This document shows positions 1 to 60,197 of a stretch of 60,197 nt of DNA, piece by piece (position 1 is the first letter of the stretch; each line of letters begins with the position of its first letter). The DNA lies in the NCBI GenBank assembly GCA_025054955.1, contig JANWZE010000100.1, positions 1 through 60,197 of the forward strand, read 5' to 3'. The translations under genes and the position numbers were made by a program. The notes under the pieces are model-generated. The model did not search any database. It saw only the letters and a list, made by a program, of their open reading frames with translations, and was not told the DNA's origin. This stretch comes from Blastocatellia bacterium. GTDB taxonomy: Bacteria > Acidobacteriota > Blastocatellia > HR10 > J050.

Positions 1-385
1 GAGAGCAATCCTCCGGCATTTTGTTGACCACCAAACGCCGATTACCAGAGGCAGTCCGCGCTGCTGATGCCTGGTCATTGCTCAATGAGCAATCTGAGAT
101 AACCCTCAACGATGAACGATGAACAGCATGGAACGAATTCCACTTCTCATCATCTAGCGGGGCAGATACGAGATCAATCATGCTTCAACACGTCTGCGCC
201 GTCTCCAAATATCGGCATGTCGCCTCCAGCGACAAGAGGCAATACATCGCCGAGTCAGTACTCCTACCACAGCCGTTGCAAGCGCATCAGAGCGCGAACT
301 TGGATGCGCTCGCTGATGGGGCGTCGGACCGCGAACTCGGATGCGCACGTTGATAAAGCGTTGATCACGTACAACGCGCTGGCAT
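1..385. other. Non-coding left edge with a short hairpin
   Basis: I see no convincing gene here. Short open frames on both strands have no recognisable domain and no ribosome binding site. A perfect 7-bp stem (ATTGCTC / GAGCAAT, loop AAT) lies at 77-93, downstream of the minus-strand TPR gene. It has no T-run, so a terminator role is only possible. Confidence 0.5.
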
Positions 386-1141
386 TCACCGCTCACGCTC
401 AAGAAACTCTTGAATTTCTTGTCGAAGCCGCTCGGCCTCTCGACGTCGAGGCGTGTACGTCCTGATGACGTTCTCACATTCTTTGATGGCTGAGTCGAAA
501 TCATCCGTTTTCAAATAGGCGAGCGCCAAGTGCCACATGGCTTCGCCTCGGATGCGGCCACGACCAAACCGAACAGCCGATTGAAGCGGCCCGATGGCCA
601 GCAGCGGTTTTTCGAGCATCAAGAGCGACACGCCACGATAGAAATGCGCTTCAGCATGGCGTGGAGAAGATTGCAAGAATTGAGCCAGTTGCTGCTCAGC
701 CGTGGCAAAATCCGCGCGTTGGTATGATTGCATGATCTGATGAAACAGGCTTGATTGCCCGTTGGCAGGCATGTCGCCGCCCGGCTCTCGCCAAATCAAA
801 TCATCCTCCTGTGGCTGAGGCGGAGTATACACTGCCTGAGCAATTTTCAACGTGCGCCAAGGATTCTCACGCGACGGCGCTTGCATCGAGGACGACGATG
901 GCGCTGTCGAAGTTTGCAGCGGCCCATCCGATGGCGCTTCAACCGGCCATCCACGACCTAACAACAGCAGACCTCCGACAACCACCAGCAACACGGTAGC
1001 CAGCCCAAATACTCGGCGGCGATGCCGAATGTACCAAGCCGGAGCACCTGATGACGGCAAAGCTACAGGCGACGCATTTTCACCCTCCGACAGAGAGGCC
1101 TCAGGCCTCTGGAGGTCTTCATTGACCAACTGCGGTTTCAT
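386..1141 (-). CDS. Membrane-anchored TPR-repeat protein
   Basis: This 251-residue protein has a short Pro/Ser-rich cytoplasmic N-terminus, one transmembrane helix at about residues 45-62 and a Pro/Ser-rich linker. The C-terminal half (from about 130) reads as TPR-type helical repeats (for example AEAHFYRGVSLLMLEKPLLA and WHLALAYLKTDDFDSAIKEC). TPRs mediate protein-protein contacts, and here they would lie outside the cytoplasmic membrane. The frame is open further upstream, but the ATG at 1139-1141 has an AGAGG about 5 nt before it and begins just before the basic and hydrophobic anchor, so I use it. The start faces the divergent Uma2 gene across 139 bp. No partner is identifiable; the specific function is unknown. 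Confidence 0.75.
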   Translation of the reverse strand: MKPQLVNEDLQRPEASLSEGENASPVALPSSGAPAWYIRHRRRVFGLATVLLVVVGGLLLLGRGWPVEAPSDGPLQTSTAPSSSSMQAPSRENPWRTLKIAQAVYTPPQPQEDDLIWREPGGDMPANGQSSLFHQIMQSYQRADFATAEQQLAQFLQSSPRHAEAHFYRGVSLLMLEKPLLAIGPLQSAVRFGRGRIRGEAMWHLALAYLKTDDFDSAIKECENVIRTYTPRRREAERLRQEIQEFLERER

Positions 1142-1244
1142 ACGGCCTCTGCTGTTACTTTCTGTCAGGAACCACGCGACAATAATACCGCAATGCCAAA
1201 CTGAATCAAAGTTCACAGCCAGAGCAGCAGAGCACTGCCTGTTC

Positions 1245-1274
1245 TTGACGGTGTTGGAGGTGGCAGTGTATAAA
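1245..1274 (+). promoter_or_regulatory. Candidate sigma-70 promoter, possibly leaderless
   Basis: A TTGACG hexamer (1245-1250) is followed after 18 bp by TATAAA (1269-1274). The ATG of the Uma2 gene is at 1281, only 7 bp beyond the -10 box. Transcription would therefore start at or next to the start codon, giving a leaderless or nearly leaderless mRNA. This is inferred from the hexamers alone. Confidence 0.35.
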
Positions 1275-1280
1275 GGCGGC

Positions 1281-2051
1281 ATGAACCGGACAGAGCACGC
1301 TCCATCAGAAGGCCAAGAAGCGACGTTGGCGCCGCTGCCGGCGTTGCCGTTTGATGTCAATGAATTGGTGACGGAGGACGATACGCCGGTGGATAATTTG
1401 TTTTCAGAGAAGCAGCAACGTTTGCTGACGGAGCCACTGTACAGTAGCTGGGCGGGGCCGGAGCCGGAGGCCGAAGGCGGGGGGCGCCGGCCATTTTTGG
1501 TAGCGTCAAATGTGGGACTGTTTTTTGCATGGCGAGAGCCGCCGCTTGTGCCCGATGTATTTTTGAGCCTTGACGTGGCGGTTCCCGAACAATGGCACGA
1601 GAAGAGCCACCGGTCGTATTTCTTTTGGGAGTTTGGCAAGGCGCCGGAGGTGGTGGTGGAGATTGTCTCCAATCGTGAGGGCAATGAGCTGGGGAGCAAG
1701 AAGCAGCAGTATGCGCGCATCGGCATAGCCTATTACGTGGTCTACGACCCGACGCACCAGTTGGGAGAAGAGACGTTGTATGTGTTTGAGCGGCGTGCTG
1801 AGGGATATATTGCTCGCGCGGAGCGTTATCTGAGCGGAATTGGGCTAGGCGTGACGTTGTGGGAAGGCGTTTATGAAGGCAAGCAGGACACGTGGCTGCG
1901 CTGGTGTGATCAGCACGGCCGCGTGATTCCAACAGGCGCTGAACGCGCAGCCCAGGAAGCCCAACGGGCCGAACGCGAAGCTCAACGGGCCGAACGGCTG
2001 GCTACGAAGCTGCGGGAACTGGGCTTTGATCCCGATCAAATCGGTTCCTAA
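1281..2051 (+). CDS. Uma2-family (DUF820) restriction-endonuclease-fold protein
   Basis: The 256-residue product matches the Uma2/DUF820 family, a PD-(D/E)XK-fold group abundant in cyanobacteria, Chloroflexi and Acidobacteria whose cellular role is not established. Family features visible are PDVFLSLDV (metal-site Asp region), APEVVVEIVSNREG (Glu of the nuclease-like core), KKQQYARIGIAYYVVYDP, and a C-terminal Glu/Arg/Ala-rich coiled coil (EAQRAEREAQRAER) typical of the longer family members. The frame is open far upstream, but only from the ATG at 1281 does the sequence resemble the family. A second, truncated Uma2 gene lies at the right edge of the window. Confidence 0.85.
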   Translation: MNRTEHAPSEGQEATLAPLPALPFDVNELVTEDDTPVDNLFSEKQQRLLTEPLYSSWAGPEPEAEGGGRRPFLVASNVGLFFAWREPPLVPDVFLSLDVAVPEQWHEKSHRSYFFWEFGKAPEVVVEIVSNREGNELGSKKQQYARIGIAYYVVYDPTHQLGEETLYVFERRAEGYIARAERYLSGIGLGVTLWEGVYEGKQDTWLRWCDQHGRVIPTGAERAAQEAQRAEREAQRAERLATKLRELGFDPDQIGS

Positions 2052-2164
2052 TGACTCTCAACCCCAACGACGCGTCACCGAGCCAAGGCGGCCTTATCTT
2101 CACACGCTGAACACCTGTCAGGCCATCGCCGGGCTGTTTGTCTCCGTCACGGTGAAGCAACAGG

Positions 2165-3892
<1,728 letters not shown>

Positions 3893-4201
3893 AAAGCACC
3901 CCTGTGGTGGAAATCCGAAATCCGAATATCGAAATCCGAAACAAGTTCAAAAATCCAAATCCCAAGCCCTCTTCGAGGGAAACCCGGCCCTCTTCGAGGG
4001 AAATCCGAAGCCCCGGCGGGGAAATCCCAAGCACGAAATCCCAAATCCGAAACAAATTCCAATGACCAAACTCCAAATGGCAGACAATGAGTGGGGTAGT
4101 GTTTGGAACATTGAGATTTTGACGTTTGAACTTGTTTCGGACTTCGTGCTTCGGACTTCGGATTTCCCTCGAAGAGGGCTTCGGGCTTTTCCCCATTTTC
4201 T
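3893..4201. repeat. AAATCCGAA-type dispersed low-complexity element
   Basis: This gap between the two carboxylase genes is built of short repeats of the type GAAATCCGAAACAAGTTC on the left half and GTTTCGGACTTCG on the right half, with tandem pieces of CTCTTCGAGGGAAA in between. The two halves are loosely inverted, so the RNA could fold back on itself. A second copy with the same arrangement occupies 58709-58975. No gene is supported here. Confidence 0.75.
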
Positions 4202-5545
4202 TCAATCAACCAGCATGCGTTTGAGAAATTCGACATCGTACTGTCCGCTGACGAACTCAGGCGCAGCCAGAATACGCTGATGCAGCGGGATTGTAGTGCG
4301 GACGCCCTCAATACGAAATTGCCTCAACGCCTCTGCCATAATACGCAACGTCTCCGGTCGCGTCCTCCCATGCGCAATCAGCTTGCCAATCATCGAATCG
4401 TAGAACGGCGGGATGGTGTACCCGGCTTCAACGTGTGTGTCCAATCGGAGTGCCTCGCCTGTTGGTGGATCAAACACAGTGATGCAGCCGGGGTCAGGTT
4501 TGAATCCGTTTTGTGGGTCTTCGGCGTTGATGCGACATTCAATCGCATGACCGTTCCACCGGACCTCGTCCTGTTTGATCGTCAACGGTTGATTGGCGGC
4601 GATACGAATTTGCTCTTTGACGATGTCCACACCCGTGACCATTTCGGTGACCGGATGCTCGACTTGAAGCCGCGTGTTCATCTCCATGAAGTACAAGCGA
4701 CCGTCGGCATCGCGTAGGAATTCAACGGTGCCGGCGCTGACATATCCGATCGCCTTCATGGCCGCGACGACGCGCTCGCCCATGCGACGGCGTGTATCAG
4801 CATCTATCACCGGCGATGGAGATTCTTCGACCAGTTTTTGGTGATGACGCTGGACTGAGCATTCGCGTTCACCCAGATGAATGACATGACCAAACGCATC
4901 GCCCAGCACTTGAAATTCAATGTGTCGGCCACCTTGAATGATCTTTTCCAAATAGAGGCCAGGGTGACCAAACGCTTTCTCTGCCTCCAAGGCGGCCTCG
5001 TCGAAAAAGCGTTGCAACTCGCCTTCATCGCGACAGACGCGCATCCCCTTGCCGCCGCCGCCGGCTGTGGCCTTCAACAAGACGGGATAGCCAACGTAGC
5101 GGGCCACCTGTTTCGCCTCATCCACATTGGCCAGAAGCGATGCAGAGCCGGGAATCGTTTCCAAGCCGGCGGCCTGCATGGTTTGCTTGGCTGTCAGTTT
5201 GTCGCCCATCAATCGAATCGCGTGAGGCGGCGGCCCGACAAACGCAATCTTCTGTCGCAAGCACCGCTCGGCAAAGAGCGCGTTCTCCGACAGGAATCCA
5301 TAACCGGGATGCAGCGCCTGACATTCGTATTGCTCGGCCGCTTGCAGCACGGCGTCCATGTTGAGGTAGCTTTCTTTGCTCTGCGCTGGACCGATGCAGA
5401 CACTCTTATCCGCCAAGCGTAAATGCGGCGAGTCGCGGTCTGCGGATGAGTGCACGGCGACCGTTTCAATGCCCAGCTCACGGCAAGCGCGTATGATGCG
5501 CAATGCGATCTCTCCTCGATTGGCGACTAGCAGTCGGCGAAACAT
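4202..5545 (-). CDS. accC: Biotin carboxylase (acetyl/propionyl-CoA carboxylase subunit AccC)
   Basis: The 447-residue product is a full-length biotin carboxylase, which uses ATP and bicarbonate to carboxylate biotin on a carrier protein. The N-terminal domain begins MFRRLLVANRGEIALRIIRA. The ATP-grasp domain has the glycine-rich loop KATAGGGGKGMR, the catalytic FMEMNTRLQVEHPVTE block and HLGERECSVQRHHQK. The C-terminal domain has INAEDP. The length equals that of stand-alone AccC, so no biotin carrier or carboxyltransferase is fused. The GcdA-like carboxyltransferase follows downstream on the same strand and is the probable partner. No biotinyl (AMKM-type) carrier gene is visible in the window, so it must be supplied from elsewhere. 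Confidence 0.95.
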   Translation of the reverse strand: MFRRLLVANRGEIALRIIRACRELGIETVAVHSSADRDSPHLRLADKSVCIGPAQSKESYLNMDAVLQAAEQYECQALHPGYGFLSENALFAERCLRQKIAFVGPPPHAIRLMGDKLTAKQTMQAAGLETIPGSASLLANVDEAKQVARYVGYPVLLKATAGGGGKGMRVCRDEGELQRFFDEAALEAEKAFGHPGLYLEKIIQGGRHIEFQVLGDAFGHVIHLGERECSVQRHHQKLVEESPSPVIDADTRRRMGERVVAAMKAIGYVSAGTVEFLRDADGRLYFMEMNTRLQVEHPVTEMVTGVDIVKEQIRIAANQPLTIKQDEVRWNGHAIECRINAEDPQNGFKPDPGCITVFDPPTGEALRLDTHVEAGYTIPPFYDSMIGKLIAHGRTRPETLRIMAEALRQFRIEGVRTTIPLHQRILAAPEFVSGQYDVEFLKRMLVD

Positions 5546-5798
5546 AGACGGTCACACAGCAATTTTTTAGGAAATGGGCTTGGGTGCATTGCTTGAATCC
5601 TCGTGGCCAGAGCTGTGGGAAACGAGCGCAGCGCATCGAAGGCGCAGAGAAAAAGGGAGCGTTTCTGCAATCGCCGTGATCTGGACAAGTCTCTCTTCAT
5701 TCTTCCTGGCCTGTCGTAGCACGCAGGTAAGTCTTGAAATGTTCGTACAGGGCGGAAATATAACACGAGACCTATACGAGCAGAAAGCCTCTTGCCGA

Positions 5799-5827
5799 TT
5801 GAGGCCGGCGGCTCATTCGTCTACAAT
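5799..5827 (+). promoter_or_regulatory. Candidate sigma-70 promoter for the AtpZ-like gene
   Basis: TTGAGG (5799-5804) and TACAAT (5822-5827) are separated by 17 bp and lie just upstream of the ribosome binding site of the small membrane-protein gene. Only the hexamers support it. Confidence 0.35.
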
Positions 5828-5844
5828 CAAACGAGGTGATTGTC

Positions 5845-6063
5845 ATGGCAAAGTCAGATACGCCAGAACAACTGAAGAAATTTGGTATGGCCATGTCGCT
5901 TGGCACGGTGTTCATTTCTTACATTTTGGCTGGAGGCCTGATCGGCTATTATCTGGACAAGTGGCTTGGCACCACGCCGTGGATGTTTCTGATCTGGTTC
6001 GCGCTGGGCGTGGGCGGCGCGATTTACCAAGCATTTCGGATTTCAGCTCGACTGAATCAGTAA
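5845..6063 (+). CDS. AtpZ/AtpI-family small membrane protein
   Basis: This 72-residue protein has two transmembrane helices (about 17-38 and 45-63) joined by the short loop YLDKWLGTTPW. That matches the AtpZ/AtpI family (F0F1-ATPase subunit, putative), small proteins often encoded at the head of atp operons and implicated in c-ring assembly or Mg2+ uptake. I chose the ATG at 5845, which has CGAGG 8 nt upstream; a GTG three codons earlier overlaps that site. No ATP synthase genes are in the window, so the gene stands alone between convergent or unrelated genes. Confidence 0.8.
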   Translation: MAKSDTPEQLKKFGMAMSLGTVFISYILAGGLIGYYLDKWLGTTPWMFLIWFALGVGGAIYQAFRISARLNQ

Positions 6064-6124
6064 CCTGTGAGGCAGTGACCTACGACTCACACGTGCGACT
6101 CGATTGAACGCTGCCCGATGCGCC

Positions 6125-7123
6125 TCACGAAGCCAGCGCTTGCACCGCTGTGACGGCGATGGCCTCGACGATGTCTTCAGCCGTGCAGCCACGCGATAAA
6201 TCGTTGACCGGCTTGTTCAGCCCTTGCAAGATCGGCCCGATGGCGGTGGCTCCGGCCAGCCGTTCGGTCAGTTTATACGCGATATTGCCAGCGTCGAGGT
6301 TGGGAAAGATCAGCACGTTGGCCCGACCGGCAACTGGCGAGCCTGGCGCTTTTTTCTCGCCGACCAATGGCACTAACGCAGCGTCTGCTTGCAGCTCACC
6401 ATCAATCTGCAACTCGGGCGCACGGGCGCGAGCCGTCTTCACTGCTTCGACGACTTTCTCCACGAATGGATGAGCGGCGCTCCCTTTGGTGGAGAAGGAG
6501 AGCATCGCCACGTAAGGTTCAACCTCCAGTAATTGTCGGCAACTGTGCGCCGAGGCCAGTGCGATCTCGGCCAGCTCTGCTGCCGAAGGGTTCACCACCA
6601 CGCCACAATCGGCATAGATCAAGGCGCCTTGAGCGCCCACGCGAGCATCGGGCAGCACCATGATGAAGAAACTAGAGACGAGGCGAAAGCCTTCTCGTAA
6701 TCCGACCACCTGAATGGCTGCCCGCACGGTCTCAGCCGTCGTGTGAACAGCGCCGGCCACCGCGCCATCAGCGTTGCCTTCCCGCACCATCATCGCGCCG
6801 AAGTAGAGTGGGGCCAGCATCTGCTGTCGCGCTTCGTTCAGCGTGATCCCTTTGGACCGGCGCAATTCAAAATAGAATCGAGCATAGGCTTCAAGGTCAC
6901 TGGATCGCGCCGGCTCCACTATGCTTATCTGATGCAGCGGCACGTTCAGTCGAGCGGCTTCTTCTCGGATGACGGCTTCGCGTCCAAGCAACGTCACGTG
7001 GGCGATCCCTTGACTAACGCAGATAGCTGCTGCCCGCAGCGTCCGTTCGTCTTCGCCTTCAGGCAGCACGATCCGTCGTGGATGAGCCTGGGCACGTTGT
7101 TTGATACGATCCAGTACGCTCAT
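6125..7123 (-). CDS. pta: Phosphate acetyltransferase
   Basis: The 332-residue protein has the length of the single-domain Pta class (EC 2.3.1.8, acetyl-CoA + Pi to acetyl phosphate + CoA). Recognisable blocks are [17 protein letters not shown] near the start, [19 protein letters not shown], the [15 protein letters not shown] motif, the FSTKGSA stretch, and the C-terminal [20 protein letters not shown] with [18 protein letters not shown]. It lacks the N-terminal DRTGG and P-loop domains of long Pta forms. The ATG at 7121-7123 is preceded by GAAGGA at good spacing; the frame stays open 12 codons upstream without a better signal. No acetate kinase gene is adjacent. Confidence 0.93.
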
Positions 7124-7342
7124 TGCATTTTCCTTCGTTGCGGCGGCAAACCATGCCATTGCCTCACAGCTTTGTCAACCTTGGCACGAGCCGTAGAGTG
7201 AGCGAGTCGTCACAGACCAAACGACAAGCTCTACACCAAATGACGGGTCACGAACGCAGCGGCGCGGCGCGGGCTTATGGACTGTCTACTTGTTGAAATG
7301 AACTTGCTCGTTAATCTCCAGGATGAAATTAAGTAGTAATCC

Positions 7343-7374
7343 TGATAGCTATCACGTCGCGGTTTTGATATACT
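7343..7374 (+). promoter_or_regulatory. Candidate promoter with a 12-bp palindrome over the -35 region
   Basis: A perfect palindrome TGATAGCTATCA (7343-7354) ends 14 bp before a TATACT hexamer (7369-7374), about 70 bp upstream of the FG-GAP gene. It occupies the place where a -35 box would be, and no good -35 hexamer is seen. That arrangement would suit an activator- or repressor-controlled promoter. The remainder of the 7124-7444 gap holds nothing else I recognise. Confidence 0.3.
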
Positions 7375-7444
7375 GCCGCCCGTGTGAGAAGTGAGAGATA
7401 GACGAGTGGTTGTAGAACGAACCGAAGCCATTGTGGAGGAGATC

Positions 7445-8836
7445 ATGAACAAGAACGATCAGGAGGGTCTTAGCCCAATCCCGGCGGGCGCAGTGCCCAT
7501 TCGCTTCACTCGTTCCAACCGAGAAGCCCGGTTGCCCCTGCTGATGTTTGTTGCCGCTGGCCGTGATGCGACGCGGCTCCTGATGCCGCTGCTGTTGTTT
7601 GTCATAGTGCTGACGGTGGCGACGCCTGCGCACCACGCGCAATCCGTCTCGGCGTTGATTCAAGTGCCGGTTGGTTACTTCTATGTCAACACGCCGGCCA
7701 TAGGCGATCTGAACGGCGATGGTCAACTGGACATCATTGTCTCGGCCAGTGGGGTCCATCCTCGGATTTTTTCCATGTCCATGTCGGGCCTGATCACGGC
7801 TGTGGCCAGCGATGGTTCGATTTTGCCCGGTTGGCCTGTCCTCACGGATGAAGACGTTGCGATGTTGCCCCCTACGCCGGCTATTGTCGCCGACGTGGAC
7901 GGTAGTGGTTGGCCTGAAGTCATCTGCGGTCATGGGCGCACGCTTTATGTGTTCAGCGCGAATGGGCGACTAATCTGGAAGCAGCGGATCGAAGGCTACT
8001 TCAAAAGGAGACCGGAGGTCGCCGATTTGAATCATGACGGTCGGCTGGAGATTATTGCGTCAGCCGATTACTTCTTGGGCCAGGCCAGAATCTACGCCTG
8101 GCATTCCAACGGCAAGCCGCTTGCCAACACGCCCATCTTCATTGATGAATACTTTGCCTCATCGCCGAGCGTGTACCGTCAACATGAGGAGACGCTCATC
8201 GCCATTGGCGGCGGCAATGGGTATGCCGATCAAGCTGGCACGCTCTATCTGTTTGCTTATGAGCAGGGGCAATTCCGACAACGATGGATTCATCGCATCG
8301 GTCAGCACCCGATTTGCAAGCCTGTTTTTGCCGACCTTGATGCTGATGGCGAGATAGACGTTTTAGGCGGCACGTATGCACCATTGGTCTATGCGCTACG
8401 TGCGTCTGACGGAACGTTTTTGCCTGGCTGGCCTCGATCGGTGGCCGGCAGCGTCTTCACCTCACCGGCCGTCTATCAAGATACTTTTCGCACGATTGTC
8501 GTCGCCGTCGCGTTGACCGGCACAATCTATGCCTGGAATGAACGAGGCCAATTACAATGGCAACAGCAGATTGATCCCAACGCGATTGAGCAGATCACGC
8601 TCGCTGATGTGGATGCGGCTGCTGACAACATGCCTGAAGTGCTTCTGGGCATCAACGGCGGCATTAGCGCTTTCGGTATCCTCGACGGACGGCCTGTCAA
8701 AAAATGGGACTTGACCAACCATTGGGTCACCGGGGCCTTACAAGCTCAACTCCAACCTAGCAGCGCACCCAACCTGATTCTCGGTGGCGTTGACAACCGG
8801 ACTGAACGCGCCAAATTGTTTATCCTTCAAAATTGA
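7445..8836 (+). CDS. Secreted or membrane-anchored FG-GAP/VCBS-repeat protein
   Basis: A 463-residue protein with an N-terminal polar segment, one hydrophobic helix (about residues 40-60, signal or anchor) and then a propeller made of FG-GAP/VCBS-type units. At least five calcium-binding-type loops are visible: DLNGDGQLDIIVS, DVDGSGWPEVICG, DLNHDGRLEIIAS, DLDADGEIDVLGG and the degenerate DVDAAADNMPEVLLG. Such propellers are usually extracytoplasmic adhesion or sugar/protein-binding domains. The ATG at 7445 follows GGAGGAG at about 5 nt, which favours it over an in-frame ATG upstream. The hydrophobic segment is unusually far from the N-terminus for a signal peptide. Ligand unknown. Confidence 0.85.
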   Translation: MNKNDQEGLSPIPAGAVPIRFTRSNREARLPLLMFVAAGRDATRLLMPLLLFVIVLTVATPAHHAQSVSALIQVPVGYFYVNTPAIGDLNGDGQLDIIVSASGVHPRIFSMSMSGLITAVASDGSILPGWPVLTDEDVAMLPPTPAIVADVDGSGWPEVICGHGRTLYVFSANGRLIWKQRIEGYFKRRPEVADLNHDGRLEIIASADYFLGQARIYAWHSNGKPLANTPIFIDEYFASSPSVYRQHEETLIAIGGGNGYADQAGTLYLFAYEQGQFRQRWIHRIGQHPICKPVFADLDADGEIDVLGGTYAPLVYALRASDGTFLPGWPRSVAGSVFTSPAVYQDTFRTIVVAVALTGTIYAWNERGQLQWQQQIDPNAIEQITLADVDAAADNMPEVLLGINGGISAFGILDGRPVKKWDLTNHWVTGALQAQLQPSSAPNLILGGVDNRTERAKLFILQN

Positions 8837-8880
8837 AGGCCGGCAGGCCAAGAGCATCGGCAAACAATGAAGCGCCCTCG

Positions 8881-9028
8881 GCAACAGGGCTCACTGCCGG
8901 TGCGCTTCGCTTCTCACCGTCGGGCGTATGTGCCGTTCACGAACGAAACCATCTGCAACAGGGCTCATTGCCGGTGCGCTTCGCTTCTCACCCTCGGCCC
9001 TCATTGCTTTGTTCACGGACGAAACCAA
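8881..9028. repeat. Two-copy tandem repeat, period about 74 bp
   Basis: Copies at about 8881-8951 and 8955-9028 share GCAACAGGGCTCA, TGCCGGTGCGCTTCGCTTCT and a trailing GTTCACG-ACGAAACCA. The second copy runs into the 3' end of the minus-strand PuuD-like gene and includes its stop codon (9013-9015), so the array looks like a duplication of that gene's terminal bases plus flank. Confidence 0.7.
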
Positions 9029-9804
9029 ATGTAGTCTCCATGTGAGGTGGCCATGAAGAACAACATGGGCAACGATAACCAAAAGTTCGTGCGCGAAGCC
9101 ATGAACGCGCGACGCGCCAGTTGAGCCGATTCGGGTGGAATTGGCGTTCCGTCCTGGGCATTGGCCTTCGTCCACGCGATAATTCGTTTCTGATGCGGCC
9201 AGATAATGCCCCACACATTCAGCATCATAATCAACCCGATTCCACCGCCAATACCGATGGACGCTGATTTGTTGGTAAAATGCATTCCTGTCGGGGTCGG
9301 AATGGTGAATGTTTTAATCATCAAGAACGACATGATGAGCACCACCAACACGACCGCCACGGCAATAAACCAGCCCTTGTCAATGCGCCCCGGAACGAGC
9401 ATCAAGAACCCATAGATGATGCCCCACGCCAGCAGCGACCAGCCAAGCCATTGAATGAAGACGCCACCCATCGGCACTTTGGCGTTTTGGGCGTCCGGGC
9501 GCAGAATGTACATGACATAGTAACCCAGTCCCATCAACACGGTGACCACAGCACCCCAGCGAAACCACCAGAGGGCGCGCGGCATCAGTTCCGGCACAAC
9601 CTTGCCTTTGGTTGGCCCATCCAGGGCTTTCATGAAGTTGACGTTGACCAGGTTGAAAAAGTAGAGAAGCCCGATCCAAGCGATCCCGGCGACAAAGTGC
9701 ACCCACCGCATGAAAATTCTCGGCAACTCATCTCCACTGGGACCGTGAACCTGCAACAGCAACGCGACGACAACCGGCAATCCGGTCAGTACCACTGGCA
9801 GCAT
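9013..9804 (-). CDS. PuuD-like urate hydroxylase-type membrane protein (short form)
   Basis: The 263-residue product is a multi-pass membrane protein with about seven hydrophobic helices. It resembles the N-terminal membrane domain of urate hydroxylase PuuD (urate oxidase N-terminal family): see FMRWVHFVAGIAWIGLLYFFN, the PRALWWFRWGAVVTVLMGLG helix and MLNVWGIIWPHQKRII. Conserved His residues within helices could bind haem or metal. Typical PuuD carries a C-terminal cytochrome c domain, which is absent here, with no CXXCH anywhere. The ATG at 9802-9804 has a perfect AGGAGG 7 nt upstream. No purine-degradation genes are near, so urate as substrate is only a family-based guess. Confidence 0.75.
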   Translation of the reverse strand: MLPVVLTGLPVVVALLLQVHGPSGDELPRIFMRWVHFVAGIAWIGLLYFFNLVNVNFMKALDGPTKGKVVPELMPRALWWFRWGAVVTVLMGLGYYVMYILRPDAQNAKVPMGGVFIQWLGWSLLAWGIIYGFLMLVPGRIDKGWFIAVAVVLVVLIMSFLMIKTFTIPTPTGMHFTNKSASIGIGGGIGLIMMLNVWGIIWPHQKRIIAWTKANAQDGTPIPPESAQLARRAFMASRTNFWLSLPMLFFMATSHGDYIWFRP

Positions 9805-10220
9805 AGTTTCCTCCTGTAGATGGATGTTTGGTTTGAGCAAAATCCTACTTCATTTCTCTTCACACACTGACGACCAATTGAGTGAGGCCATTGTAATGAC
9901 CGACACGTACCCGGTCAAGAGGAAGAACTGGATGCCGTTGCCGACGCGGCGCCCTTCTTCATGGAGAGTGGAGAACTGCGCCCAGGGAGGCACTCAGTTG
10001 AAGTGGGTGTTGTTGATGTTGAAGCGGCTTAAGCCCCTCGGCAAAAGCGGCGCCATGAGCTCGGCATATCGGCCTGCTTGGCAGCGATGGGGCAACTGGG
10101 CCAGCCACGCGGCTTACCTGTGTGACCCAGAGGCGCTCAGCTTCATCAGGATTGCAACTGAGATAATCGAAGCTCCGTCTTCAAGACGCCAGATTGATTG
10201 AGCTCGGCCCTCGTTATGTA
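9805..10220. other. Non-coding gap of about 416 bp
   Basis: Between the PuuD-like gene and the subtilisin gene I see no supported gene. A plus-strand open frame of 125 codons (9824-10201) has no recognisable fold and begins within the leader of the divergent gene. No strong terminator or repeat was found. Confidence 0.5.
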
Positions 10221-11453
10221 TCACCGTGAAACAGCGGCCAGCACATCCAACCGGCCACGTCCAAGCATGCCGCGATAGCCCGGATTGAGCCCGTCAATGT
10301 TGACCGCTGAATCAAGCACGGCTTGCGCTGCATTGGCCCGACCAGACGATTTGACCAACGCGACAGCGCCGCTTGCGAGCGCCGCTGAAAACGACGTGCC
10401 GCTGGCTGACGCAAAACCGCCACCGGGGAAGGCGCTAATCAACTCGACACCGGGGGCGCACAGGTCTACGTGAGCACCATAATTGGAGAGAGCGGCTTTG
10501 TAATCAGACAGGTCTGTAGCGGCAATGGTCATCGCTTCTTCGACCGACGCCGGATACGGCACCGGCCAATTTGTATTGCTGTTGCCGGCGGCTGTGACTA
10601 CGATGGCTCGACGCAGCGCCAGGTTCATGACGCCTCGCATCGCTTGTGGTTGACCGAGCGTGCCAAAGCTCAAGTTGATCACATCGGCGCCATTCTGCGC
10701 AGCGTAGCGGATCGCCTTCGCGATATTACTGGCCGTCCCACGACCGTCAGGGCCAAACGCGCGTACCGGCATAATCGTCACACCAGGAGCAACCAGCTTG
10801 ATCAAGCCGGCCACAAGCGTTCCGTGTCCATAACCGATGCCGCCACTGACTTCAGAAGGATCACTATCGCGATCCACAAAATCATAACCGGATGTGAGAG
10901 ACCCCAGAGCCGGGTGGGCTACATCAATCCCTGTATCAATCACGGCGACAACGACGCCACGCCCATCGGCCACAGCTTGAGCTGACATAACGCCGAGAAG
11001 CGAGAGCGCCGGTTGAGCCGCATAGGCGGCGCTGCTGCCGGGGCCATCTACATTGGCGATCGTTCGTTGATTGATTTCAGGAATCTGCAATAGATAGTTG
11101 GGTTCGACCGATTTGACATCACGATCAGCGCGGAGCTCACTCATCACCTGTTCAACGGTTCGACCCTGTGGGATGCCCAACAACCAGATTCGCTCATCCA
11201 CCTCTTCGAGGACGACCAGATTGTAACGACCAGCTACGCCTTGAATCGTTCGCTGAGGTTTGAGCTCAACGATGATTGTCTGCGGATCATAACTGGCTGC
11301 CGATGAGTCAGCCTGAACAGCGGCATCATCGCCGACCGGGTTCACACTGCTCACATCAACAAGCGTGAGGCAGAGTATCAATCCAGCTATCATCACCAGC
11401 ATGCTGAAACTCCATGAGTTTGTTGTGTGTTTTCTTGAATATCGGTCCCTCAT
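10221..11453 (-). CDS. Membrane-anchored or secreted subtilisin-like serine protease (S8)
   Basis: The 410-residue protein has a signal or anchor helix at residues 16-33. A pro-region of inhibitor-I9-like character follows (about 56-120, with VEQVMSELRADRDVKSVEPN), then a complete S8 domain. The triad is visible as Asp173 in VIDTGID, His210 in GYGHGTLVAG and Ser354 in SGTSFSAALASG, with the oxyanion Asn291 in TAAGNS. The protease should therefore be active outside the cytoplasm. The ATG at 11451-11453 follows GGAGGG at good spacing. It begins 14 bp after the stop of the TPR-CHAT gene and is the last gene of the sigma/anti-sigma/CHAT operon, so a role downstream of that regulation is likely. 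Confidence 0.9.
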   Translation of the reverse strand: MRDRYSRKHTTNSWSFSMLVMIAGLILCLTLVDVSSVNPVGDDAAVQADSSAASYDPQTIIVELKPQRTIQGVAGRYNLVVLEEVDERIWLLGIPQGRTVEQVMSELRADRDVKSVEPNYLLQIPEINQRTIANVDGPGSSAAYAAQPALSLLGVMSAQAVADGRGVVVAVIDTGIDVAHPALGSLTSGYDFVDRDSDPSEVSGGIGYGHGTLVAGLIKLVAPGVTIMPVRAFGPDGRGTASNIAKAIRYAAQNGADVINLSFGTLGQPQAMRGVMNLALRRAIVVTAAGNSNTNWPVPYPASVEEAMTIAATDLSDYKAALSNYGAHVDLCAPGVELISAFPGGGFASASGTSFSAALASGAVALVKSSGRANAAQAVLDSAVNIDGLNPGYRGMLGRGRLDVLAAVSR

Positions 11454-11467
11454 GGTTCCCTCCAGTG

Positions 11468-14374
11468 TCAAAAGGCTGCTCCAATCAGTACAAACGGAGC
11501 CCAGTAATACGGATGTGGATGCTGTTGCTTCATCGCCAACTGAGCGGCTCGCAATGCAGCACGCTTGTTCAAGCCTTGTTTCAAGCCCTCGTACAACGTT
11601 GGCATGAAGGTCGCCGTTGAGCGATCTTTGACCATCCATGAGCTGACAATCAGCGATGAAGCGCCAGCATAGAGAAATCCACGTGTCAGTCCAAACAATT
11701 CATCGCCTGGATAAACGCCGTTCAAACCGGTTTCGCAGGCGCTAAGCGTGACCAGGTCTGCTTCAAGTCGCAGATTCAAAAGGTCGTAAAAGCTCACCCA
11801 TCGGTCGGCTAGCTTCATCGCTGAGAACAGGGGTTGATCGGAACGAAACGTAGCATGCGTAGCCAAGTGCAGCAGACCAGCGCGGCTGCCGTCACAAAGG
11901 AGGCGTTGCCACGTGGCGTCTGGCCCCAGGACCGCCTTGGCTTCAGGCCACAGAGCTTTGAGCGCAGTGACCTCATCCGTGACGCAGGGCGCGGCGTCAT
12001 CAGCAAGGCCCATCAGCAATATCGGCCCGGCCTTCTGTCGCGCCCGCGCTTTATCCACACACCACTTGAATACACTGGCGCTGGGCGCATAGGAAATTTC
12101 GTGATGATCAAGCAAGTAACGATGGCCATCGTACAATGCATGAAACGGAACGCTGTGCAGCAGGCCATGTGGCACGAATACCAGCCGCTTGCCTTCGATC
12201 AGCGATTCAATCGGCGCGATCAACTCAGTGTAGAGCTTCTTCAAACACGAATCAGCGAACGCCTGACGATTGCGTCGGTGAGCGTGAACAAATGCTTCGC
12301 CCAGCATGCATTGATTCAAGCTATGGCGCAGCGGGCGCAGTAATGATGACACGCGCTCGTCAGTGGTGATGTCATTCAGCAGATGAAGCTCCCGCCGCGT
12401 CAGCACGAACACCTTGACGCGTCCGTTGACGATGTAATACTCAACCAGCGCTTCATCGTCGGCCAAAGCGTCTCGCAACGCACCCACGTCCAATGAAAAA
12501 CTGCTATACAGTGAGGCAGCCTCCGCGTCTTCGATGCGCAGTTGTTGAATCAACCGAGCTATCTGCTCCTCATCGGCTCGCGCAGCCGCATACAGCTCAG
12601 CCAGTCGGCCGGCCATACTCTGCTTGCCCTGCCACTCTATCTGCTCAATGCGCGTATAGTACCAATTCAACCGCTCGCGCAGCGTTTCAATTTGCTTGAA
12701 CGAATCGCGGCTGCCAGGGTTGGAAGCCACCCGTTCAATCGTTCGACCCGTCTGAGACAACAGATCGAGCAAGACGCGGGATTTGGAAGCCTCAGCGTAC
12801 CGAAACGCCGCTTCGATCATGTCATCGGTTTCTCGTTGTGAGCACCATTGAACAAGGTCTTCGTAGACGGACATCTTGTCATGAATGAAGGCGCAAGCCA
12901 ATTGTTCCACCCGGATGCCACGCCGCAATCGTTCCACTTGCTCCACCGCGCGCGTGTAGTAGCGGTAGGCTTGATCTGCTTCGCCGGTTTGCTCCAGTAG
13001 ATTGCCCAGGAAATGAAGTATCTGATAGGCCAAGGATGGCGCTTCGATCCTGCCAAGGGCAGTCAACGCCGCCTCGCTCAGAGATCGCGCGCGGGCGACA
13101 TCGCCGCTGCTGAAGGCGATGCGCGCATGCTGAAATTGGGCATAGGCCGCTTTGGCGACCAGACGGTGTTGCTCAAACAGAGCCTCGGCCTGTTGGCAAA
13201 GCGACTCGGCCTGATCCCACTCCTGGCGGCGCGCGCACACCTCGCTCATGTGGAGCGCGGTCACGGCTGCAAACACATCGTTGCCTTCGGCGAGGAATCC
13301 CTGACGCGCCGCTGCTAGCTCTGAGGCAGCCGCGTCTAACCGGTTCTCACGCAGATGAACGATGCCCAGATACATGCGAGCCTTGAGCTGTTCATAGCGC
13401 ATGTCCAGCGCCTGAAATTTCTCGATGGCCGATTGCGCCGCTTCACGAGCTTGCTGGTAAGCATTTAATTGCCAGTAGACCTCGGCCAGGTCCAGATCGC
13501 ACAGCGCGTCCTGAGCCGGGTCGCCAAGCTGACAGGCTTGCAAACGAACCTCTGCAAATAGCCGCAGGCTCTCTTGAAATCGCCCTCGTTGGAAGTAGAG
13601 CCATGCGATGCTGTAGTCAGCTTGGTTGACCAGCAGCGGCATAGATAATCGCTCGTAGACCTCTCGGGCCTGCTGATAGAGTGTCACCGCCTGTTCAAAC
13701 TGGTTTAAGCAGACGTAGACGTTGGCCGTGTTGTAGCTGACCGAGCCGATATTGAACTGATGGCCGCCCTCCTGATAGATACTCAATGCTTGTTGATAAT
13801 GGCTCAGCGCCTCATGGTAGCGATCCAGCCGATGATAAACGTTGCCCATGTTTTCCAATGTCTGAGCGAGCAACAGGCGCTGGTCGTGATGGCGAAACAC
13901 CTGACAGGCGCGCTGACCCACCGTCAACGCTTCTTCATAGCGTCCAAGATACATCAGCACATCGAGCTTGGCCCGCCCGATGCGCGCTGCATCAACGGGG
14001 CGATTGAGCCGATGATAAAGGCTTTCAGCCTGATCGTATTCAAGCAACGCCTCACGGTACCGCCCAGAAAAATGGCGCACCAGCGCCACGGCGTGATGAG
14101 CCAACGCCGTCGCGTCCGGCTGATCAATCAGTGTGGCGGCAGCCTGCGTCAGCTCGGCCAGCCGGATAGCCTGATGAATGTCAACGCGGATCAGATGAGC
14201 CACCTGCTCTTTCAACCGCTTGACCCAATCTACCGTAATGTATGCTCGATGCGCTGATAACAACCGATGCGCGTCAACGGCATCATCCTGTGAAAGGACC
14301 TGGCGCAGTAAGGCCTCAACGGGTAGCTCCGGCGTGCGGCTCGGCGTTGTGAGGGTTGGCATCATCGTCGTCAT
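11468..14374 (-). CDS. TPR-repeat CHAT-domain (caspase-like) protease
   Basis: A 968-residue protein. After a short N-terminal region come about ten TPRs (roughly residues 60-480; for example MGNVYHRLDRYHEALSHYQQ and SVSYNTANVYVCLNQFEQAV). A charged coiled-coil linker and a C-terminal CHAT domain (about 640-968) follow. The caspase-type dyad is intact: His840 in HLATHA and Cys880 in LSACETG, so a cysteine peptidase is predicted. TPR-CHAT proteins include the Csx29 protease of Craspase and many conflict or cell-death effectors; the TPRs would hold the sensor or partner. I use the ATG at 14372-14374; a TTG two codons earlier is possible. The start overlaps the stop of the zinc-finger gene (14377-14379) nearly completely, implying translational coupling. 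No signal peptide, so it is cytoplasmic. Confidence 0.92.
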   Translation of the reverse strand: MTTMMPTLTTPSRTPELPVEALLRQVLSQDDAVDAHRLLSAHRAYITVDWVKRLKEQVAHLIRVDIHQAIRLAELTQAAATLIDQPDATALAHHAVALVRHFSGRYREALLEYDQAESLYHRLNRPVDAARIGRAKLDVLMYLGRYEEALTVGQRACQVFRHHDQRLLLAQTLENMGNVYHRLDRYHEALSHYQQALSIYQEGGHQFNIGSVSYNTANVYVCLNQFEQAVTLYQQAREVYERLSMPLLVNQADYSIAWLYFQRGRFQESLRLFAEVRLQACQLGDPAQDALCDLDLAEVYWQLNAYQQAREAAQSAIEKFQALDMRYEQLKARMYLGIVHLRENRLDAAASELAAARQGFLAEGNDVFAAVTALHMSEVCARRQEWDQAESLCQQAEALFEQHRLVAKAAYAQFQHARIAFSSGDVARARSLSEAALTALGRIEAPSLAYQILHFLGNLLEQTGEADQAYRYYTRAVEQVERLRRGIRVEQLACAFIHDKMSVYEDLVQWCSQRETDDMIEAAFRYAEASKSRVLLDLLSQTGRTIERVASNPGSRDSFKQIETLRERLNWYYTRIEQIEWQGKQSMAGRLAELYAAARADEEQIARLIQQLRIEDAEAASLYSSFSLDVGALRDALADDEALVEYYIVNGRVKVFVLTRRELHLLNDITTDERVSSLLRPLRHSLNQCMLGEAFVHAHRRNRQAFADSCLKKLYTELIAPIESLIEGKRLVFVPHGLLHSVPFHALYDGHRYLLDHHEISYAPSASVFKWCVDKARARQKAGPILLMGLADDAAPCVTDEVTALKALWPEAKAVLGPDATWQRLLCDGSRAGLLHLATHATFRSDQPLFSAMKLADRWVSFYDLLNLRLEADLVTLSACETGLNGVYPGDELFGLTRGFLYAGASSLIVSSWMVKDRSTATFMPTLYEGLKQGLNKRAALRAAQLAMKQQHPHPYYWAPFVLIGAAF

Positions 14375-14376
14375 GG

Positions 14377-15015
14377 TCAATTGATCGGATCGGTAGCATC
14401 CAGTCCATGAATGGCTATCTCGCCGCTCTTGAGGCGGATGAGCAGGTTGTAAACGCCCTCAGGACTTTCATCAAGATAAAACCACCCAAACTCATTCGCG
14501 AACGTTCGGGCAACGAGCTCCGTTTGTTGATACAGCTCAACTTCGCCTCCGACGACCGATTCCAGGTCACCGCTGACCGGATTGGCCTGGCCGGTAATCA
14601 GCATACGAGGCTCACGTTCGCTGAAATGAATGCACAGGTCAATGTCGTACTCCGTGGTTCGGTAGAGCAGTTGTCTGGACATTTTTCGCGTGCTGCGAAA
14701 TCCAAGCAGCATGTCTCGATCAAAACTGTCAGCTACCAACAATGCCACGTTTGAGCGATCAACCGGCGCTCCGATCCTGTGCTGATCAAACAAGCTCACC
14801 GCCCGCCGCATCAGCCACTCGGGCACATCGCGCAGCATCCAGTGATCTACCTGCGACCACACCTGTTGCAACTGGCTCACCTGCGCATTGCAGGTCGCAC
14901 ATCCTTGTTGCAAATGTTGGCGTATAAATGCGGCCTCGCGCGTAGACAACAGGTTGCGCACGAAGTCCGCGAGCTGTTCGATTGACGGACACCATTTTGA
15001 GTGGGCTACATCCAT
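14377..15015 (-). CDS. Soluble zinc-finger anti-sigma-like protein with a beta-sandwich C-terminus
   Basis: The 212-residue product starts with an all-helical region containing a variant zf-HC2 signature, HLQQGCATC (His-x4-Cys-x2-Cys, one residue longer than the usual His-x3-Cys-x2-Cys), as in anti-sigma factors that hold ECF sigma factors. There is no transmembrane helix, so it is a soluble form. The C-terminal part (about 115-212) reads as a small beta domain of the carboxypeptidase-regulatory kind: MLITGQANPVSG, then FANEFGWFYLDESPEGVYNL. It begins 12 bp after the sigma-factor stop and ends overlapping the CHAT gene. The likely role is to hold the sigma factor inactive until a signal, perhaps protease-linked, arrives; this is inference from motif and position. 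Confidence 0.75.
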   Translation of the reverse strand: MDVAHSKWCPSIEQLADFVRNLLSTREAAFIRQHLQQGCATCNAQVSQLQQVWSQVDHWMLRDVPEWLMRRAVSLFDQHRIGAPVDRSNVALLVADSFDRDMLLGFRSTRKMSRQLLYRTTEYDIDLCIHFSEREPRMLITGQANPVSGDLESVVGGEVELYQQTELVARTFANEFGWFYLDESPEGVYNLLIRLKSGEIAIHGLDATDPIN

Positions 15016-15027
15016 GCGTTGAGACCC

Positions 15028-15789
15028 TCAAAAGCCGAGTTGCTGAAGCGTCAACAGCAGTTTCCTTAAACATCGCCCGCGCTTGGGACCAATGGTGGAA
15101 ACCGCAAACCCTAATTCCTCGGCAATCTCTTCATACGATTTCAACTCGTCGTCGAAAAAGAGTCGTGTCAGAAGGTGGCGACACGGCTCATCCATCATCG
15201 CCAGTGCGTGACGTACCAACTGCTGCTTTTCGAGGGTCTCTAACACCTCGTCCGGCAGCGGCTGAGTATCGGCCACATTCGCCGCTTGCTCTGCCACCTC
15301 GTCCAGATTGACGAACGCTTGACGGTGACGCCGCTTCAATCGCATGCAGTGATGAATGGCGATGCTGGTCAACCATGACCGAAACTTGCTGTGATCTTTT
15401 AAGCGGTCTAATCCGCTGAGCACATCGAGTATTACCGATTGAAACACATCGGCCACGTCCTCCGGCGCTAGTTTCGACTTCCACGCAATCGAATAGATCA
15501 GGCCGCCATGCCGCTCGATAAGCACAGTCCAGGCATCTCGATTCCCTTGCAAACAGGCTGCGATCAATTCAGGGTCGTTCTGTTGCCGGAACCGAACCAT
15601 GGCCCTCCATGAGGCTGCCGGGTCTGGTTGAGCGCCTGCTTCGGCTCCATCGTCAACCACTGCATAAATCGTTTCTCGCGCTAGCCGACTCAGTTCCTCT
15701 ATCACTTTCCACAGTGGTTCCACACCAGGCTGAGGCAACGAGGTTGATCGTGCTTCAGGCTGACTCATTCTGTTGCATAGTCCATCCAT
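15028..15789 (-). CDS. ECF-like sigma-70 family RNA polymerase sigma factor
   Basis: The 253-residue protein has sigma region 2 at about residues 85-155 (AWTVLIERHGGLIYSIAWKS, PEDVADVFQSVILDVL, FRSWLTSIAIHHCMRLKRRH) and region 4 near the C-terminus (EEIAEELGFAVSTIGPKRGR, a helix-turn-helix), with only a short linker between. That is the two-domain ECF layout. An N-terminal extension of about 70 residues is longer than usual; a start at MSQPE (15768) would shorten it by seven codons. It heads a four-gene operon with the zinc-finger protein, TPR-CHAT protease and subtilisin, and probably transcribes it. Its target promoters cannot be read with confidence from one copy. Confidence 0.88.
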   Translation of the reverse strand: MDGLCNRMSQPEARSTSLPQPGVEPLWKVIEELSRLARETIYAVVDDGAEAGAQPDPAASWRAMVRFRQQNDPELIAACLQGNRDAWTVLIERHGGLIYSIAWKSKLAPEDVADVFQSVILDVLSGLDRLKDHSKFRSWLTSIAIHHCMRLKRRHRQAFVNLDEVAEQAANVADTQPLPDEVLETLEKQQLVRHALAMMDEPCRHLLTRLFFDDELKSYEEIAEELGFAVSTIGPKRGRCLRKLLLTLQQLGF

Positions 15790-16426
15790 AGCTGTTTTCC
15801 CCAGCGATGCGAAGCAAACTTGATACCACTCGGTGGACGGTTGATAAGAATTTGTTTGACCACACTAATCACTAACTTTTCAATCCATTACATTGATCTT
15901 AAGAAGCCGTTGAAGATGGCCTTCTCACCAAAGCAATGAAACAGACCTTTCACTCTTGAGACGCTAGGAATCAGGGGTGAAAAAGCTGACCACACCCCTT
16001 TGTGTGGATGGCATCACTCAAGCGGATGGTGCGGCCAATTGATCAGCGTTGTTCAGCTCAGTCTTCGTGACCTGTCTTCTACTTTCCGAGGCTTCCGAGG
16101 CATCGCTCATGCTGTGATAGTGATGTTCAAAGATCATGCGCGTAAACCCTAAAGAACACGAAGACCGCGAAGTAGCTCATGGCGTTCTTGGAGACGTAGG
16201 TGATCCAGCTTGACGGGGCGGCACGTGCGGGGTTGGCTGAGGGCAGACAGCTTGTTGGGTCGAACCTTGAGGAGGGTCACTGTCGTCCAACGACCGCACG
16301 CGCCAGGATGAAATTGTTCAGGTCTACGTGAATCGTTCTGACATACAACTCTATATCATCACAGGCCACCTCGTTTGCGCTTCCAGCAAACGGCTCAGCG
16401 GCTTTTGCCAAACGATGTCTGGCTGG
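15790..16426. other. Non-coding gap of about 640 bp upstream of the sigma operon
   Basis: No gene is supported. The first 150 bp next to the sigma gene are AT-richer than the surroundings and probably hold its promoter, but I could not assign -35/-10 elements confidently. The rest resembles decayed, repeat-like intergenic sequence. Confidence 0.45.
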
Positions 16427-17719
16427 CTACTGATCGGTCAAGCGTCCCGTCAAAACCATGCGGCCTCCGCCGCTGACCGTTGACGTACCCGCATTTGGCG
16501 ATGGCGCTGTACGCTCACCAACCTTAGAACGGCTGGCTACGAACCGACCCCACACATCACGACCGTTTGAGCCTTCGACAAAGAAGAAGGCGATGTTGGT
16601 CACTTTGAAATTAGACCGCCCGTTGCCCGGCGAATGGGCATAGCTGTAGAGCGGAATCGGGACGATCCGCGGGCTTTCGTTCACCGGAAAGTTGGGACTC
16701 ATCACAACCCAGCGGCCCGCTGCGTTTCGTACCATATAGGCGCTGGGGTCCTTGGCAATCAGGTCATTCACACCTTGACTCGTTGGACCCACCATGTTAC
16801 CCGTCTCTGTGGGTAGGAGGTCGCCAATCTGCACCAACCCCTGATAGCCATTGCGGATATTCTCACGGTACGTGCTGGCGCCATTACTTCCCAACGCCAC
16901 CGCGCCATAATTGCCAGGCGTCAGCCACGGATTACTGTTGTTATTGTTATTTCCGTTGCCGTTCCCGTTATTATTTTTCTTCCCACTATTACAACTAGCA
17001 AATTGCTTGAGTGTGTAGCGAGTGCCGTTGACATCACGTGGATTGATCAAACCGGTGACCTGACCGCAGTCGCTTTGATTGCTCAGGTCCCAACCATTGA
17101 ATTCGGGATCATACGGCGACTTGTAATGGTCGGATTGAACCGTCACGCCGTTCCATGTGTGTGGGTAATTTTTGAACTCACCGTGCGGTGTGGGGTTCAC
17201 CTCACAATCGTTGAAAGGCACACAGAGTGAACCATGGCCGAACTGATCGAATATAGCCCACGGACGCAGCCCGTTGCCCAGCACCGCTCCGCTGATTGCC
17301 TCACTGGGCACAGCTTTGGCAGTCACTTTCAGGTCTGCGCTCGTTATGCCAATGGCTCGACCGAGAAACGTATCCACTGTCCGCTGGATATTGACCCGCG
17401 CAGTGCTGGGATTAGGGAAGAGAATGTCCGCCGGAGTAAGGATGACGGGCTGACCGTCAGCCAAATTCTTGGCAGCCGTTTCTATCGCCCACCGTTTAGC
17501 TGTGCCATTGTCAGCGTAATTGCCGGGGTCGGCAATCAAGCCCTGCACGGCAGCCAACGCGGCTGCGTCGGCGGCGTTCTGCAGTTGATTTCGCACGGTG
17601 AAGAAGTATCCGATGTCAACGGCCAACGCCGCCGCGCCCATGATGGCCACGGCCCCGGCGGCAATCAACACTAACATCGTACCCTTTTCTGCTCGCTTTC
17701 TGATGCTCGTCAATTTCAT
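16427..17719 (-). CDS. TadG-like pilus-assembly-type protein, paralog 2 (with Asn/Gly insertion)
   Basis: The 430-residue protein opens with a TadG/Flp-type N-terminus: a basic segment, then the hydrophobic helix VLIAAGAVAIMGAAALAVDIGYFF (given here only as residues 16-39) and RNQLQNAADAAALAAVQGL, the classic TadE/G-like start. The exported remainder is closely similar to the gene at 19673-20920 throughout (HGEFKNYPHTWNGVTVQSDH, SDCGQVTGLINPRDVNG, LLPTETGNMVGPT). It carries a 17-residue Asn/Gly-rich insertion (about residues 249-265) that the paralog lacks. AGGAGGG precedes the ATG by 6 nt. It is the last of five TadE/TadG-like genes on this strand. No Tad ATPase or secretin gene is in the window. 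Confidence 0.82.
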   Translation of the reverse strand: MKLTSIRKRAEKGTMLVLIAAGAVAIMGAAALAVDIGYFFTVRNQLQNAADAAALAAVQGLIADPGNYADNGTAKRWAIETAAKNLADGQPVILTPADILFPNPSTARVNIQRTVDTFLGRAIGITSADLKVTAKAVPSEAISGAVLGNGLRPWAIFDQFGHGSLCVPFNDCEVNPTPHGEFKNYPHTWNGVTVQSDHYKSPYDPEFNGWDLSNQSDCGQVTGLINPRDVNGTRYTLKQFASCNSGKKNNNGNGNGNNNNNSNPWLTPGNYGAVALGSNGASTYRENIRNGYQGLVQIGDLLPTETGNMVGPTSQGVNDLIAKDPSAYMVRNAAGRWVVMSPNFPVNESPRIVPIPLYSYAHSPGNGRSNFKVTNIAFFFVEGSNGRDVWGRFVASRSKVGERTAPSPNAGTSTVSGGGRMVLTGRLTDQ

Positions 17720-17841
17720 GTATACCCTCCTAGGTTAGATTGTGAGGCGCGTTGCCGACGGCTCGGCTCACTCCGCTGCCGACCGCGCTGGACAACGCCC
17801 CATGTGCCTGTTGGTGTTTTTCATTCGTTATTGTTTTTCAT

Positions 17842-18273
17842 TCACTCATTAAACATGACAGTGGATGCCGTCAGTTGAATGTAGTCTCGTGGCAAAATGA
17901 AACTCAACGCGGTCAGCTCCACCCGGTAATTGAGTGTCACCTGAGCGGGTTGACCCGCTGCGCCATTTGCGCCTGTGACGGTGATCACCACATCATTAGG
18001 GTCTATGCCCATGCTCTGGATGCGCTGGATCACCTTGGTTCGTATCTCGGCATTGCTCAAATCACTGACCGTTGCTAAATGCGCGAATTCGCGCGAGGCC
18101 GCTCGAATGATATGCTCGGAGACGGCCAGCCGTCCTACGTCAATCAAGCCGGCAATCATCAGAATGGCCACTGGCGCGAGCAGCCCAAACTCAGCAAGTG
18201 ACTGACCGCGCTGACGCCACCGGCAAGTCACCATCTTGAGAGAGTGAGTCAATGAACGCAGATTGAGCTTCAT
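17842..18273 (-). CDS. TadE-like membrane protein
   Basis: A 143-residue protein with the TadE signature: RQRGQSLAEFGLLAPVAILM followed by a hydrophobic helix ending in GLIDVGRLAV, then a small beta-rich exported domain. The Glu at position 5 of the LAEFG segment is the position typical of pilin-like prepilin peptidase substrates. It starts 3 nt after the stop of the upstream TadE-like gene (GAGG 10 nt before the ATG), so the two are translated together and may form a heteromeric pseudopilin-like pair. Confidence 0.85.
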   Translation of the reverse strand: MKLNLRSLTHSLKMVTCRWRQRGQSLAEFGLLAPVAILMIAGLIDVGRLAVSEHIIRAASREFAHLATVSDLSNAEIRTKVIQRIQSMGIDPNDVVITVTGANGAAGQPAQVTLNYRVELTALSFILPRDYIQLTASTVMFNE

Positions 18274-18276
18274 GGC

Positions 18277-18696
18277 TTATAACCTCATAACGGTCGTGGC
18301 GCTTAACTGATTCAGCTGCGCCGGCGATTGACCCGTGAGATAACTCACAATCCACATCCACAAATTCTGCGTCGGCGAACTGAATTGATAAGTAACCGTG
18401 ACGCGCGCCTCGTTGGCGGCAGGAATCAATTGCGACTGGACGTTGACCCTGTTGACCTCCATGCCCGCCTGCGTACAGTAATTGAGCACCACCGCGTGAG
18501 CGCAATCTGAGCACCCTTGCTGAACGACCCGACGCACACCCACCCGAGACGCGTTGGTGATGATATGCTGCGCGCGCATGGCCATGCCAAAGTGCACCAG
18601 CCCAGCCACAATCATGACGATGATGGGAAAGGTCAGCGCCATTTCGACAATCGCCTGACCACGCTCCCTCGGTTTTCGACAGCCGTTTTTCGGCAT
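18277..18696 (-). CDS. TadE-like membrane protein
   Basis: The 139-residue product begins MPKNGCRKPRERGQAIVEMA, the TadE pattern with Glu after the RGQ turn, followed by one transmembrane helix (FPIIVMIVAGLVHFGMAM) and a short exported domain with two Cys (GCSDCAH) that could form a disulfide. The ATG at 18694-18696 has GAGGAGG about 6 nt upstream; an open frame extends further but lacks such a site. It is followed at 3 nt by the second TadE-like gene. Confidence 0.85.
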   Translation of the reverse strand: MPKNGCRKPRERGQAIVEMALTFPIIVMIVAGLVHFGMAMRAQHIITNASRVGVRRVVQQGCSDCAHAVVLNYCTQAGMEVNRVNVQSQLIPAANEARVTVTYQFSSPTQNLWMWIVSYLTGQSPAQLNQLSATTVMRL

Positions 18697-19672
18697 GGTA
18701 ATCCTCCTCATCTGATTCACGGATTGTCGAAACGAAAGGAGGAGTTCAACCGCAGCCTGATGTCGCTGATGCCTACTGGCATCGCACGTCAATGTCTCCG
18801 AGCGTCCATCTCAAGAGCAAGCTGCGTGCCATCGGCACGGCGACGCCTGAAAAATTGATCGCATCCATCACAACCAACAATGGTTCAATCAATTGTCCGA
18901 GCAGAGGCCACTGCATCGGCGTCCGTTCATGGCTCTCTGCGGATGTTTCAATGTGCCACGCTTGAAACATCTGCAATGCTTGTTAACGGCGTGACGGTGA
19001 AACAACGCCGGTCGAACGGCGGCAGGTTAGGGCTTGACAACAGGCTGCGAGCACTGGCACGACTCGGCCGTACCGCGGTGATAGGAATTTTGCTGATCGC
19101 ATTTGGAGGTAGCGCTGAATCAGATGAAGGCAGCACAAGCAGTGGGCTCGGAGATTGACAACACACGGATCACAACATCGGCGTAAGGGCCCGGTTGAAT
19201 CCACCTATCGCATCATTCCACTGCTCGTGCTCGCTTCATCCAATTCATCATTGTCAAGAGCGGCACAGGCGTCGTCAGCATACTCGAACGAGCGCCCATG
19301 CACTTAGTAGTCGCATGAACCGAGCGAAAAATTCATCAGCTCAGAAAAGATTTTCATCGAGCGTTGACAGACCGTTGCCGAGTATATCCGCCTGTGACCC
19401 GTCGCCACAGCGTGATCCGTTCCTGCTCATCCGCGTCTGTCTTCTGCTGCGCATAATAACCGGCCGTGACCCGTCGCCACAGCAGGATGAATCATCCACG
19501 CGGAAGGAACGCAGCCGATGTGTCTGAGCTGCCGCCGTGTGAAAAGAAAAAACGGGCGGCACGGACGAGATCGGCTCAACCGCTGCCGTCTCGCCGTGCC
19601 TGATCCCATGACGAGCATGCCGGACACACCGGCTGAGGGGTACAGAAAAGGGCGTACAACAAAACAACAACC
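18697..19672. other. Non-coding gap of about 980 bp with a short tandem repeat
   Basis: No gene is supported in this stretch between TadG paralog 1 and the TadE genes. The motif GTGACCCGTCGCCACAGC occurs twice, at 19394 and 19466 (period 72 bp). Short open frames on both strands are low-complexity and lack ribosome binding sites. Part of the sequence may be the decayed remains of a further gene, but I cannot show this. Confidence 0.5.
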
Positions 19673-20920
19673 TTATGGCGTTTCTACCAGCAGCGTGGTA
19701 TTGACCATGCGTCCACTGCCGCTGGTTGTGCTGACTCCACCGATCGAAGGAGTGGCATGATGGTCAGCGTTCTTGGCGCGAATTTGAACGAACCGTCCCC
19801 AGACTTCCTTGCCGTTGGAGCCTTCCACGAAAAATGAAGCAATGCTGACGACCTTGAACGTTGTGCGGCCATTGCCCGGCGTATGATAGACGCCGTATAA
19901 CGGAATCGGGACGATGCGCGGGCTTTCGTTCACGATGCCGGGCCTCAACGGGCTGAGCACCACCCATCGGCCGGCAGCATTTCTGGTCATATAGGCATTG
20001 GGGTCTTGAGCCACGAGGTCTCTAACACCCTTTTGCGTCGGCCCAACCATATCGCCGGTCTCTGTCGGCAGAATATCGCCGATGCGCACCAGGCCGCGGT
20101 ATCCTTGCACAATGTTTGTTTGATAGGTTGACGCGCCGGTGGACCCAAGCGCAATCGGACCGAAGTTGCCGGGCGTCAGCCAGGGGTTCGAGCCGTTGCA
20201 CGACTTAAACGATTTCAACGTCACCCGCTGGCCGGTCACATCGCGAGGATTGAGCAATCCGGTGACCTGGCCGCAATCGCTCTCGGCGCTCAGGTCCCAG
20301 CGATCAAACTCCGGATCATAGGGCGATTTGTAATGATCAGACTGAACCGTCACACCGTTCCATGTGTGCGGATAGTTTTTGAACTCACCGTGCGGTTTGG
20401 GCGATTCGCAATCATTGACCGGCACACACAGCGCGCCATGACCAAATTGATCCAAGATCGCCCACGGGCGCACGCCGCTACCGGCCACAGCCCCGCTAAC
20501 GCCAGTGCTGGGCACCGCCTTGGCAGCCACTTTCAGGTCCACTTCGTTGATCCCGATGGCTCGCCCCAAGAACGTGTCCACTGTCTTTTCATACCTGATC
20601 TTCGCAGTGTTCGGCGTGGGAAATGTAATATCCGAAGGTGATAATATGACAGGCTGCCCGGCAGCCATGTTCTTGGCGGCCGTCTCGATGGCCCACCGCT
20701 TGGCCATACCACTCTCAGTGTAATTGCCTGGATCGTTGATCAACCCTTGCGCCGCCGCCAATGCTGCTGCATCAATCGCATTCTGCATCTGATTGCGCAC
20801 TGTGAAGAAATAGCCAATGTCCACGGCCAGCGCGGCAGAGCCCATAATGGCGATTGCGCCGGCGGCAATCAGCGCGAGCATCGTCCCTCGTTGTCTTCGT
20901 GTCGGTTGAGCTGATTTCAT
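19673..20920 (-). CDS. TadG-like pilus-assembly-type protein, paralog 1
   Basis: The 415-residue protein shares the TadG-type N-terminus (RRQRGTMLALIAAGAIAIMG, then VRNQMQNAIDAAALAAAQGL) and nearly the whole exported domain with the gene at 16427-17719. Where that paralog has an Asn/Gly tract, this one reads SCNGSNPWLTPGN with no insertion. Two neighbouring ATGs exist: the one at 20924-20926 is only 1-2 nt from the AAGGGAGG, while the one at 20918-20920 has correct spacing, so I use the latter. The conserved Cys residues (LCVPVNDCES, SDCGQVTG, SCNGS) suggest disulfides outside the cytoplasm. Function unknown beyond the TadG-like class. Confidence 0.82.
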   Translation of the reverse strand: MKSAQPTRRQRGTMLALIAAGAIAIMGSAALAVDIGYFFTVRNQMQNAIDAAALAAAQGLINDPGNYTESGMAKRWAIETAAKNMAAGQPVILSPSDITFPTPNTAKIRYEKTVDTFLGRAIGINEVDLKVAAKAVPSTGVSGAVAGSGVRPWAILDQFGHGALCVPVNDCESPKPHGEFKNYPHTWNGVTVQSDHYKSPYDPEFDRWDLSAESDCGQVTGLLNPRDVTGQRVTLKSFKSCNGSNPWLTPGNFGPIALGSTGASTYQTNIVQGYRGLVRIGDILPTETGDMVGPTQKGVRDLVAQDPNAYMTRNAAGRWVVLSPLRPGIVNESPRIVPIPLYGVYHTPGNGRTTFKVVSIASFFVEGSNGKEVWGRFVQIRAKNADHHATPSIGGVSTTSGSGRMVNTTLLVETP

Positions 20921-21211
20921 CGTCATCCTCCCTTCGTCTATTGATTCTTGTTGATGTGGTGTTGGTGTGTAGCCACGTTGGCTCGTGACGCATACCTATC
21001 CAGCGCCCAGTTTTGCCCAGAAAGGCCAACCAGCCACAACAAAACCGAGACCACATCACGATGATTTTCCGGAACGATGAGGATCACTCTTCAGTGGCGA
21101 TTTGCATCATTCCGTTTTGCCTCTTCTCCCAACCATAATAGGGACTGAAGCTGGCCCAAAAATTCAGCTCACGCCACCAAAGGCTATTGCCTGCCGATGT
21201 AACCGCGACCG

Positions 21212-22477
21212 TTAGGACAACAAACGAAAGGCCAGTCGTCGCCCGATTCGTCGCATCACCTGTGGAATCTCAGCAGGGCCGGGCGCGCTGTAGTAATGGT
21301 CGTCCGTGCCGGGCGCCGAAGAAGCTACGTATCGCAAGAGCTCAACCGCGTGAGGAGGCGCCGCGTTTCCATACCGAATGACGAAAATCTCGATCCCCTG
21401 CGCTTTGGCCAGATCAGCTTCTCGTCGGGTTTCTGCGTCACGGCATGATTGGTTGTTACAACTTCGGTTGTTCAATGGCGGCGCTTGAAAAGCGTCATGT
21501 GGGCTATACCACGTATTCATGCCATCCGAGAGCAGGATCATGACCTTACGATATTGATCGGGGCGCCCGCCTTGCTCAAACGGCCATTCGGGTGTGAGCA
21601 CTTCGCGGCCCCATTTGATCCCTTCCATGATCAGCGTCCCAGAGTTCGCTTGTCCGCCCGGCGCCGTCATTCGGTTGACATGGGCGATGATCGTCTGTTT
21701 GTCATAACTGAGCGGCAGCACAGGCGTCAGCGGGTTTAGGCACGTTTCTTGAGGCGCGCCTTGATTCAATCGTCCATCGCGGCACCGACATCCATCGGGC
21801 AAACCGTCCTGACCGGCGATACGCACCTTTCCACGAAACGGCACGAGCGCGACTTTGACCGGCGGATTGACGCGGTCGCGAGCCCCATCGGGCAACATCA
21901 GGTTGACTAACTGATTGGTCGCCTGCTTGACGCTCTGTATCGGCGCGCCGTTCATGCTGCTGGTATTGTCAAGCACCAATGCGATCTCAACATGGTCGAA
22001 TCCGGCGCTGGCACAGGCGCCGACCGTTCGATCCTCCAAGCCTAGCACACTCATGAAGCTCATACCGACGCTTGTTTCCGCACAGATGCGCACACCGCGT
22101 ATGCCGGTGGTGGCTGTTACGCTCGTCAATACCGCGGCGGGCATGTTCCGATTCAGGTACTCACCGGCAGCTTGCTTGACCAAGCCTCTATTGAGTTCCG
22201 GGTCTTCCAACAACCACATGGCGCCGGCCAGCGCAGCCGCGTCGGCTGCTGCTTGCAGCCGCGCGCGCTCTACATAGAGGCGTCCCAGATCAACAGCAAA
22301 CCCAACCATCCCGATCAGCGCAGGCAAGGCGATGGCCACAGCCACCAATACTTGTCCGCGTTTGCGCGACGGCCCATTTCCGTTGGCTGATGGATCAGCC
22401 GTCAGCGACATGAACCATCGCCACCACCAATGATGATGAGACACCATTCGAGCGAATGCAATTTCATTTCCCATCAT
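21212..22477 (-). CDS. TadG-like protein with von Willebrand factor A domain
   Basis: The 421-residue product has a cytoplasmic N-terminus, RKRGQVLVAVAIALPALIGM, a transmembrane helix and ERARLQAAADAAALAGAMWL (TadG-type start). A vWA domain follows: the metal-ion-dependent adhesion site begins ALVLDNTSSMNGAP (a D-x-T-x-S variant of D-x-S-x-S) and continues with ILLSDGMNTW. Several Cys pairs (CRCRDG, SCNNQSCRDAE) imply disulfides. Such vWA-TadG proteins act in Tad pilus surface assembly or adhesion. Two adjacent ATGs (22477 and 22474) follow GAGGAGG; either could start. It is the first of the five TadE/G-like minus-strand genes, 291 bp from the next. Confidence 0.85.
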   Translation of the reverse strand: MMGNEIAFARMVSHHHWWWRWFMSLTADPSANGNGPSRKRGQVLVAVAIALPALIGMVGFAVDLGRLYVERARLQAAADAAALAGAMWLLEDPELNRGLVKQAAGEYLNRNMPAAVLTSVTATTGIRGVRICAETSVGMSFMSVLGLEDRTVGACASAGFDHVEIALVLDNTSSMNGAPIQSVKQATNQLVNLMLPDGARDRVNPPVKVALVPFRGKVRIAGQDGLPDGCRCRDGRLNQGAPQETCLNPLTPVLPLSYDKQTIIAHVNRMTAPGGQANSGTLIMEGIKWGREVLTPEWPFEQGGRPDQYRKVMILLSDGMNTWYSPHDAFQAPPLNNRSCNNQSCRDAETRREADLAKAQGIEIFVIRYGNAAPPHAVELLRYVASSAPGTDDHYYSAPGPAEIPQVMRRIGRRLAFRLLS

Positions 22478-22921
22478 ACTCCTCCTCAACAACAAGACAT
22501 AGGCCGTTTCCGGCCAGCCGTTATCATCAACGCGCCGACCTCCGGCAATAGGCATTGAACAAAACCAACCCTGCCCGCCGCACCAGAAAAGCCTGAGCAA
22601 GCAATGCCAGCGTCGCCGCAGCAGCACACTCGCGCTGACGAGCACACCGAACATCCGCAGAGCCGGTCAAGTCAATCAAAAACTCAACAACGTTCAACCA
22701 TCTCTTACCCTCCAGAGATCGTTCTACGTCCACTTACAGCCGTGTTGCATTTCTCGCCCATATTCTCGCACAAATGAGATGGAACGGAATTGGCAGAATT
22801 ACCAAGCCGGCGCTGTAATTTTACGCAGATTCACAATTCCCAATGACACTACCAAGCAGTATAATGTCGGCTCCAAGTGTGACGCGGGCAATCACAGTGG
22901 CAGTACGAACCGGGCACAAAA
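22478..22921. other. Divergent promoter region between the TadG-vWA and YhaO genes
   Basis: This 444-bp gap separates divergently transcribed genes and should contain both promoters. A perfect TATAAT on the plus strand is listed separately. The remaining sequence shows no gene. Confidence 0.5.
22837..22865 (+). promoter_or_regulatory. Candidate promoter for the nuclease operon
   Basis: A consensus TATAAT (22860-22865) lies 57 bp upstream of the YhaO/SbcD-like ATG, with a weak TTCCCA 17 bp before it. The -10 match is exact; the -35 is poor. Confidence 0.35.
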
Positions 22922-24127
22922 ATGGATAAGTTGCGGTTTCTCCAATTTTCCGACGCGCACCTTGATGCTGCGCTGACCCATCTGAAACTCGGTTGGCCGC
23001 CCGACAAACGCGAACAACGGATTCGTGAGATTAACAGGCTGCTTGCCGATCTGCCTCGCTTGGCCCAGGAGCGTCAGGTAGAAGCCGTTTTCATTCCCGG
23101 TGACCTGTGGGACGACGAAGCTGCCTCAGCCGATACTGCCGCAACAGTGATTGAAACGTGTGCCGCTCTGTCGCCGATTCCTGTGTTCATCACACCCGGC
23201 AATCACGACTTCTACTCACCACTATCGTTTTACAATCCCGACAGAGCGCGCCTGCGCAACCTGCCCGTCTGGCCTGACAATGTGTTTATTTTTCGCTCCG
23301 AACAATTTCAAACGATCGCTCATCCAACGCGCCCCGACGTCTCGATCACCGGACGCGCCTTTCACCACAATGCGCCTACTGAAGAACGATGGCTGGCGCA
23401 GCACATCACGCGAGCGGAAACGCCGATCAGCATTTTGCTATTCCACGGGTCTTTGCTGACCTATGAGGGAGCGGATGCAAATCTGCCCGGCAAGCGCACA
23501 GCGCCATTTTCCGCCGAGGAACTCGTGGAACAAAATTTCTCCTACGCTGCGCTCGGTCACTATCACCACTATACCGAGCTGGTGGATGTAGACGAACGCA
23601 TTCGCGCTGCCTATGCCGGCTGTCTGGCGGGTCGAGGACCAACAGAAATCGGCCTTCATTTCATCTTGGTCGGCGAACTCGATGCTCACGGTGTGTGCGG
23701 CGAGCTTGAAAAGATTCGGCTGGACCGACGCACCGTTTACAATGTCGTGGTTGACGTGTCCGGCGCGACGACCGACACCGAGATGAGGGAACGAATCGGC
23801 CAGCACCTGCAAGCAAGCGGCGCAACAGCCGACGACATCGTCTACCTGCAACTGACCGGACGCATGCGCAACAGCCTGCGCACCGCCGGTTGGATCGAAG
23901 CGTTTCAGGCTCGCTATTTCTACCTCGGCGTGAGCGATCAGACGCGACCTGCTTACAATCTGGAAACACCGCATCCGCGCACGTCGCAAGGCGCCTTCAT
24001 TCGACAGATGCAACGCCAACTCAACGCGGCCGCCAATCAGGCCGAACGCTCACAATGCGAGCACGCCATTTACTACGGCTTGGACGCCCTGCTGCAAGGA
24101 GAAGTCAGACCACGATATGAAGATTGA
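22922..24127 (+). CDS. YhaO/SbcD-like metallophosphoesterase (DNA repair exonuclease)
   Basis: The 401-residue protein carries all calcineurin-like phosphoesterase motifs: FSDAHLD (metal Asp/His), IPGDLWDD, TPGNHDFYS, LLFHGSLL and LGHYHHYTEL. These build the dinuclear metal site of SbcD/Mre11-type nucleases. It overlaps by 11 bp the following SbcC/YhaN-like gene, the arrangement expected for a nuclease-ATPase pair. The C-terminal region (from about 250) resembles the YhaO capping region. It probably acts on DNA ends or hairpins in the cytoplasm. The start is the only ATG that includes the first metal motif. Confidence 0.9.
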   Translation: MDKLRFLQFSDAHLDAALTHLKLGWPPDKREQRIREINRLLADLPRLAQERQVEAVFIPGDLWDDEAASADTAATVIETCAALSPIPVFITPGNHDFYSPLSFYNPDRARLRNLPVWPDNVFIFRSEQFQTIAHPTRPDVSITGRAFHHNAPTEERWLAQHITRAETPISILLFHGSLLTYEGADANLPGKRTAPFSAEELVEQNFSYAALGHYHHYTELVDVDERIRAAYAGCLAGRGPTEIGLHFILVGELDAHGVCGELEKIRLDRRTVYNVVVDVSGATTDTEMRERIGQHLQASGATADDIVYLQLTGRMRNSLRTAGWIEAFQARYFYLGVSDQTRPAYNLETPHPRTSQGAFIRQMQRQLNAAANQAERSQCEHAIYYGLDALLQGEVRPRYED

Positions 24128-27032
24128 ACGTCTGACCATTGAAGGCTTCGCCCCACTGCCTGATCAACGGATCGAATTTGATGCAACGCGCGTCAACCTG
24201 CTCATCGAAGAGAACGAAGCAATCAGACGCGCCACCGTGGCTGCCATCATCGCGGCGCTTTACGGATGCCCGACCACTCAACACAAGCCTGAGCAAAATG
24301 CAGAGCCTGAGCAAAATGCAGAGCCTGAGCCTGGTCGGCCATACAATAGCCAGCGTTATCAGGTTGGCATTGATATTACACTGGCAACTGCCAATGGCCC
24401 TCGACGCTACCGTTTGATCTGCCAGAGCGACGGCGGCAACGTGCGCGTGTTTGATCGAACCGGCGGCGAGCAAGAGATCACGGCTCATCTGATCGAGCAA
24501 TCAGACCATCGAGATATTGGACTGGCGCTCTGGTCTCTTTCGCGTGATCAATTTGCCAGTGTGTGCTGCGTGCGTGCAGCCGATTTGCATCACCGAACAA
24601 ACCTGGATGAATTGACCCGGTATCTGCAACGTGTGGCCGACAGCGACACTGCTAGTCGCACGGTCGCCGATGCTCTCGCCGTTTTGAGCGCAACGTTGGC
24701 CTCGTCGGTTGACCTCGCCAATACCAACCCGATGCCAGCAAGCATTGAGCTTGAGCAAACCCGCCATGAGCTGGCAGCAATCGAGCGCCAATTGGATGAG
24801 ATGGCATCTCGACGCCAGCGTCTAGCAGCCGATCTGGAGCGCATCCGAGAGCTTCAGCAGCGCATGACAGAGGCTCAGCGCGAGCGCCGCGTGTCACTCT
24901 ATCTAGCCGCTCGTTTACAACTGCACGCGCTCACCGATCAGGTGAACCGCAGACGCCAACTCGAGCAGCAACTTGAGACGTTGGAGCAAGAGGCCGCTTC
25001 GTTAGTCGCTGACTATCCGCTGCCTTCCCAGTCACCTGGTGAACTTCTGCAATGGTGTGATCAATGGAAGCAACTGAAGCGCGCCCTGCAGGACACTGAG
25101 CAAGCACTGCAACAAGCCGAACAGGCGTTGGACGCGTTCAATCACCAGATTGGCCCACTGAATTGTCTCCGCCCGTTCACCCAAGCCGACTTTGATCTCC
25201 TAAACCAGTCAGCGAGCCTCTATGAAGCCACGGCTGCCGAATTGAGCCGCCGGCAGAGCGAGCTTGATGCTTACACGGCCAAGCTGACCGAACAGAACAT
25301 TGATCTGGACGAATTCGAGCGATTATCTGAACCGCTCGGCGCGATGACGCCACAAGAGCGCGAAGAAGCAGCTCTCTACCCGCAGCGTATCCAATCGCTC
25401 GAAAGTGAGCGAGACAAACACGAAAACAAAGTGATCCGTTATACGGCGATGATCGAGCAGATTGACAAAGAGCGGCAGCAAAAACGCGAACTGGCGCGCC
25501 TGTTGTGGCTTGGCGCAGCTTCGCTTTTGATGATGAGTGTGGTGTTCTTTTTCATAAACGAATCCATCATGGCGTGGACGTTGACGGCGGCTGGGTTGGT
25601 GAGCTTGGCCGTCGGCTTTTATCAGCATCAGACAGCCGGTGTACATCGCAGCCGCGAGCGTCAAGAAGCCCACCGTGAAGTTGAACAAGGCCGCCAGGAA
25701 AGTCACAAAATTCGTCAGGAAATCGCTCAGCAACAGGATCACATGACGACTCAGGCGCAACTGATCGGGTTACTCTACCCTGACAAACTCGCTCAAGCCT
25801 GCCACGAATACAACGCGCTGATCGGCCAGGTTCAACCTTATCTCACGCTGCGCGCGCAGGTGGCTGCCTTGCGCCAACAATTGGAAGCGAGCGGCTCGGT
25901 CATTGAGCGCCTGTTCCGTAAAGCCGGACTGGACGAAATTAAGGTGGCACGTTCATCCATTGAAGGGTTCAAGCATGACGTCAGTCGCTACCGGCAAATG
26001 ATCGAGCAGCGCCAGCCCCTGGAAGCCAGAGTAGCTGAGCTGCGCCAGCAATTGGTCAACGATCGTCGTCAGTTTGACGAGCTGTCAGCGCGGCTTGCAG
26101 AGGCCTTACAAACAACCCACAACAGCACGGCGACGCCATTGGAAGAGATTGTTGAGCGGATATGCAATGGCGCTTCGAACTATCAACATTGGTGTCAGAT
26201 TCAAACTGAGCAGCGTCCGCGTATCCAACAAGCCTTAGCCGAGCTTCCTCAACAGGACGACGTTGAACAGGAGTGCCATCGCTTGCGCGAGCGCTTGCAG
26301 GCCTGGCATGCCGACGATCCAACCTTGGAGGCGCTTATGCCAGAGAAAACGCAGGATGAATATCAGGCCGTCGCCGACCGCTTTGAGCAGGTCATCGAAG
26401 AGACGCAGCAGGCACTAAGCAGCCTTAGTCAACACGTCTCGGCTCAGCTCGCCCAGATGGAACAAGAAGGCCCTCACCTCCTGGAGCGACACCATCAACT
26501 CTCTCATCAATTGGCTCGCTTGTCTCAGTTCATCCAGGCTGCCCAGCAGGCCGCGGCAACACTGCAGCACGCAGCGGAGCAAACGCATCAGCAGTGGGCT
26601 GACGCGCTGTCTCACTTAGCGGACGAGTTACTCAGTTCACTGAACACGGAGATTGAGTCGCTCAGCTTTGACGCTCGTCTCAACCTCACTGTATCGCTCA
26701 AGGACCGCTCTGAAGCATTATCGGCAGAGCAACTGCGTGAACAACTCGCGCTGGGCACGCGTGAACAACTAGCGTTGTTGTGTCATGTGCTGGTCGGTCG
26801 CTATCTGTCGGGCGGAGCCGTGCGCTTGCCGCTGATTGTGGAAGACCCGCTGGCTGGCGCGGATGAAGCGCGATCTATCAAGATGATGATGCTGTTGGAG
26901 CAACTGGCCGGCCAGCATCAGATCATTCTGCTGAGCGGCCAGCCAGAGCAAACTCAATGGTTGAAAGCAAAACTTCCCCACTTGTTTGCTGAGCGGATTC
27001 ATGAATGCCAACCGGTGGACGTGATTCGATGA
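24117..27032 (+). CDS. YhaN/SbcC-like coiled-coil protein with degenerate P-loop
   Basis: A 971-residue SMC-like protein. The N-terminus (MKIERLTIEGFAPLPDQRIE) and C-terminus (LGTREQLALL signature and LPLIVEDPLAGAD Walker B region, about 904-916) match the ABC heads of YhaN/SbcC. Between them lie long heptad-rich coiled coils (about 205-460 and 510-880). Two hydrophobic helices at about 461-480 and 483-502 sit where the hook would be, as in YhaN proteins that insert in the membrane. The Walker A is missing: residues 31-40 read EENEAIRRAT where GPNEAGKST is expected, so Gly and the essential Lys are lost, and the Walker B acids are ED rather than DD/DE. ATP hydrolysis is therefore doubtful. 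An in-frame 18-bp tandem duplication (24292-24327) gives repeated EPEQNA. Confidence 0.88.
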   Translation: MKIERLTIEGFAPLPDQRIEFDATRVNLLIEENEAIRRATVAAIIAALYGCPTTQHKPEQNAEPEQNAEPEPGRPYNSQRYQVGIDITLATANGPRRYRLICQSDGGNVRVFDRTGGEQEITAHLIEQSDHRDIGLALWSLSRDQFASVCCVRAADLHHRTNLDELTRYLQRVADSDTASRTVADALAVLSATLASSVDLANTNPMPASIELEQTRHELAAIERQLDEMASRRQRLAADLERIRELQQRMTEAQRERRVSLYLAARLQLHALTDQVNRRRQLEQQLETLEQEAASLVADYPLPSQSPGELLQWCDQWKQLKRALQDTEQALQQAEQALDAFNHQIGPLNCLRPFTQADFDLLNQSASLYEATAAELSRRQSELDAYTAKLTEQNIDLDEFERLSEPLGAMTPQEREEAALYPQRIQSLESERDKHENKVIRYTAMIEQIDKERQQKRELARLLWLGAASLLMMSVVFFFINESIMAWTLTAAGLVSLAVGFYQHQTAGVHRSRERQEAHREVEQGRQESHKIRQEIAQQQDHMTTQAQLIGLLYPDKLAQACHEYNALIGQVQPYLTLRAQVAALRQQLEASGSVIERLFRKAGLDEIKVARSSIEGFKHDVSRYRQMIEQRQPLEARVAELRQQLVNDRRQFDELSARLAEALQTTHNSTATPLEEIVERICNGASNYQHWCQIQTEQRPRIQQALAELPQQDDVEQECHRLRERLQAWHADDPTLEALMPEKTQDEYQAVADRFEQVIEETQQALSSLSQHVSAQLAQMEQEGPHLLERHHQLSHQLARLSQFIQAAQQAAATLQHAAEQTHQQWADALSHLADELLSSLNTEIESLSFDARLNLTVSLKDRSEALSAEQLREQLALGTREQLALLCHVLVGRYLSGGAVRLPLIVEDPLAGADEARSIKMMMLLEQLAGQHQIILLSGQPEQTQWLKAKLPHLFAERIHECQPVDVIR
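24292..24335 (+). repeat. In-frame 18-bp tandem repeat
   Basis: CCTGAGCAAAATGCAGAG occurs twice in tandem followed by a partial third copy, encoding EPEQNA units in a surface loop next to the degenerate P-loop of the YhaN-like protein. Confidence 0.85.
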
Positions 27033-27529
27033 ACAGCATCAGCACAGTGGATCAACGGCGCTCGGCTTCGTTTCGCATTACCTGTTCAGTCATGCTCGAG
27101 CAAGATGGCAACCTGTTGCTTGTACAGGAAGCCGATCCTGCTTTCTATGGGAAATGGAACCAACCGGCCGGCCATTTGGACCCTGGGGAAACGGTGTTTG
27201 AATGCGCGCTGCGCGAAACCAAAGAAGAGACCGGATATGAAGCTCAACTGACCGCGCTGCAAGCCATCTACTTTTCCATTGTGGGTGAGCAGCAGACGAT
27301 GAATTTTTGTTTTCGCGCCCAACCGCTCGGCCCGCCGGGCGCATTTGATCATGCGGAAATCCTCGCCACGCGCTGGTTCAGTCCGCAAGAACTTCGACAG
27401 ATGCCTCGTCACCACTTGCGTCACCGTCTGACCGAGCGGCGCATTGAGGATTGGCTCCGGGGTCTATCCAGCCCACTGCCCACGATTGTTCATCTTGAGC
27501 CGATTCTTGCCCAATTGCATCCAGGCTAA
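27029..27529 (+). CDS. Nudix hydrolase
   Basis: The 166-residue protein has a perfect Nudix box, G-x5-E-x7-REXXEEXG, read as GHLDPGETVFECALRETKEE followed by TGY. It hydrolyses a nucleoside diphosphate linked to another moiety, using Mg2+ bound by the Glu residues. The upstream FYGKWNQPAGHL and the C-terminal RWFSPQELRQMP are typical of the MutT/NudJ-like sub-group, but the substrate cannot be told. The ATG overlaps the stop of the YhaN-like gene by four bases (ATGA), so it is the third gene of that operon and may clean up nucleotides produced by the nuclease. Confidence 0.9.
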   Translation: MNSISTVDQRRSASFRITCSVMLEQDGNLLLVQEADPAFYGKWNQPAGHLDPGETVFECALRETKEETGYEAQLTALQAIYFSIVGEQQTMNFCFRAQPLGPPGAFDHAEILATRWFSPQELRQMPRHHLRHRLTERRIEDWLRGLSSPLPTIVHLEPILAQLHPG

Positions 27530-27891
27530 TACCAATAGTGCGATTTTCGATTGCCTCTAAGTAGGCGGACAAACATTCTGGGACATTTTGGGGGGACGGG
27601 ACGTTTTGGCGTGCGGTGATGTATCACCGCTTTCCAGCCAAAGCTGCGACACGTCGCAGCACTCCAAAAACGCCACGAACGTTTGTCACGTGACTTAGCT
27701 TGCAGGCCTCGCAGCTTGCGGGCTGATGCATGCTGGAAGCGTGCGCTCTTAGAGTAAGCTTATTCGCGAACCGCTCTCGTGCGCAGAAAGGCCATGTTTG
27801 ATGAAGTGACAAGCAGAGCAGGAGCCGAAATTCCCAAGCAGCACTCTCCGATTCTCTGTGCGCATTTGTATACCTTGTCATGATGTGGGTC

Positions 27892-28026
27892 GCGCTCCAG
27901 AGGCCGCGCAAGCGGCGCGTAAGAAGGTAGCCAGAGGTGAAACGTCTGGAACAGCAGATCAAATCATCGCGCTCCAGAGGCCGCGCAACCGGCGCGTAAG
28001 AAGGTAGCCAGAGGTAAAACGTCCGC
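27892..28026. repeat. Two-copy tandem repeat, period 77 bp, carrying imperfect palindromes
   Basis: Copies begin at 27892 and 27969 with GCGCTCCAGAGGCCGCGCAA and both contain GGTAGCCAGAGGT followed by AAAACGTC or GAAACGTCTGG. A third, diverged unit follows at 28049-28110. Confidence 0.8.
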
Positions 28027-28077
28027 AATAGAAAACGTCCAACGTCAGCTTGCGCCGGAGGCGCAATCAGCAGGTAG

Positions 28078-28096
28078 CCAGACGTGCAACGTCTGG
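28078..28096. repeat. Perfect palindromic repeat CCAGACGT-GCA-ACGTCTGG
   Basis: An 8-bp perfect stem with a 3-nt loop, preceded by GGTAG. An inverted copy with the same flank is at 28238-28256, and two imperfect relatives lie at 27931-27949 and 28008-28026. Confidence 0.8.
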
Positions 28097-28237
28097 AAAG
28101 CAGGTCAAACAATAGTGGCGCGTTGGAGACGCGCCGAGATGTGCGCGTTCGTGGCCAGCGAATGAACAACATGAACGAGCCGATGGGGAACGGGGTGGCG
28201 CCCCTCCAGGGCGCGAGTGATCGGGGATGACGCCGAC

Positions 28238-28256
28238 CCAGACGTTGCACGTCTGG
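28238..28256. repeat. Inverted copy of the CCAGACGT palindrome
   Basis: CCAGACGT-TGC-ACGTCTGG followed by CTACC is the exact reverse complement of the 28073-28096 unit, including the GGTAG flank. The two units could also pair with each other over more than 20 bp. Confidence 0.8.
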
Positions 28257-28276
28257 CTACCCTCTGGCGGGCGGCT

Positions 28277-28423
28277 GCCGCCGCTTAAGGCCCGCCGTCG
28301 TGGGTTGTTTGTACCACATCGTGGCACGCCAAACTCGTGTAACCAGGCACCGCCGCCGCTTAAGGCCCGCCGTCGTGGGTTGTTTGTACCACATCGTGGC
28401 ACGCCAAACTCGTGTAACCAGGC
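28277..28423. repeat. Two-copy tandem repeat, period 75 bp
   Basis: Copies starting at 28277 and 28352 share GCCGCCGCTTAAGGCCCGCC through AACTCGTGTAACCAGGC almost without change. A third truncated start follows at 28424. Confidence 0.85.
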
Positions 28424-28706
28424 GCCGCCGCCGCTCGGAGTTCGCCGGCACGCACACAGCGACGCTCCTACAAAGAACGTGGCCTTTACCGAAGCTATTA
28501 CTCTAAGACCTATCTCGGCTGCCACGCACTGGCACGGCTTCACGCGACGGCGGTTTCGCACCGCGCCGCCTGACATGGCTGCGGTGTCGCACTGCCGCCG
28601 CCTGACATGGCCGCAAGGTCGCACTGGCACGGCGTCGCACGGCTTATGCGCTCACCTTGCCGCTCCTCGGCTGACTGGCTATCCTTGGCGGCTTATGTGC
28701 GGCTCA

Positions 28707-29462
28707 ATGGAGACGATTCTGCGTGTCCACCAATTGACCAAATCATTCAACGGCACGATTGCGGTAGAGAACTTGAGCTTCGAGGTGGCGCGTGGCGAGA
28801 TCGTCGGTATACTGGGCGCTAACGGAGCGGGCAAATCCACCACGCTTCAGATGATCCTTGGCTTGGTTCGTCCCACGTCAGGACGCATCGAGGTGTTCGG
28901 GCAGGAGCTGGAGCAGCATCGCACCGAGATTTTGCAGCGCATGAACTTCACAGCCGTCAACGTCAACCTGCCGATGAACCTGCGCGTGTGGCAGAACCTC
29001 TGGGTCGCCGGTCGGCTCTATGGCGTTAATCATCTCAGTGAACGGATTGACACGCTGCTGGAGCTACTGGAGATTGCCCATCTGCGCGATACTGTGAGCG
29101 GCCAACTCTCCAGCGGTGAGCTGACGCGGCTAAACCTGTGCAAGGCGCTGTTGAATGATCCGGAACTGCTGTTGCTGGATGAACCGACGGCCAGCCTCGA
29201 CCCCAACATTGCCGACAAGGTTCGCAAGCTGCTAGTGCAGATTCAGCGCACACGCCGGATGACGATGCTCTATACCTCGCACAATATGCGCGACATCGAA
29301 GAAGTGTGTGATCGGATTCTGTTCCTGCACAACGGGCGGCTGCTGACGCAAGGGACACCAGAGCACGTCAAGGAGCAATTCGGCAGTCAGAGCCTCGAGG
29401 AAGTCTTCATCCGCATCGCGCGCAGCGGCGAAATTCTGATTGAGGGAGGTCGCTCATCATGA
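28707..29462 (+). CDS. ABC transporter ATP-binding protein (ABC-2 export type)
   Basis: The 251-residue protein contains Walker A (GANGAGKSTT), Q-loop region, signature LSSGELTRLNLCKA, Walker B LLLLDEPTASLD and the switch His in TSHNMRD. It is a NatA/CcmA-like ATPase for an ABC-2 exporter. The frame is open upstream through repeats; homology starts at METILRVHQLTKSFNG (28707), with an ATG four codons earlier as an alternative. It overlaps the permease gene by 4 bp (ATGA). The cargo is unknown. Confidence 0.92.
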   Translation: METILRVHQLTKSFNGTIAVENLSFEVARGEIVGILGANGAGKSTTLQMILGLVRPTSGRIEVFGQELEQHRTEILQRMNFTAVNVNLPMNLRVWQNLWVAGRLYGVNHLSERIDTLLELLEIAHLRDTVSGQLSSGELTRLNLCKALLNDPELLLLDEPTASLDPNIADKVRKLLVQIQRTRRMTMLYTSHNMRDIEEVCDRILFLHNGRLLTQGTPEHVKEQFGSQSLEEVFIRIARSGEILIEGGRSS

Positions 29463-30256
29463 ACCTGACGCGCGTCGGCGCGCTGGTCATGCGCTATGTG
29501 TTCGTTTATCGCCGCAACAAAATGCGGCTTGTTGAATTGTTTTTTTGGCCGCTGGTAGACCTCCTCGTCTGGGGCTATTTGACGATCTTCATTCAACAAA
29601 CCGGGCAGGGGGCGTTGCCACGGTTCATCACGTTTCTGATTGGCGCGATGATTTTTTGGGACCTGCTCTACCGCTCGCAGCAGGGCGTGACCGTGTCGTT
29701 TCTGGAAGATGTCTGGTCACGCAATCTGTTCAATGTCTTCTGCGCGCCGGTGCGCTTATCCGAATACATCGTAGGCACGTTTTTGGTGGGATTACTGCGG
29801 GTTGGCATCACGCTGATTCCACTGCTGACGCTGGCCTGGGGACTGTACCACTTTAACATCCTGGACGTAGGATTTTGGCTCATTCCGTTTATCGTCAATT
29901 TGCTTGTGCTAGGACTGACGCTGGGCATCGTGGCCACAGCGTTGATTATCCGCTATGGCGATTCTGTGCAAGTACTGGCTTGGGCTGTGCCGTTTTTCTT
30001 CCAACCATTCTCTGCTGTGTTTTATCCGGTGGATGTGCTGCCATCGTGGATGCAGGCGGTTGCCTATGCGCTGCCCAGCACGTATGTCTTTGAAGGGATG
30101 CGGGCTGTGATTCAGACAGGCGCCAGTTCATGGCAACTGTTGTTGATGGCCACTGGTATGAATGTCGCCTACCTGCTCCTGGCGATGGCGCTGCTCAGAC
30201 GTATGTTCAACCTGGCTCGTGATCGCGGCTTGTTGGGCAAGCTGGGTATCCAGTGA
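29459..30256 (+). CDS. ABC-2 type transporter permease
   Basis: The 265-residue product has six hydrophobic segments in the ABC-2 arrangement and the late motif PFFFQPFSAVFYPVDVLPSW, followed by ALPSTYVFEGMRAV, both typical of the family. With the preceding ATPase it forms a complete two-gene exporter for a lipid, polysaccharide or drug. Its ATG sits within the stop region of the ATPase gene. Its last codons are partly duplicated downstream (see 30231-30340). Confidence 0.9.
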   Translation: MNLTRVGALVMRYVFVYRRNKMRLVELFFWPLVDLLVWGYLTIFIQQTGQGALPRFITFLIGAMIFWDLLYRSQQGVTVSFLEDVWSRNLFNVFCAPVRLSEYIVGTFLVGLLRVGITLIPLLTLAWGLYHFNILDVGFWLIPFIVNLLVLGLTLGIVATALIIRYGDSVQVLAWAVPFFFQPFSAVFYPVDVLPSWMQAVAYALPSTYVFEGMRAVIQTGASSWQLLLMATGMNVAYLLLAMALLRRMFNLARDRGLLGKLGIQ

Positions 30257-30340
30257 ATAGGCGGCGACCTTCAAGCCCTGCTTGATGCTTTTCGTGAACA
30301 AGGGTGGGCTCGCCGGGCATCCAGTGAATGGGCTGCGGAG
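30231..30340. repeat. Duplicated 3' end of the permease gene, period 71 bp
   Basis: ATCCAGTGAATAGGC at 30248, containing the permease stop codon, recurs as ATCCAGTGAATGGGC at 30319 with similar flanks (GGGC-x3-C-x-GGG before it). This looks like a short tandem duplication of the gene end. Confidence 0.6.
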
Positions 30341-30362
30341 GGCGGCCTCAGTCAAGCCAGGA

Positions 30363-30391
30363 TTGATTCAATGGCGAAAGCGGTGTAGTAT
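30363..30391 (+). promoter_or_regulatory. Candidate sigma-70 promoter for the first phosphodiesterase gene
   Basis: TTGATT (30363-30368) and TAGTAT (30386-30391) are 17 bp apart, about 45 bp upstream of the start codon and its AAGGAG. This suggests the phosphodiesterase genes form a unit separate from the ABC exporter. Confidence 0.45.
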
Positions 30392-30435
30392 AGGCCGACC
30401 TTTTCCACAAGCATGTTGTTAAGGAGACGGTGTTG

Positions 30436-32124
30436 ATGTCAAATAAGGTTGTTATCGTTGGATTGGACGGTGGCGCGTTTTCGACTTTGCAACCGTGGAT
30501 GGACGCCGGTCATCTGCCAAACCTGCAACGCATGATGCAGACCGGCGTCAGCGGCGACCTACAATCAGTCATTCCACCGGTGACGGCGCCCGCTTGGGTT
30601 TCGTTCATGACCGGAAAGAATCCAGGCAAACACGGCGTCTATTATTTCACTACGCGAGATAAGACGACGGGCCGAGAAGTCCCTGTCAGCGCTTCTTCGC
30701 GGACGGGCAAAACGCTCTGGGAACTGTTAAGCGACAGTGGTAAAACTGTCCTCGTGCTGAATGTGCCGACCACCTATCCGCCGACGCCGGTCAACGGCGT
30801 GCTGATTGCTGATTTCCTTACGCCGAAAGGTAAACGTGATTTCGTTTATCCCAACGAGCTGCTGGACGAGATCGAAAGCCGATTCGGCCCCTATCCGCTC
30901 TATCTGAAGACGCCGGTCTTCGCCGCCAATCTATCTGAATCAAATGTGGAGAGCTTCCTGGCCGAATTGTACCAAGAACTCCGCTACAAAATGGCGGTGA
31001 TGGACTATTTGATGGAGCGGTACGCGCCTGATTTTTCGATGGTCCACCTGTGGGGAACTGACCGGGCGCAACATGAACTATGGAACTTATTCGACGCCAA
31101 TCATCCGCGATATAACGCCAAGTTGGCAGCGCGTTGCCAGCCGAAGATCATTCAATACTTCTCGGCGGTGGATGCCGCGCTCGGCCAATTGCAGCAGCGA
31201 TTGGATGAGGACACCACGCTGATTGTCATGTCCGATCACGGGTTCGGGCCGATTCACCGGTTCATTGATCTGAATGTTTGGCTGTTGCAGCATGGGTTCA
31301 TCGCGATCAAGCCGACGCTCGTATCTCAGTTGCGATTGTGGGCTTGGAAATTGGGAATCACCAACGAATTGTTCTTGAAATTGCTGCTTGGCCTTGTCAA
31401 ATTAGGAATACGCTTGCCCGATCGCACGCCGGCCGATGCCGTCAACCTTGTTCGTGAAGATGGGTTCCAACCGTTGCTCTCGCTCAATGATGTGGATTGG
31501 TCGAAAACAAAAGCCTATGCCAAGTTCGGCCTTGGCCAGATCGTCATCAATCTAGCTGGCCGCGACGCCAAAGGCTCTGTGCAGCCTGGCGAGGAGTACC
31601 GGCAGGTCCGCGATGAGATCATCGAGCGATTGAAGACATTGCGCGATCCAGACACCGGTCAACTGATCGGCGGAGAAATTTACACCAAGGAAGATGCCTA
31701 TCACGGTGAGTTTCTCGACCAAGCGCCCGACATCACCTTCCTGCCGCTGGAGAACAATTACATGGCCAATATCCTGGTCGGCTTCAGCACACGGCGCTGG
31801 ATCATGGATATTCCAGCGTTGTTTGGCAATCATCGGCTCAACGGCATCTTCATTGCGCAGGGTCAACACCTGGCCAAAGGACGCCGACTGCATGGCGCAC
31901 GGATTATTGACATCGCGCCGACCGTGCTCTATTTGATGGGTCAAAAAATTCCGACCGACATGGACGGCGCTGTGCTCACCGAAGCGTTCACCGATGAGTT
32001 CCTCAACCATCAGGCAATTGAATGGACTGAGCCGAGCCAATCGCTGGCTACGACCGCGCCATCGTTGACACAGGACGATGAAGCGACCATCATCGAGCGA
32101 TTGAAAGGACTCGGCTATTTATAG
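30436..32124 (+). CDS. Alkaline-phosphatase-superfamily type I phosphodiesterase / nucleotide pyrophosphatase, paralog 1
   Basis: The 562-residue protein has the metal and nucleophile motifs of the family: VIVGLDGGAF (first Asp), PPVTAPAWVSFMTGKNPG (predicted Thr nucleophile), LWGTDRAQH, MSDHGFGPIHR, and GNHRLNGIFIAQG with the late metal His. No signal peptide is seen, so it is cytoplasmic or exported by other means. Substrates could be nucleotide sugars, phosphodiesters or polar lipid heads. The ATG at 30436 follows AAGGAG by 9 nt. A paralog with the same order of motifs lies at 33402-35129, separated by a propeller protein gene. Confidence 0.88.
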   Translation: MSNKVVIVGLDGGAFSTLQPWMDAGHLPNLQRMMQTGVSGDLQSVIPPVTAPAWVSFMTGKNPGKHGVYYFTTRDKTTGREVPVSASSRTGKTLWELLSDSGKTVLVLNVPTTYPPTPVNGVLIADFLTPKGKRDFVYPNELLDEIESRFGPYPLYLKTPVFAANLSESNVESFLAELYQELRYKMAVMDYLMERYAPDFSMVHLWGTDRAQHELWNLFDANHPRYNAKLAARCQPKIIQYFSAVDAALGQLQQRLDEDTTLIVMSDHGFGPIHRFIDLNVWLLQHGFIAIKPTLVSQLRLWAWKLGITNELFLKLLLGLVKLGIRLPDRTPADAVNLVREDGFQPLLSLNDVDWSKTKAYAKFGLGQIVINLAGRDAKGSVQPGEEYRQVRDEIIERLKTLRDPDTGQLIGGEIYTKEDAYHGEFLDQAPDITFLPLENNYMANILVGFSTRRWIMDIPALFGNHRLNGIFIAQGQHLAKGRRLHGARIIDIAPTVLYLMGQKIPTDMDGAVLTEAFTDEFLNHQAIEWTEPSQSLATTAPSLTQDDEATIIERLKGLGYL

Positions 32125-32205
32125 AAATTTGCTACGACGTCAGGAACGAACGAGGCAATGCGACAACTACTGAACGTCTCTGTGCTTCTGGAGCGGTGAC
32201 GGCGT

Positions 32206-33348
32206 ATGCCATTACGCTGGAGGCCGGTCATGACCGGCGGGTTTGGCAATCCGAATAACAAAAACATCCGCGCCTTGGTCGAGTTCAACGGTTATCTCTA
32301 CGCCATCACGTCAAACGGTCGTGATGGCGGCGAAGTCCATCGTTCGCCGACGGGCGAATCCAATAGTTGGGAAAAAGTTGTTGACCAATCATTCCGCGCC
32401 TTTGGCAATCGCCGGCGGCGGCCGCTTCGTTCGCTTCATGTGTTCAACGGGTCGTTGTTTGTCGGCACTGGCATGGGAGCGCAAATCTGGCGCTCAGAGG
32501 ATGGCGTCCGGTGGCGATGTGTCGTGGAGGATGGATTTGGTCAGGGGCTTCGTAACTTCTCCGTGCGCGCGCTCGAAGTGTTCAATGGCCATCTTTTCGC
32601 CGGAACCGGCGCGGAATTCTTCGGCTCAGCCGGCGTCTACAGCTCGGCTGAAGGCGACATCTGGCAACGAGTCGCCTGCGATGGATTCCGCTCGCCACCG
32701 GGCAACAACATCGTGTATGCGCTGGGCCGGTTTGACAATCATCTGTACGCTGGCACGTTCAACGTGCTGACTGGAGCGGCTGCCTATCGCACGCGCGACG
32801 GTCGTTCGTGGCAGTTAGTCGCAGCGCGTGGACTCGGCCATCGCGGCAATCTCTACATCTACCAGTTCTGCGCCTACCAACCGAGCCCTGCTGTGCCAGC
32901 TCGACTCGTCGTCACAACGGGCGGTAATCCGCGTGGCGGCGAAGCGTGGGCGTTCGATGGCCAACGCTGGAGCATGTTCGCTCCCAAAGGATTCGGCAAA
33001 TGGCGCAACTCTGATCTGTGGGCAGCAGGCCAGTTTGGCGATGACTTTTATATCGGCACATGGAAATATCCGATCAAGCGGGCACACGATAATGGCGCGG
33101 AGCTGTGGCGATTGGATGGCGCTACCGGACAGTGGCATCCAGAGACTACCGACGGCATGGGCAATCCCGACAATGACGGTATTCGGTTGCTCGTGTCATG
33201 GCGCGGCGCGCTCTACGCCTCATTGCACAACCGGAGAACCGGCGCAGAATTGTGGCGCGGAGAACCGGAGCCGGTGGATTCGGCCAAGCAAAACCAGGCA
33301 GGCGCAGAGTCACTGACAGCATCGGTCAACCGGCCGAATGCGCCATGA
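32206..33348 (+). CDS. Predicted seven-bladed beta-propeller protein
   Basis: The 380-residue sequence divides into seven repeats of about 45-55 residues. Each has the pattern R-x-L-x-x-FNG-x-LY-x-GT, then G-(A/G)E-x-W-R-x-x-DG-x-x-W and DGFG, for example VFNGSLFVGTGMGAQIWRSE and ALEVFNGHLFAGTGAEFFGS. Seven blades suggest a closed propeller. I do not recognise a named family, and no catalytic motif stands out. There is no signal peptide from this start. It lies between two phosphodiesterase paralogs on the same strand with gaps of 81 and 53 bp, so co-transcription and a binding or regulatory role for those enzymes are plausible. Confidence 0.8.
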   Translation: MPLRWRPVMTGGFGNPNNKNIRALVEFNGYLYAITSNGRDGGEVHRSPTGESNSWEKVVDQSFRAFGNRRRRPLRSLHVFNGSLFVGTGMGAQIWRSEDGVRWRCVVEDGFGQGLRNFSVRALEVFNGHLFAGTGAEFFGSAGVYSSAEGDIWQRVACDGFRSPPGNNIVYALGRFDNHLYAGTFNVLTGAAAYRTRDGRSWQLVAARGLGHRGNLYIYQFCAYQPSPAVPARLVVTTGGNPRGGEAWAFDGQRWSMFAPKGFGKWRNSDLWAAGQFGDDFYIGTWKYPIKRAHDNGAELWRLDGATGQWHPETTDGMGNPDNDGIRLLVSWRGALYASLHNRRTGAELWRGEPEPVDSAKQNQAGAESLTASVNRPNAP

Positions 33349-33401
33349 CTTGATTTCAGTGGAGCGCGACGCGAGCGTCACACCACAGCGCAAGGAACAA
33401 A

Positions 33402-35129
33402 ATGAAACAAAAAGTGATTGTCATCGGCTTAGACGGCGGCACGCTGCGACTGCTCAAACCGTGGATGGATCAAGGACTGCTGCCTCATCTGAAACAGATC
33501 GAACAGGCCGGCTTCAGCGCTTCCCTGCAGTCCACCATTCCGCCGGTCACCATTCCAGCCTGGCCGTGTTTTATGACGGGCAAGAATCCGGGCAAACACG
33601 GCGTGCATTTCTTCTTCCGTCCCAAGCTGGGCAGCTATGAAGAGATACCGATTAACTCGACCTCGCTGGATGCCAGCACGCTCTGGGAGCTGCTCAGTCG
33701 TGACGGGTATCGCGTGGCTGTGCTAAACGTGCCGGGCACCTATCCGCCACAAAAGGTCAACGGCGTGCTCATCAGCGATCTGAGGCTCAGCGCCGAGCAT
33801 GCCCCCATGACCTATCCGGCCAACCTGCTGGAGGAAATCGAGCAACGCTTCGGCCCATACCGGTTGGCCATCCAGACGCCGGCAGCGTTGCTGGCCAACC
33901 AATCGCGCGTCAACATTGATTACTTCTTGCGCGAGTGCCGCGAGATTCTCGACTACAAATGTCACGTCGCCGCCTGGTTGATGGATCGCTATGCGTTCGA
34001 TTTCGTCATGCTGCATCTGTTGGAAACGGATCGGCTTCAGCATTGGCTATGGAACTTGCTCGATCCCACTCATCCCAAACATGACCCGGCGATGGCGCGG
34101 CGATACTACGACCCGATACTGACGTTTTATCGCACCCTGGATGACCATATCGGCACGCTCAGGCACAAAGCAGGGCCGACAGCGACAATCCTGGTGATGT
34201 CTGATCATGGATTCGGCCCTGGCCATCGCGCCGTTGATCTGGCCACCTGGTTATTACAGGAAGGATACCTGACAATCAAAAACACGCCGGTCTCGCAGTT
34301 GAAATATCGCCTGTGGCAACGGGGATGGACGCCGGGCACGCTGGCGCGATTTCTCCTCACACATGTGACGAATACCCGTCTCACTCACCCTGCCATCACG
34401 CGCATCTCCACGTGGGCACTGGCACGAGGCCGCCCACGCGCGGTCAACCGACTGCGACAAACGATCAGTCCGATTTTTCTCTCCAGCCGCGACATTGATT
34501 GGACGCGCACGAAAGCATTCTGCCTGCGCGGGCCTGGCCAAATCAGGATCAACCTGAAAGACCGCGAACCGCACGGCATCGTCCAACGTGGCGCTGAGTA
34601 TGAAGCGTTGACGCAAGAGATCGCAGAGAAGCTGAGCCAGTTGCGTGACCCTGAAACCGATCAACCCATCAACGGACAAGTCTACATCAAAGAGCGCGTC
34701 TATCGCGGTCCGCATCTGGACGAGCTACCCGACATCACGTTTGTGCCGCTGGAAAGCGGTTACTCAGCCGTCAACCTGGTTGATTTCAAATCGAACAAGA
34801 TCGTACTTGAGGACATTTTGGCCACCGGTATACATCGTTCGGATGGTTTGCTGATAGCCAGTGGTCCGGCCATTCGACCAGGCGCAACGCTTGCCCACGC
34901 GAACCTGGTGGACCTAGCGCCAACGATCCTCTACCTGATGGGATGCGAAATTCCCGCTGACATGGACGGCGCGGTTCTGACCGACATGTTCACCGAATCA
35001 TTTCTCCGAGCGAACGCTATCCGCCTTGGCCGGGAAGTTTCACAGCCAATCGTTCAACCACACGAGGTCTCAGCCTACGACGAAGAAAAAGTTCTCGAAC
35101 GACTGCGCGGCTGGGGCTATATTGATTGA
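33402..35129 (+). CDS. Alkaline-phosphatase-superfamily type I phosphodiesterase / nucleotide pyrophosphatase, paralog 2
   Basis: The 575-residue product mirrors the gene at 30436-32124: VIVIGLDGGTLRLLKPWMDQ, PPVTIPAWPCFMTGKNPG (nucleophile Thr), LLETDRLQHWLW, MSDHGFGPGHR, GIHRSDGLLIASG and the C-terminal DLAPTILYLMG. Both end with the same short EKVLERLRGWGY-type tail. AAGGA lies 6-7 nt before the ATG. The two enzymes probably arose by duplication and may act on related phosphodiesters. The central part between the metal motifs is the most diverged and likely sets specificity. Confidence 0.88.
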   Translation: MKQKVIVIGLDGGTLRLLKPWMDQGLLPHLKQIEQAGFSASLQSTIPPVTIPAWPCFMTGKNPGKHGVHFFFRPKLGSYEEIPINSTSLDASTLWELLSRDGYRVAVLNVPGTYPPQKVNGVLISDLRLSAEHAPMTYPANLLEEIEQRFGPYRLAIQTPAALLANQSRVNIDYFLRECREILDYKCHVAAWLMDRYAFDFVMLHLLETDRLQHWLWNLLDPTHPKHDPAMARRYYDPILTFYRTLDDHIGTLRHKAGPTATILVMSDHGFGPGHRAVDLATWLLQEGYLTIKNTPVSQLKYRLWQRGWTPGTLARFLLTHVTNTRLTHPAITRISTWALARGRPRAVNRLRQTISPIFLSSRDIDWTRTKAFCLRGPGQIRINLKDREPHGIVQRGAEYEALTQEIAEKLSQLRDPETDQPINGQVYIKERVYRGPHLDELPDITFVPLESGYSAVNLVDFKSNKIVLEDILATGIHRSDGLLIASGPAIRPGATLAHANLVDLAPTILYLMGCEIPADMDGAVLTDMFTESFLRANAIRLGREVSQPIVQPHEVSAYDEEKVLERLRGWGYID

Positions 35130-35526
35130 GCCTGCTTGATTGCAACTGACCCTCTCACACCAAGCCAGAATGGCGTCACGTGAAGAAAAAATAGCACGCA
35201 GATGACGCAGCTCGCGCCGATCAACGCGGAGCAGAACGCGGCGGAACACCCTCCCTATCGGCGTTTTCCGCGCCACGAGAGCGGCCTGCGAATGAGTTTA
35301 TCCTGGGAGCGCACTTCCAGCGTGCATGAGCCGGCAAGATGCGGGGCCACCAGGCTGAAGAAAGGCAATTGAAAATCGCTTAGCCTTTTTCGCGCACATG
35401 TGGGCTTGTCGCTCAAAGCTGAATCTATCGCGAGTCCGCATACCATTACCCACCGGCGCTGCACAAATCGGAACCGCCACAACCCAGGACAATAGGGTAA
35501 ACGGGTCTACCTGAAGGGTGTGAAGG
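35130..35526. other. Non-coding gap with one end of a dispersed repeat
   Basis: At 35360-35382 the sequence GAAAGGCAATTGAAAATCGCTTA matches (one base shorter) the right end of the 53890-54171 element, and GCTGAATCT follows in both. No opposite end is visible, so this is a solo or truncated copy. No gene is supported between these convergent genes. Confidence 0.55.
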
Positions 35527-37170
35527 TTATTGGGCGAGGTTAGGAGAAGACCGCTCATCAGCCTGGGGCTTGACGGTTCCGGTTTCTGCAGCCGGTGATG
35601 GGGCCGGTGACGCCTCCAATACCTGATAGACCGTGGTGAATTTGTCAGAAAAAACCCGTTTCATGCGTGGGCTGGCGTCGGCAATCTCCATGAACTCATC
35701 ATGCTTATTATCGGTGATGACATACTGGCAGCCGAACGTATGCAGAATCTCGTCCTCCGGCTGCTTGACTTTGCCGCGTGTAATCGCTTCCCAGCGACGA
35801 AACAGCCGCTCGTCCTTCAACCGCATGAAGTCTGGATCAAGTCCGACCAGATAGGTATTGTGCGTGTTGTAGAAAAATAGCATGGGGAAGTCATCCCAGT
35901 CGGTATGGAAGACGGTGGAGCCAGCCGGTGTGTTTTGGGCGAGCCACAGGGCGCCTCCCTTGTAGGCCTCCGAGGGCGGCCGGTCAGCAATATCTTCACG
36001 TACAGCACGGATGCTCCGTTGGCAGGCCAACAGCACAAGCAACATCAGCGCAACAAAGCTCACCACGCGCACTTCGTTCCTCAGAAGCCGCGAGAAATCC
36101 AGATTCTTCAGCGCGTCCCGCAGCGAAAAAGCCAGTAGCATGATGGCCGTTGGCGGGAAATACTCAACAAAACGCCGCGACTTGAGCAGCAGGAAAAAAT
36201 ACATGGTTGACGTGAGCAACCAGAACAAGCGCGGCTTATCCTTGAGCCATTCATCGCGATTCGTAATCAACAAGGATGTCAGGTATGACAACACAGCGAC
36301 CAAGGAGAGCGTCAAAAACAACCACGAATTGTACGGATACCACTCCGAGCCGACCGAGGTTTGATACTCCGTCGCAAATAACTTGGGGACGACATGATTC
36401 CACATGAACACGAGATTGCGCGGGAAATACGGGTGCAGGACCAGACCGGCGATCAGCCCAACGCCGAGCGCCACGATCAATCTGTACTCGATCTTTCTTT
36501 CGACGATGTAGTGTGTGGCGACGCCAAACAACACCAGCGGAATCAAAATGGGAAAGCTGTTATACGCCAACACAAACACAGCCGCCAAAACGGCCAGCCC
36601 CACCCCGTTGCGCGTCATCAGGAAGTGGAATGCAATCAACTGAAGCGCGAGGCTCAGACTTTGTCCGCGCGGCATGCTCATGCGATAGAGGAACGGACTG
36701 GATGAAGCAAACAACATAATCAACCAGAACAGCGGATATCGAATCCCATATCGCCAGATCACCAGATAGAAGACGGTGAAGGTCACCGAGGCAAAGGCAA
36801 CCGGCGCCAACTTGGCAGCCAATCGCAAATCGCCAACCCAGGTGAAAGGAATTTGCAAAACGTGCATCAACCAGTGATGATCGGTGTAACCGGCTTCATC
36901 CAGCACGGTAAACTTCAGCCAAGGAAACGGCACCGTCCAGCCATGCTCGCGCATCAACTGAGCCATTTTGATGTGATAGTAACCGTCATAGTCCACAATG
37001 TTGGGTCCGGCAAATTGAATGTACGCTAACAACGTGCCGGAGAGGATCAAGGCAACCGCCCCATGCATCAACCATGCAACGCGCACACGGCCCAGGCTCC
37101 ACGATCTTGCAGCGGCTGTCCATGCTCGAAGTTTTTCCGTACTTTCCATCTTTCCATCCACTTTCATCAT
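35527..37170 (-). CDS. GT-C fold membrane glycosyltransferase-like protein (STT3/AglB-like)
   Basis: The 547-residue protein has about eleven transmembrane helices and a soluble C-terminal domain of about 130 residues. After the first helix comes a luminal acidic motif NIVDYDGYYHIKMAQLMREH (the DxD-like position of oligosaccharyltransferases and GT-C enzymes), then GYTDHHWLMHVLQIP. These features suggest transfer of a glycan from a polyprenyl carrier outside the membrane. The C-terminal domain contains GGALWLAQNTPAGSTVFHTD and GCQYVITDNKHDEF, a pattern shared with many GT-C proteins. Starts at 37170, 37167 or 37149 are possible. The GT2 and radical SAM genes upstream on the same strand support a glycan or glycopeptide pathway. 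Confidence 0.75.
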   Translation of the reverse strand: MMKVDGKMESTEKLRAWTAAARSWSLGRVRVAWLMHGAVALILSGTLLAYIQFAGPNIVDYDGYYHIKMAQLMREHGWTVPFPWLKFTVLDEAGYTDHHWLMHVLQIPFTWVGDLRLAAKLAPVAFASVTFTVFYLVIWRYGIRYPLFWLIMLFASSSPFLYRMSMPRGQSLSLALQLIAFHFLMTRNGVGLAVLAAVFVLAYNSFPILIPLVLFGVATHYIVERKIEYRLIVALGVGLIAGLVLHPYFPRNLVFMWNHVVPKLFATEYQTSVGSEWYPYNSWLFLTLSLVAVLSYLTSLLITNRDEWLKDKPRLFWLLTSTMYFFLLLKSRRFVEYFPPTAIMLLAFSLRDALKNLDFSRLLRNEVRVVSFVALMLLVLLACQRSIRAVREDIADRPPSEAYKGGALWLAQNTPAGSTVFHTDWDDFPMLFFYNTHNTYLVGLDPDFMRLKDERLFRRWEAITRGKVKQPEDEILHTFGCQYVITDNKHDEFMEIADASPRMKRVFSDKFTTVYQVLEASPAPSPAAETGTVKPQADERSSPNLAQ

Positions 37171-37228
37171 GCGCTTTCGGGCATGCTCAATTATTTGCCA
37201 ATGAGGGTGGCAAAAGCCAGAAAACAAA

Positions 37229-38386
37229 CTAGTATGGCGTTTGAATGCCGGCCAGCCGGGCCATGCGCTCCACCGCAATGAGCGCCTTCTTGGTGACTGA
37301 GGCATTCAGCAGCGTTGCGCCCAGCACTTCGGGCACGCTCACCGTCGGTTGATTGCAACCTGCGCACAACGGGATCTCATGCTGGCGACCTTCCAGATGT
37401 TTGCGCCGCATATCCACCATCACCGGGCTGTTCCAAATCTCTTCCAACGTTTGCTGATGGATATTGCCCAGAACCGATTCGTGCAGGAAATCGTGACAGC
37501 ACGAAACGGCCGTGCCATCGTAGTAGAATGCCATCTGCCGCCACAGCAAGAAACAGGGTTGACGGCGCCCGCTCTCCGCCTGAAGCACAATTTTTTTCTT
37601 CACACCAGTTCCATTGCCGTTGCCGGCGCTGCTTGCGCTCTGACCTGTCCCATTGCCCTGGCCGGTGCTGCTTGCGCTCTGACCTGTCCCATTGCCGTTG
37701 CCATTGGTCAGTTGAACCAGTTTCGGTTGATTGACGCTGCGGTCTTCGACATTTCCGGCAAAGTTGAAGAATCGCTTCAAGCGAACGGCATCAGCTCCTA
37801 GCTGTTTCCAGTGACGGTAAAACTGCTTGGCTTGATGCGCGTTCTCGTTCATCACGATCATTTGCATGACCGTGTACGGCCCTCGCCCTGCCGCGCGTTT
37901 CATTTGCAGAAATGTCTCTGCGTTTTCCACGACTTTGCGAAAGCTATCGGCGCCACGAATACGCCGGTAGGTCTCGCGGTCTTCGCCATCAATTGAAATG
38001 ATCAGGTCGGCCAATTTGGAGTTGATCAGTATCTCGGCCCGGCGCCGATCCAGGATGGTGCCATTGGTTGAAATGCCGGTTTGAATCCCCTTGGAGGCAG
38101 CATATTCGATGAATTCGCCAAACTGTGGATGCATCAACGGCTCACCTGCCAGGTGCAGATAGGTGAATTCTAGATACTGGCTGGCTTGGTCAATGATGCG
38201 TTGGAATGTTTCCATCTTCATGTTGCCCAGCCCACGCTCAGCATTGTCGTCGCGCGGGCACATAATGCACTTGAGATTGCAGCGACTGGTCAGTTCGATT
38301 GAAAACTCAATCGGCATCCCGTCACAGAGCGCCCGGCGACCCAAGTAATCTCTGGCGATTCGGATGCGATTTGTCAGCGAATTCAT
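37229..38386 (-). CDS. Radical SAM protein with SPASM domain and Asn/Gly/Ser insertion
   Basis: The 385-residue protein has the radical SAM cluster motif Cys-x3-Cys-x2-Cys (CNLKCIMC) near residue 36, the Gly-Glu segment HLAGEPLMHP and ISTNGT. A C-terminal SPASM-type auxiliary-cluster region follows, with Cys residues in QPCFLL, SCCHDF and CAGCNQP. Such enzymes modify peptides or act in glycan/lipid maturation. A low-complexity stretch of about 35 residues (NGNGNGTGQSASS units, 37608-37710) separates the core from the SPASM region and is internally repeated at DNA level. GGAGGAGG precedes the ATG. A partial inverted repeat separates it from the GT2 gene upstream. Confidence 0.88.
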   Translation of the reverse strand: MNSLTNRIRIARDYLGRRALCDGMPIEFSIELTSRCNLKCIMCPRDDNAERGLGNMKMETFQRIIDQASQYLEFTYLHLAGEPLMHPQFGEFIEYAASKGIQTGISTNGTILDRRRAEILINSKLADLIISIDGEDRETYRRIRGADSFRKVVENAETFLQMKRAAGRGPYTVMQMIVMNENAHQAKQFYRHWKQLGADAVRLKRFFNFAGNVEDRSVNQPKLVQLTNGNGNGTGQSASSTGQGNGTGQSASSAGNGNGTGVKKKIVLQAESGRRQPCFLLWRQMAFYYDGTAVSCCHDFLHESVLGNIHQQTLEEIWNSPVMVDMRRKHLEGRQHEIPLCAGCNQPTVSVPEVLGATLLNASVTKKALIAVERMARLAGIQTPY

Positions 38387-38414
38387 AATGCCTCCTCCAG
38401 GGCGAGCAATCGGC

Positions 38415-38467
38415 CATCAGCGGTCAGCCGACCAGCCACTCGCCGCGCCGGCAGCCGACCGCTGATG
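38415..38467. repeat. Inverted repeat between the GT2 and radical SAM genes
   Basis: CATCAGCGGTC (38415-38425) and GACCGCTGATG (38457-38467) form an 11-bp perfect stem with a 31-nt loop just after the GT2 stop codon. It may attenuate transcription or protect the mRNA end; there is no T-run. Confidence 0.6.
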
Positions 38468-38480
38468 AGCACCTTACTGC

Positions 38481-39263
38481 CTAATGAAACAAAGAGCATA
38501 GATAGAGCCAAATGATGCGCGAGGAAATTTTACTCTGCCCTCGATGCCGGGGATCAAATTCATACCCGATCTCCCTGACATCGGTCGAACGGGGCAATTG
38601 CTTGAGCAGATCGAATAAGACTTTGTATCCGCCCAACTCAAACGATTGCCTGTTCGTTTGAATGATCTGCTGAACAAGCGCCACCTGTCCGGCAAAAAAC
38701 CCTGACATGCAATCGGTGCAGCGCGCCGCGCCTGATAGCCTCAGCCGCAGCCGCCCCGACACTGTGGCCACTTTGGAAATCAACCACCGGTGCGGCGCAA
38801 CCTTAAATCGCCGGCGTGTCGCTACGACCAACGAGGCGCCCTCCTGGAGGGCCGCCATCAGCCGGCGCACAGCCTCTGGCGGATGTTGCAAATCACCATC
38901 CATGACCGCGAAATACTCGGTCGTCACCTGTTTGAGGGCGTCCAGGACACTGGCCGTCAACCCACGAACACATTCGCGCCGCCACAGCAACTGAACACGA
39001 GGATTGAAACGAGCCCGTGCCATGACTTCCTCACGGGTTCGATCGGTCGAATCATCATCGGCCACAATCACGTGCAGACCAGGATAATGATAGAGCAGGT
39101 AATCCAACAACTCTCCGATGTTCCCTTCCTCATTCAGCGTCGGAATGATGACCGTGAGCTGCTCATAATCGGTTACAACAACGCACGACTCGTCTACACC
39201 AACGGATTCTCGGCTGGGAATGACCGGACTCGCGACTTGTATGATTGATGCGTGACTGCTCAT
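38481..39263 (-). CDS. Family 2 glycosyltransferase, polyprenol-phosphate-sugar synthase-like
   Basis: The 260-residue protein carries the GT2 motifs VIIPTLNEEGNI, VADDDSTDRT and the DxD-type MDGDLQHPPEAVRRLM. It looks like a dolichol/polyprenol-phosphate mannose synthase (DPM1-like): it would move a sugar from NDP-sugar to polyprenyl phosphate on the cytoplasmic face. There is no membrane C-terminal extension, as in short DPM1 forms. The ATG at 39261-39263 follows AAGGAG. The downstream STT3-like gene would be a fitting acceptor-side enzyme. Confidence 0.88.
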   Translation of the reverse strand: MSSHASIIQVASPVIPSRESVGVDESCVVVTDYEQLTVIIPTLNEEGNIGELLDYLLYHYPGLHVIVADDDSTDRTREEVMARARFNPRVQLLWRRECVRGLTASVLDALKQVTTEYFAVMDGDLQHPPEAVRRLMAALQEGASLVVATRRRFKVAPHRWLISKVATVSGRLRLRLSGAARCTDCMSGFFAGQVALVQQIIQTNRQSFELGGYKVLFDLLKQLPRSTDVREIGYEFDPRHRGQSKISSRIIWLYLCSLFH

Positions 39264-39379
39264 AGCTTTTCTCCTTGCAATACAGCCCCGACGGACAACG
39301 TTGCTGGTTAATCCGAAACTCACGGCCATGCTGTCTCATCCAGTGACCAGAGTTTCGGATTACCGGCTGCAAGACACGA

Positions 39380-40825
39380 CTAGACCCCGTTATCGTTATC
39401 GTTGTCGTTATCGTTATCGTTATCGTTGTCGTTGTCGTTATCGTTATCGTTATCGTTATCGTTGTCGTTGTCGTTGCCGTTGCCGTTATCGTTATCGTTG
39501 CCGTTGCCGTTACCGTTATCGTTGTCGTTGTCGTTGTCGTTGCCGTTGCCGTTATCGTTATCGTTGTCGTTGCCGTTGCCGTTACCGTTTCCGTTGTCGT
39601 TGCCGTTACCGTTGCCGTTACCGTTGCCGTTGTCGTTGTCGTTGCCGTTGCCGTTACCGTTGCCGTTACCGTTACCGTTTCCGTTGCCATTACCGTTGCC
39701 ATTGCTGTTCTGTTCAGCTTCAGCAGCGGTTTCAACGGCCTGTTGTGTGGTGGCACGTGCAGAGTCGTCAGCGGTCAGAGCGGCATCAACACTTTGATCG
39801 AAACTGCCCTGCGCGTGCGCTGATTGAGCCATGCTCAGATGCGCTTCAGCTTGACTCAGTTGAGCCTGAAGTGCGCTGGTTTGGGCGCCGAAAGCGGCGG
39901 CCAACGCGATGGCCTGACGAGCTTGGGCAATGCTGGCTTGGGCTCCGGCAATTGCGGACGATGATTCGGGCGGACCGGCTTGTGTTTCCAAACGGCCCTT
40001 GTAACGGAGTTCACTTCGTCCTGAGCTATTCGTGGTGAAGGAAGTCACCCGGCCACCATTTAGTTCAAGCGTGAACGGCGGATTGACATCCAAATCGTCA
40101 ATGCTCAGCTCAAATTGCTGATCAAGTCCCCCGGCTGTCAGCTCTGTGACTGTAATTGTCGCTTGTCCTTTTGCATTGGGGTCCACTTGCGTTGGCTGCA
40201 AGGTGACTCGGGACGTCGTCTTAGATGGAGCGAAACGTCCTTGCAAAACCACCTTCCCTTCGGCGTTCAGAATCCGAATGGAGGTCATCGTGGCGAGGTT
40301 TGCTTGCGACACAAGATCGTAAGAGCCGCTCAGCCGAATGGCTCGACCATCAGCGCTCAGGAGTTCAACCGTATCAAACTGAGTGACAGCAGGCGCTGTG
40401 ATGGGCAACCGTTGTTGACCGGCTGTGGGTTGTTGACCACGCACATAGGTCACCTGAAGACCGCCCCGGCTGTTGGCTTGCAACTGATCCAAGCGCCGGC
40501 CATTGACAAACAGTTGTACCCGCTCATTGGCCATAAGCTTGTACACATCAAGGGAAAAAGTTTCTACCGTGCGCCCATTACGAACGACTGATTTGACAGT
40601 GGCACTCCCATAAGCCCGCAACACAGTATCCGTTGTGGTTAACTCGATGCGCCGGTAGGTAAGCTGTCGGTTAGAAGTTTGGGCTTCAACAACCGTCGTG
40701 GTGGTCCAGTGCCAGTTGGAATGCCCTCCGCTCAACGCCACCCCAACGGTGATAATGGCCATCAGTAGCGGAGTTGTCCATCGCCGCCAAAGATTTGGCA
40801 GGTTGGAAAGCTTGTATGTTGTCAT
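39380..40825 (-). CDS. Exported protein of unknown function with a long Asn-Asp/Asn-Gly tail
   Basis: The 481-residue protein has an N-terminal signal-like helix (about 16-32, TPLLMAIITVGVAL). Two similar beta-rich domains are seen; both contain an ELNG/FVNGRRL-type turn followed by SGRSELRYK or SRGGLQVTY. An Ala/Gln-rich helical segment (about 280-365) follows, and then a tail of about 110 residues made only of Asn alternating with Asp or Gly. The tail is encoded by a hexanucleotide array (39385-39712). GGAGG precedes the ATG at 40825. I do not recognise the family. The tail could bind Ca2+ or simply be a slippage product; the encoded acidity rises toward the C-terminus, where Asp replaces Gly. 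Confidence 0.8.
   Translation of the reverse strand: MTTYKLSNLPNLWRRWTTPLLMAIITVGVALSGGHSNWHWTTTTVVEAQTSNRQLTYRRIELTTTDTVLRAYGSATVKSVVRNGRTVETFSLDVYKLMANERVQLFVNGRRLDQLQANSRGGLQVTYVRGQQPTAGQQRLPITAPAVTQFDTVELLSADGRAIRLSGSYDLVSQANLATMTSIRILNAEGKVVLQGRFAPSKTTSRVTLQPTQVDPNAKGQATITVTELTAGGLDQQFELSIDDLDVNPPFTLELNGGRVTSFTTNSSGRSELRYKGRLETQAGPPESSSAIAGAQASIAQARQAIALAAAFGAQTSALQAQLSQAEAHLSMAQSAHAQGSFDQSVDAALTADDSARATTQQAVETAAEAEQNSNGNGNGNGNGNGNGNGNGNGNDNDNGNGNGNGNGNDNGNGNGNGNDNDNDNGNGNDNDNDNDNGNGNGNDNDNGNGNDNDNDNDNDNDNDNDNDNDNDNDNDNDNGV
39385..39712. repeat. Hexanucleotide microsatellite CGTTRY, about 55 units
   Basis: The plus strand reads CGTTAT, CGTTGT, CGTTGC and CGTTAC units end to end. Since the unit is six bases, copy-number change never shifts the reading frame of the overlapping minus-strand gene. 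The other frames give spurious Arg/Tyr/Cys and Leu/Ser/Pro polymers. Confidence 0.95.
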
Positions 40826-41277
40826 GTTGAGTTCCTCCAAAATTTTAATGTTGTCGCCCAAATTTCCTTCACGTCCTTATAGAGGCGGAGCGCACCCGAA
40901 AAGATACATCGTTCTCAACATTTTTTCGCCCATGAACCACCGTGGAATGCTTTTAGGTGTCGTGGATTGGCGGAATTGCTCATGCCCTCTGGGCACACCA
41001 CGAAATGACGAAAATGTTATTTTCATGGCAGCACGGGCGGGAACGGCTATGCCGCATTCAGTCGCCCCTATGCGATGGCACGCCACGAAAATAGGTCACA
41101 GGCAGGAACGCCTGTGCCACATTGCCTGAGCAGCCCAGGCGGGATGTTTGTGTCACATTCGCATAAGGAGTCGGGCCTCTGTTCACTGGCGTGCTGGTCT
41201 TCTTGCAAAGAACATAAACACAAATATACCAACGTCAACGGCAGAAATTCATGCTATACTTCACGCCGCTCACTGGC
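40826..41277. other. Divergent intergenic region between the Asn-tail and response-regulator genes
   Basis: About 450 bp without a supported gene. It includes degenerate short repeats of the GGAACG-CTGTGCC type (around 41045-41120) and presumably the two divergent promoters, which I could not assign. Confidence 0.45.
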
Positions 41278-41964
41278 ATGCGCGTATTGCTCGTCGAAGA
41301 CGAACGAAAAATGGCTGAGTCGCTGAAACGCGGCTTGCAAGAAGAAGGCTACGTCGTTGACATTGCGCGCGACGGCGAAGAAGGCTGGCATTACGGCACT
41401 CAATACAGGTATGACGTGATCATTCTCGATATCGTATTGCCGGTTCGCAGCGGCATTGAGCTGTGCCGAGAATTGCGCCGACAAAAAATCAAGACACCAA
41501 TTCTGATGCTGACAGCCCGCGATACGGTTGAAGCCAAGGTTGAGGCACTTGATAGCGGTGCTGATGATTACCTGACAAAACCGTTCGCTTTTGCCGAGTT
41601 GCTGGCGCGGCTGCGGGCGCTACAACGACGCGGCCAACTAGACCCATCACTACAACTGCACGCTGCCGATTTGGTGCTCGATCCGGTGACCCGACGGGTC
41701 AGCCGCGCCGGCCGTGACATCACGCTGACGCCAAAGGAATTCGCCTTGCTCGAATGCTTGCTGCGGCACAAGAACCGTATCCTGTCGCGAGCCATCCTCG
41801 CTGAAGCCGCTTGGGGCGAGAGCTTCGACGCCCTGACCAACGTGATTGATGTCTACATCAACTACCTGCGCAATAAAATTGATCGAGACTTTGAACCGAA
41901 ATTGATCCATACCATTCGAGGCGCCGGTTACATGCTCAAGGATGAACCGGTTCGCGATTCGTGA
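41278..41964 (+). CDS. OmpR/PhoB-family response regulator (orphan)
   Basis: The 228-residue protein has a receiver domain (MRVLLVEDE, phospho-acceptor Asp51 in VIILDIVLP, LTARDTVEAK, switch Lys in YLTKPF) and a C-terminal winged helix (PKEFALLECLLRHKNRILSR, TNVIDVYINYLRNKID, IHTIRGAGYML). It is a DNA-binding regulator. The start at 41278 matches the usual MRVLLVEDE beginning; an ATG at 41251 adds nine residues. Normally a histidine kinase gene follows at once; here a repeat array begins at the stop codon and the next gene is on the other strand, so the kinase is absent or elsewhere. Confidence 0.93.
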   Translation: MRVLLVEDERKMAESLKRGLQEEGYVVDIARDGEEGWHYGTQYRYDVIILDIVLPVRSGIELCRELRRQKIKTPILMLTARDTVEAKVEALDSGADDYLTKPFAFAELLARLRALQRRGQLDPSLQLHAADLVLDPVTRRVSRAGRDITLTPKEFALLECLLRHKNRILSRAILAEAAWGESFDALTNVIDVYINYLRNKIDRDFEPKLIHTIRGAGYMLKDEPVRDS

Positions 41965-42112
41965 GCCGTGAGCCGGGATTCGGGATTCGTGAGTAGTGAT
42001 CCGTGATCTGTGGTTCGTGAGCGGGGTTCGTGAGCCGGGATTCGTGAGTCGGGAGCTGGGATTCGGGGTTTGTGAGCCGAGGTTCGTGAGCCGTGAGCCG
42101 TGAGCCGTGACT
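41953..42112. repeat. Degenerate tandem array of GTGAGCCG / GGATTCG units
   Basis: About 160 bp of imperfect 8- to 15-bp repeats (TTCGTGAGCCGGG, GTGAGCCGTGAGCC) starts within the last codons of the response-regulator gene, whose TGA stop is part of a repeat unit. It fills the space between that gene and the convergent redoxin gene. The array may act as a bidirectional terminator or be a slippage product. Confidence 0.85.
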
Positions 42113-42175
42113 CAACGTGTGAGCCTCTATCCTCGTCGCGGGTCGAGGATCGTGATTCAGAAAACGAGCTCCACT

Positions 42176-42979
42176 TCACGGGATACGCGCCAGCTCTTGC
42201 AGAATTTGCTCCGGGCGCGGGCGTAACCGGACGTTCTCAGCAAGATTGCGCCAGCGGATGATACCCTCGCGGTCAATGATAAACGTGGCTGGACGCGCGA
42301 TGTCACGACCATTGTTGCCGCCCCGATGCCGTACGCCATAGGCATCAATGGTCTTCAATTCAGGATCAGACAGAAGAGGGAAGGTGAGCTTCAGGTCGGT
42401 TGCCAATTTCCTATTCTGTTCTACCGAATCCACACTGATGGCAATGAGCGCAGCATCAGCAGCGGCAAACTGATTGAGTGAGGCCTGCAAACCTTGCAGT
42501 TCTGACCGACAGAAGACTCACCAATAGCCTCGATAAAACGTCACGACCAATTTCTTCCCGCGAAAACTACTCAAACTTGCCGGCAGCCCGTTTTGATCGC
42601 TGAGGGCGAAATCCGGCGCGCGTGTCAATGTTTGGGCCGTCTCGGTCAAGGCAGGCAACTGAGCAGCAAGAAACAGACCGTAGCAAAACAAACCCGTCAG
42701 CGTCAGTGAAACAAGCAATCCAACGACGCTGAGCCTTTTGCCTCGATACAGCAGAGGTTGCTTGACGGCTCGCCAAAGCCCCAGAGCCGAGACGAGCACA
42801 CCGGCAATCATCAGCGGCAGGTTAATCCACGGAAAATCGCGCAGCGCCGGCACGCGCACTGTCGGTATGTATGTGAGCAAGCCAACCAGCGACAACAACA
42901 CACCGACCCAGATGGCATGATTGCGACGCGGCAATGCTTTGCCCGCTGCGAGCGACGGGACTTGATGTTCCAGAGACAC
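42176..42979 (-). CDS. Membrane-anchored redoxin (AhpC/TSA) selenoprotein candidate, in-frame TGA as Sec154
   Basis: Read through one TGA (42518-42520), this is a 267-residue protein. It has three transmembrane helices (about 22-44, 53-74, 84-110) and then a complete AhpC/TSA redoxin domain: APDFALSDQNGLPASLSSFR, VVTFYRGYW-[TGA]-VFC-RSEL, ISVDSVEQN, LTFPLLSDPELKTIDAYGV, RPATFIIDREGIIRWRN and a closing RPRPEQILQEL. The halves are in the same frame, and the TGA replaces the peroxidatic Cys of the WCxxC motif, giving UxxC (Sec154, Cys157). A hairpin suited to selenocysteine insertion follows. The start is GTG with GAGGAGG 7 nt upstream. The domain would face outside the cytoplasm and reduce peroxides or disulfides. 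Without Sec insertion only a useless 153-residue membrane stub would form. A point-mutated pseudogene is the alternative. Confidence 0.85.
42485..42499 (-). promoter_or_regulatory. Candidate bacterial SECIS hairpin
   Basis: In the mRNA, 18 nt after the UGA, CUGCAA-GGU-UUGCAG forms a perfect 6-bp stem with a GGU loop; the loop begins 25 nt after the UGA. Bacterial SECIS elements are described as short hairpins with a 3-14 nt loop containing G in its first two positions, about 16-37 nt downstream of UGA. All these conditions are met. The hairpin lies in coding sequence (residues ELQGLQ). Confidence 0.75.
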
Positions 42980-43240
42980 GCCGCTTCCTCCTCTTCATGG
43001 TTTGGCCCTCTATGATAGCCACTGCCCTGAGAAAGCGTCCAGGATGACGTTGATAGTGGTCATCAAAGGCAGTCAGGGACGCCTGGGACCGCGAAAAATT
43101 TTTTCTGGAGGTGAAGGATTTTTTGGAAAAATTCCGTCTTTTATAGGCAGAGGCGAGCCAGAAGCTACCGAGCGAACGACGCCGGATCAACGCCTCACAA
43201 CACATTCAACAATTCAACACCGGATGGAGGAGACATGGGT

Positions 43241-46200
43241 ATGAGAAGGCAAACCGAGCTGTGTTGGTTTTTTGTGATTGCAGTGATGACCGGCCCCGCG
43301 TGGTTGACGCGGATGTCGGTTCAAGCGGATGGTTTCCTTCAGACGAGTTTACAAGGACGTGTCCTGGATAGTCGGGGCGCGGCCGTCGTCGGCGCGATTG
43401 TGAGCGCCCAGCATCAACAATCAGGCTCCGTTCACACAGCCGTTAGCGAGCAGGACGGACGCTATGAGCTGACAGGCTTGCCACCGGGTGATTACTCGGT
43501 CAATGCCCAGTCCACCGGTTTCCGTCCATCTCAATCAATCTTGATCACGCTCGCTGTCGGCCCTCCTGTGCTTCACGATTTTTATTTGGAACCAGCTCCG
43601 ATCATCGAACAAATTGACGTGTCTGCGGGCCAGGATACTGTCGCTGGCATGACGATAGACAGCAGCGAGATTGAAGACACGCCGCTGAACGGGCGCAATC
43701 CGCTCGATCTCGTTTACCTGTCGAGCCAAGCACAAGCGCCGCCACTGGAGACCCTTGATCTGGGCGATCCGGCAACTCGCGATGATGTTGTTAACACCCC
43801 GCGCGACGCTGGATTGTTCGCGCTCAACGGCGGACGAGCCAACTCCAACAACGTCACCATTGATGGGCTGGACAATAACGACGACCGGCTGGCACGCGAG
43901 CGCACCCGACCGAGCTTGGAAGCAATTGAAGAAGTTCGCATCATCACCAATCGCTTCGCCGCCGAATATGGCCGCGCCGGTGGAGCACAGATCAACTTCC
44001 GCACACGAGCTGGCAGCAACAAGGTGCACGGCGCCGCCTTCTTCGGCTTTCAAGACGAGAGCCTCAACGCCAACAGTTTCTTTCGCAACGCGCGCCGACA
44101 AGGCCGACTACCGTTTCAACGACGTGAAATCGGCGGACGCCTCAGCGGTCCCCTAAAGCGCAACCGGCTGTTTTTCTTCGGCAGCTACGAGCGCCAGGAT
44201 GAACCCGATACCGATTCGATTGTGGCGTTGTTACCCGTCAATCCACAACTGAACCCACGTTATCCGCTGGAGCAAATTCCTACAGGCCGACCTTTCACCC
44301 GCGATGGCGTACAGGTGGGCCTGTATGAAGAAGACGTTCAGGCATCAGGCCAACGCAGCACGGTGCTGGCTCGCTTTGATATTCGGCTCTCGCCACATCA
44401 CCAATTCTATATTCGGACGGACCGTACGTGGAGTGATCGGCTGCGCTCACGTGAGCAGGGCGCAACATTGCGTTCGGCGTTGCTGAGTCACCGGCGCAAT
44501 TCAAGCGCCTATGCGTTTCAGCATTACTGGAAGTTTTCGGGCAATGCGCTCAATCATCTCCGGTTTCAATACGCCACGCTTGTGCCTCAATATGTGCAAA
44601 CAGACACGCGGCCTGGGGTGATTGTTGGCACGAGTCGCGGGTTGGACTTCGGCACATTTGGCGAATTTGCCAGCGGATTCCGCGCCGGTGCGGGTGGTTT
44701 TCCTGAAACGTTGACCGAGCGGCGCTTTCAACTGGCCGATACGCTGGCCTGGCCGCGAGGCGCCCATCAGTTCAAATTCGGCGCAGAGGCGCTCTATCTG
44801 CGCTCCGCCATCACGCCAGGGCATCTATTCGGCGGATTCTACAACTTCCCCAGCTTCGGCGAATTTGCCCAAGGCCAACCCTCGCGATTTCGGCAGCGCA
44901 TCGGCGATGCTCGGCAGATTGTATCGAACACGATCCTCGGCGCCTTTGCTCAAGATGAATGGCGATGGAGGCCGAATCTGACGATCAGCTACGGTCTGCG
45001 CTACGACCTTGAAACGTTGCTCTCTGACGACAACACCAACTTCAGTCCACGGCTGGCTTTTGCCTGGGCCCCCTTCGCCAAAGGTGACACCGTCATCAGA
45101 GGTGGGGCTGGCATCTTCTACAATCGCGTGCTGCTGCGCAGCTTTGAAGAATATGCCGTCAACTCGCGCTTGTACGAAATTGATTTGGGCGATGCTCCAG
45201 GAGCGACCGGCCCGATTGACGCTTTGAGGCGGATTGGTGGCTTCCCCAATATCTTTCCCAACGATCCACGCCATCCGCTGGTCGAAGGCTTGATTCGCCC
45301 GATTCTCAATACACGTCAATTGAGCGACGACCTGCGCTTGCCCCGGAGTGTGCAGTTCAGCCTGAGCATTGAGCATGAGTTGTCAAGAGAGTTTTCACTG
45401 AATCTCCACTATGCCTACAATCGCTCGCTGCGGCTTTGGCGGGAGCAGAACATCAATGCGCCCGTGCCACCGGCTGGCGGTTGGGTCGAATTTCTCTTGA
45501 ACCCGCCGGTTGGAGCGCCCGGAGTAGTCGTATTGCCGGATGGGCGCACGGCCTTTGATAATCGCGCACGGCAGATCACCAACGTCAATCTTGGATTTGT
45601 GCGATTCGATCTGTCTGATCAACGCTTTCGTGACCAAGGACGCGGCGCGACCGGCATTCGCACATTCGGTCTGAATGCCCTCCCAAGTAGCTCCGCAACA
45701 ACCAATCCGATCTTTGCCGCGCAGAATGCGGTTCGTTGGCGACGACCCAATCCGGAGCTGGGCGAAATCGGACGATTGGTGTCGGATGGCCGATCGCTCT
45801 ATCATGGCGTGACCATTAGCCTGTCCAAGCGGTTCGATCGTGGCATGTGGTTGGCCGGGTCCTACACGTGGTCGAAATTGATTGATGACGTGGTGCTCAA
45901 CACACACTCGCCGATGGACGAATTTAACCTGCGCTTGGAGCGCGCGCTGGGCACCACCGATGCGCGGCATCGAGTGGTGCTGCGTGGACGTTATACTTTG
46001 CCCGGCATTTTGGCAGGCTTGGAATTGTCGCCGTTGATCACGCTCATGTCAGGCCGACCCTTCAACATTACGACAAACGGACAGGATCGAAATCTGACCG
46101 ACACGTTCACCGACCGGCCGCATTACCTGGGCACCGAACCGATTCGCTACATCAGGCCAGGCGACACGGCAGCCTCAGAAGCTGCTACTGCGCTCTTTCG

Positions 46201-46480
46201 CTTGGCCACCATCGGGAGCAACGGAACGCTAGGGCGCAATGCCGGTCGTGGTCCGGCCAATGCGTGGTTCAACCTGCGCGTCTCGCGAAAGATTCAGATC
46301 AACGAACGGTTCCGCCTCAGACCGTGGGTTGACATCTACAATGTGCTGAACAAAGCGAACTTTCTCATGAATGGGTTCTATGGACCTCTGGATACGCGCA
46401 ATGATCTGTCTGTCTTTTTGCAGCCACGCGCCGCGCGAAAACCACGCAACATAGATGTTGGAATTCGGTTGGAATTTTAA
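43241..46480 (+). CDS. Oar-type TonB-dependent outer-membrane receptor
   Basis: The 1079-residue protein starts with a signal peptide (about 1-30). A carboxypeptidase-regulatory-like domain follows (SLQGRVLDSRGAAVVGAIVS, ELTGLPPGDYSVNAQSTGFR), then a plug domain (NGRNPLDLVYLSS, NGGRANSNNVTIDGLDNND, FAAEYGRAGGAQINFRTRAG) and a long barrel ending in aromatic Phe (VGIRLEF), as required by the BAM machinery. This architecture is abundant in Acidobacteriota for uptake of large ligands. Of two close ATGs, 43241 has correct spacing from GGAGGA; 43235 is only 2 nt away. It is divergent from the selenoprotein candidate and has no neighbouring SusD-like gene. Confidence 0.92.
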   Translation: MRRQTELCWFFVIAVMTGPAWLTRMSVQADGFLQTSLQGRVLDSRGAAVVGAIVSAQHQQSGSVHTAVSEQDGRYELTGLPPGDYSVNAQSTGFRPSQSILITLAVGPPVLHDFYLEPAPIIEQIDVSAGQDTVAGMTIDSSEIEDTPLNGRNPLDLVYLSSQAQAPPLETLDLGDPATRDDVVNTPRDAGLFALNGGRANSNNVTIDGLDNNDDRLARERTRPSLEAIEEVRIITNRFAAEYGRAGGAQINFRTRAGSNKVHGAAFFGFQDESLNANSFFRNARRQGRLPFQRREIGGRLSGPLKRNRLFFFGSYERQDEPDTDSIVALLPVNPQLNPRYPLEQIPTGRPFTRDGVQVGLYEEDVQASGQRSTVLARFDIRLSPHHQFYIRTDRTWSDRLRSREQGATLRSALLSHRRNSSAYAFQHYWKFSGNALNHLRFQYATLVPQYVQTDTRPGVIVGTSRGLDFGTFGEFASGFRAGAGGFPETLTERRFQLADTLAWPRGAHQFKFGAEALYLRSAITPGHLFGGFYNFPSFGEFAQGQPSRFRQRIGDARQIVSNTILGAFAQDEWRWRPNLTISYGLRYDLETLLSDDNTNFSPRLAFAWAPFAKGDTVIRGGAGIFYNRVLLRSFEEYAVNSRLYEIDLGDAPGATGPIDALRRIGGFPNIFPNDPRHPLVEGLIRPILNTRQLSDDLRLPRSVQFSLSIEHELSREFSLNLHYAYNRSLRLWREQNINAPVPPAGGWVEFLLNPPVGAPGVVVLPDGRTAFDNRARQITNVNLGFVRFDLSDQRFRDQGRGATGIRTFGLNALPSSSATTNPIFAAQNAVRWRRPNPELGEIGRLVSDGRSLYHGVTISLSKRFDRGMWLAGSYTWSKLIDDVVLNTHSPMDEFNLRLERALGTTDARHRVVLRGRYTLPGILAGLELSPLITLMSGRPFNITTNGQDRNLTDTFTDRPHYLGTEPIRYIRPGDTAASEAATALFRLATIGSNGTLGRNAGRGPANAWFNLRVSRKIQINERFRLRPWVDIYNVLNKANFLMNGFYGPLDTRNDLSVFLQPRAARKPRNIDVGIRLEF

Positions 46481-46631
46481 TCGTTCGGCGATGTGCTCAC
46501 GACATCTCCGTTGGCGCGAGCGTGGTGCAGAGTTTTGTTTATAAACGACCATTCTGAGCCGGCGACAGTCTTGGCGCGCGCCCGCCTCTGAGCTTGCCAA
46601 AAGAAGCCGAGCAAAGCAGACTCAAACAGCG

Positions 46632-48134
46632 ATGTTAACCGATCTGTGGCGAGCCAAGTACGAAATTGAACGCTTCCTCTCTCGAGCCCAGCGGTGGCAT
46701 GGCACGCGCGATGGCGTGCCCATTGATGCATTCGAGAGCCGCTGCATGGCTGTTTCATGTGAATTTGGCAAACTCATCTTCAGTTTGTGGGGTGACGACT
46801 TCGCAGAAAGCTGGCGCATTGATGATTATCAAATCACAGCCAATCGCTTACAGCTTCGGTTGATCCGCCAAGCAGGCCGCCAGCATGTTCACGTGGAGCT
46901 ATGGCCGCTCGACTCAGTCGAAGAATTGCCAGCGGATATTCGTCAGCGCCGACTGCTCTTCCAGCAACGGCTTTGTCAACTCATCAGACAAACATTTCCT
47001 GGCGCCGTCATTGAACGTGTGACCACACAGCGAGATGATGCTCGGCAACTATCCGGCGTCTACACGCGGATGATTGTCTCACTAGGCCAAGAACGCTGTA
47101 TTGCCATTGGCGTCAACCCACAGGAGAGCCAAAGCGCTATTGATGGGTTGCTCACCGCCGGCATTATCTGGTTTGATCGCGCCAGCCGGCGTCTGCGTGG
47201 TCGGGCGAACCGGCTCGCGCTACTGTCGCCGGCGGGGCGATCCACGAAGCTGGCCCGGCGACTGACGGCGATTCGCCCACCAGCCGGCGTTAGCATCGAA
47301 CTCTATGAAGTGGATGAAGCCTCCGCTGCGCTGAGACCTGTTCGCCCGTTTGACCAGGGATCGCTGTTTGACCCAGTGCGAGATCGTCTGCCGCGCGCGA
47401 GCGAACCGGCGCCCCTCAATGCGCTGGTGGACCACGTGCTCCGAGATCATCCTGAACTGAAGGTCTATCGGCGACCGGGGCGGCCAGTCCAGTCGCTGAG
47501 AGTACATGGATTAGAAGTCGCCCAGCTCAGCGGCGGCAAGCTGCGCTTCGGCCTCGGCGAGAATAAACAACTGTTGGAAAGCAACGACCTGACACCACTG
47601 AATCGTTTGATTGAGCAGGTCGCGCGGATTCGTTGCGCGCAAAGCGAACAAAAGTGGCATGCCCTGTATCGGCAGCAAGCTGAACGGTGGTTGGAAGAGA
47701 TGATTCGTCAAAACGTGCAGGCGCTGGATGTTAATCTGGACGCACGCTACATCTATCCGCAGGTCCCGACACTTTCAGACGACGAATACGACTTGGTAGA
47801 CTTGTTAGCGATCACCGAAGCAGGTCGTTTGGTGGTGATTGAACTGAAAGTGAAGGAGGACATGGAGCTACCGCTTCAGGCGCTCGACTACTGGTTACAA
47901 GTTGAGTGGCACCGGCAACGCGGTGACTTCCAACGACGCGGCTATTTCCCCGACCGACAACTAAGCGATGAGCCGGCCCTTTTGTTCTTAGTTTGCCCTC
48001 TCTTACGATTCCACCGCACATTCGACTTAATTGCTCATTGGATTGACCGGCGTATACCAGCATATAAAATTGGTATCAATGAGAATTGGCGTAATGGAGT
48101 GAAGGTGTTGATCAAGGAGCATGTTCATGGGTGA
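46632..48134 (+). CDS. Unknown protein with predicted PD-(D/E)XK nuclease-like C-terminal domain
   Basis: The 500-residue protein has an N-terminal half (about 1-340) without a family I recognise. The C-terminal domain resembles restriction-endonuclease-fold proteins such as NucS: a helix with Glu (RWLEEMIRQN), Asp390 in YDLVDLLAI, Glu404 and Lys406 in VVIELKVKED, and a following Gln/Tyr helix (LPLQALDYWLQVEW). The Asp ... Glu-x-Lys order and the hydrophobic strand support the fold. It lacks signal or membrane segments. Its end overlaps truB by 8 bp, so both are translated together. Function may be DNA or RNA processing; this is inference only. Confidence 0.75.
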   Translation: MLTDLWRAKYEIERFLSRAQRWHGTRDGVPIDAFESRCMAVSCEFGKLIFSLWGDDFAESWRIDDYQITANRLQLRLIRQAGRQHVHVELWPLDSVEELPADIRQRRLLFQQRLCQLIRQTFPGAVIERVTTQRDDARQLSGVYTRMIVSLGQERCIAIGVNPQESQSAIDGLLTAGIIWFDRASRRLRGRANRLALLSPAGRSTKLARRLTAIRPPAGVSIELYEVDEASAALRPVRPFDQGSLFDPVRDRLPRASEPAPLNALVDHVLRDHPELKVYRRPGRPVQSLRVHGLEVAQLSGGKLRFGLGENKQLLESNDLTPLNRLIEQVARIRCAQSEQKWHALYRQQAERWLEEMIRQNVQALDVNLDARYIYPQVPTLSDDEYDLVDLLAITEAGRLVVIELKVKEDMELPLQALDYWLQVEWHRQRGDFQRRGYFPDRQLSDEPALLFLVCPLLRFHRTFDLIAHWIDRRIPAYKIGINENWRNGVKVLIKEHVHG

Positions 48135-49047
48135 TGTCAGTGGGTTGTTGATCATTGATAAGCCTGAAGGGCTCACGTCTCATGACGTGGTCGTGCGCGT
48201 TCGGCGCGCGTTGGGAATCAAACGCATCGGCCACACGGGCACGCTGGACCCGATGGCCACTGGCGTGCTTGTTCTGTGTGTCGGCCAAGCGACTCGGCTA
48301 CAAAAGTTTCTCACCGGCAGCGAGAAAGAATATCTGGCCCGCGTGCGTCTTGGGCTGGCCACTGATACGCATGATCGAACCGGAAATCCATTATCACCCA
48401 TTGTGGCATCTAACGGCGTGATGAAGCACGAAATTGAAGCGGTGCTGGCTGGTTGGCGTGGTTGGCGCGAACAAATCCCTCCGATGTACTCTGCCAAGAA
48501 ACAAGCTGGGACACGACTGTACAAACTGGCGCGGCAAGGGCGCGAGGTGGCGCGTCAACCCGTTCGCGTGCAGATTCATGAATTGGAACTGGTGGGGCAA
48601 GAGCCGATGCCGTTGCAACGGCACGCCGATGGCACAACCGACTTTTCACTGCGCGTCCGCTGCTCAGCCGGCACGTATATTCGCAGCCTGGCTCATCAGA
48701 TTGGGCAACAGCTCGGCTGCGGAGCGCACCTGATCGCGCTGCGGCGAACGGCTGTCGGGCCGTTCAGTCTTGATCAAGCAAGGCCGTTGCATGAAGTTGA
48801 ACAACAGGCCCGAGCGGGTCGGGTAACGGAATTGTTGATTCCTCTTTCACAAATTCCCCTGCCGTTCCCAACAACGGAGCTTTCATCGGTCGAAGCTGAT
48901 CGGTTGCGGCATGGTCAGGCAATACTACGAACGGAGACGACCGAGGGAGTCTACCGAAGGCTTGTTGATACGAGCGGCATGTTGATTGGCATTGGACAGG
49001 TCACCGACAATGGGCAACGCATTCAACCGTGCGTGGTATTTTGTTGA
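48127..49047 (+). CDS. truB: tRNA pseudouridine(55) synthase
   Basis: The 306-residue protein is TruB, which makes pseudouridine 55 in the T-loop of tRNAs. The catalytic Asp41 is in HTGTLDPMATGVL, preceded by LLIIDKPEGLTSHD. PPMYSAKKQAGTRLYKLAR and RCSAGTYIRSLAHQIG are conserved blocks, and a C-terminal RNA-binding segment is present. The ATG at 48127 has AAGGAG 8 nt upstream, whereas the ATG at 48121 is too close. It overlaps the end of the PD-(D/E)XK-like gene. It is not linked here to rbfA or ribF, its common neighbours. Confidence 0.96.
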   Translation: MGDVSGLLIIDKPEGLTSHDVVVRVRRALGIKRIGHTGTLDPMATGVLVLCVGQATRLQKFLTGSEKEYLARVRLGLATDTHDRTGNPLSPIVASNGVMKHEIEAVLAGWRGWREQIPPMYSAKKQAGTRLYKLARQGREVARQPVRVQIHELELVGQEPMPLQRHADGTTDFSLRVRCSAGTYIRSLAHQIGQQLGCGAHLIALRRTAVGPFSLDQARPLHEVEQQARAGRVTELLIPLSQIPLPFPTTELSSVEADRLRHGQAILRTETTEGVYRRLVDTSGMLIGIGQVTDNGQRIQPCVVFC

Positions 49048-49073
49048 TTCGTCAGTGGCGTTCTGTGTATACT
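49044..49073 (+). promoter_or_regulatory. Candidate sigma-70 promoter for prkA
   Basis: TTGATT (49044-49049, overlapping the truB stop) and TATACT (49068-49073) are 18 bp apart, about 107 bp before the prkA start, leaving a 5' leader of roughly 100 nt. Confidence 0.45.
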
Positions 49074-49179
49074 GTAGCTGTCGGCGTTGACCGACACGCG
49101 AAATGGCTCTTTACCAGATTGAGGCAACCAATGTGAGGCGTCATCCCGCTGGCATCGAGCCGGCGGAAGGAGGCGAGCA

Positions 49180-51120
49180 ATGACGGAGCAGGAGAACAAC
49201 AAGGGACTTGATTTATACAAGTTGCTCGAAGGTCACCGGCAAGAACGCGAACGGCTGCGGTGGGAAGGCAACTTCCGAGAATACTTCGAGCTGGTTACAG
49301 CCAGGCCGCGACTGGCGCGGCTGGCGCATGCGCGTATCTGGGATATGATCGTTGCGGCGGGCGTGGAGAAGCTCAACGAGGGCACGCCCGACGAAGTCAC
49401 CCGGTATCCATTCTTCTCACGCGAACTCTTTGGCATTGACAAGTCAATTGAAAAGATCGTCGAGTACTTCAAATCGGCAGCTCAACGCTTGGAAGTACGC
49501 AAGCGCATTTTGCTGCTGATGGGACCAGTCGGTGGCGGAAAATCTACGCTCGTGACGTTGCTCAAGCGCGGCCTGGAGCAGTACACCCGCACCGACGAAG
49601 GCGCTGTGTTTGCGATCAAAGGCTGCCCGATGCACGAAGAGCCGCTGCATCTGATTCCACATGAGCTGCGACCAGAGATCGAACGCCATTATGGTCTCTA
49701 TATCGAAGGCGACCTGTGCCCGCGCTGTCAGTATAACCTCGAACACGTGTTCCATGGTCGTCATGAAGATGTGCTGGTCGAACGCATTGTGTTCTCAGAA
49801 AAGGAGCGAATTGGCGTCGGCACGTTCGCCCCAAGCGACCCGAAGAGTCAAGACATCACGGAACTGACCGGCTCGATTGACCTTTCGACTATCGGCGAAG
49901 TCGGCGTCGAATCTGACCCACGCGCCTACCGCTTCGATGGCGAATTGAACATCGCCAATCGCGGCCTGATGGAATTCGTCGAGATGCTGAAGGTGGACGA
50001 GAAGTTCCTTTACTCGCTGCTGACCCTCTCGCAAGAGCAGTCCATTAAAACGGGACGGTTCGCTATGATCTATGCCGATGAAGTCATCATCTCGCACACC
50101 AACGAGAATGAGTACAACAACTTCGTCGGAAACAAAAAGAATGAGGCGCTGCAAGATCGCATCATCATGATCAAAGTGCCGTACAATTTGAAAGTCAGCG
50201 AAGAGGAGAAAATCTATAAGAAATTGCTCGATCAGAGCGACGTTCCCGGCTCGATCCACATTGCCCCGCATACGCTGAAGGTCGCCGCCATGTTTGCCAT
50301 TCTCAGCCGATTGGAACCGTCCAAGCGGCAGAACGTTGACCTGCTCAAGAAGATGAAAGTTTATGATGGCCAGGATGTAGACGACCTGAAAGCCAAGGAC
50401 GCGCGCGAATTGCATGAGGAAGCGGAGCGCGAAGGCATGGATGGCATTTCTCCGCGCTATATCATCAATCGTCTGTCTAACGCGCTGGTGCGTGAAGGCA
50501 TTCAGTGCTTGACGCCAATTGACGCGCTGCGGGCCATCCGCGACGGATTCGATCAACACACGGGCATTTCCGCCGAAGACCGTGAGAAATACCTCAACCT
50601 GATCGCGCTGGTGCGCAAAGAATATGACGAACTCGCCAAGAATGAAGTGCAACGCGCGTTTGTCTATTCGTTCGAGGAGATGGCGCGCACGCTCTGCGAG
50701 AAATACCTGGACAACGTCGAAGCATACTGCAACAAGGATAAGATCAAAGACCCGCTGACGGAGGAAGAATTGGAGCCGGATGAGAAACTGATGCGCTCGA
50801 TTGAAGAACAAATCGGCGTCTCTGAAAACGCCAAGAACACATTCCGGCAGGAGATTCTGATCCGCATTTCTAGCTACGCGCGCAAAGGTCAGATGTTCGA
50901 CTATCGTTCGCATGAGCGCTTGCGCGAGGCGATTGAAAAGCGCATCTTCGCTGACCTGAAAGATGTGGTGAAGATCACCACCACAGCCAAGACAAAAGAC
51001 CCCGACCAATTGCGCCGCATCAATGAAGTCATTGACCGGCTTGTCAAAGAGCACGGCTACTGCGTCGTGTGCGCCAATGACTTACTCAATTACGTCGGCA
51101 CATTGCTGTCGCGAGCCTAG
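49180..51120 (+). CDS. prkA: PrkA/YeaG-family serine protein kinase (AAA+)
   Basis: The 646-residue protein matches PrkA/YeaG along its length (usual size about 630-645). It has an AAA domain with Walker A LLLMGPVGGGKSTLVTL near residue 113 and YADEVIISHTNENEY as Walker B region, followed by the C-terminal PrkA domain (DIVKITTTAKTKDPDQ-like segment). PrkA proteins are linked to starvation, stationary phase and sporulation responses; kinase or ATPase activity has been reported for the family. AAGGAGG lies 6-7 nt before the ATG. It heads the prkA-yeaH-spoVR cluster. Confidence 0.95.
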   Translation: MTEQENNKGLDLYKLLEGHRQERERLRWEGNFREYFELVTARPRLARLAHARIWDMIVAAGVEKLNEGTPDEVTRYPFFSRELFGIDKSIEKIVEYFKSAAQRLEVRKRILLLMGPVGGGKSTLVTLLKRGLEQYTRTDEGAVFAIKGCPMHEEPLHLIPHELRPEIERHYGLYIEGDLCPRCQYNLEHVFHGRHEDVLVERIVFSEKERIGVGTFAPSDPKSQDITELTGSIDLSTIGEVGVESDPRAYRFDGELNIANRGLMEFVEMLKVDEKFLYSLLTLSQEQSIKTGRFAMIYADEVIISHTNENEYNNFVGNKKNEALQDRIIMIKVPYNLKVSEEEKIYKKLLDQSDVPGSIHIAPHTLKVAAMFAILSRLEPSKRQNVDLLKKMKVYDGQDVDDLKAKDARELHEEAEREGMDGISPRYIINRLSNALVREGIQCLTPIDALRAIRDGFDQHTGISAEDREKYLNLIALVRKEYDELAKNEVQRAFVYSFEEMARTLCEKYLDNVEAYCNKDKIKDPLTEEELEPDEKLMRSIEEQIGVSENAKNTFRQEILIRISSYARKGQMFDYRSHERLREAIEKRIFADLKDVVKITTTAKTKDPDQLRRINEVIDRLVKEHGYCVVCANDLLNYVGTLLSRA

Positions 51121-51222
51121 TTCAACAGGGGACGTATGGGCGCAGGACAGACTTAGGGCGCGACGGTGACGCGCTCTAATGCCACTGCCCATACAACCCA
51201 CCGGCTTCCGAAAGGAGATATT

Positions 51223-52383
51223 ATGAGTGTTCGACGCAACGATTGGTCGCTCCAACGCAAAGGAGCGATGGATCAGGAGCGCCACAAAGAGCGGGTGCGT
51301 GAAGCCATCCGTAAGAATTTGGGTTCGATCATCTCCAACGAATCTATCATTCTCTCGGACGGACGCAAGACAGTCCGGATTCCGATTCGCTCACTGGACG
51401 AATACCGCTTCCGTTATGACTTCCGCAAGAAACAACACGTCGGGCAAGGCAACGGCCAAAGCAAAGTCGGCGATGTGATCGCACGCGAAGACGCCGGACA
51501 AGGCCCCGGTCGCGGCCCCGGCGCCGGAGATAAACCGGGTGTGGATTACTATGAAGCCGACGTCGAGATTGACGAAATCGCCAAGCTCATCTTTGACGAT
51601 TTGCACCTCCCCTACATGGAGGAGAAATCAAAGCAAGCAGTCCAATCACGCAAAATTGAATTCAACGAAGTGCGCCGCACCGGCGTGCTACCCAACCTGG
51701 ACAAGCGCCGCACCATCCTGGAAAACATGAAGCGCATGGCGCAAGAAACAGGCCGAGCCGCGCTCGGACCGATCAAGAAAGAAGACTTGCGTTTCCGCAG
51801 TTGGGATGAAAAGGTCAAGTATGAATCCAATGCCGTCGTGCTGGCCATGATGGACGTCAGCGGCTCAATGGGCGAATTCAAGAAATACATTGCCCGCTCG
51901 TTTTATTTCTGGATGGTGCGGTTTCTGCGCACCAAGTATGATAACGTCAAGATCGTCTTCATCAGTCATCATACGGAAGCCAAGGAAGTCACCGAAGAGC
52001 AGTTCTTCACCCAAGGTGAGTCCGGCGGAACGGTGGTCAGCTCAGCTTATCGGCTGGCGCTGGACATCATCAAACAGCGATTCAACCCGGCGGATTGGAA
52101 CATATACCCCTTCCACTTCTCCGATGGTGATAACTACTACTCCGATAATGATGAAGCCGTCAGACTCGCTGACGAATTGATCGCCACGTGCAATCTGTTT
52201 GGCTACGGAGAAATCGGCGAAGAAGAATTCTCCAGTTATCGTCGCGCTTCGGGCGCCTTGCTCTCCATTTTTGAGGAACGATTGAAAAACAAAGACCGGT
52301 TCCTCGGTGTGCGCATTGACACCAAGGAGGATGTTTACCCCGCGCTCAAAGCCTTCTTCGGAAAGCGAGGTGAGGTGGTTTAG
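51223..52383 (+). CDS. yeaH: YeaH/YhbH-family protein (DUF444) with vWA-like domain
   Basis: The 386-residue protein belongs to DUF444: a charged N-terminal region with a Gly-rich loop (AGQGPGRGPGAGDKPG), then a vWA-like domain with the MIDAS motif MMDVSGSMG and late EEEFSSYRRASG. YeaH/YhbH is found next to PrkA and acts in the same stress or sporulation-type programme, probably as a partner of that kinase. AAAGGAGA is 6 nt before the ATG at 51223; an upstream open frame has no such site. Confidence 0.93.
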   Translation: MSVRRNDWSLQRKGAMDQERHKERVREAIRKNLGSIISNESIILSDGRKTVRIPIRSLDEYRFRYDFRKKQHVGQGNGQSKVGDVIAREDAGQGPGRGPGAGDKPGVDYYEADVEIDEIAKLIFDDLHLPYMEEKSKQAVQSRKIEFNEVRRTGVLPNLDKRRTILENMKRMAQETGRAALGPIKKEDLRFRSWDEKVKYESNAVVLAMMDVSGSMGEFKKYIARSFYFWMVRFLRTKYDNVKIVFISHHTEAKEVTEEQFFTQGESGGTVVSSAYRLALDIIKQRFNPADWNIYPFHFSDGDNYYSDNDEAVRLADELIATCNLFGYGEIGEEEFSSYRRASGALLSIFEERLKNKDRFLGVRIDTKEDVYPALKAFFGKRGEVV

Positions 52384-52448
52384 AAACTGCCGCTGGTGGC
52401 CCCTCCAACCAGATGTGACACTAACAAGTGGACGGTGAATACGTCAGT

Positions 52449-53858
52449 ATGATCAACGACGAAATCCAACAGCTTGAAGCAGCGATTGATCAAATCTGGG
52501 AGAAAGGAACCCAGATGGGACTGGACCCTTACCCGACTCACTTTGAGATCGTGCCGGCGTCGGTCATGTATGAAATCGGCTCATACGGTCTGCCAGGACG
52601 CTACTCGCACTGGACGTTCGGCAAGGCCTATCACAAGATGAAAATGATGTATGACTTCGGATTGTCTCGCATCTACGAAGTGGTTATTAACACCGATCCG
52701 GCCTATGCCTTCTTGCTGGAAGGCAATTCGCTCGTCCAAAACAAAATGATCATCGCTCACGTCATGGCGCACGTAGACTTTTTCAAACACAACGTCTACT
52801 TCTCGCCGACGAATCGCAACATGCTCGACATTGTAGCCAATCATGCGGCCCGCATCCGTGAGTACGAATTCAAATACGGGCAGAAAACCGTCGAAGCATT
52901 CCTGGACGCCGTCCTTTCCATTCAAGAGCATATTGATCCAAATTTCTTCATCCGCAAGCCGGAGACTCCGCCCGAACAAACCGCTCAGGAGAAACGTCCA
53001 CGCCGGCGGAGCCCCTATGACGATCTGTTTGAGAAAGATGAGAATCAGGCTCCCGCCACGTCTGAAGAGTCACCCCCGCGTGAGCCACCGCAACCAGAAA
53101 AAGACATCGTCTACTACATCATGAAAAACTCCCCAGTCCTTGAACCCTGGCAACGAGACATCATGGGGATGATTCATGAAGAAACAGCCTATTTCATCCC
53201 GCAAATGCAGACGAAGATCATGAATGAGGGCTGGGCTAGTTTCTGGCACTCGCGTATCATGCGCGAAATCGGATTGAGTGACAACGAGCTGTTGGAATTC
53301 GCTCATCTGCACTCGGCTGTCGTCTCACCCCATCGCGGGAGCCTCAATCCGTACTACGTCGGCTATCGCATTCTGGAAGACATTGAAAAACGCTGGGACA
53401 ACCCGACCGAGGAAGAACGCGAGCGGTACAGACGACGAGGCGGCGAAGGGCGGCAGAAATTGTTTGAGGTCAGACAGCTCGACAACGACATTTCATTCTT
53501 GCGCAATTATCTGACCAAAGAACTCATCGAAGACTTAGACTTGTTCATCTTTCAATTGCGCGATGAAGAGGAATGGGTGATTACCGACAAGAACTGGGAA
53601 CATGTGCGAAACCAACTCGTCGCCGATATGACCAACTTTGGATTCCCGTACATCGAAGTCCTCGATGCTGATTACAATCGCAACCGAGAATTGTACCTAC
53701 GGCATCGCTTTGAGGGCGCCGAGCTTGATCTGGATTACGCTCAGAAGACCTTGGAATATGTTTACAAATTATGGGGCCGCTCCGTGTACCTGGAAACGGT
53801 CGTGGATAATGAACCGCTGGTCATGGGCTACGACGGGAAAGAGCATTGGGAGGAATGA
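52449..53858 (+). CDS. SpoVR-family protein
   Basis: The 469-residue protein is a SpoVR family member (typically 450-510 residues): [50 protein letters not shown] and [20 protein letters not shown] are conserved blocks. The role is poorly known; in Bacillus it affects spore cortex formation and elsewhere it follows prkA and yeaH. A GTG seven codons upstream (52428) is an alternative start; neither has a good ribosome binding site. It ends 32 bp before a terminal-inverted-repeat element. Confidence 0.93.
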
Positions 53859-54508
53859 CCGCCTTCAGCGCAAGCCGCGACGACATTAGTAGCGATTTTC
53901 AATTGCTTTTAGCCTGAGGGCTTCGTATCTTGCAGGCCAATGCAGGCTGGAGCGTGCGCCTCTCAGGATAAACTCATTCACAAACCGCCCTAACCAAATT
54001 GGCATTGACTGCACCACCCACATCCGCCACGCATAGCATCTGCCACAACCCACAATGACGCCCGACCAACCAGAACGGTTTGCCAATTCATTTACGCTGC
54101 GACGCCCGCTAGCAGGTGTCAACCAGCCAGGTTGCGAGCGCTCGCAGAGAAAGGCAAATTGAAAATCGCTATAAGTTCTGCGCATCATGGCTGAATCTGT
54201 CTTTAAGGTGACATGAACTGGGTCAGACCCTCCGTCCCTCCTGGTAGGGGTTTCGCTCACCGGCGCACGGTTCCTAGCGAGGTGATTCGCTCGTCCCAGG
54301 CTAGTTCCTGCTGCTTCTACGCGGGCTAACGTGGCGCTCAAACCCAGCTTTTTACTTTTCACCGACAGCGACGGAGGCGGCCATTTGATTGTAGTCGTAT
54401 AGTGACGCGGCCTGTCTGATTTCAGTGCGAGGCCATCTCAGCGAGATGTAGATCAGTTGCTGGTCTTTCCACGCAACTCTGAAGTAGAATAGCGCCGGTT
54501 GGCTGTTT
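53859..54508. other. Non-coding gap of 650 bp holding an inverted-repeat element
   Basis: No gene is supported. The 53890-54171 element fills nearly half. The remaining 340 bp before the NtrC-type gene probably contains its promoter; TAGAAT at 54485-54490 is a possible -10 without a clear -35. Confidence 0.5.
53890..54171. mobile_element. 282-bp element with terminal inverted repeats (MITE-like)
   Basis: The left end TAGCGATTTTCAATTGC (53890-53906) is inverted at the right end as GCAAATTGAAAATCGCTA (54154-54171), differing by one inserted base. No open frame inside encodes a transposase. Related ends occur at 27536-27556 and 35360-35382, and interior sequence at 53910-53995 resembles 27690-27790. 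This is the size and form of a non-autonomous miniature transposable element; no clear target duplication was seen. Confidence 0.6.
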
Positions 54509-55879
54509 ATGAAGACTCACCAGGAGGCGCCCGCACGCGTGTTGATTGCCGATGACCAGTCCGATGTGCTGGAAGCTCTTCGCTTGTTGCTCAAGACCGA
54601 AGGGTATCAGATCGAGATGGCGCGTTCTCCGGCAGACATTTTAGAGGCGCTGGAGTCCCGCGATTTCGACGTTGCTTTGATTGACCTCAACTATGCGCGA
54701 GACACCACCTCCGGCAAGGAAGGACTGGACGTGCTCTCTCGCATTCAGCGTCTGGATAGCACGCTTCCGGTCATCGTCATGACGGCTTGGGGAAGCATCG
54801 AGCTGGCCGTAGAAGCAATGCGCCGAGGAGCGCGCGATTTCATTCAAAAGCCCTGGGACAACGCTCGGCTTCTGAGCATCGTGCGCACGCAGGTCGAGCT
54901 GGCGCGAGCGCTTCGGCGCGGTCAGCAACTGGAAGCCGAGAATCTAATGCTCCGCCGCGAGGTTCACCCAACGTTGATTGCTGAATCTCCCGCCATGAAG
55001 TCGGTGCTCGATCTTATTGCTCGCGTCGGCCCAGCGGATGCCAACGTGCTGATTACGGGCGAAAGTGGAACCGGCAAAGGAGTCGTCGCCCAGGCGCTTC
55101 ATGCGGCTTCCCCGCGCGCGGCCCGGACGATGGTGACGGTGAATGTGCCTGCCCTCTCCGAAGCCCTCTTTGAAAGCGAACTCTTCGGTCACGTCAAAGG
55201 AGCTTTCACCGATGCCAAGACGGACCGCGTCGGTCGGTTTGAGCTGGCCGATGGAAGCACGTTGTTCTTAGATGAAATTGCTCACATTCCTCTGGTGCTT
55301 CAAGCCAAACTGCTCCGAGCTATCGAAACCGGCGAATTCGAGCGCGTCGGATCCTCCCGGACTCGCCGCGTGGACGTTCGCATCATCTCGGCCACCAATG
55401 CCGATCTGAGCGAGGAAGTCGCCCGAGGCCGCTTCCGTCAGGATCTTCTTTTTCGACTCAACACGGTAGAGATTCATCTGCCGCCGCTCTGCGACCGACG
55501 CGAAGATATTCTACCGTTGGCTAAGCATTTCCTCAGCCTCTACTGCCGGCGTTACCGAAAGGACATCCGAGGCTTTGATGATGCGGCCCACCAGGCTTTG
55601 CTGAATTACTCCTGGCCGGGGAATGTTCGGGAACTGGATCATACGATCCAGCGGGCCGTGCTCATGGCGGAGGGAGAGGTTTTAAGAGAATTTGATCTCG
55701 GTTTGCGCTCGGGCCGTGAGCTTCGGGCTCGGCTCGACGATTTGAGTCTGGAAGAAGTCGAACGCTTGCTGATTCAAAAAGCCCTCGCTCGCTTCGGCGG
55801 CAATGTCAGTAAGGCAGCGGAACTTCTGGGATTGAGTCGCAGCGCCCTCTACCGGCGCATTCAAAAACACGGATTATGA
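54509..55879 (+). CDS. NtrC-family sigma-54-dependent response regulator
   Basis: The 456-residue protein has a receiver domain (VLIADDQSDV, phospho-acceptor Asp59 in VALIDLNYA, switch Lys in FIQKPWD). Its sigma-54 AAA+ domain has Walker A GESGTGKG, ESELFGHVKGAFTDAKTDR and Walker B TLFLDEI. A Fis-type helix-turn-helix follows (NVSKAAELLGLSRSALYRRI). The loop that contacts sigma-54 reads GAFTDA rather than canonical GAFTGA. The sensor kinase starts 9 bp after its stop. The likely target is the near-consensus sigma-54 promoter at 57415. Confidence 0.95.
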   Translation: MKTHQEAPARVLIADDQSDVLEALRLLLKTEGYQIEMARSPADILEALESRDFDVALIDLNYARDTTSGKEGLDVLSRIQRLDSTLPVIVMTAWGSIELAVEAMRRGARDFIQKPWDNARLLSIVRTQVELARALRRGQQLEAENLMLRREVHPTLIAESPAMKSVLDLIARVGPADANVLITGESGTGKGVVAQALHAASPRAARTMVTVNVPALSEALFESELFGHVKGAFTDAKTDRVGRFELADGSTLFLDEIAHIPLVLQAKLLRAIETGEFERVGSSRTRRVDVRIISATNADLSEEVARGRFRQDLLFRLNTVEIHLPPLCDRREDILPLAKHFLSLYCRRYRKDIRGFDDAAHQALLNYSWPGNVRELDHTIQRAVLMAEGEVLREFDLGLRSGRELRARLDDLSLEEVERLLIQKALARFGGNVSKAAELLGLSRSALYRRIQKHGL

Positions 55880-55888
55880 GATACGCTG

Positions 55889-57256
55889 ATGGCTGACCGC
55901 CCTCGTCTCCCGGCGCGAAAACTTACCTTTGAGCACCGCTTTCTTCTGCTGGCGCTCCTGGGAGGGCTTCCGGCCGTTCTGATCCTGCTTCTGTTCCTCT
56001 GGAGTGAGGATTACACGGCCAAGGTGCAGTGGACGCTGACGGTGCTGATCCTGAGCGTCTGGCTGGGAACGGCCTTTGCTCTTCGGGAGCGCGTCGTGCG
56101 ATCGCTTCAGACGCTCTCCAATATCCTGGCCGCACTGCGTGAAGGGGACTATTCGATCCGTGCTCGCGGCGCACGCCGTAACGATTCTCTCGGTGAAACC
56201 CTGCTGGAGGCGAATCTGCTGGGAGAGGTCCTGCGCGAGCGGCGATTGGGAGCCGTCGAAGCGACGGCGTTGCTGCGCAAAGTCATGGCTGAGATTGACG
56301 TGGCAGTGTTCGCCTTCGACGGCGCACAGAGGCTGCGGCTCATCAATCGCGCCGGTGAACGCTTGCTCGCTCAACCGGCTGAGAAGCTTCTCGGTCGCCC
56401 GGCTGCCGACCTCGGCCTGAGCGAATGCCTCGACGGCGAGGCCGTGCGAACGCTGGAGAAAAGTTTCCCCGGCGGCGCCGGGCGCTGGGGCATGCGCCGC
56501 AGTAGCTTCTGGCAAGAAGGCATCCCGCATCACTTGCTTGTGCTCGCTGACCTGAGCCGCGCCCTGCGAGAAGAAGAGCGCCAAGCCTGGCAACGGTTGA
56601 TTCGGGTGCTCGGTCATGAGCTGAACAATTCGCTGGCTCCCATCAAATCCATGGCCGAGACGCTGGAACGCTTGCTTGGTCGAGAGCCGCGCCCAGAGGA
56701 TTGGAAGGAAGACCTAGCGCGCGGACTGGCGGTGATTCGCGCTCGCGCCGAATCGCTCAGCCGATTCATGGAGAACTATGCGCGACTGGCTCGCTTGCCA
56801 CCGCCTCGGTTGCAGCCGCTCGATGTGGGCACACTGGTGCGACGAGTGATCGAACTGGAAACGCGCATGAAGGTGGCGCTTGTCGCCGGACCGAATGTGA
56901 CCATTCACGGAGATGCCGATCAACTGGAGCAGCTTCTCATTAACCTCGTGCGCAACGCAGTAGATGCGGCGCTGGAGACAGGCGGCGGCGTGGAAGTCGG
57001 TTGGACGACCAATGAAACCTCTCTCGATGTGTGGGTGACGGACGAAGGTCCGGGCCTTGCGAATACCGAGAATCTGTTCGTGCCGTTTTTCTCCACCAAA
57101 CCGGGAGGATCGGGAATCGGTTTGGTCTTGAGTCGGCAGATCGCCGAGGCTCACGGCGGCAGCCTCACGTTGGAGAATCGCCCGACGGGACGTGGCTGCC
57201 AGGCCCGGTTGCGCCTTCCTCTTCCCTCGTCTTGGAATCATGCTCAAAAGTTTTAG
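55889..57256 (+). CDS. NtrY-like sensor histidine kinase
   Basis: The 455-residue kinase has two closely spaced transmembrane helices (about 17-38 and 46-64) with almost no periplasmic loop. A HAMP-like segment (VVRSLQTLSNILAALREGDY) and a PAS-like region (about 135-230) follow. The phosphoacceptor box is VLGHELNNSLAPIKSMAETL, and the HATPase domain has N-box NLVRNAVDAAL, G1 DEGPGLAN and G2 GGSGIGLVLSR. The small sensor loop suggests detection within the membrane or cytoplasm, for example of envelope stress. It is coupled to the preceding regulator and precedes the efflux genes that the pair probably controls. Confidence 0.95.
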   Translation: MADRPRLPARKLTFEHRFLLLALLGGLPAVLILLLFLWSEDYTAKVQWTLTVLILSVWLGTAFALRERVVRSLQTLSNILAALREGDYSIRARGARRNDSLGETLLEANLLGEVLRERRLGAVEATALLRKVMAEIDVAVFAFDGAQRLRLINRAGERLLAQPAEKLLGRPAADLGLSECLDGEAVRTLEKSFPGGAGRWGMRRSSFWQEGIPHHLLVLADLSRALREEERQAWQRLIRVLGHELNNSLAPIKSMAETLERLLGREPRPEDWKEDLARGLAVIRARAESLSRFMENYARLARLPPPRLQPLDVGTLVRRVIELETRMKVALVAGPNVTIHGDADQLEQLLINLVRNAVDAALETGGGVEVGWTTNETSLDVWVTDEGPGLANTENLFVPFFSTKPGGSGIGLVLSRQIAEAHGGSLTLENRPTGRGCQARLRLPLPSSWNHAQKF

Positions 57257-57279
57257 CGCGGAGGGCAGCCCCGACTAAT

Positions 57280-57297
57280 GCAAGCAATGCGGCTTGC
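57280..57297. terminator. Small hairpin after the kinase gene
   Basis: GCAAGC-AATGCG-GCTTGC forms a 6-bp stem about 24 bp after the kinase stop, extendable by a wobble pair. No T-run follows, so a terminator or a regulator site are both possible. Confidence 0.3.
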
Positions 57298-57329
57298 GTG
57301 AATGTTCGCTTTTGGGACGGTCACGTCTC

Positions 57330-57346
57330 AGAAGTGGACACTTTCT
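57330..57346. promoter_or_regulatory. Candidate upstream activator site
   Basis: The imperfect palindrome AGAAGTG-GA-CACTTTCT lies about 69 bp before the -24 element of the sigma-54 promoter, the usual distance for an enhancer bound by an NtrC-type dimer. One site only, so the assignment is tentative. Confidence 0.4.
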
Positions 57347-57414
57347 AACACACCGAGCCGAGACTGCCATCATTAATCCACACTTTTGAACAAACTTGCA
57401 TCGCGCGAGCAAAA

Positions 57415-57429
57415 TGGCACGGCAGTTGC
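57415..57429 (+). promoter_or_regulatory. Sigma-54 (-24/-12) promoter
   Basis: TGGCACGGCAGTTGC matches the sigma-54 consensus TGGCAC-N5-TTGC exactly. It lies 30 bp before the adaptor gene's ATG and 9 bp before its GGAGG, leaving a very short leader. An NtrC-family activator is encoded just upstream. Confidence 0.82.
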
Positions 57430-57458
57430 CCAAAGAAACATTCTGGAGGCACGAGCGA

Positions 57459-58712
57459 ATGGACATACCACGACCGTCGGTAGCTCGTCGGAAACGCCTT
57501 CGCCGCGCCCTGTATGGGCTGATCGGTCTTGGGCTGATCGTGCTCATTACCGTTGGCGTGTCACGATTGAAGCCCGCGCCGCCGAGCGTCGAACGAGCAA
57601 CGGTGTGGATTGACACGGTGAAGCGCGGTCCCATGCTGCGGCAGGTGCGAGGACTGGGTACGCTCGTCCCCGAAGAAATTCGCTGGATTCCTGCCGCTAC
57701 GGAAGGGCGGGTCGAGCGACGGCTCGTTCAACCCGGAGCCGTGGTGAAATCCGACACTGTGTTGCTGGAGCTGAGCAATCCTGAACTCGAACAAGCCGCC
57801 CTCGAAGCCAAGATGCAACTGCGAGCTGCCGAAGCCGAGTACACCAACTTGCGCGTGCAACTGGAGAGCCAGCTTTTGACCCAGCGAGCACAAGCGGCAG
57901 CCGTGCAAGCGGAGTATCATCAGGCCAAACTTCAAGCGGAAGCCAATGAAGAGTTGGCAAAAGATCACTTGATTTCAGACTTGATATTGAAGCTCTCTCA
58001 GGTTCGAGCCGAAGAACTCTCTACCCGTTTCGAGATTGAGCAAAAGCGCCTGGCGATCATGGCCGAATCGGTGAAAGCGCAGTTGGCCGTGCAGCAAGCG
58101 CGGGTGGAGCAACTACGGGCGCTCTACGAACTGCGGCGCAGTCAGGTCGAAGCATTGCACGTGCGAGCAGGCACGGGCGGGGTGCTCCAACAGGTACTCG
58201 TCGAGGTCGGCCAGCAGGTCACCCCGGGCACCAATCTGGCGCGCGTCGCCGATCCCACACGCCTTATGGCGCAAATCCGAATTCCGGAAACTCAAGCGAA
58301 GGATGTTCAAATCGGCCAAACGGCTGCCATTGATACGCGCAACGGGATCGTTCCGGGGCGCGTCGTGCGCATTGATCCGGCTGTGCAGAATGGAACCGTC
58401 ACCGTGGATGTAGCTCTCGAAGGCCCCCTGCCCAAAGGATCACGCCCCGACTTGAGCGTGGACGGAACTATCGAAATCGAACGACTGGAGGATGTCCTCT
58501 ACGTCGGTCGTCCGGCCTTTGGCCAGGAGAAAAGCACGGTCGGCCTCTTCAAGCTCATCAACGGCGGCCGCGAGGCCGTTCGTGTGCCCGTGAAGCTGGG
58601 TCGTAGCTCCGTCAACACCATCGAGATTCTCGATGGGTTACAACCCGGCGATCAGGTTATCCTGTCGGACATGTCCGCCTGGGATGCTTTTGATCGCATC
58701 CGTCTGAATTAG
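57459..58712 (+). CDS. HlyD/MacA-like efflux periplasmic adaptor protein
   Basis: The 417-residue protein has one N-terminal anchor helix (about 18-35) and a biotinyl-lipoyl-like half (PAATEGRVERRLVQPGAVVK). A long alpha-helical hairpin (about 105-240, Gln/Glu/Ala-rich) and the second lipoyl half (VRAGTGGVLQQVLVEVGQQV) follow, then a beta-barrel domain (AQIRIPETQAKDVQIGQTAA). This is the membrane-fusion-protein layout that links an inner-membrane ABC or RND pump to an outer-membrane channel. The ATG follows GGAGG by 9 nt and is driven by a sigma-54 promoter. An ABC ATPase of MacB/LolD type comes next after a repeat-filled gap. Confidence 0.92.
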   Translation: MDIPRPSVARRKRLRRALYGLIGLGLIVLITVGVSRLKPAPPSVERATVWIDTVKRGPMLRQVRGLGTLVPEEIRWIPAATEGRVERRLVQPGAVVKSDTVLLELSNPELEQAALEAKMQLRAAEAEYTNLRVQLESQLLTQRAQAAAVQAEYHQAKLQAEANEELAKDHLISDLILKLSQVRAEELSTRFEIEQKRLAIMAESVKAQLAVQQARVEQLRALYELRRSQVEALHVRAGTGGVLQQVLVEVGQQVTPGTNLARVADPTRLMAQIRIPETQAKDVQIGQTAAIDTRNGIVPGRVVRIDPAVQNGTVTVDVALEGPLPKGSRPDLSVDGTIEIERLEDVLYVGRPAFGQEKSTVGLFKLINGGREAVRVPVKLGRSSVNTIEILDGLQPGDQVILSDMSAWDAFDRIRLN

Positions 58713-58975
58713 AAATCCGAAGCACGAAATCCGAAACAAATTCAAATGATCAAATCACGAAATCAAAAACCTTGGTTGGTTTCTCATACCAATTGCCGAG
58801 TGAAGATCGCAGCTCGTCGCTCGCTCGGTTCACGTCTCGGCATGCTTTTTGGCTTCATCAACGTGTGTCTTTTCCGCCGCAATTGGTATCAGTCGTTGTC
58901 GAAGAGTGTTTGGAACATTTTGTTTTGACTTTGGAGATTGTTTCGGATTTCGAGATTCAAATTTCGGACAGGCAA
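58709..58975. repeat. Second copy of the AAATCCGAA-type element
   Basis: GAAATCCGAAGCACGAAATC and GAAACAAATTCAAATGATC on the left, and GTTTGGAACATTTTG with TTGTTTCGGATTTCGAG on the right, repeat the arrangement seen at 3893-4201. Here too it sits between two genes that should work together. Confidence 0.75.
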
Positions 58976-58986
58976 AGGGCAAAGAT

Positions 58987-59730
58987 ATGAAAAACAATAA
59001 CCCACTAATTCGCCTTGAAGGCGTCACCAAGGTGTTCTACACGGAGGAAGTGGAAACCCATGCTTTGTCGGGCATTCACTTAGAGGTCAACCGGGGAGAA
59101 TTTCTCTCGGTCGCGGGTCCTTCAGGCTGTGGGAAATCCACGTTGTTGTCGCTCATCGGTCTGCTCGATTCGCCAACCGAGGGAGAATACTGGCTCAACG
59201 GCCGACCCGTTGCCACGCTGTCGGCATCGGAGCGGACACGGATTCGTAATCGGGAGATCGGGTTCATCTTCCAGGCGTTCAATCTGATCGGCGACCTGAC
59301 GGTGTACGAAAACGTGGAGCTGCCGCTGACGTATCGGAGAATACCTGCTGGTGAGCGGAAGAAGCGCGTTCAGGAGGCGTTGGAGCGCGTGGGCATGGCG
59401 CATCGGATGAGGCACTATCCGTCGCAACTGTCAGGCGGCCAGCAGCAGCGCGTCGCCGTGGCGCGGGCCGTGGTGGGTCAGCCGTCAATTCTGCTCGCCG
59501 ATGAGCCGACGGGCAACCTGGATTCGACCAATGGAGAAGCCGTCATGGAGCTGTTGCGGCAGTTACACCGTGACGGCGCAACAATCTGTATGGTCACGCA
59601 CGATCCGCGCTACGCCCGCTATGCCGAGCGCACGGTGCATCTGTTCGACGGACGCATTGTGGAAGAGGAGGAAGCCGCCCGCCGAGCGCACGAAGAAGAG
59701 CTTAAGCGAAGCGGCTTTGAGTTGGCATGA
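58987..59730 (+). CDS. ABC transporter ATP-binding protein, MacB/LolD type
   Basis: The 247-residue ATPase has Walker A GPSGCGKSTL, Q-loop FIFQAFNLIGDLTVYENVEL, signature QLSGGQQQRVAVARA, Walker B ILLADEPTGNLD and switch His MVTHDPRY. The LIGLLDSPTEGEYWLNG and ADEPTGNLDS stretches are characteristic of the MacB/LolD branch, which powers mechanotransmission of substrates or lipoproteins from the inner membrane. The permease that must accompany it is not in the window: downstream lies a minus-strand Uma2 gene, so the MacB-type permease is missing or elsewhere. Confidence 0.93.
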   Translation: MKNNNPLIRLEGVTKVFYTEEVETHALSGIHLEVNRGEFLSVAGPSGCGKSTLLSLIGLLDSPTEGEYWLNGRPVATLSASERTRIRNREIGFIFQAFNLIGDLTVYENVELPLTYRRIPAGERKKRVQEALERVGMAHRMRHYPSQLSGGQQQRVAVARAVVGQPSILLADEPTGNLDSTNGEAVMELLRQLHRDGATICMVTHDPRYARYAERTVHLFDGRIVEEEEAARRAHEEELKRSGFELA

Positions 59731-59842
59731 TCGTGCTGCCTAACACCCTCTGTGACACTCCGGGTCAGGCATTATCGCTTGTCTCTGGGTATGCGTCGTC
59801 GTTGCTTGAGAAAACGGGGTCCAATCGGGATAGCAGTAACCC

Positions 59843-60197
59843 TCATGCAGCAGGCGAGGAGGTTGGATGATGAGGGGAATGAGATTGCAACCACTCATCG
59901 AAAGCGAGCAGGGCCTGAAGTTCGCCTTCGTCTCGCAGGCGAGTCAGAAACTCCGTCAGTACCCGACTGGTCAAAAGCGGCAGCGCCTGACTCTGCGCCG
60001 AAACCTCATAGCCCTCCCCGCGGAGCAGGTAGATCGTCACCTCCTTCCCATCGTAGCGCCAAACTTCCGGCACACCCAATGCCGCATAGATCGGCAGCTT
60101 GAACGTGGAATCGTGATGCACATCAATCTCCACAGCAATGTCCGGCGGCGGGTCCACCTCGAAGTTCAGCTCCAGCCGGGCGCCCAGCAGGTCGGCG
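59843..60197 (-). CDS. Uma2-family protein, 5' end beyond the window
   Basis: The visible 117 or so C-terminal residues match Uma2/DUF820: ADLLGARLELNFEVDPPPDI, then AVEIDVHHDSTFKLPIYAAL and VPEVWRYDGKEVTIYLL. The strand-Glu pair (AVEIDV) of the nuclease-like core is present. The frame continues past 60197, so the start and the first catalytic Asp region are not seen. It is convergent with the ABC ATPase gene. Confidence 0.82.
   Translation of the reverse strand, partial: ADLLGARLELNFEVDPPPDIAVEIDVHHDSTFKLPIYAALGVPEVWRYDGKEVTIYLLRGEGYEVSAQSQALPLLTSRVLTEFLTRLRDEGELQALLAFDEWLQSHSPHHPTSSPAA

Follow-up and report, generated by a model that had tools for sequence, protein, structure and literature searches.

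Coding mini- and microsatellites (VNTRs) are known as a class in bacterial surface proteins. Craspase, in which the TPR-CHAT protease Csx29 cleaves Csx30, a protein that inhibits an ECF sigma factor (PMC10028731), is the only system among the literature matches listed whose title or abstract ties TPR-CHAT to a sigma factor. The locus described here lies in a 60,197-nt contig (JANWZE010000100.1; 'the window' means this whole stretch) of a Blastocatellia draft genome (GCA_025054955.1). It carries a hexanucleotide array encoding the C-terminal tail of a probably exported protein and, elsewhere, a cassette of a sigma factor, a small protein that we call ASF, a TPR-CHAT protein and an S8 subtilase (Table 1). 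As in the VNTRs of bacterial surface proteins, the repeat unit is a multiple of three and length can change without loss of frame; the evidence for change here, in contrast, is between species, and the unit itself varies (6, 42 and 39 nt) while the composition stays. As in Craspase, an ECF sigma factor, a small protein and a TPR-CHAT protein stand next to one another in one cluster, with the difference that several copies of the cassette continue with a secreted S8 protease. No paper on Asn-Asp or Asn-Gly repeats of this kind was found, as judged by titles and the beginnings of abstracts, and none of the matches listed in a literature search on Blastocatellia repeats mentions Blastocatellia.

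Table 1. Features of the tail gene and the protease cassette (window coordinates)
Feature	Position	Strand	Basis
Probably exported protein with Asn-Asp/Asn-Gly C-terminal tail, 481 aa	39383..40825 (stop 39380-39382)	-	ORF translation; relatives in G001 and G002
Signal-peptide-like N-terminus	40676..40825	-	Hydrophobic peak LLMAIITVGVALSGG, mean hydropathy 2.1 over 15 residues
Predicted Cu,Zn-SOD-like beta domain without His or Cys	40310..40675	-	AF2 model residues 1-122, Z about 10 to SOD1 barrels
Predicted second beta region, mostly low model confidence	39974..40225	-	AF2 model
Predicted three-helix module	39713..39973	-	Structure models; related modules in S8 proteases of G006 and G008
Hexanucleotide array, 54 units, encoding (Asn-Gly/Asn-Asp)n tail, predicted disordered	39386..39709	-	TRF, translation, predicted disorder
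Perfect 13-nt inverted repeat, strong RNA hairpin, 17 nt past tail-gene stop	39309..39362	.	RNA fold z -3.3
S8 subtilase of sigma/ASF/TPR-CHAT/S8 cassette, no array in this copy	10221..11639	-	
TPR-CHAT protein of cassette	11468..14380	-	CHAT E 6.4e-63
ASF, small Cys-containing protein, anti-sigma-like by position and Cys pattern only	14377..15015	-	
ECF-type sigma factor of cassette	15028..15789	-	

The array consists of six-base units that encode 54 strictly alternating Asn-X pairs (108 residues), followed by Val and a TAG stop. The preliminary description had given about 55 units and 110 residues of alternating Asn and Asp/Gly, which is correct to within one unit. The X residue is Gly in 27 pairs, Asp in 26 and Ser in one, and the units differ almost exclusively at codon positions 2 and 3 of X. 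TRF scores the array at periods 6, 24 and 36, and with a tandem unit divisible by three inside an ORF it is a frame-preserving coding repeat. Five of the six reading frames are stop-free across it, the hexamer containing no stop in them, and the other stop-free frames were not accepted as genes. AAC accounts for 52 of the 54 Asn codons of the array, whereas 13 long window ORFs use it in 155 of 266 (binomial p 2e-10); since the units of an array are not independent, the bias does no more than illustrate homogenisation. Blocks of up to six units recur within the array; shuffled arrays average 4.1 and attain six in 50 of 1000 cases, so that higher-order duplication is only weakly indicated. Exact repeats inside the array extend to at most 42 nt, for which reason collapse during short-read assembly is not expected, and the array in this genome is confirmed as real. 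A five-unit pattern allowing up to two mismatches gave 48 + 16 matches in the whole genome compared with 5 + 1 for a reversed control; among the matches listed, it falls at the tail locus and at one place on another contig, C56.

The tail gene occupies a minus-strand ORF at 39380-40861 with a likely ATG at 40825 that is preceded by GGAGGA. Its product had earlier been called exported, and the hydrophobic N-terminus makes this probable. The exact arms of the hairpin beyond the stop occur once in this genome, and the structure is terminator-like without a T run. The mature core was modelled with AlphaFold2 (321 residues, four sequences; mean pLDDT 67.4, pTM 0.43). The model places residues 4-122 in a Greek-key-like beta barrel resembling those of superoxide dismutases (Z about 10; rmsd about 2.5 for some 98 aligned residues), with weak Foldseek E-values (best 0.019) and 8-16% identity. 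The beta region (core residues 1-234) has neither His nor Cys and hence lacks the His ligands and any copper site of the Cu,Zn superoxide dismutase kind, so that the modelled similarity is to be read as a resemblance of fold and not as an enzyme claim. This beta domain may be related to CHRD domains. The best structural match of the helices is a designed helical protein (Z 10.5), which is uninformative. When helices and tail were folded alone without an alignment, the helices mostly reached pLDDT 94-98, while the tail stayed at 35-50 without secondary structure and is thus predicted to be disordered. Only one of the 111 residues counted in the tail is hydrophobic, aromatic or basic, and the net charge over these residues is -27.

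Profile searches gave little for this protein. Pfam had no match at 0.01. The two NCBIfam matches were weak and fell well short of cut-off: the helices matched SAXB (0.0025) and the beta part an Ig-like PGS domain (0.0027). Against the gathering score of DUF4398 (PF14346; 27.9), the helical module in the window and L122 had no match, the relative L120 stayed below (21.6), and a helical module in an S8 protease of G008 scored above (39.6). A sequence search of solved structures with the core reached a best E of 0.32, PADLOC had no match to the core, and the whole tail protein matched nothing in a plasmid search.

A search with the core matched 10 of 147 genomes at E <= 0.001. The match extends over most of the core only in the window genome itself (G000), in a Blastocatellia MAG (G001, JALSQX010000016.1) and in an Acidobacteria MAG (G002, RFHM01000264.1), which form one family; the other seven matches are partial. 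In a wider sample of the phylum, 15 of 396 genomes had weak core matches at the same threshold, and we did not count 13 of these as whole-protein relatives, as their matches are limited to the helical module or to a portion of the beta region. Genome contigs scanned with the single tail protein as query gave no relative. All four family members in the three genomes, i.e. the window gene and the relatives L024, L033 and L036, end in an Asn/Asp/Gly tail, with a DNA unit of 6 nt in the window, 42 nt in L024 and 39 nt in L033 and L036. The last two lie in collinear stretches of G001 and G002 of which the pieces align at about 81-89% DNA identity. Within this syntenic pair, which consists of paralogs of the window gene in draft assemblies, TRF counts 13.6 copies of the 39-nt unit in L033 and 2.1 in L036; a collapse of the shorter array is possible, because its two copies are identical and both genomes are drafts. 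The difference makes an in-frame change of length between species likely, and to this extent, from paralogs in drafts, the frame-neutral length variation proposed for the tail finds some support. Modification of the tail by glycosyltransferase or radical SAM genes downstream was considered and rejected, as no ORF in L034-L036, the stretches around the related tail genes, matched them at E 1e-8 (L034 begins at a contig end).

The preliminary description had also noted a graded charge. Asp is indeed enriched towards the C-terminus of the window tail (permutation p 5e-5; 1.5e-4 with runs kept), but the gradient does not hold as a design, being weak in L024 and reversed in L033, in L036 and in the linkers of two S8 proteases described below.

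Alternating Asn-X arrays are not confined to this family. Among 162 genomes of the class, 23 have arrays of six N-[D/G/E] pairs. In each of these 23 we inspected one locus (for G000 the one on C56), and in all except L057 (22 of 23) the array lies in an ORF with the Asn-X reading. Many hosts resemble, by eye, kinases, secretion ATPases, TonB-like or Tad-like proteins. Runs in 18 of the 22 ORFs are pure Asn-Gly. Over all 22, the run length is 6-15 pairs; the window tail continues through 53 N-[D/G] pairs without a break. The window array shares with these Asn-Gly linkers the alternating Asn-Gly encoded by AAY GGN hexamers, yet it differs in forming a free C-terminal tail with a run far beyond their maximum of 15 and in having about half of the Gly replaced by Asp. 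A strict (Asn-Asp)6 was found in just one of the 396 sampled phylum genomes, the window genome, and in none of the other 395. Its matches fall in the tail gene and in an S8 protease gene on C56: all nine forward ones are listed on C56, and of the nine reverse ones the single one listed is in the tail gene, where a run of 14 Asn-Asp pairs explains all nine. Recent copying between the two arrays is unlikely because their longest shared exact stretch is 23 nt and AAC is used in 52 of 54 units in one and 25 of 49 in the other.

Several further repeats were observed. A radical SAM/SPASM protein in the window (37229-38386) has an in-frame NG-rich insert of the NGNGNGTG type between its two domains, shorter than the tail and built from a 39-nt repeat at 37604-37696. 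A Tad-pilus-like-looking protein in G001 (L068:4838-6667, contig C38) contains a long NHNGNE-type repeat in its middle, and a protein in G013 (L071:5797-7206, contig C152) with Asp-rich repeats, judged TSP3-like by eye, has an NG/ND tail that may have arisen independently in parallel. The window also includes a degenerate tandem array with periods 7, 14, 21 and 28 after a response regulator ORF (41951-42110) and two copies of a 75-nt unit with 98% matches (28277-28435).

The array-bearing protein on C56 is an S8 subtilase by its Peptidase_S8 profile match and its Asp/His/Ser motifs. Its array sits as an N-terminal linker between a membrane-spanning segment and the prodomain, and its gene adjoins those for an ECF sigma factor, ASF and a TPR-CHAT protein. 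This neighbourhood recurs, at 10221-15789 in the window and in L023, L034, L037 and L102-L119. Neither Pfam nor NCBIfam has a match to the window copy of ASF. Relatives of ASF exist in 41 of 156 genomes, and the window genome contains seven matches. Among 21 annotated cassette loci, 12 include an S8 ORF (13 genes, or 14 with the window copy), and nine are without one in the stretch covered, some being cut by a contig end. The region between signal and prodomain contains an N/D/G array in two of the 14 S8 proteases (G000 C56 and G001 C16) and two helical modules in another two (G006 C40 and G008 C63); no array was seen in the other ten, for some of which the N-terminus is covered in part. By the core profile, these helical modules resemble that of the tail protein (G006, E 4.7e-6 and 3.6e-5; G008, 3.0e-4). 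In a tree of the 14 S8 sequences, the array-bearing proteases of G000 and G001 group at 84/81, below the program's support mark, and the two with helical modules at 96/94, marked as supported. Each of the two array-bearing S8 genes points away from its sigma gene. In L023, the array-bearing S8 gene is followed immediately by a 133-nt repeat in about two copies (5200-5487).

The CHAT protein of the window matches a Csx29 model at E 2.8e-14 with 52.9 bits, far below the cut-off of 300. The sigma/ASF/CHAT trio could, as a putative mechanism by analogy, work like Csx29 cleaving an inhibitor of an ECF sigma factor. Among the literature matches listed, none describes a sigma/small protein/TPR-CHAT/S8 neighbourhood.

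The tail gene and the protease meet in G001, where a tail gene comes immediately after the array-bearing S8 gene on the same strand, both carrying Asn/Asp/Gly arrays. The gap is about 160 nt if the ATG at 1723 is used, and the sigma, ASF and CHAT genes run the opposite way. These adjacent genes are the closest relatives of the window-genome tail gene and of the C56 S8 gene. The adjacency is seen in this one genome; in the window genome, the two genes lie on separate contigs, with no tail gene after the C56 S8. The rare array common to both hints that the two proteins work together, and it is this array, the single adjacency and the shared helical module that link the tail to the S8/CHAT cassette. 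Asn-Gly arrays also serve as linkers in cytoplasmic-looking proteins, so that arrays of this kind do not have to indicate a common pathway. It is a speculative and rather unlikely extension that the tail protein would be a dedicated partner of an S8 protease governed by a non-CRISPR relative of Craspase logic. An ECF sigma factor, a small inhibitor and a TPR-CHAT protein inside the cell would then control the S8 protease outside, and the two surface partners would share either one fast-evolving Asn-Asp array or one helical module, serving in both as matched spacers that proteases leave intact.

The reading that we favour, with about an even chance of being right, takes the array to be an inert, length-plastic, acidic and disordered spacer on a probably exported protein that is tied to the S8 protease module. 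Selection would retain the Asn/Asp/Gly composition while in-frame repeat turnover rewrites unit and copy number. The tail, as predicted, would be a long, hydrophilic C-terminal spacer on a core of SOD-like, second beta and helical parts, and it may act as a protease-inert tether or brush in a surface context that it would share with the cassette S8 protease. Subtilisin-like and trypsin-like proteases cut after hydrophobic, aromatic and basic side chains. Being nearly free of such residues, the tail should survive beside secreted S8 proteases. This inert composition is less clean in the relatives (14 of 148 residues in L024, 18 of 223 in L033 and 7 of 80 in L036) and in the S8 linker stretch of G001 (11 of 145) than in the window tail. 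A surface brush, as suggested in the preliminary description, is plausible for an exported-looking, disordered and acidic protein that may reside at the surface.

A doubtful though serious alternative is neutral slippage, by which a hexamer expanded at the end of a gene where extra hydrophilic residues are harmless, leaving a tail without function. The AAC bias suggests a recent expansion, Asn-Gly arrays are common in the class, and the unit is not conserved among the relatives. On the other hand, pure drift predicts frequent loss, so the fact that all four family members, albeit a small sample from three genomes, keep an N/D/G tail in the same position although its units differ speaks against it, as does the recurrence of similar arrays in the closest pair of S8 proteases. 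We consider it improbable that the array is a contingency locus at which fast changes of repeat number within a population tune the length of the tail. A frame-preserving six-base unit, a homogenised array and the differing copy numbers of the 39-nt unit between relatives would suit such a locus, yet the mixture of unit types and the limited length of exact repeats should slow slippage, and the comparison covers one genome of the genus.

Binding of Ca2+ by the tail, part of the preliminary description, has become very improbable. EF-hand/dockerin, RTX and TSP3 patterns have no match in the window tail, where the strict N-X alternation makes DxDxDG impossible, and none in the L024 tail. The 26 Asp residues and net negative charge of the window tail would nonetheless permit diffuse binding of counter-ions, and loose EF-hand-like patterns exist in some relatives (one each in L033 and L036, 11 in the S8 linker stretch of G001). 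It seems far-fetched that the tail is a deamidation clock, in which its 27 Asn-Gly pairs would turn into Asp or isoAsp with age and add charge after export; Asn-Gly is the fastest-deamidating dipeptide, but many Asn-Gly linkers of the class sit in cytoplasmic-looking proteins. That the array is an assembly artefact is hardly credible even for a draft of 152 contigs, given its short exact repeats, its several unit types and the similar tails in two other assemblies.

For this family, the comparison means that the composition of a protein tail is retained while its DNA unit gets replaced, and the pair with 13.6 and 2.1 copies offers a natural test case. Beyond the tail, the finding points to a recurring neighbourhood of sigma factor, small protein, TPR-CHAT protein and S8 protease that none of the literature matches listed describes.
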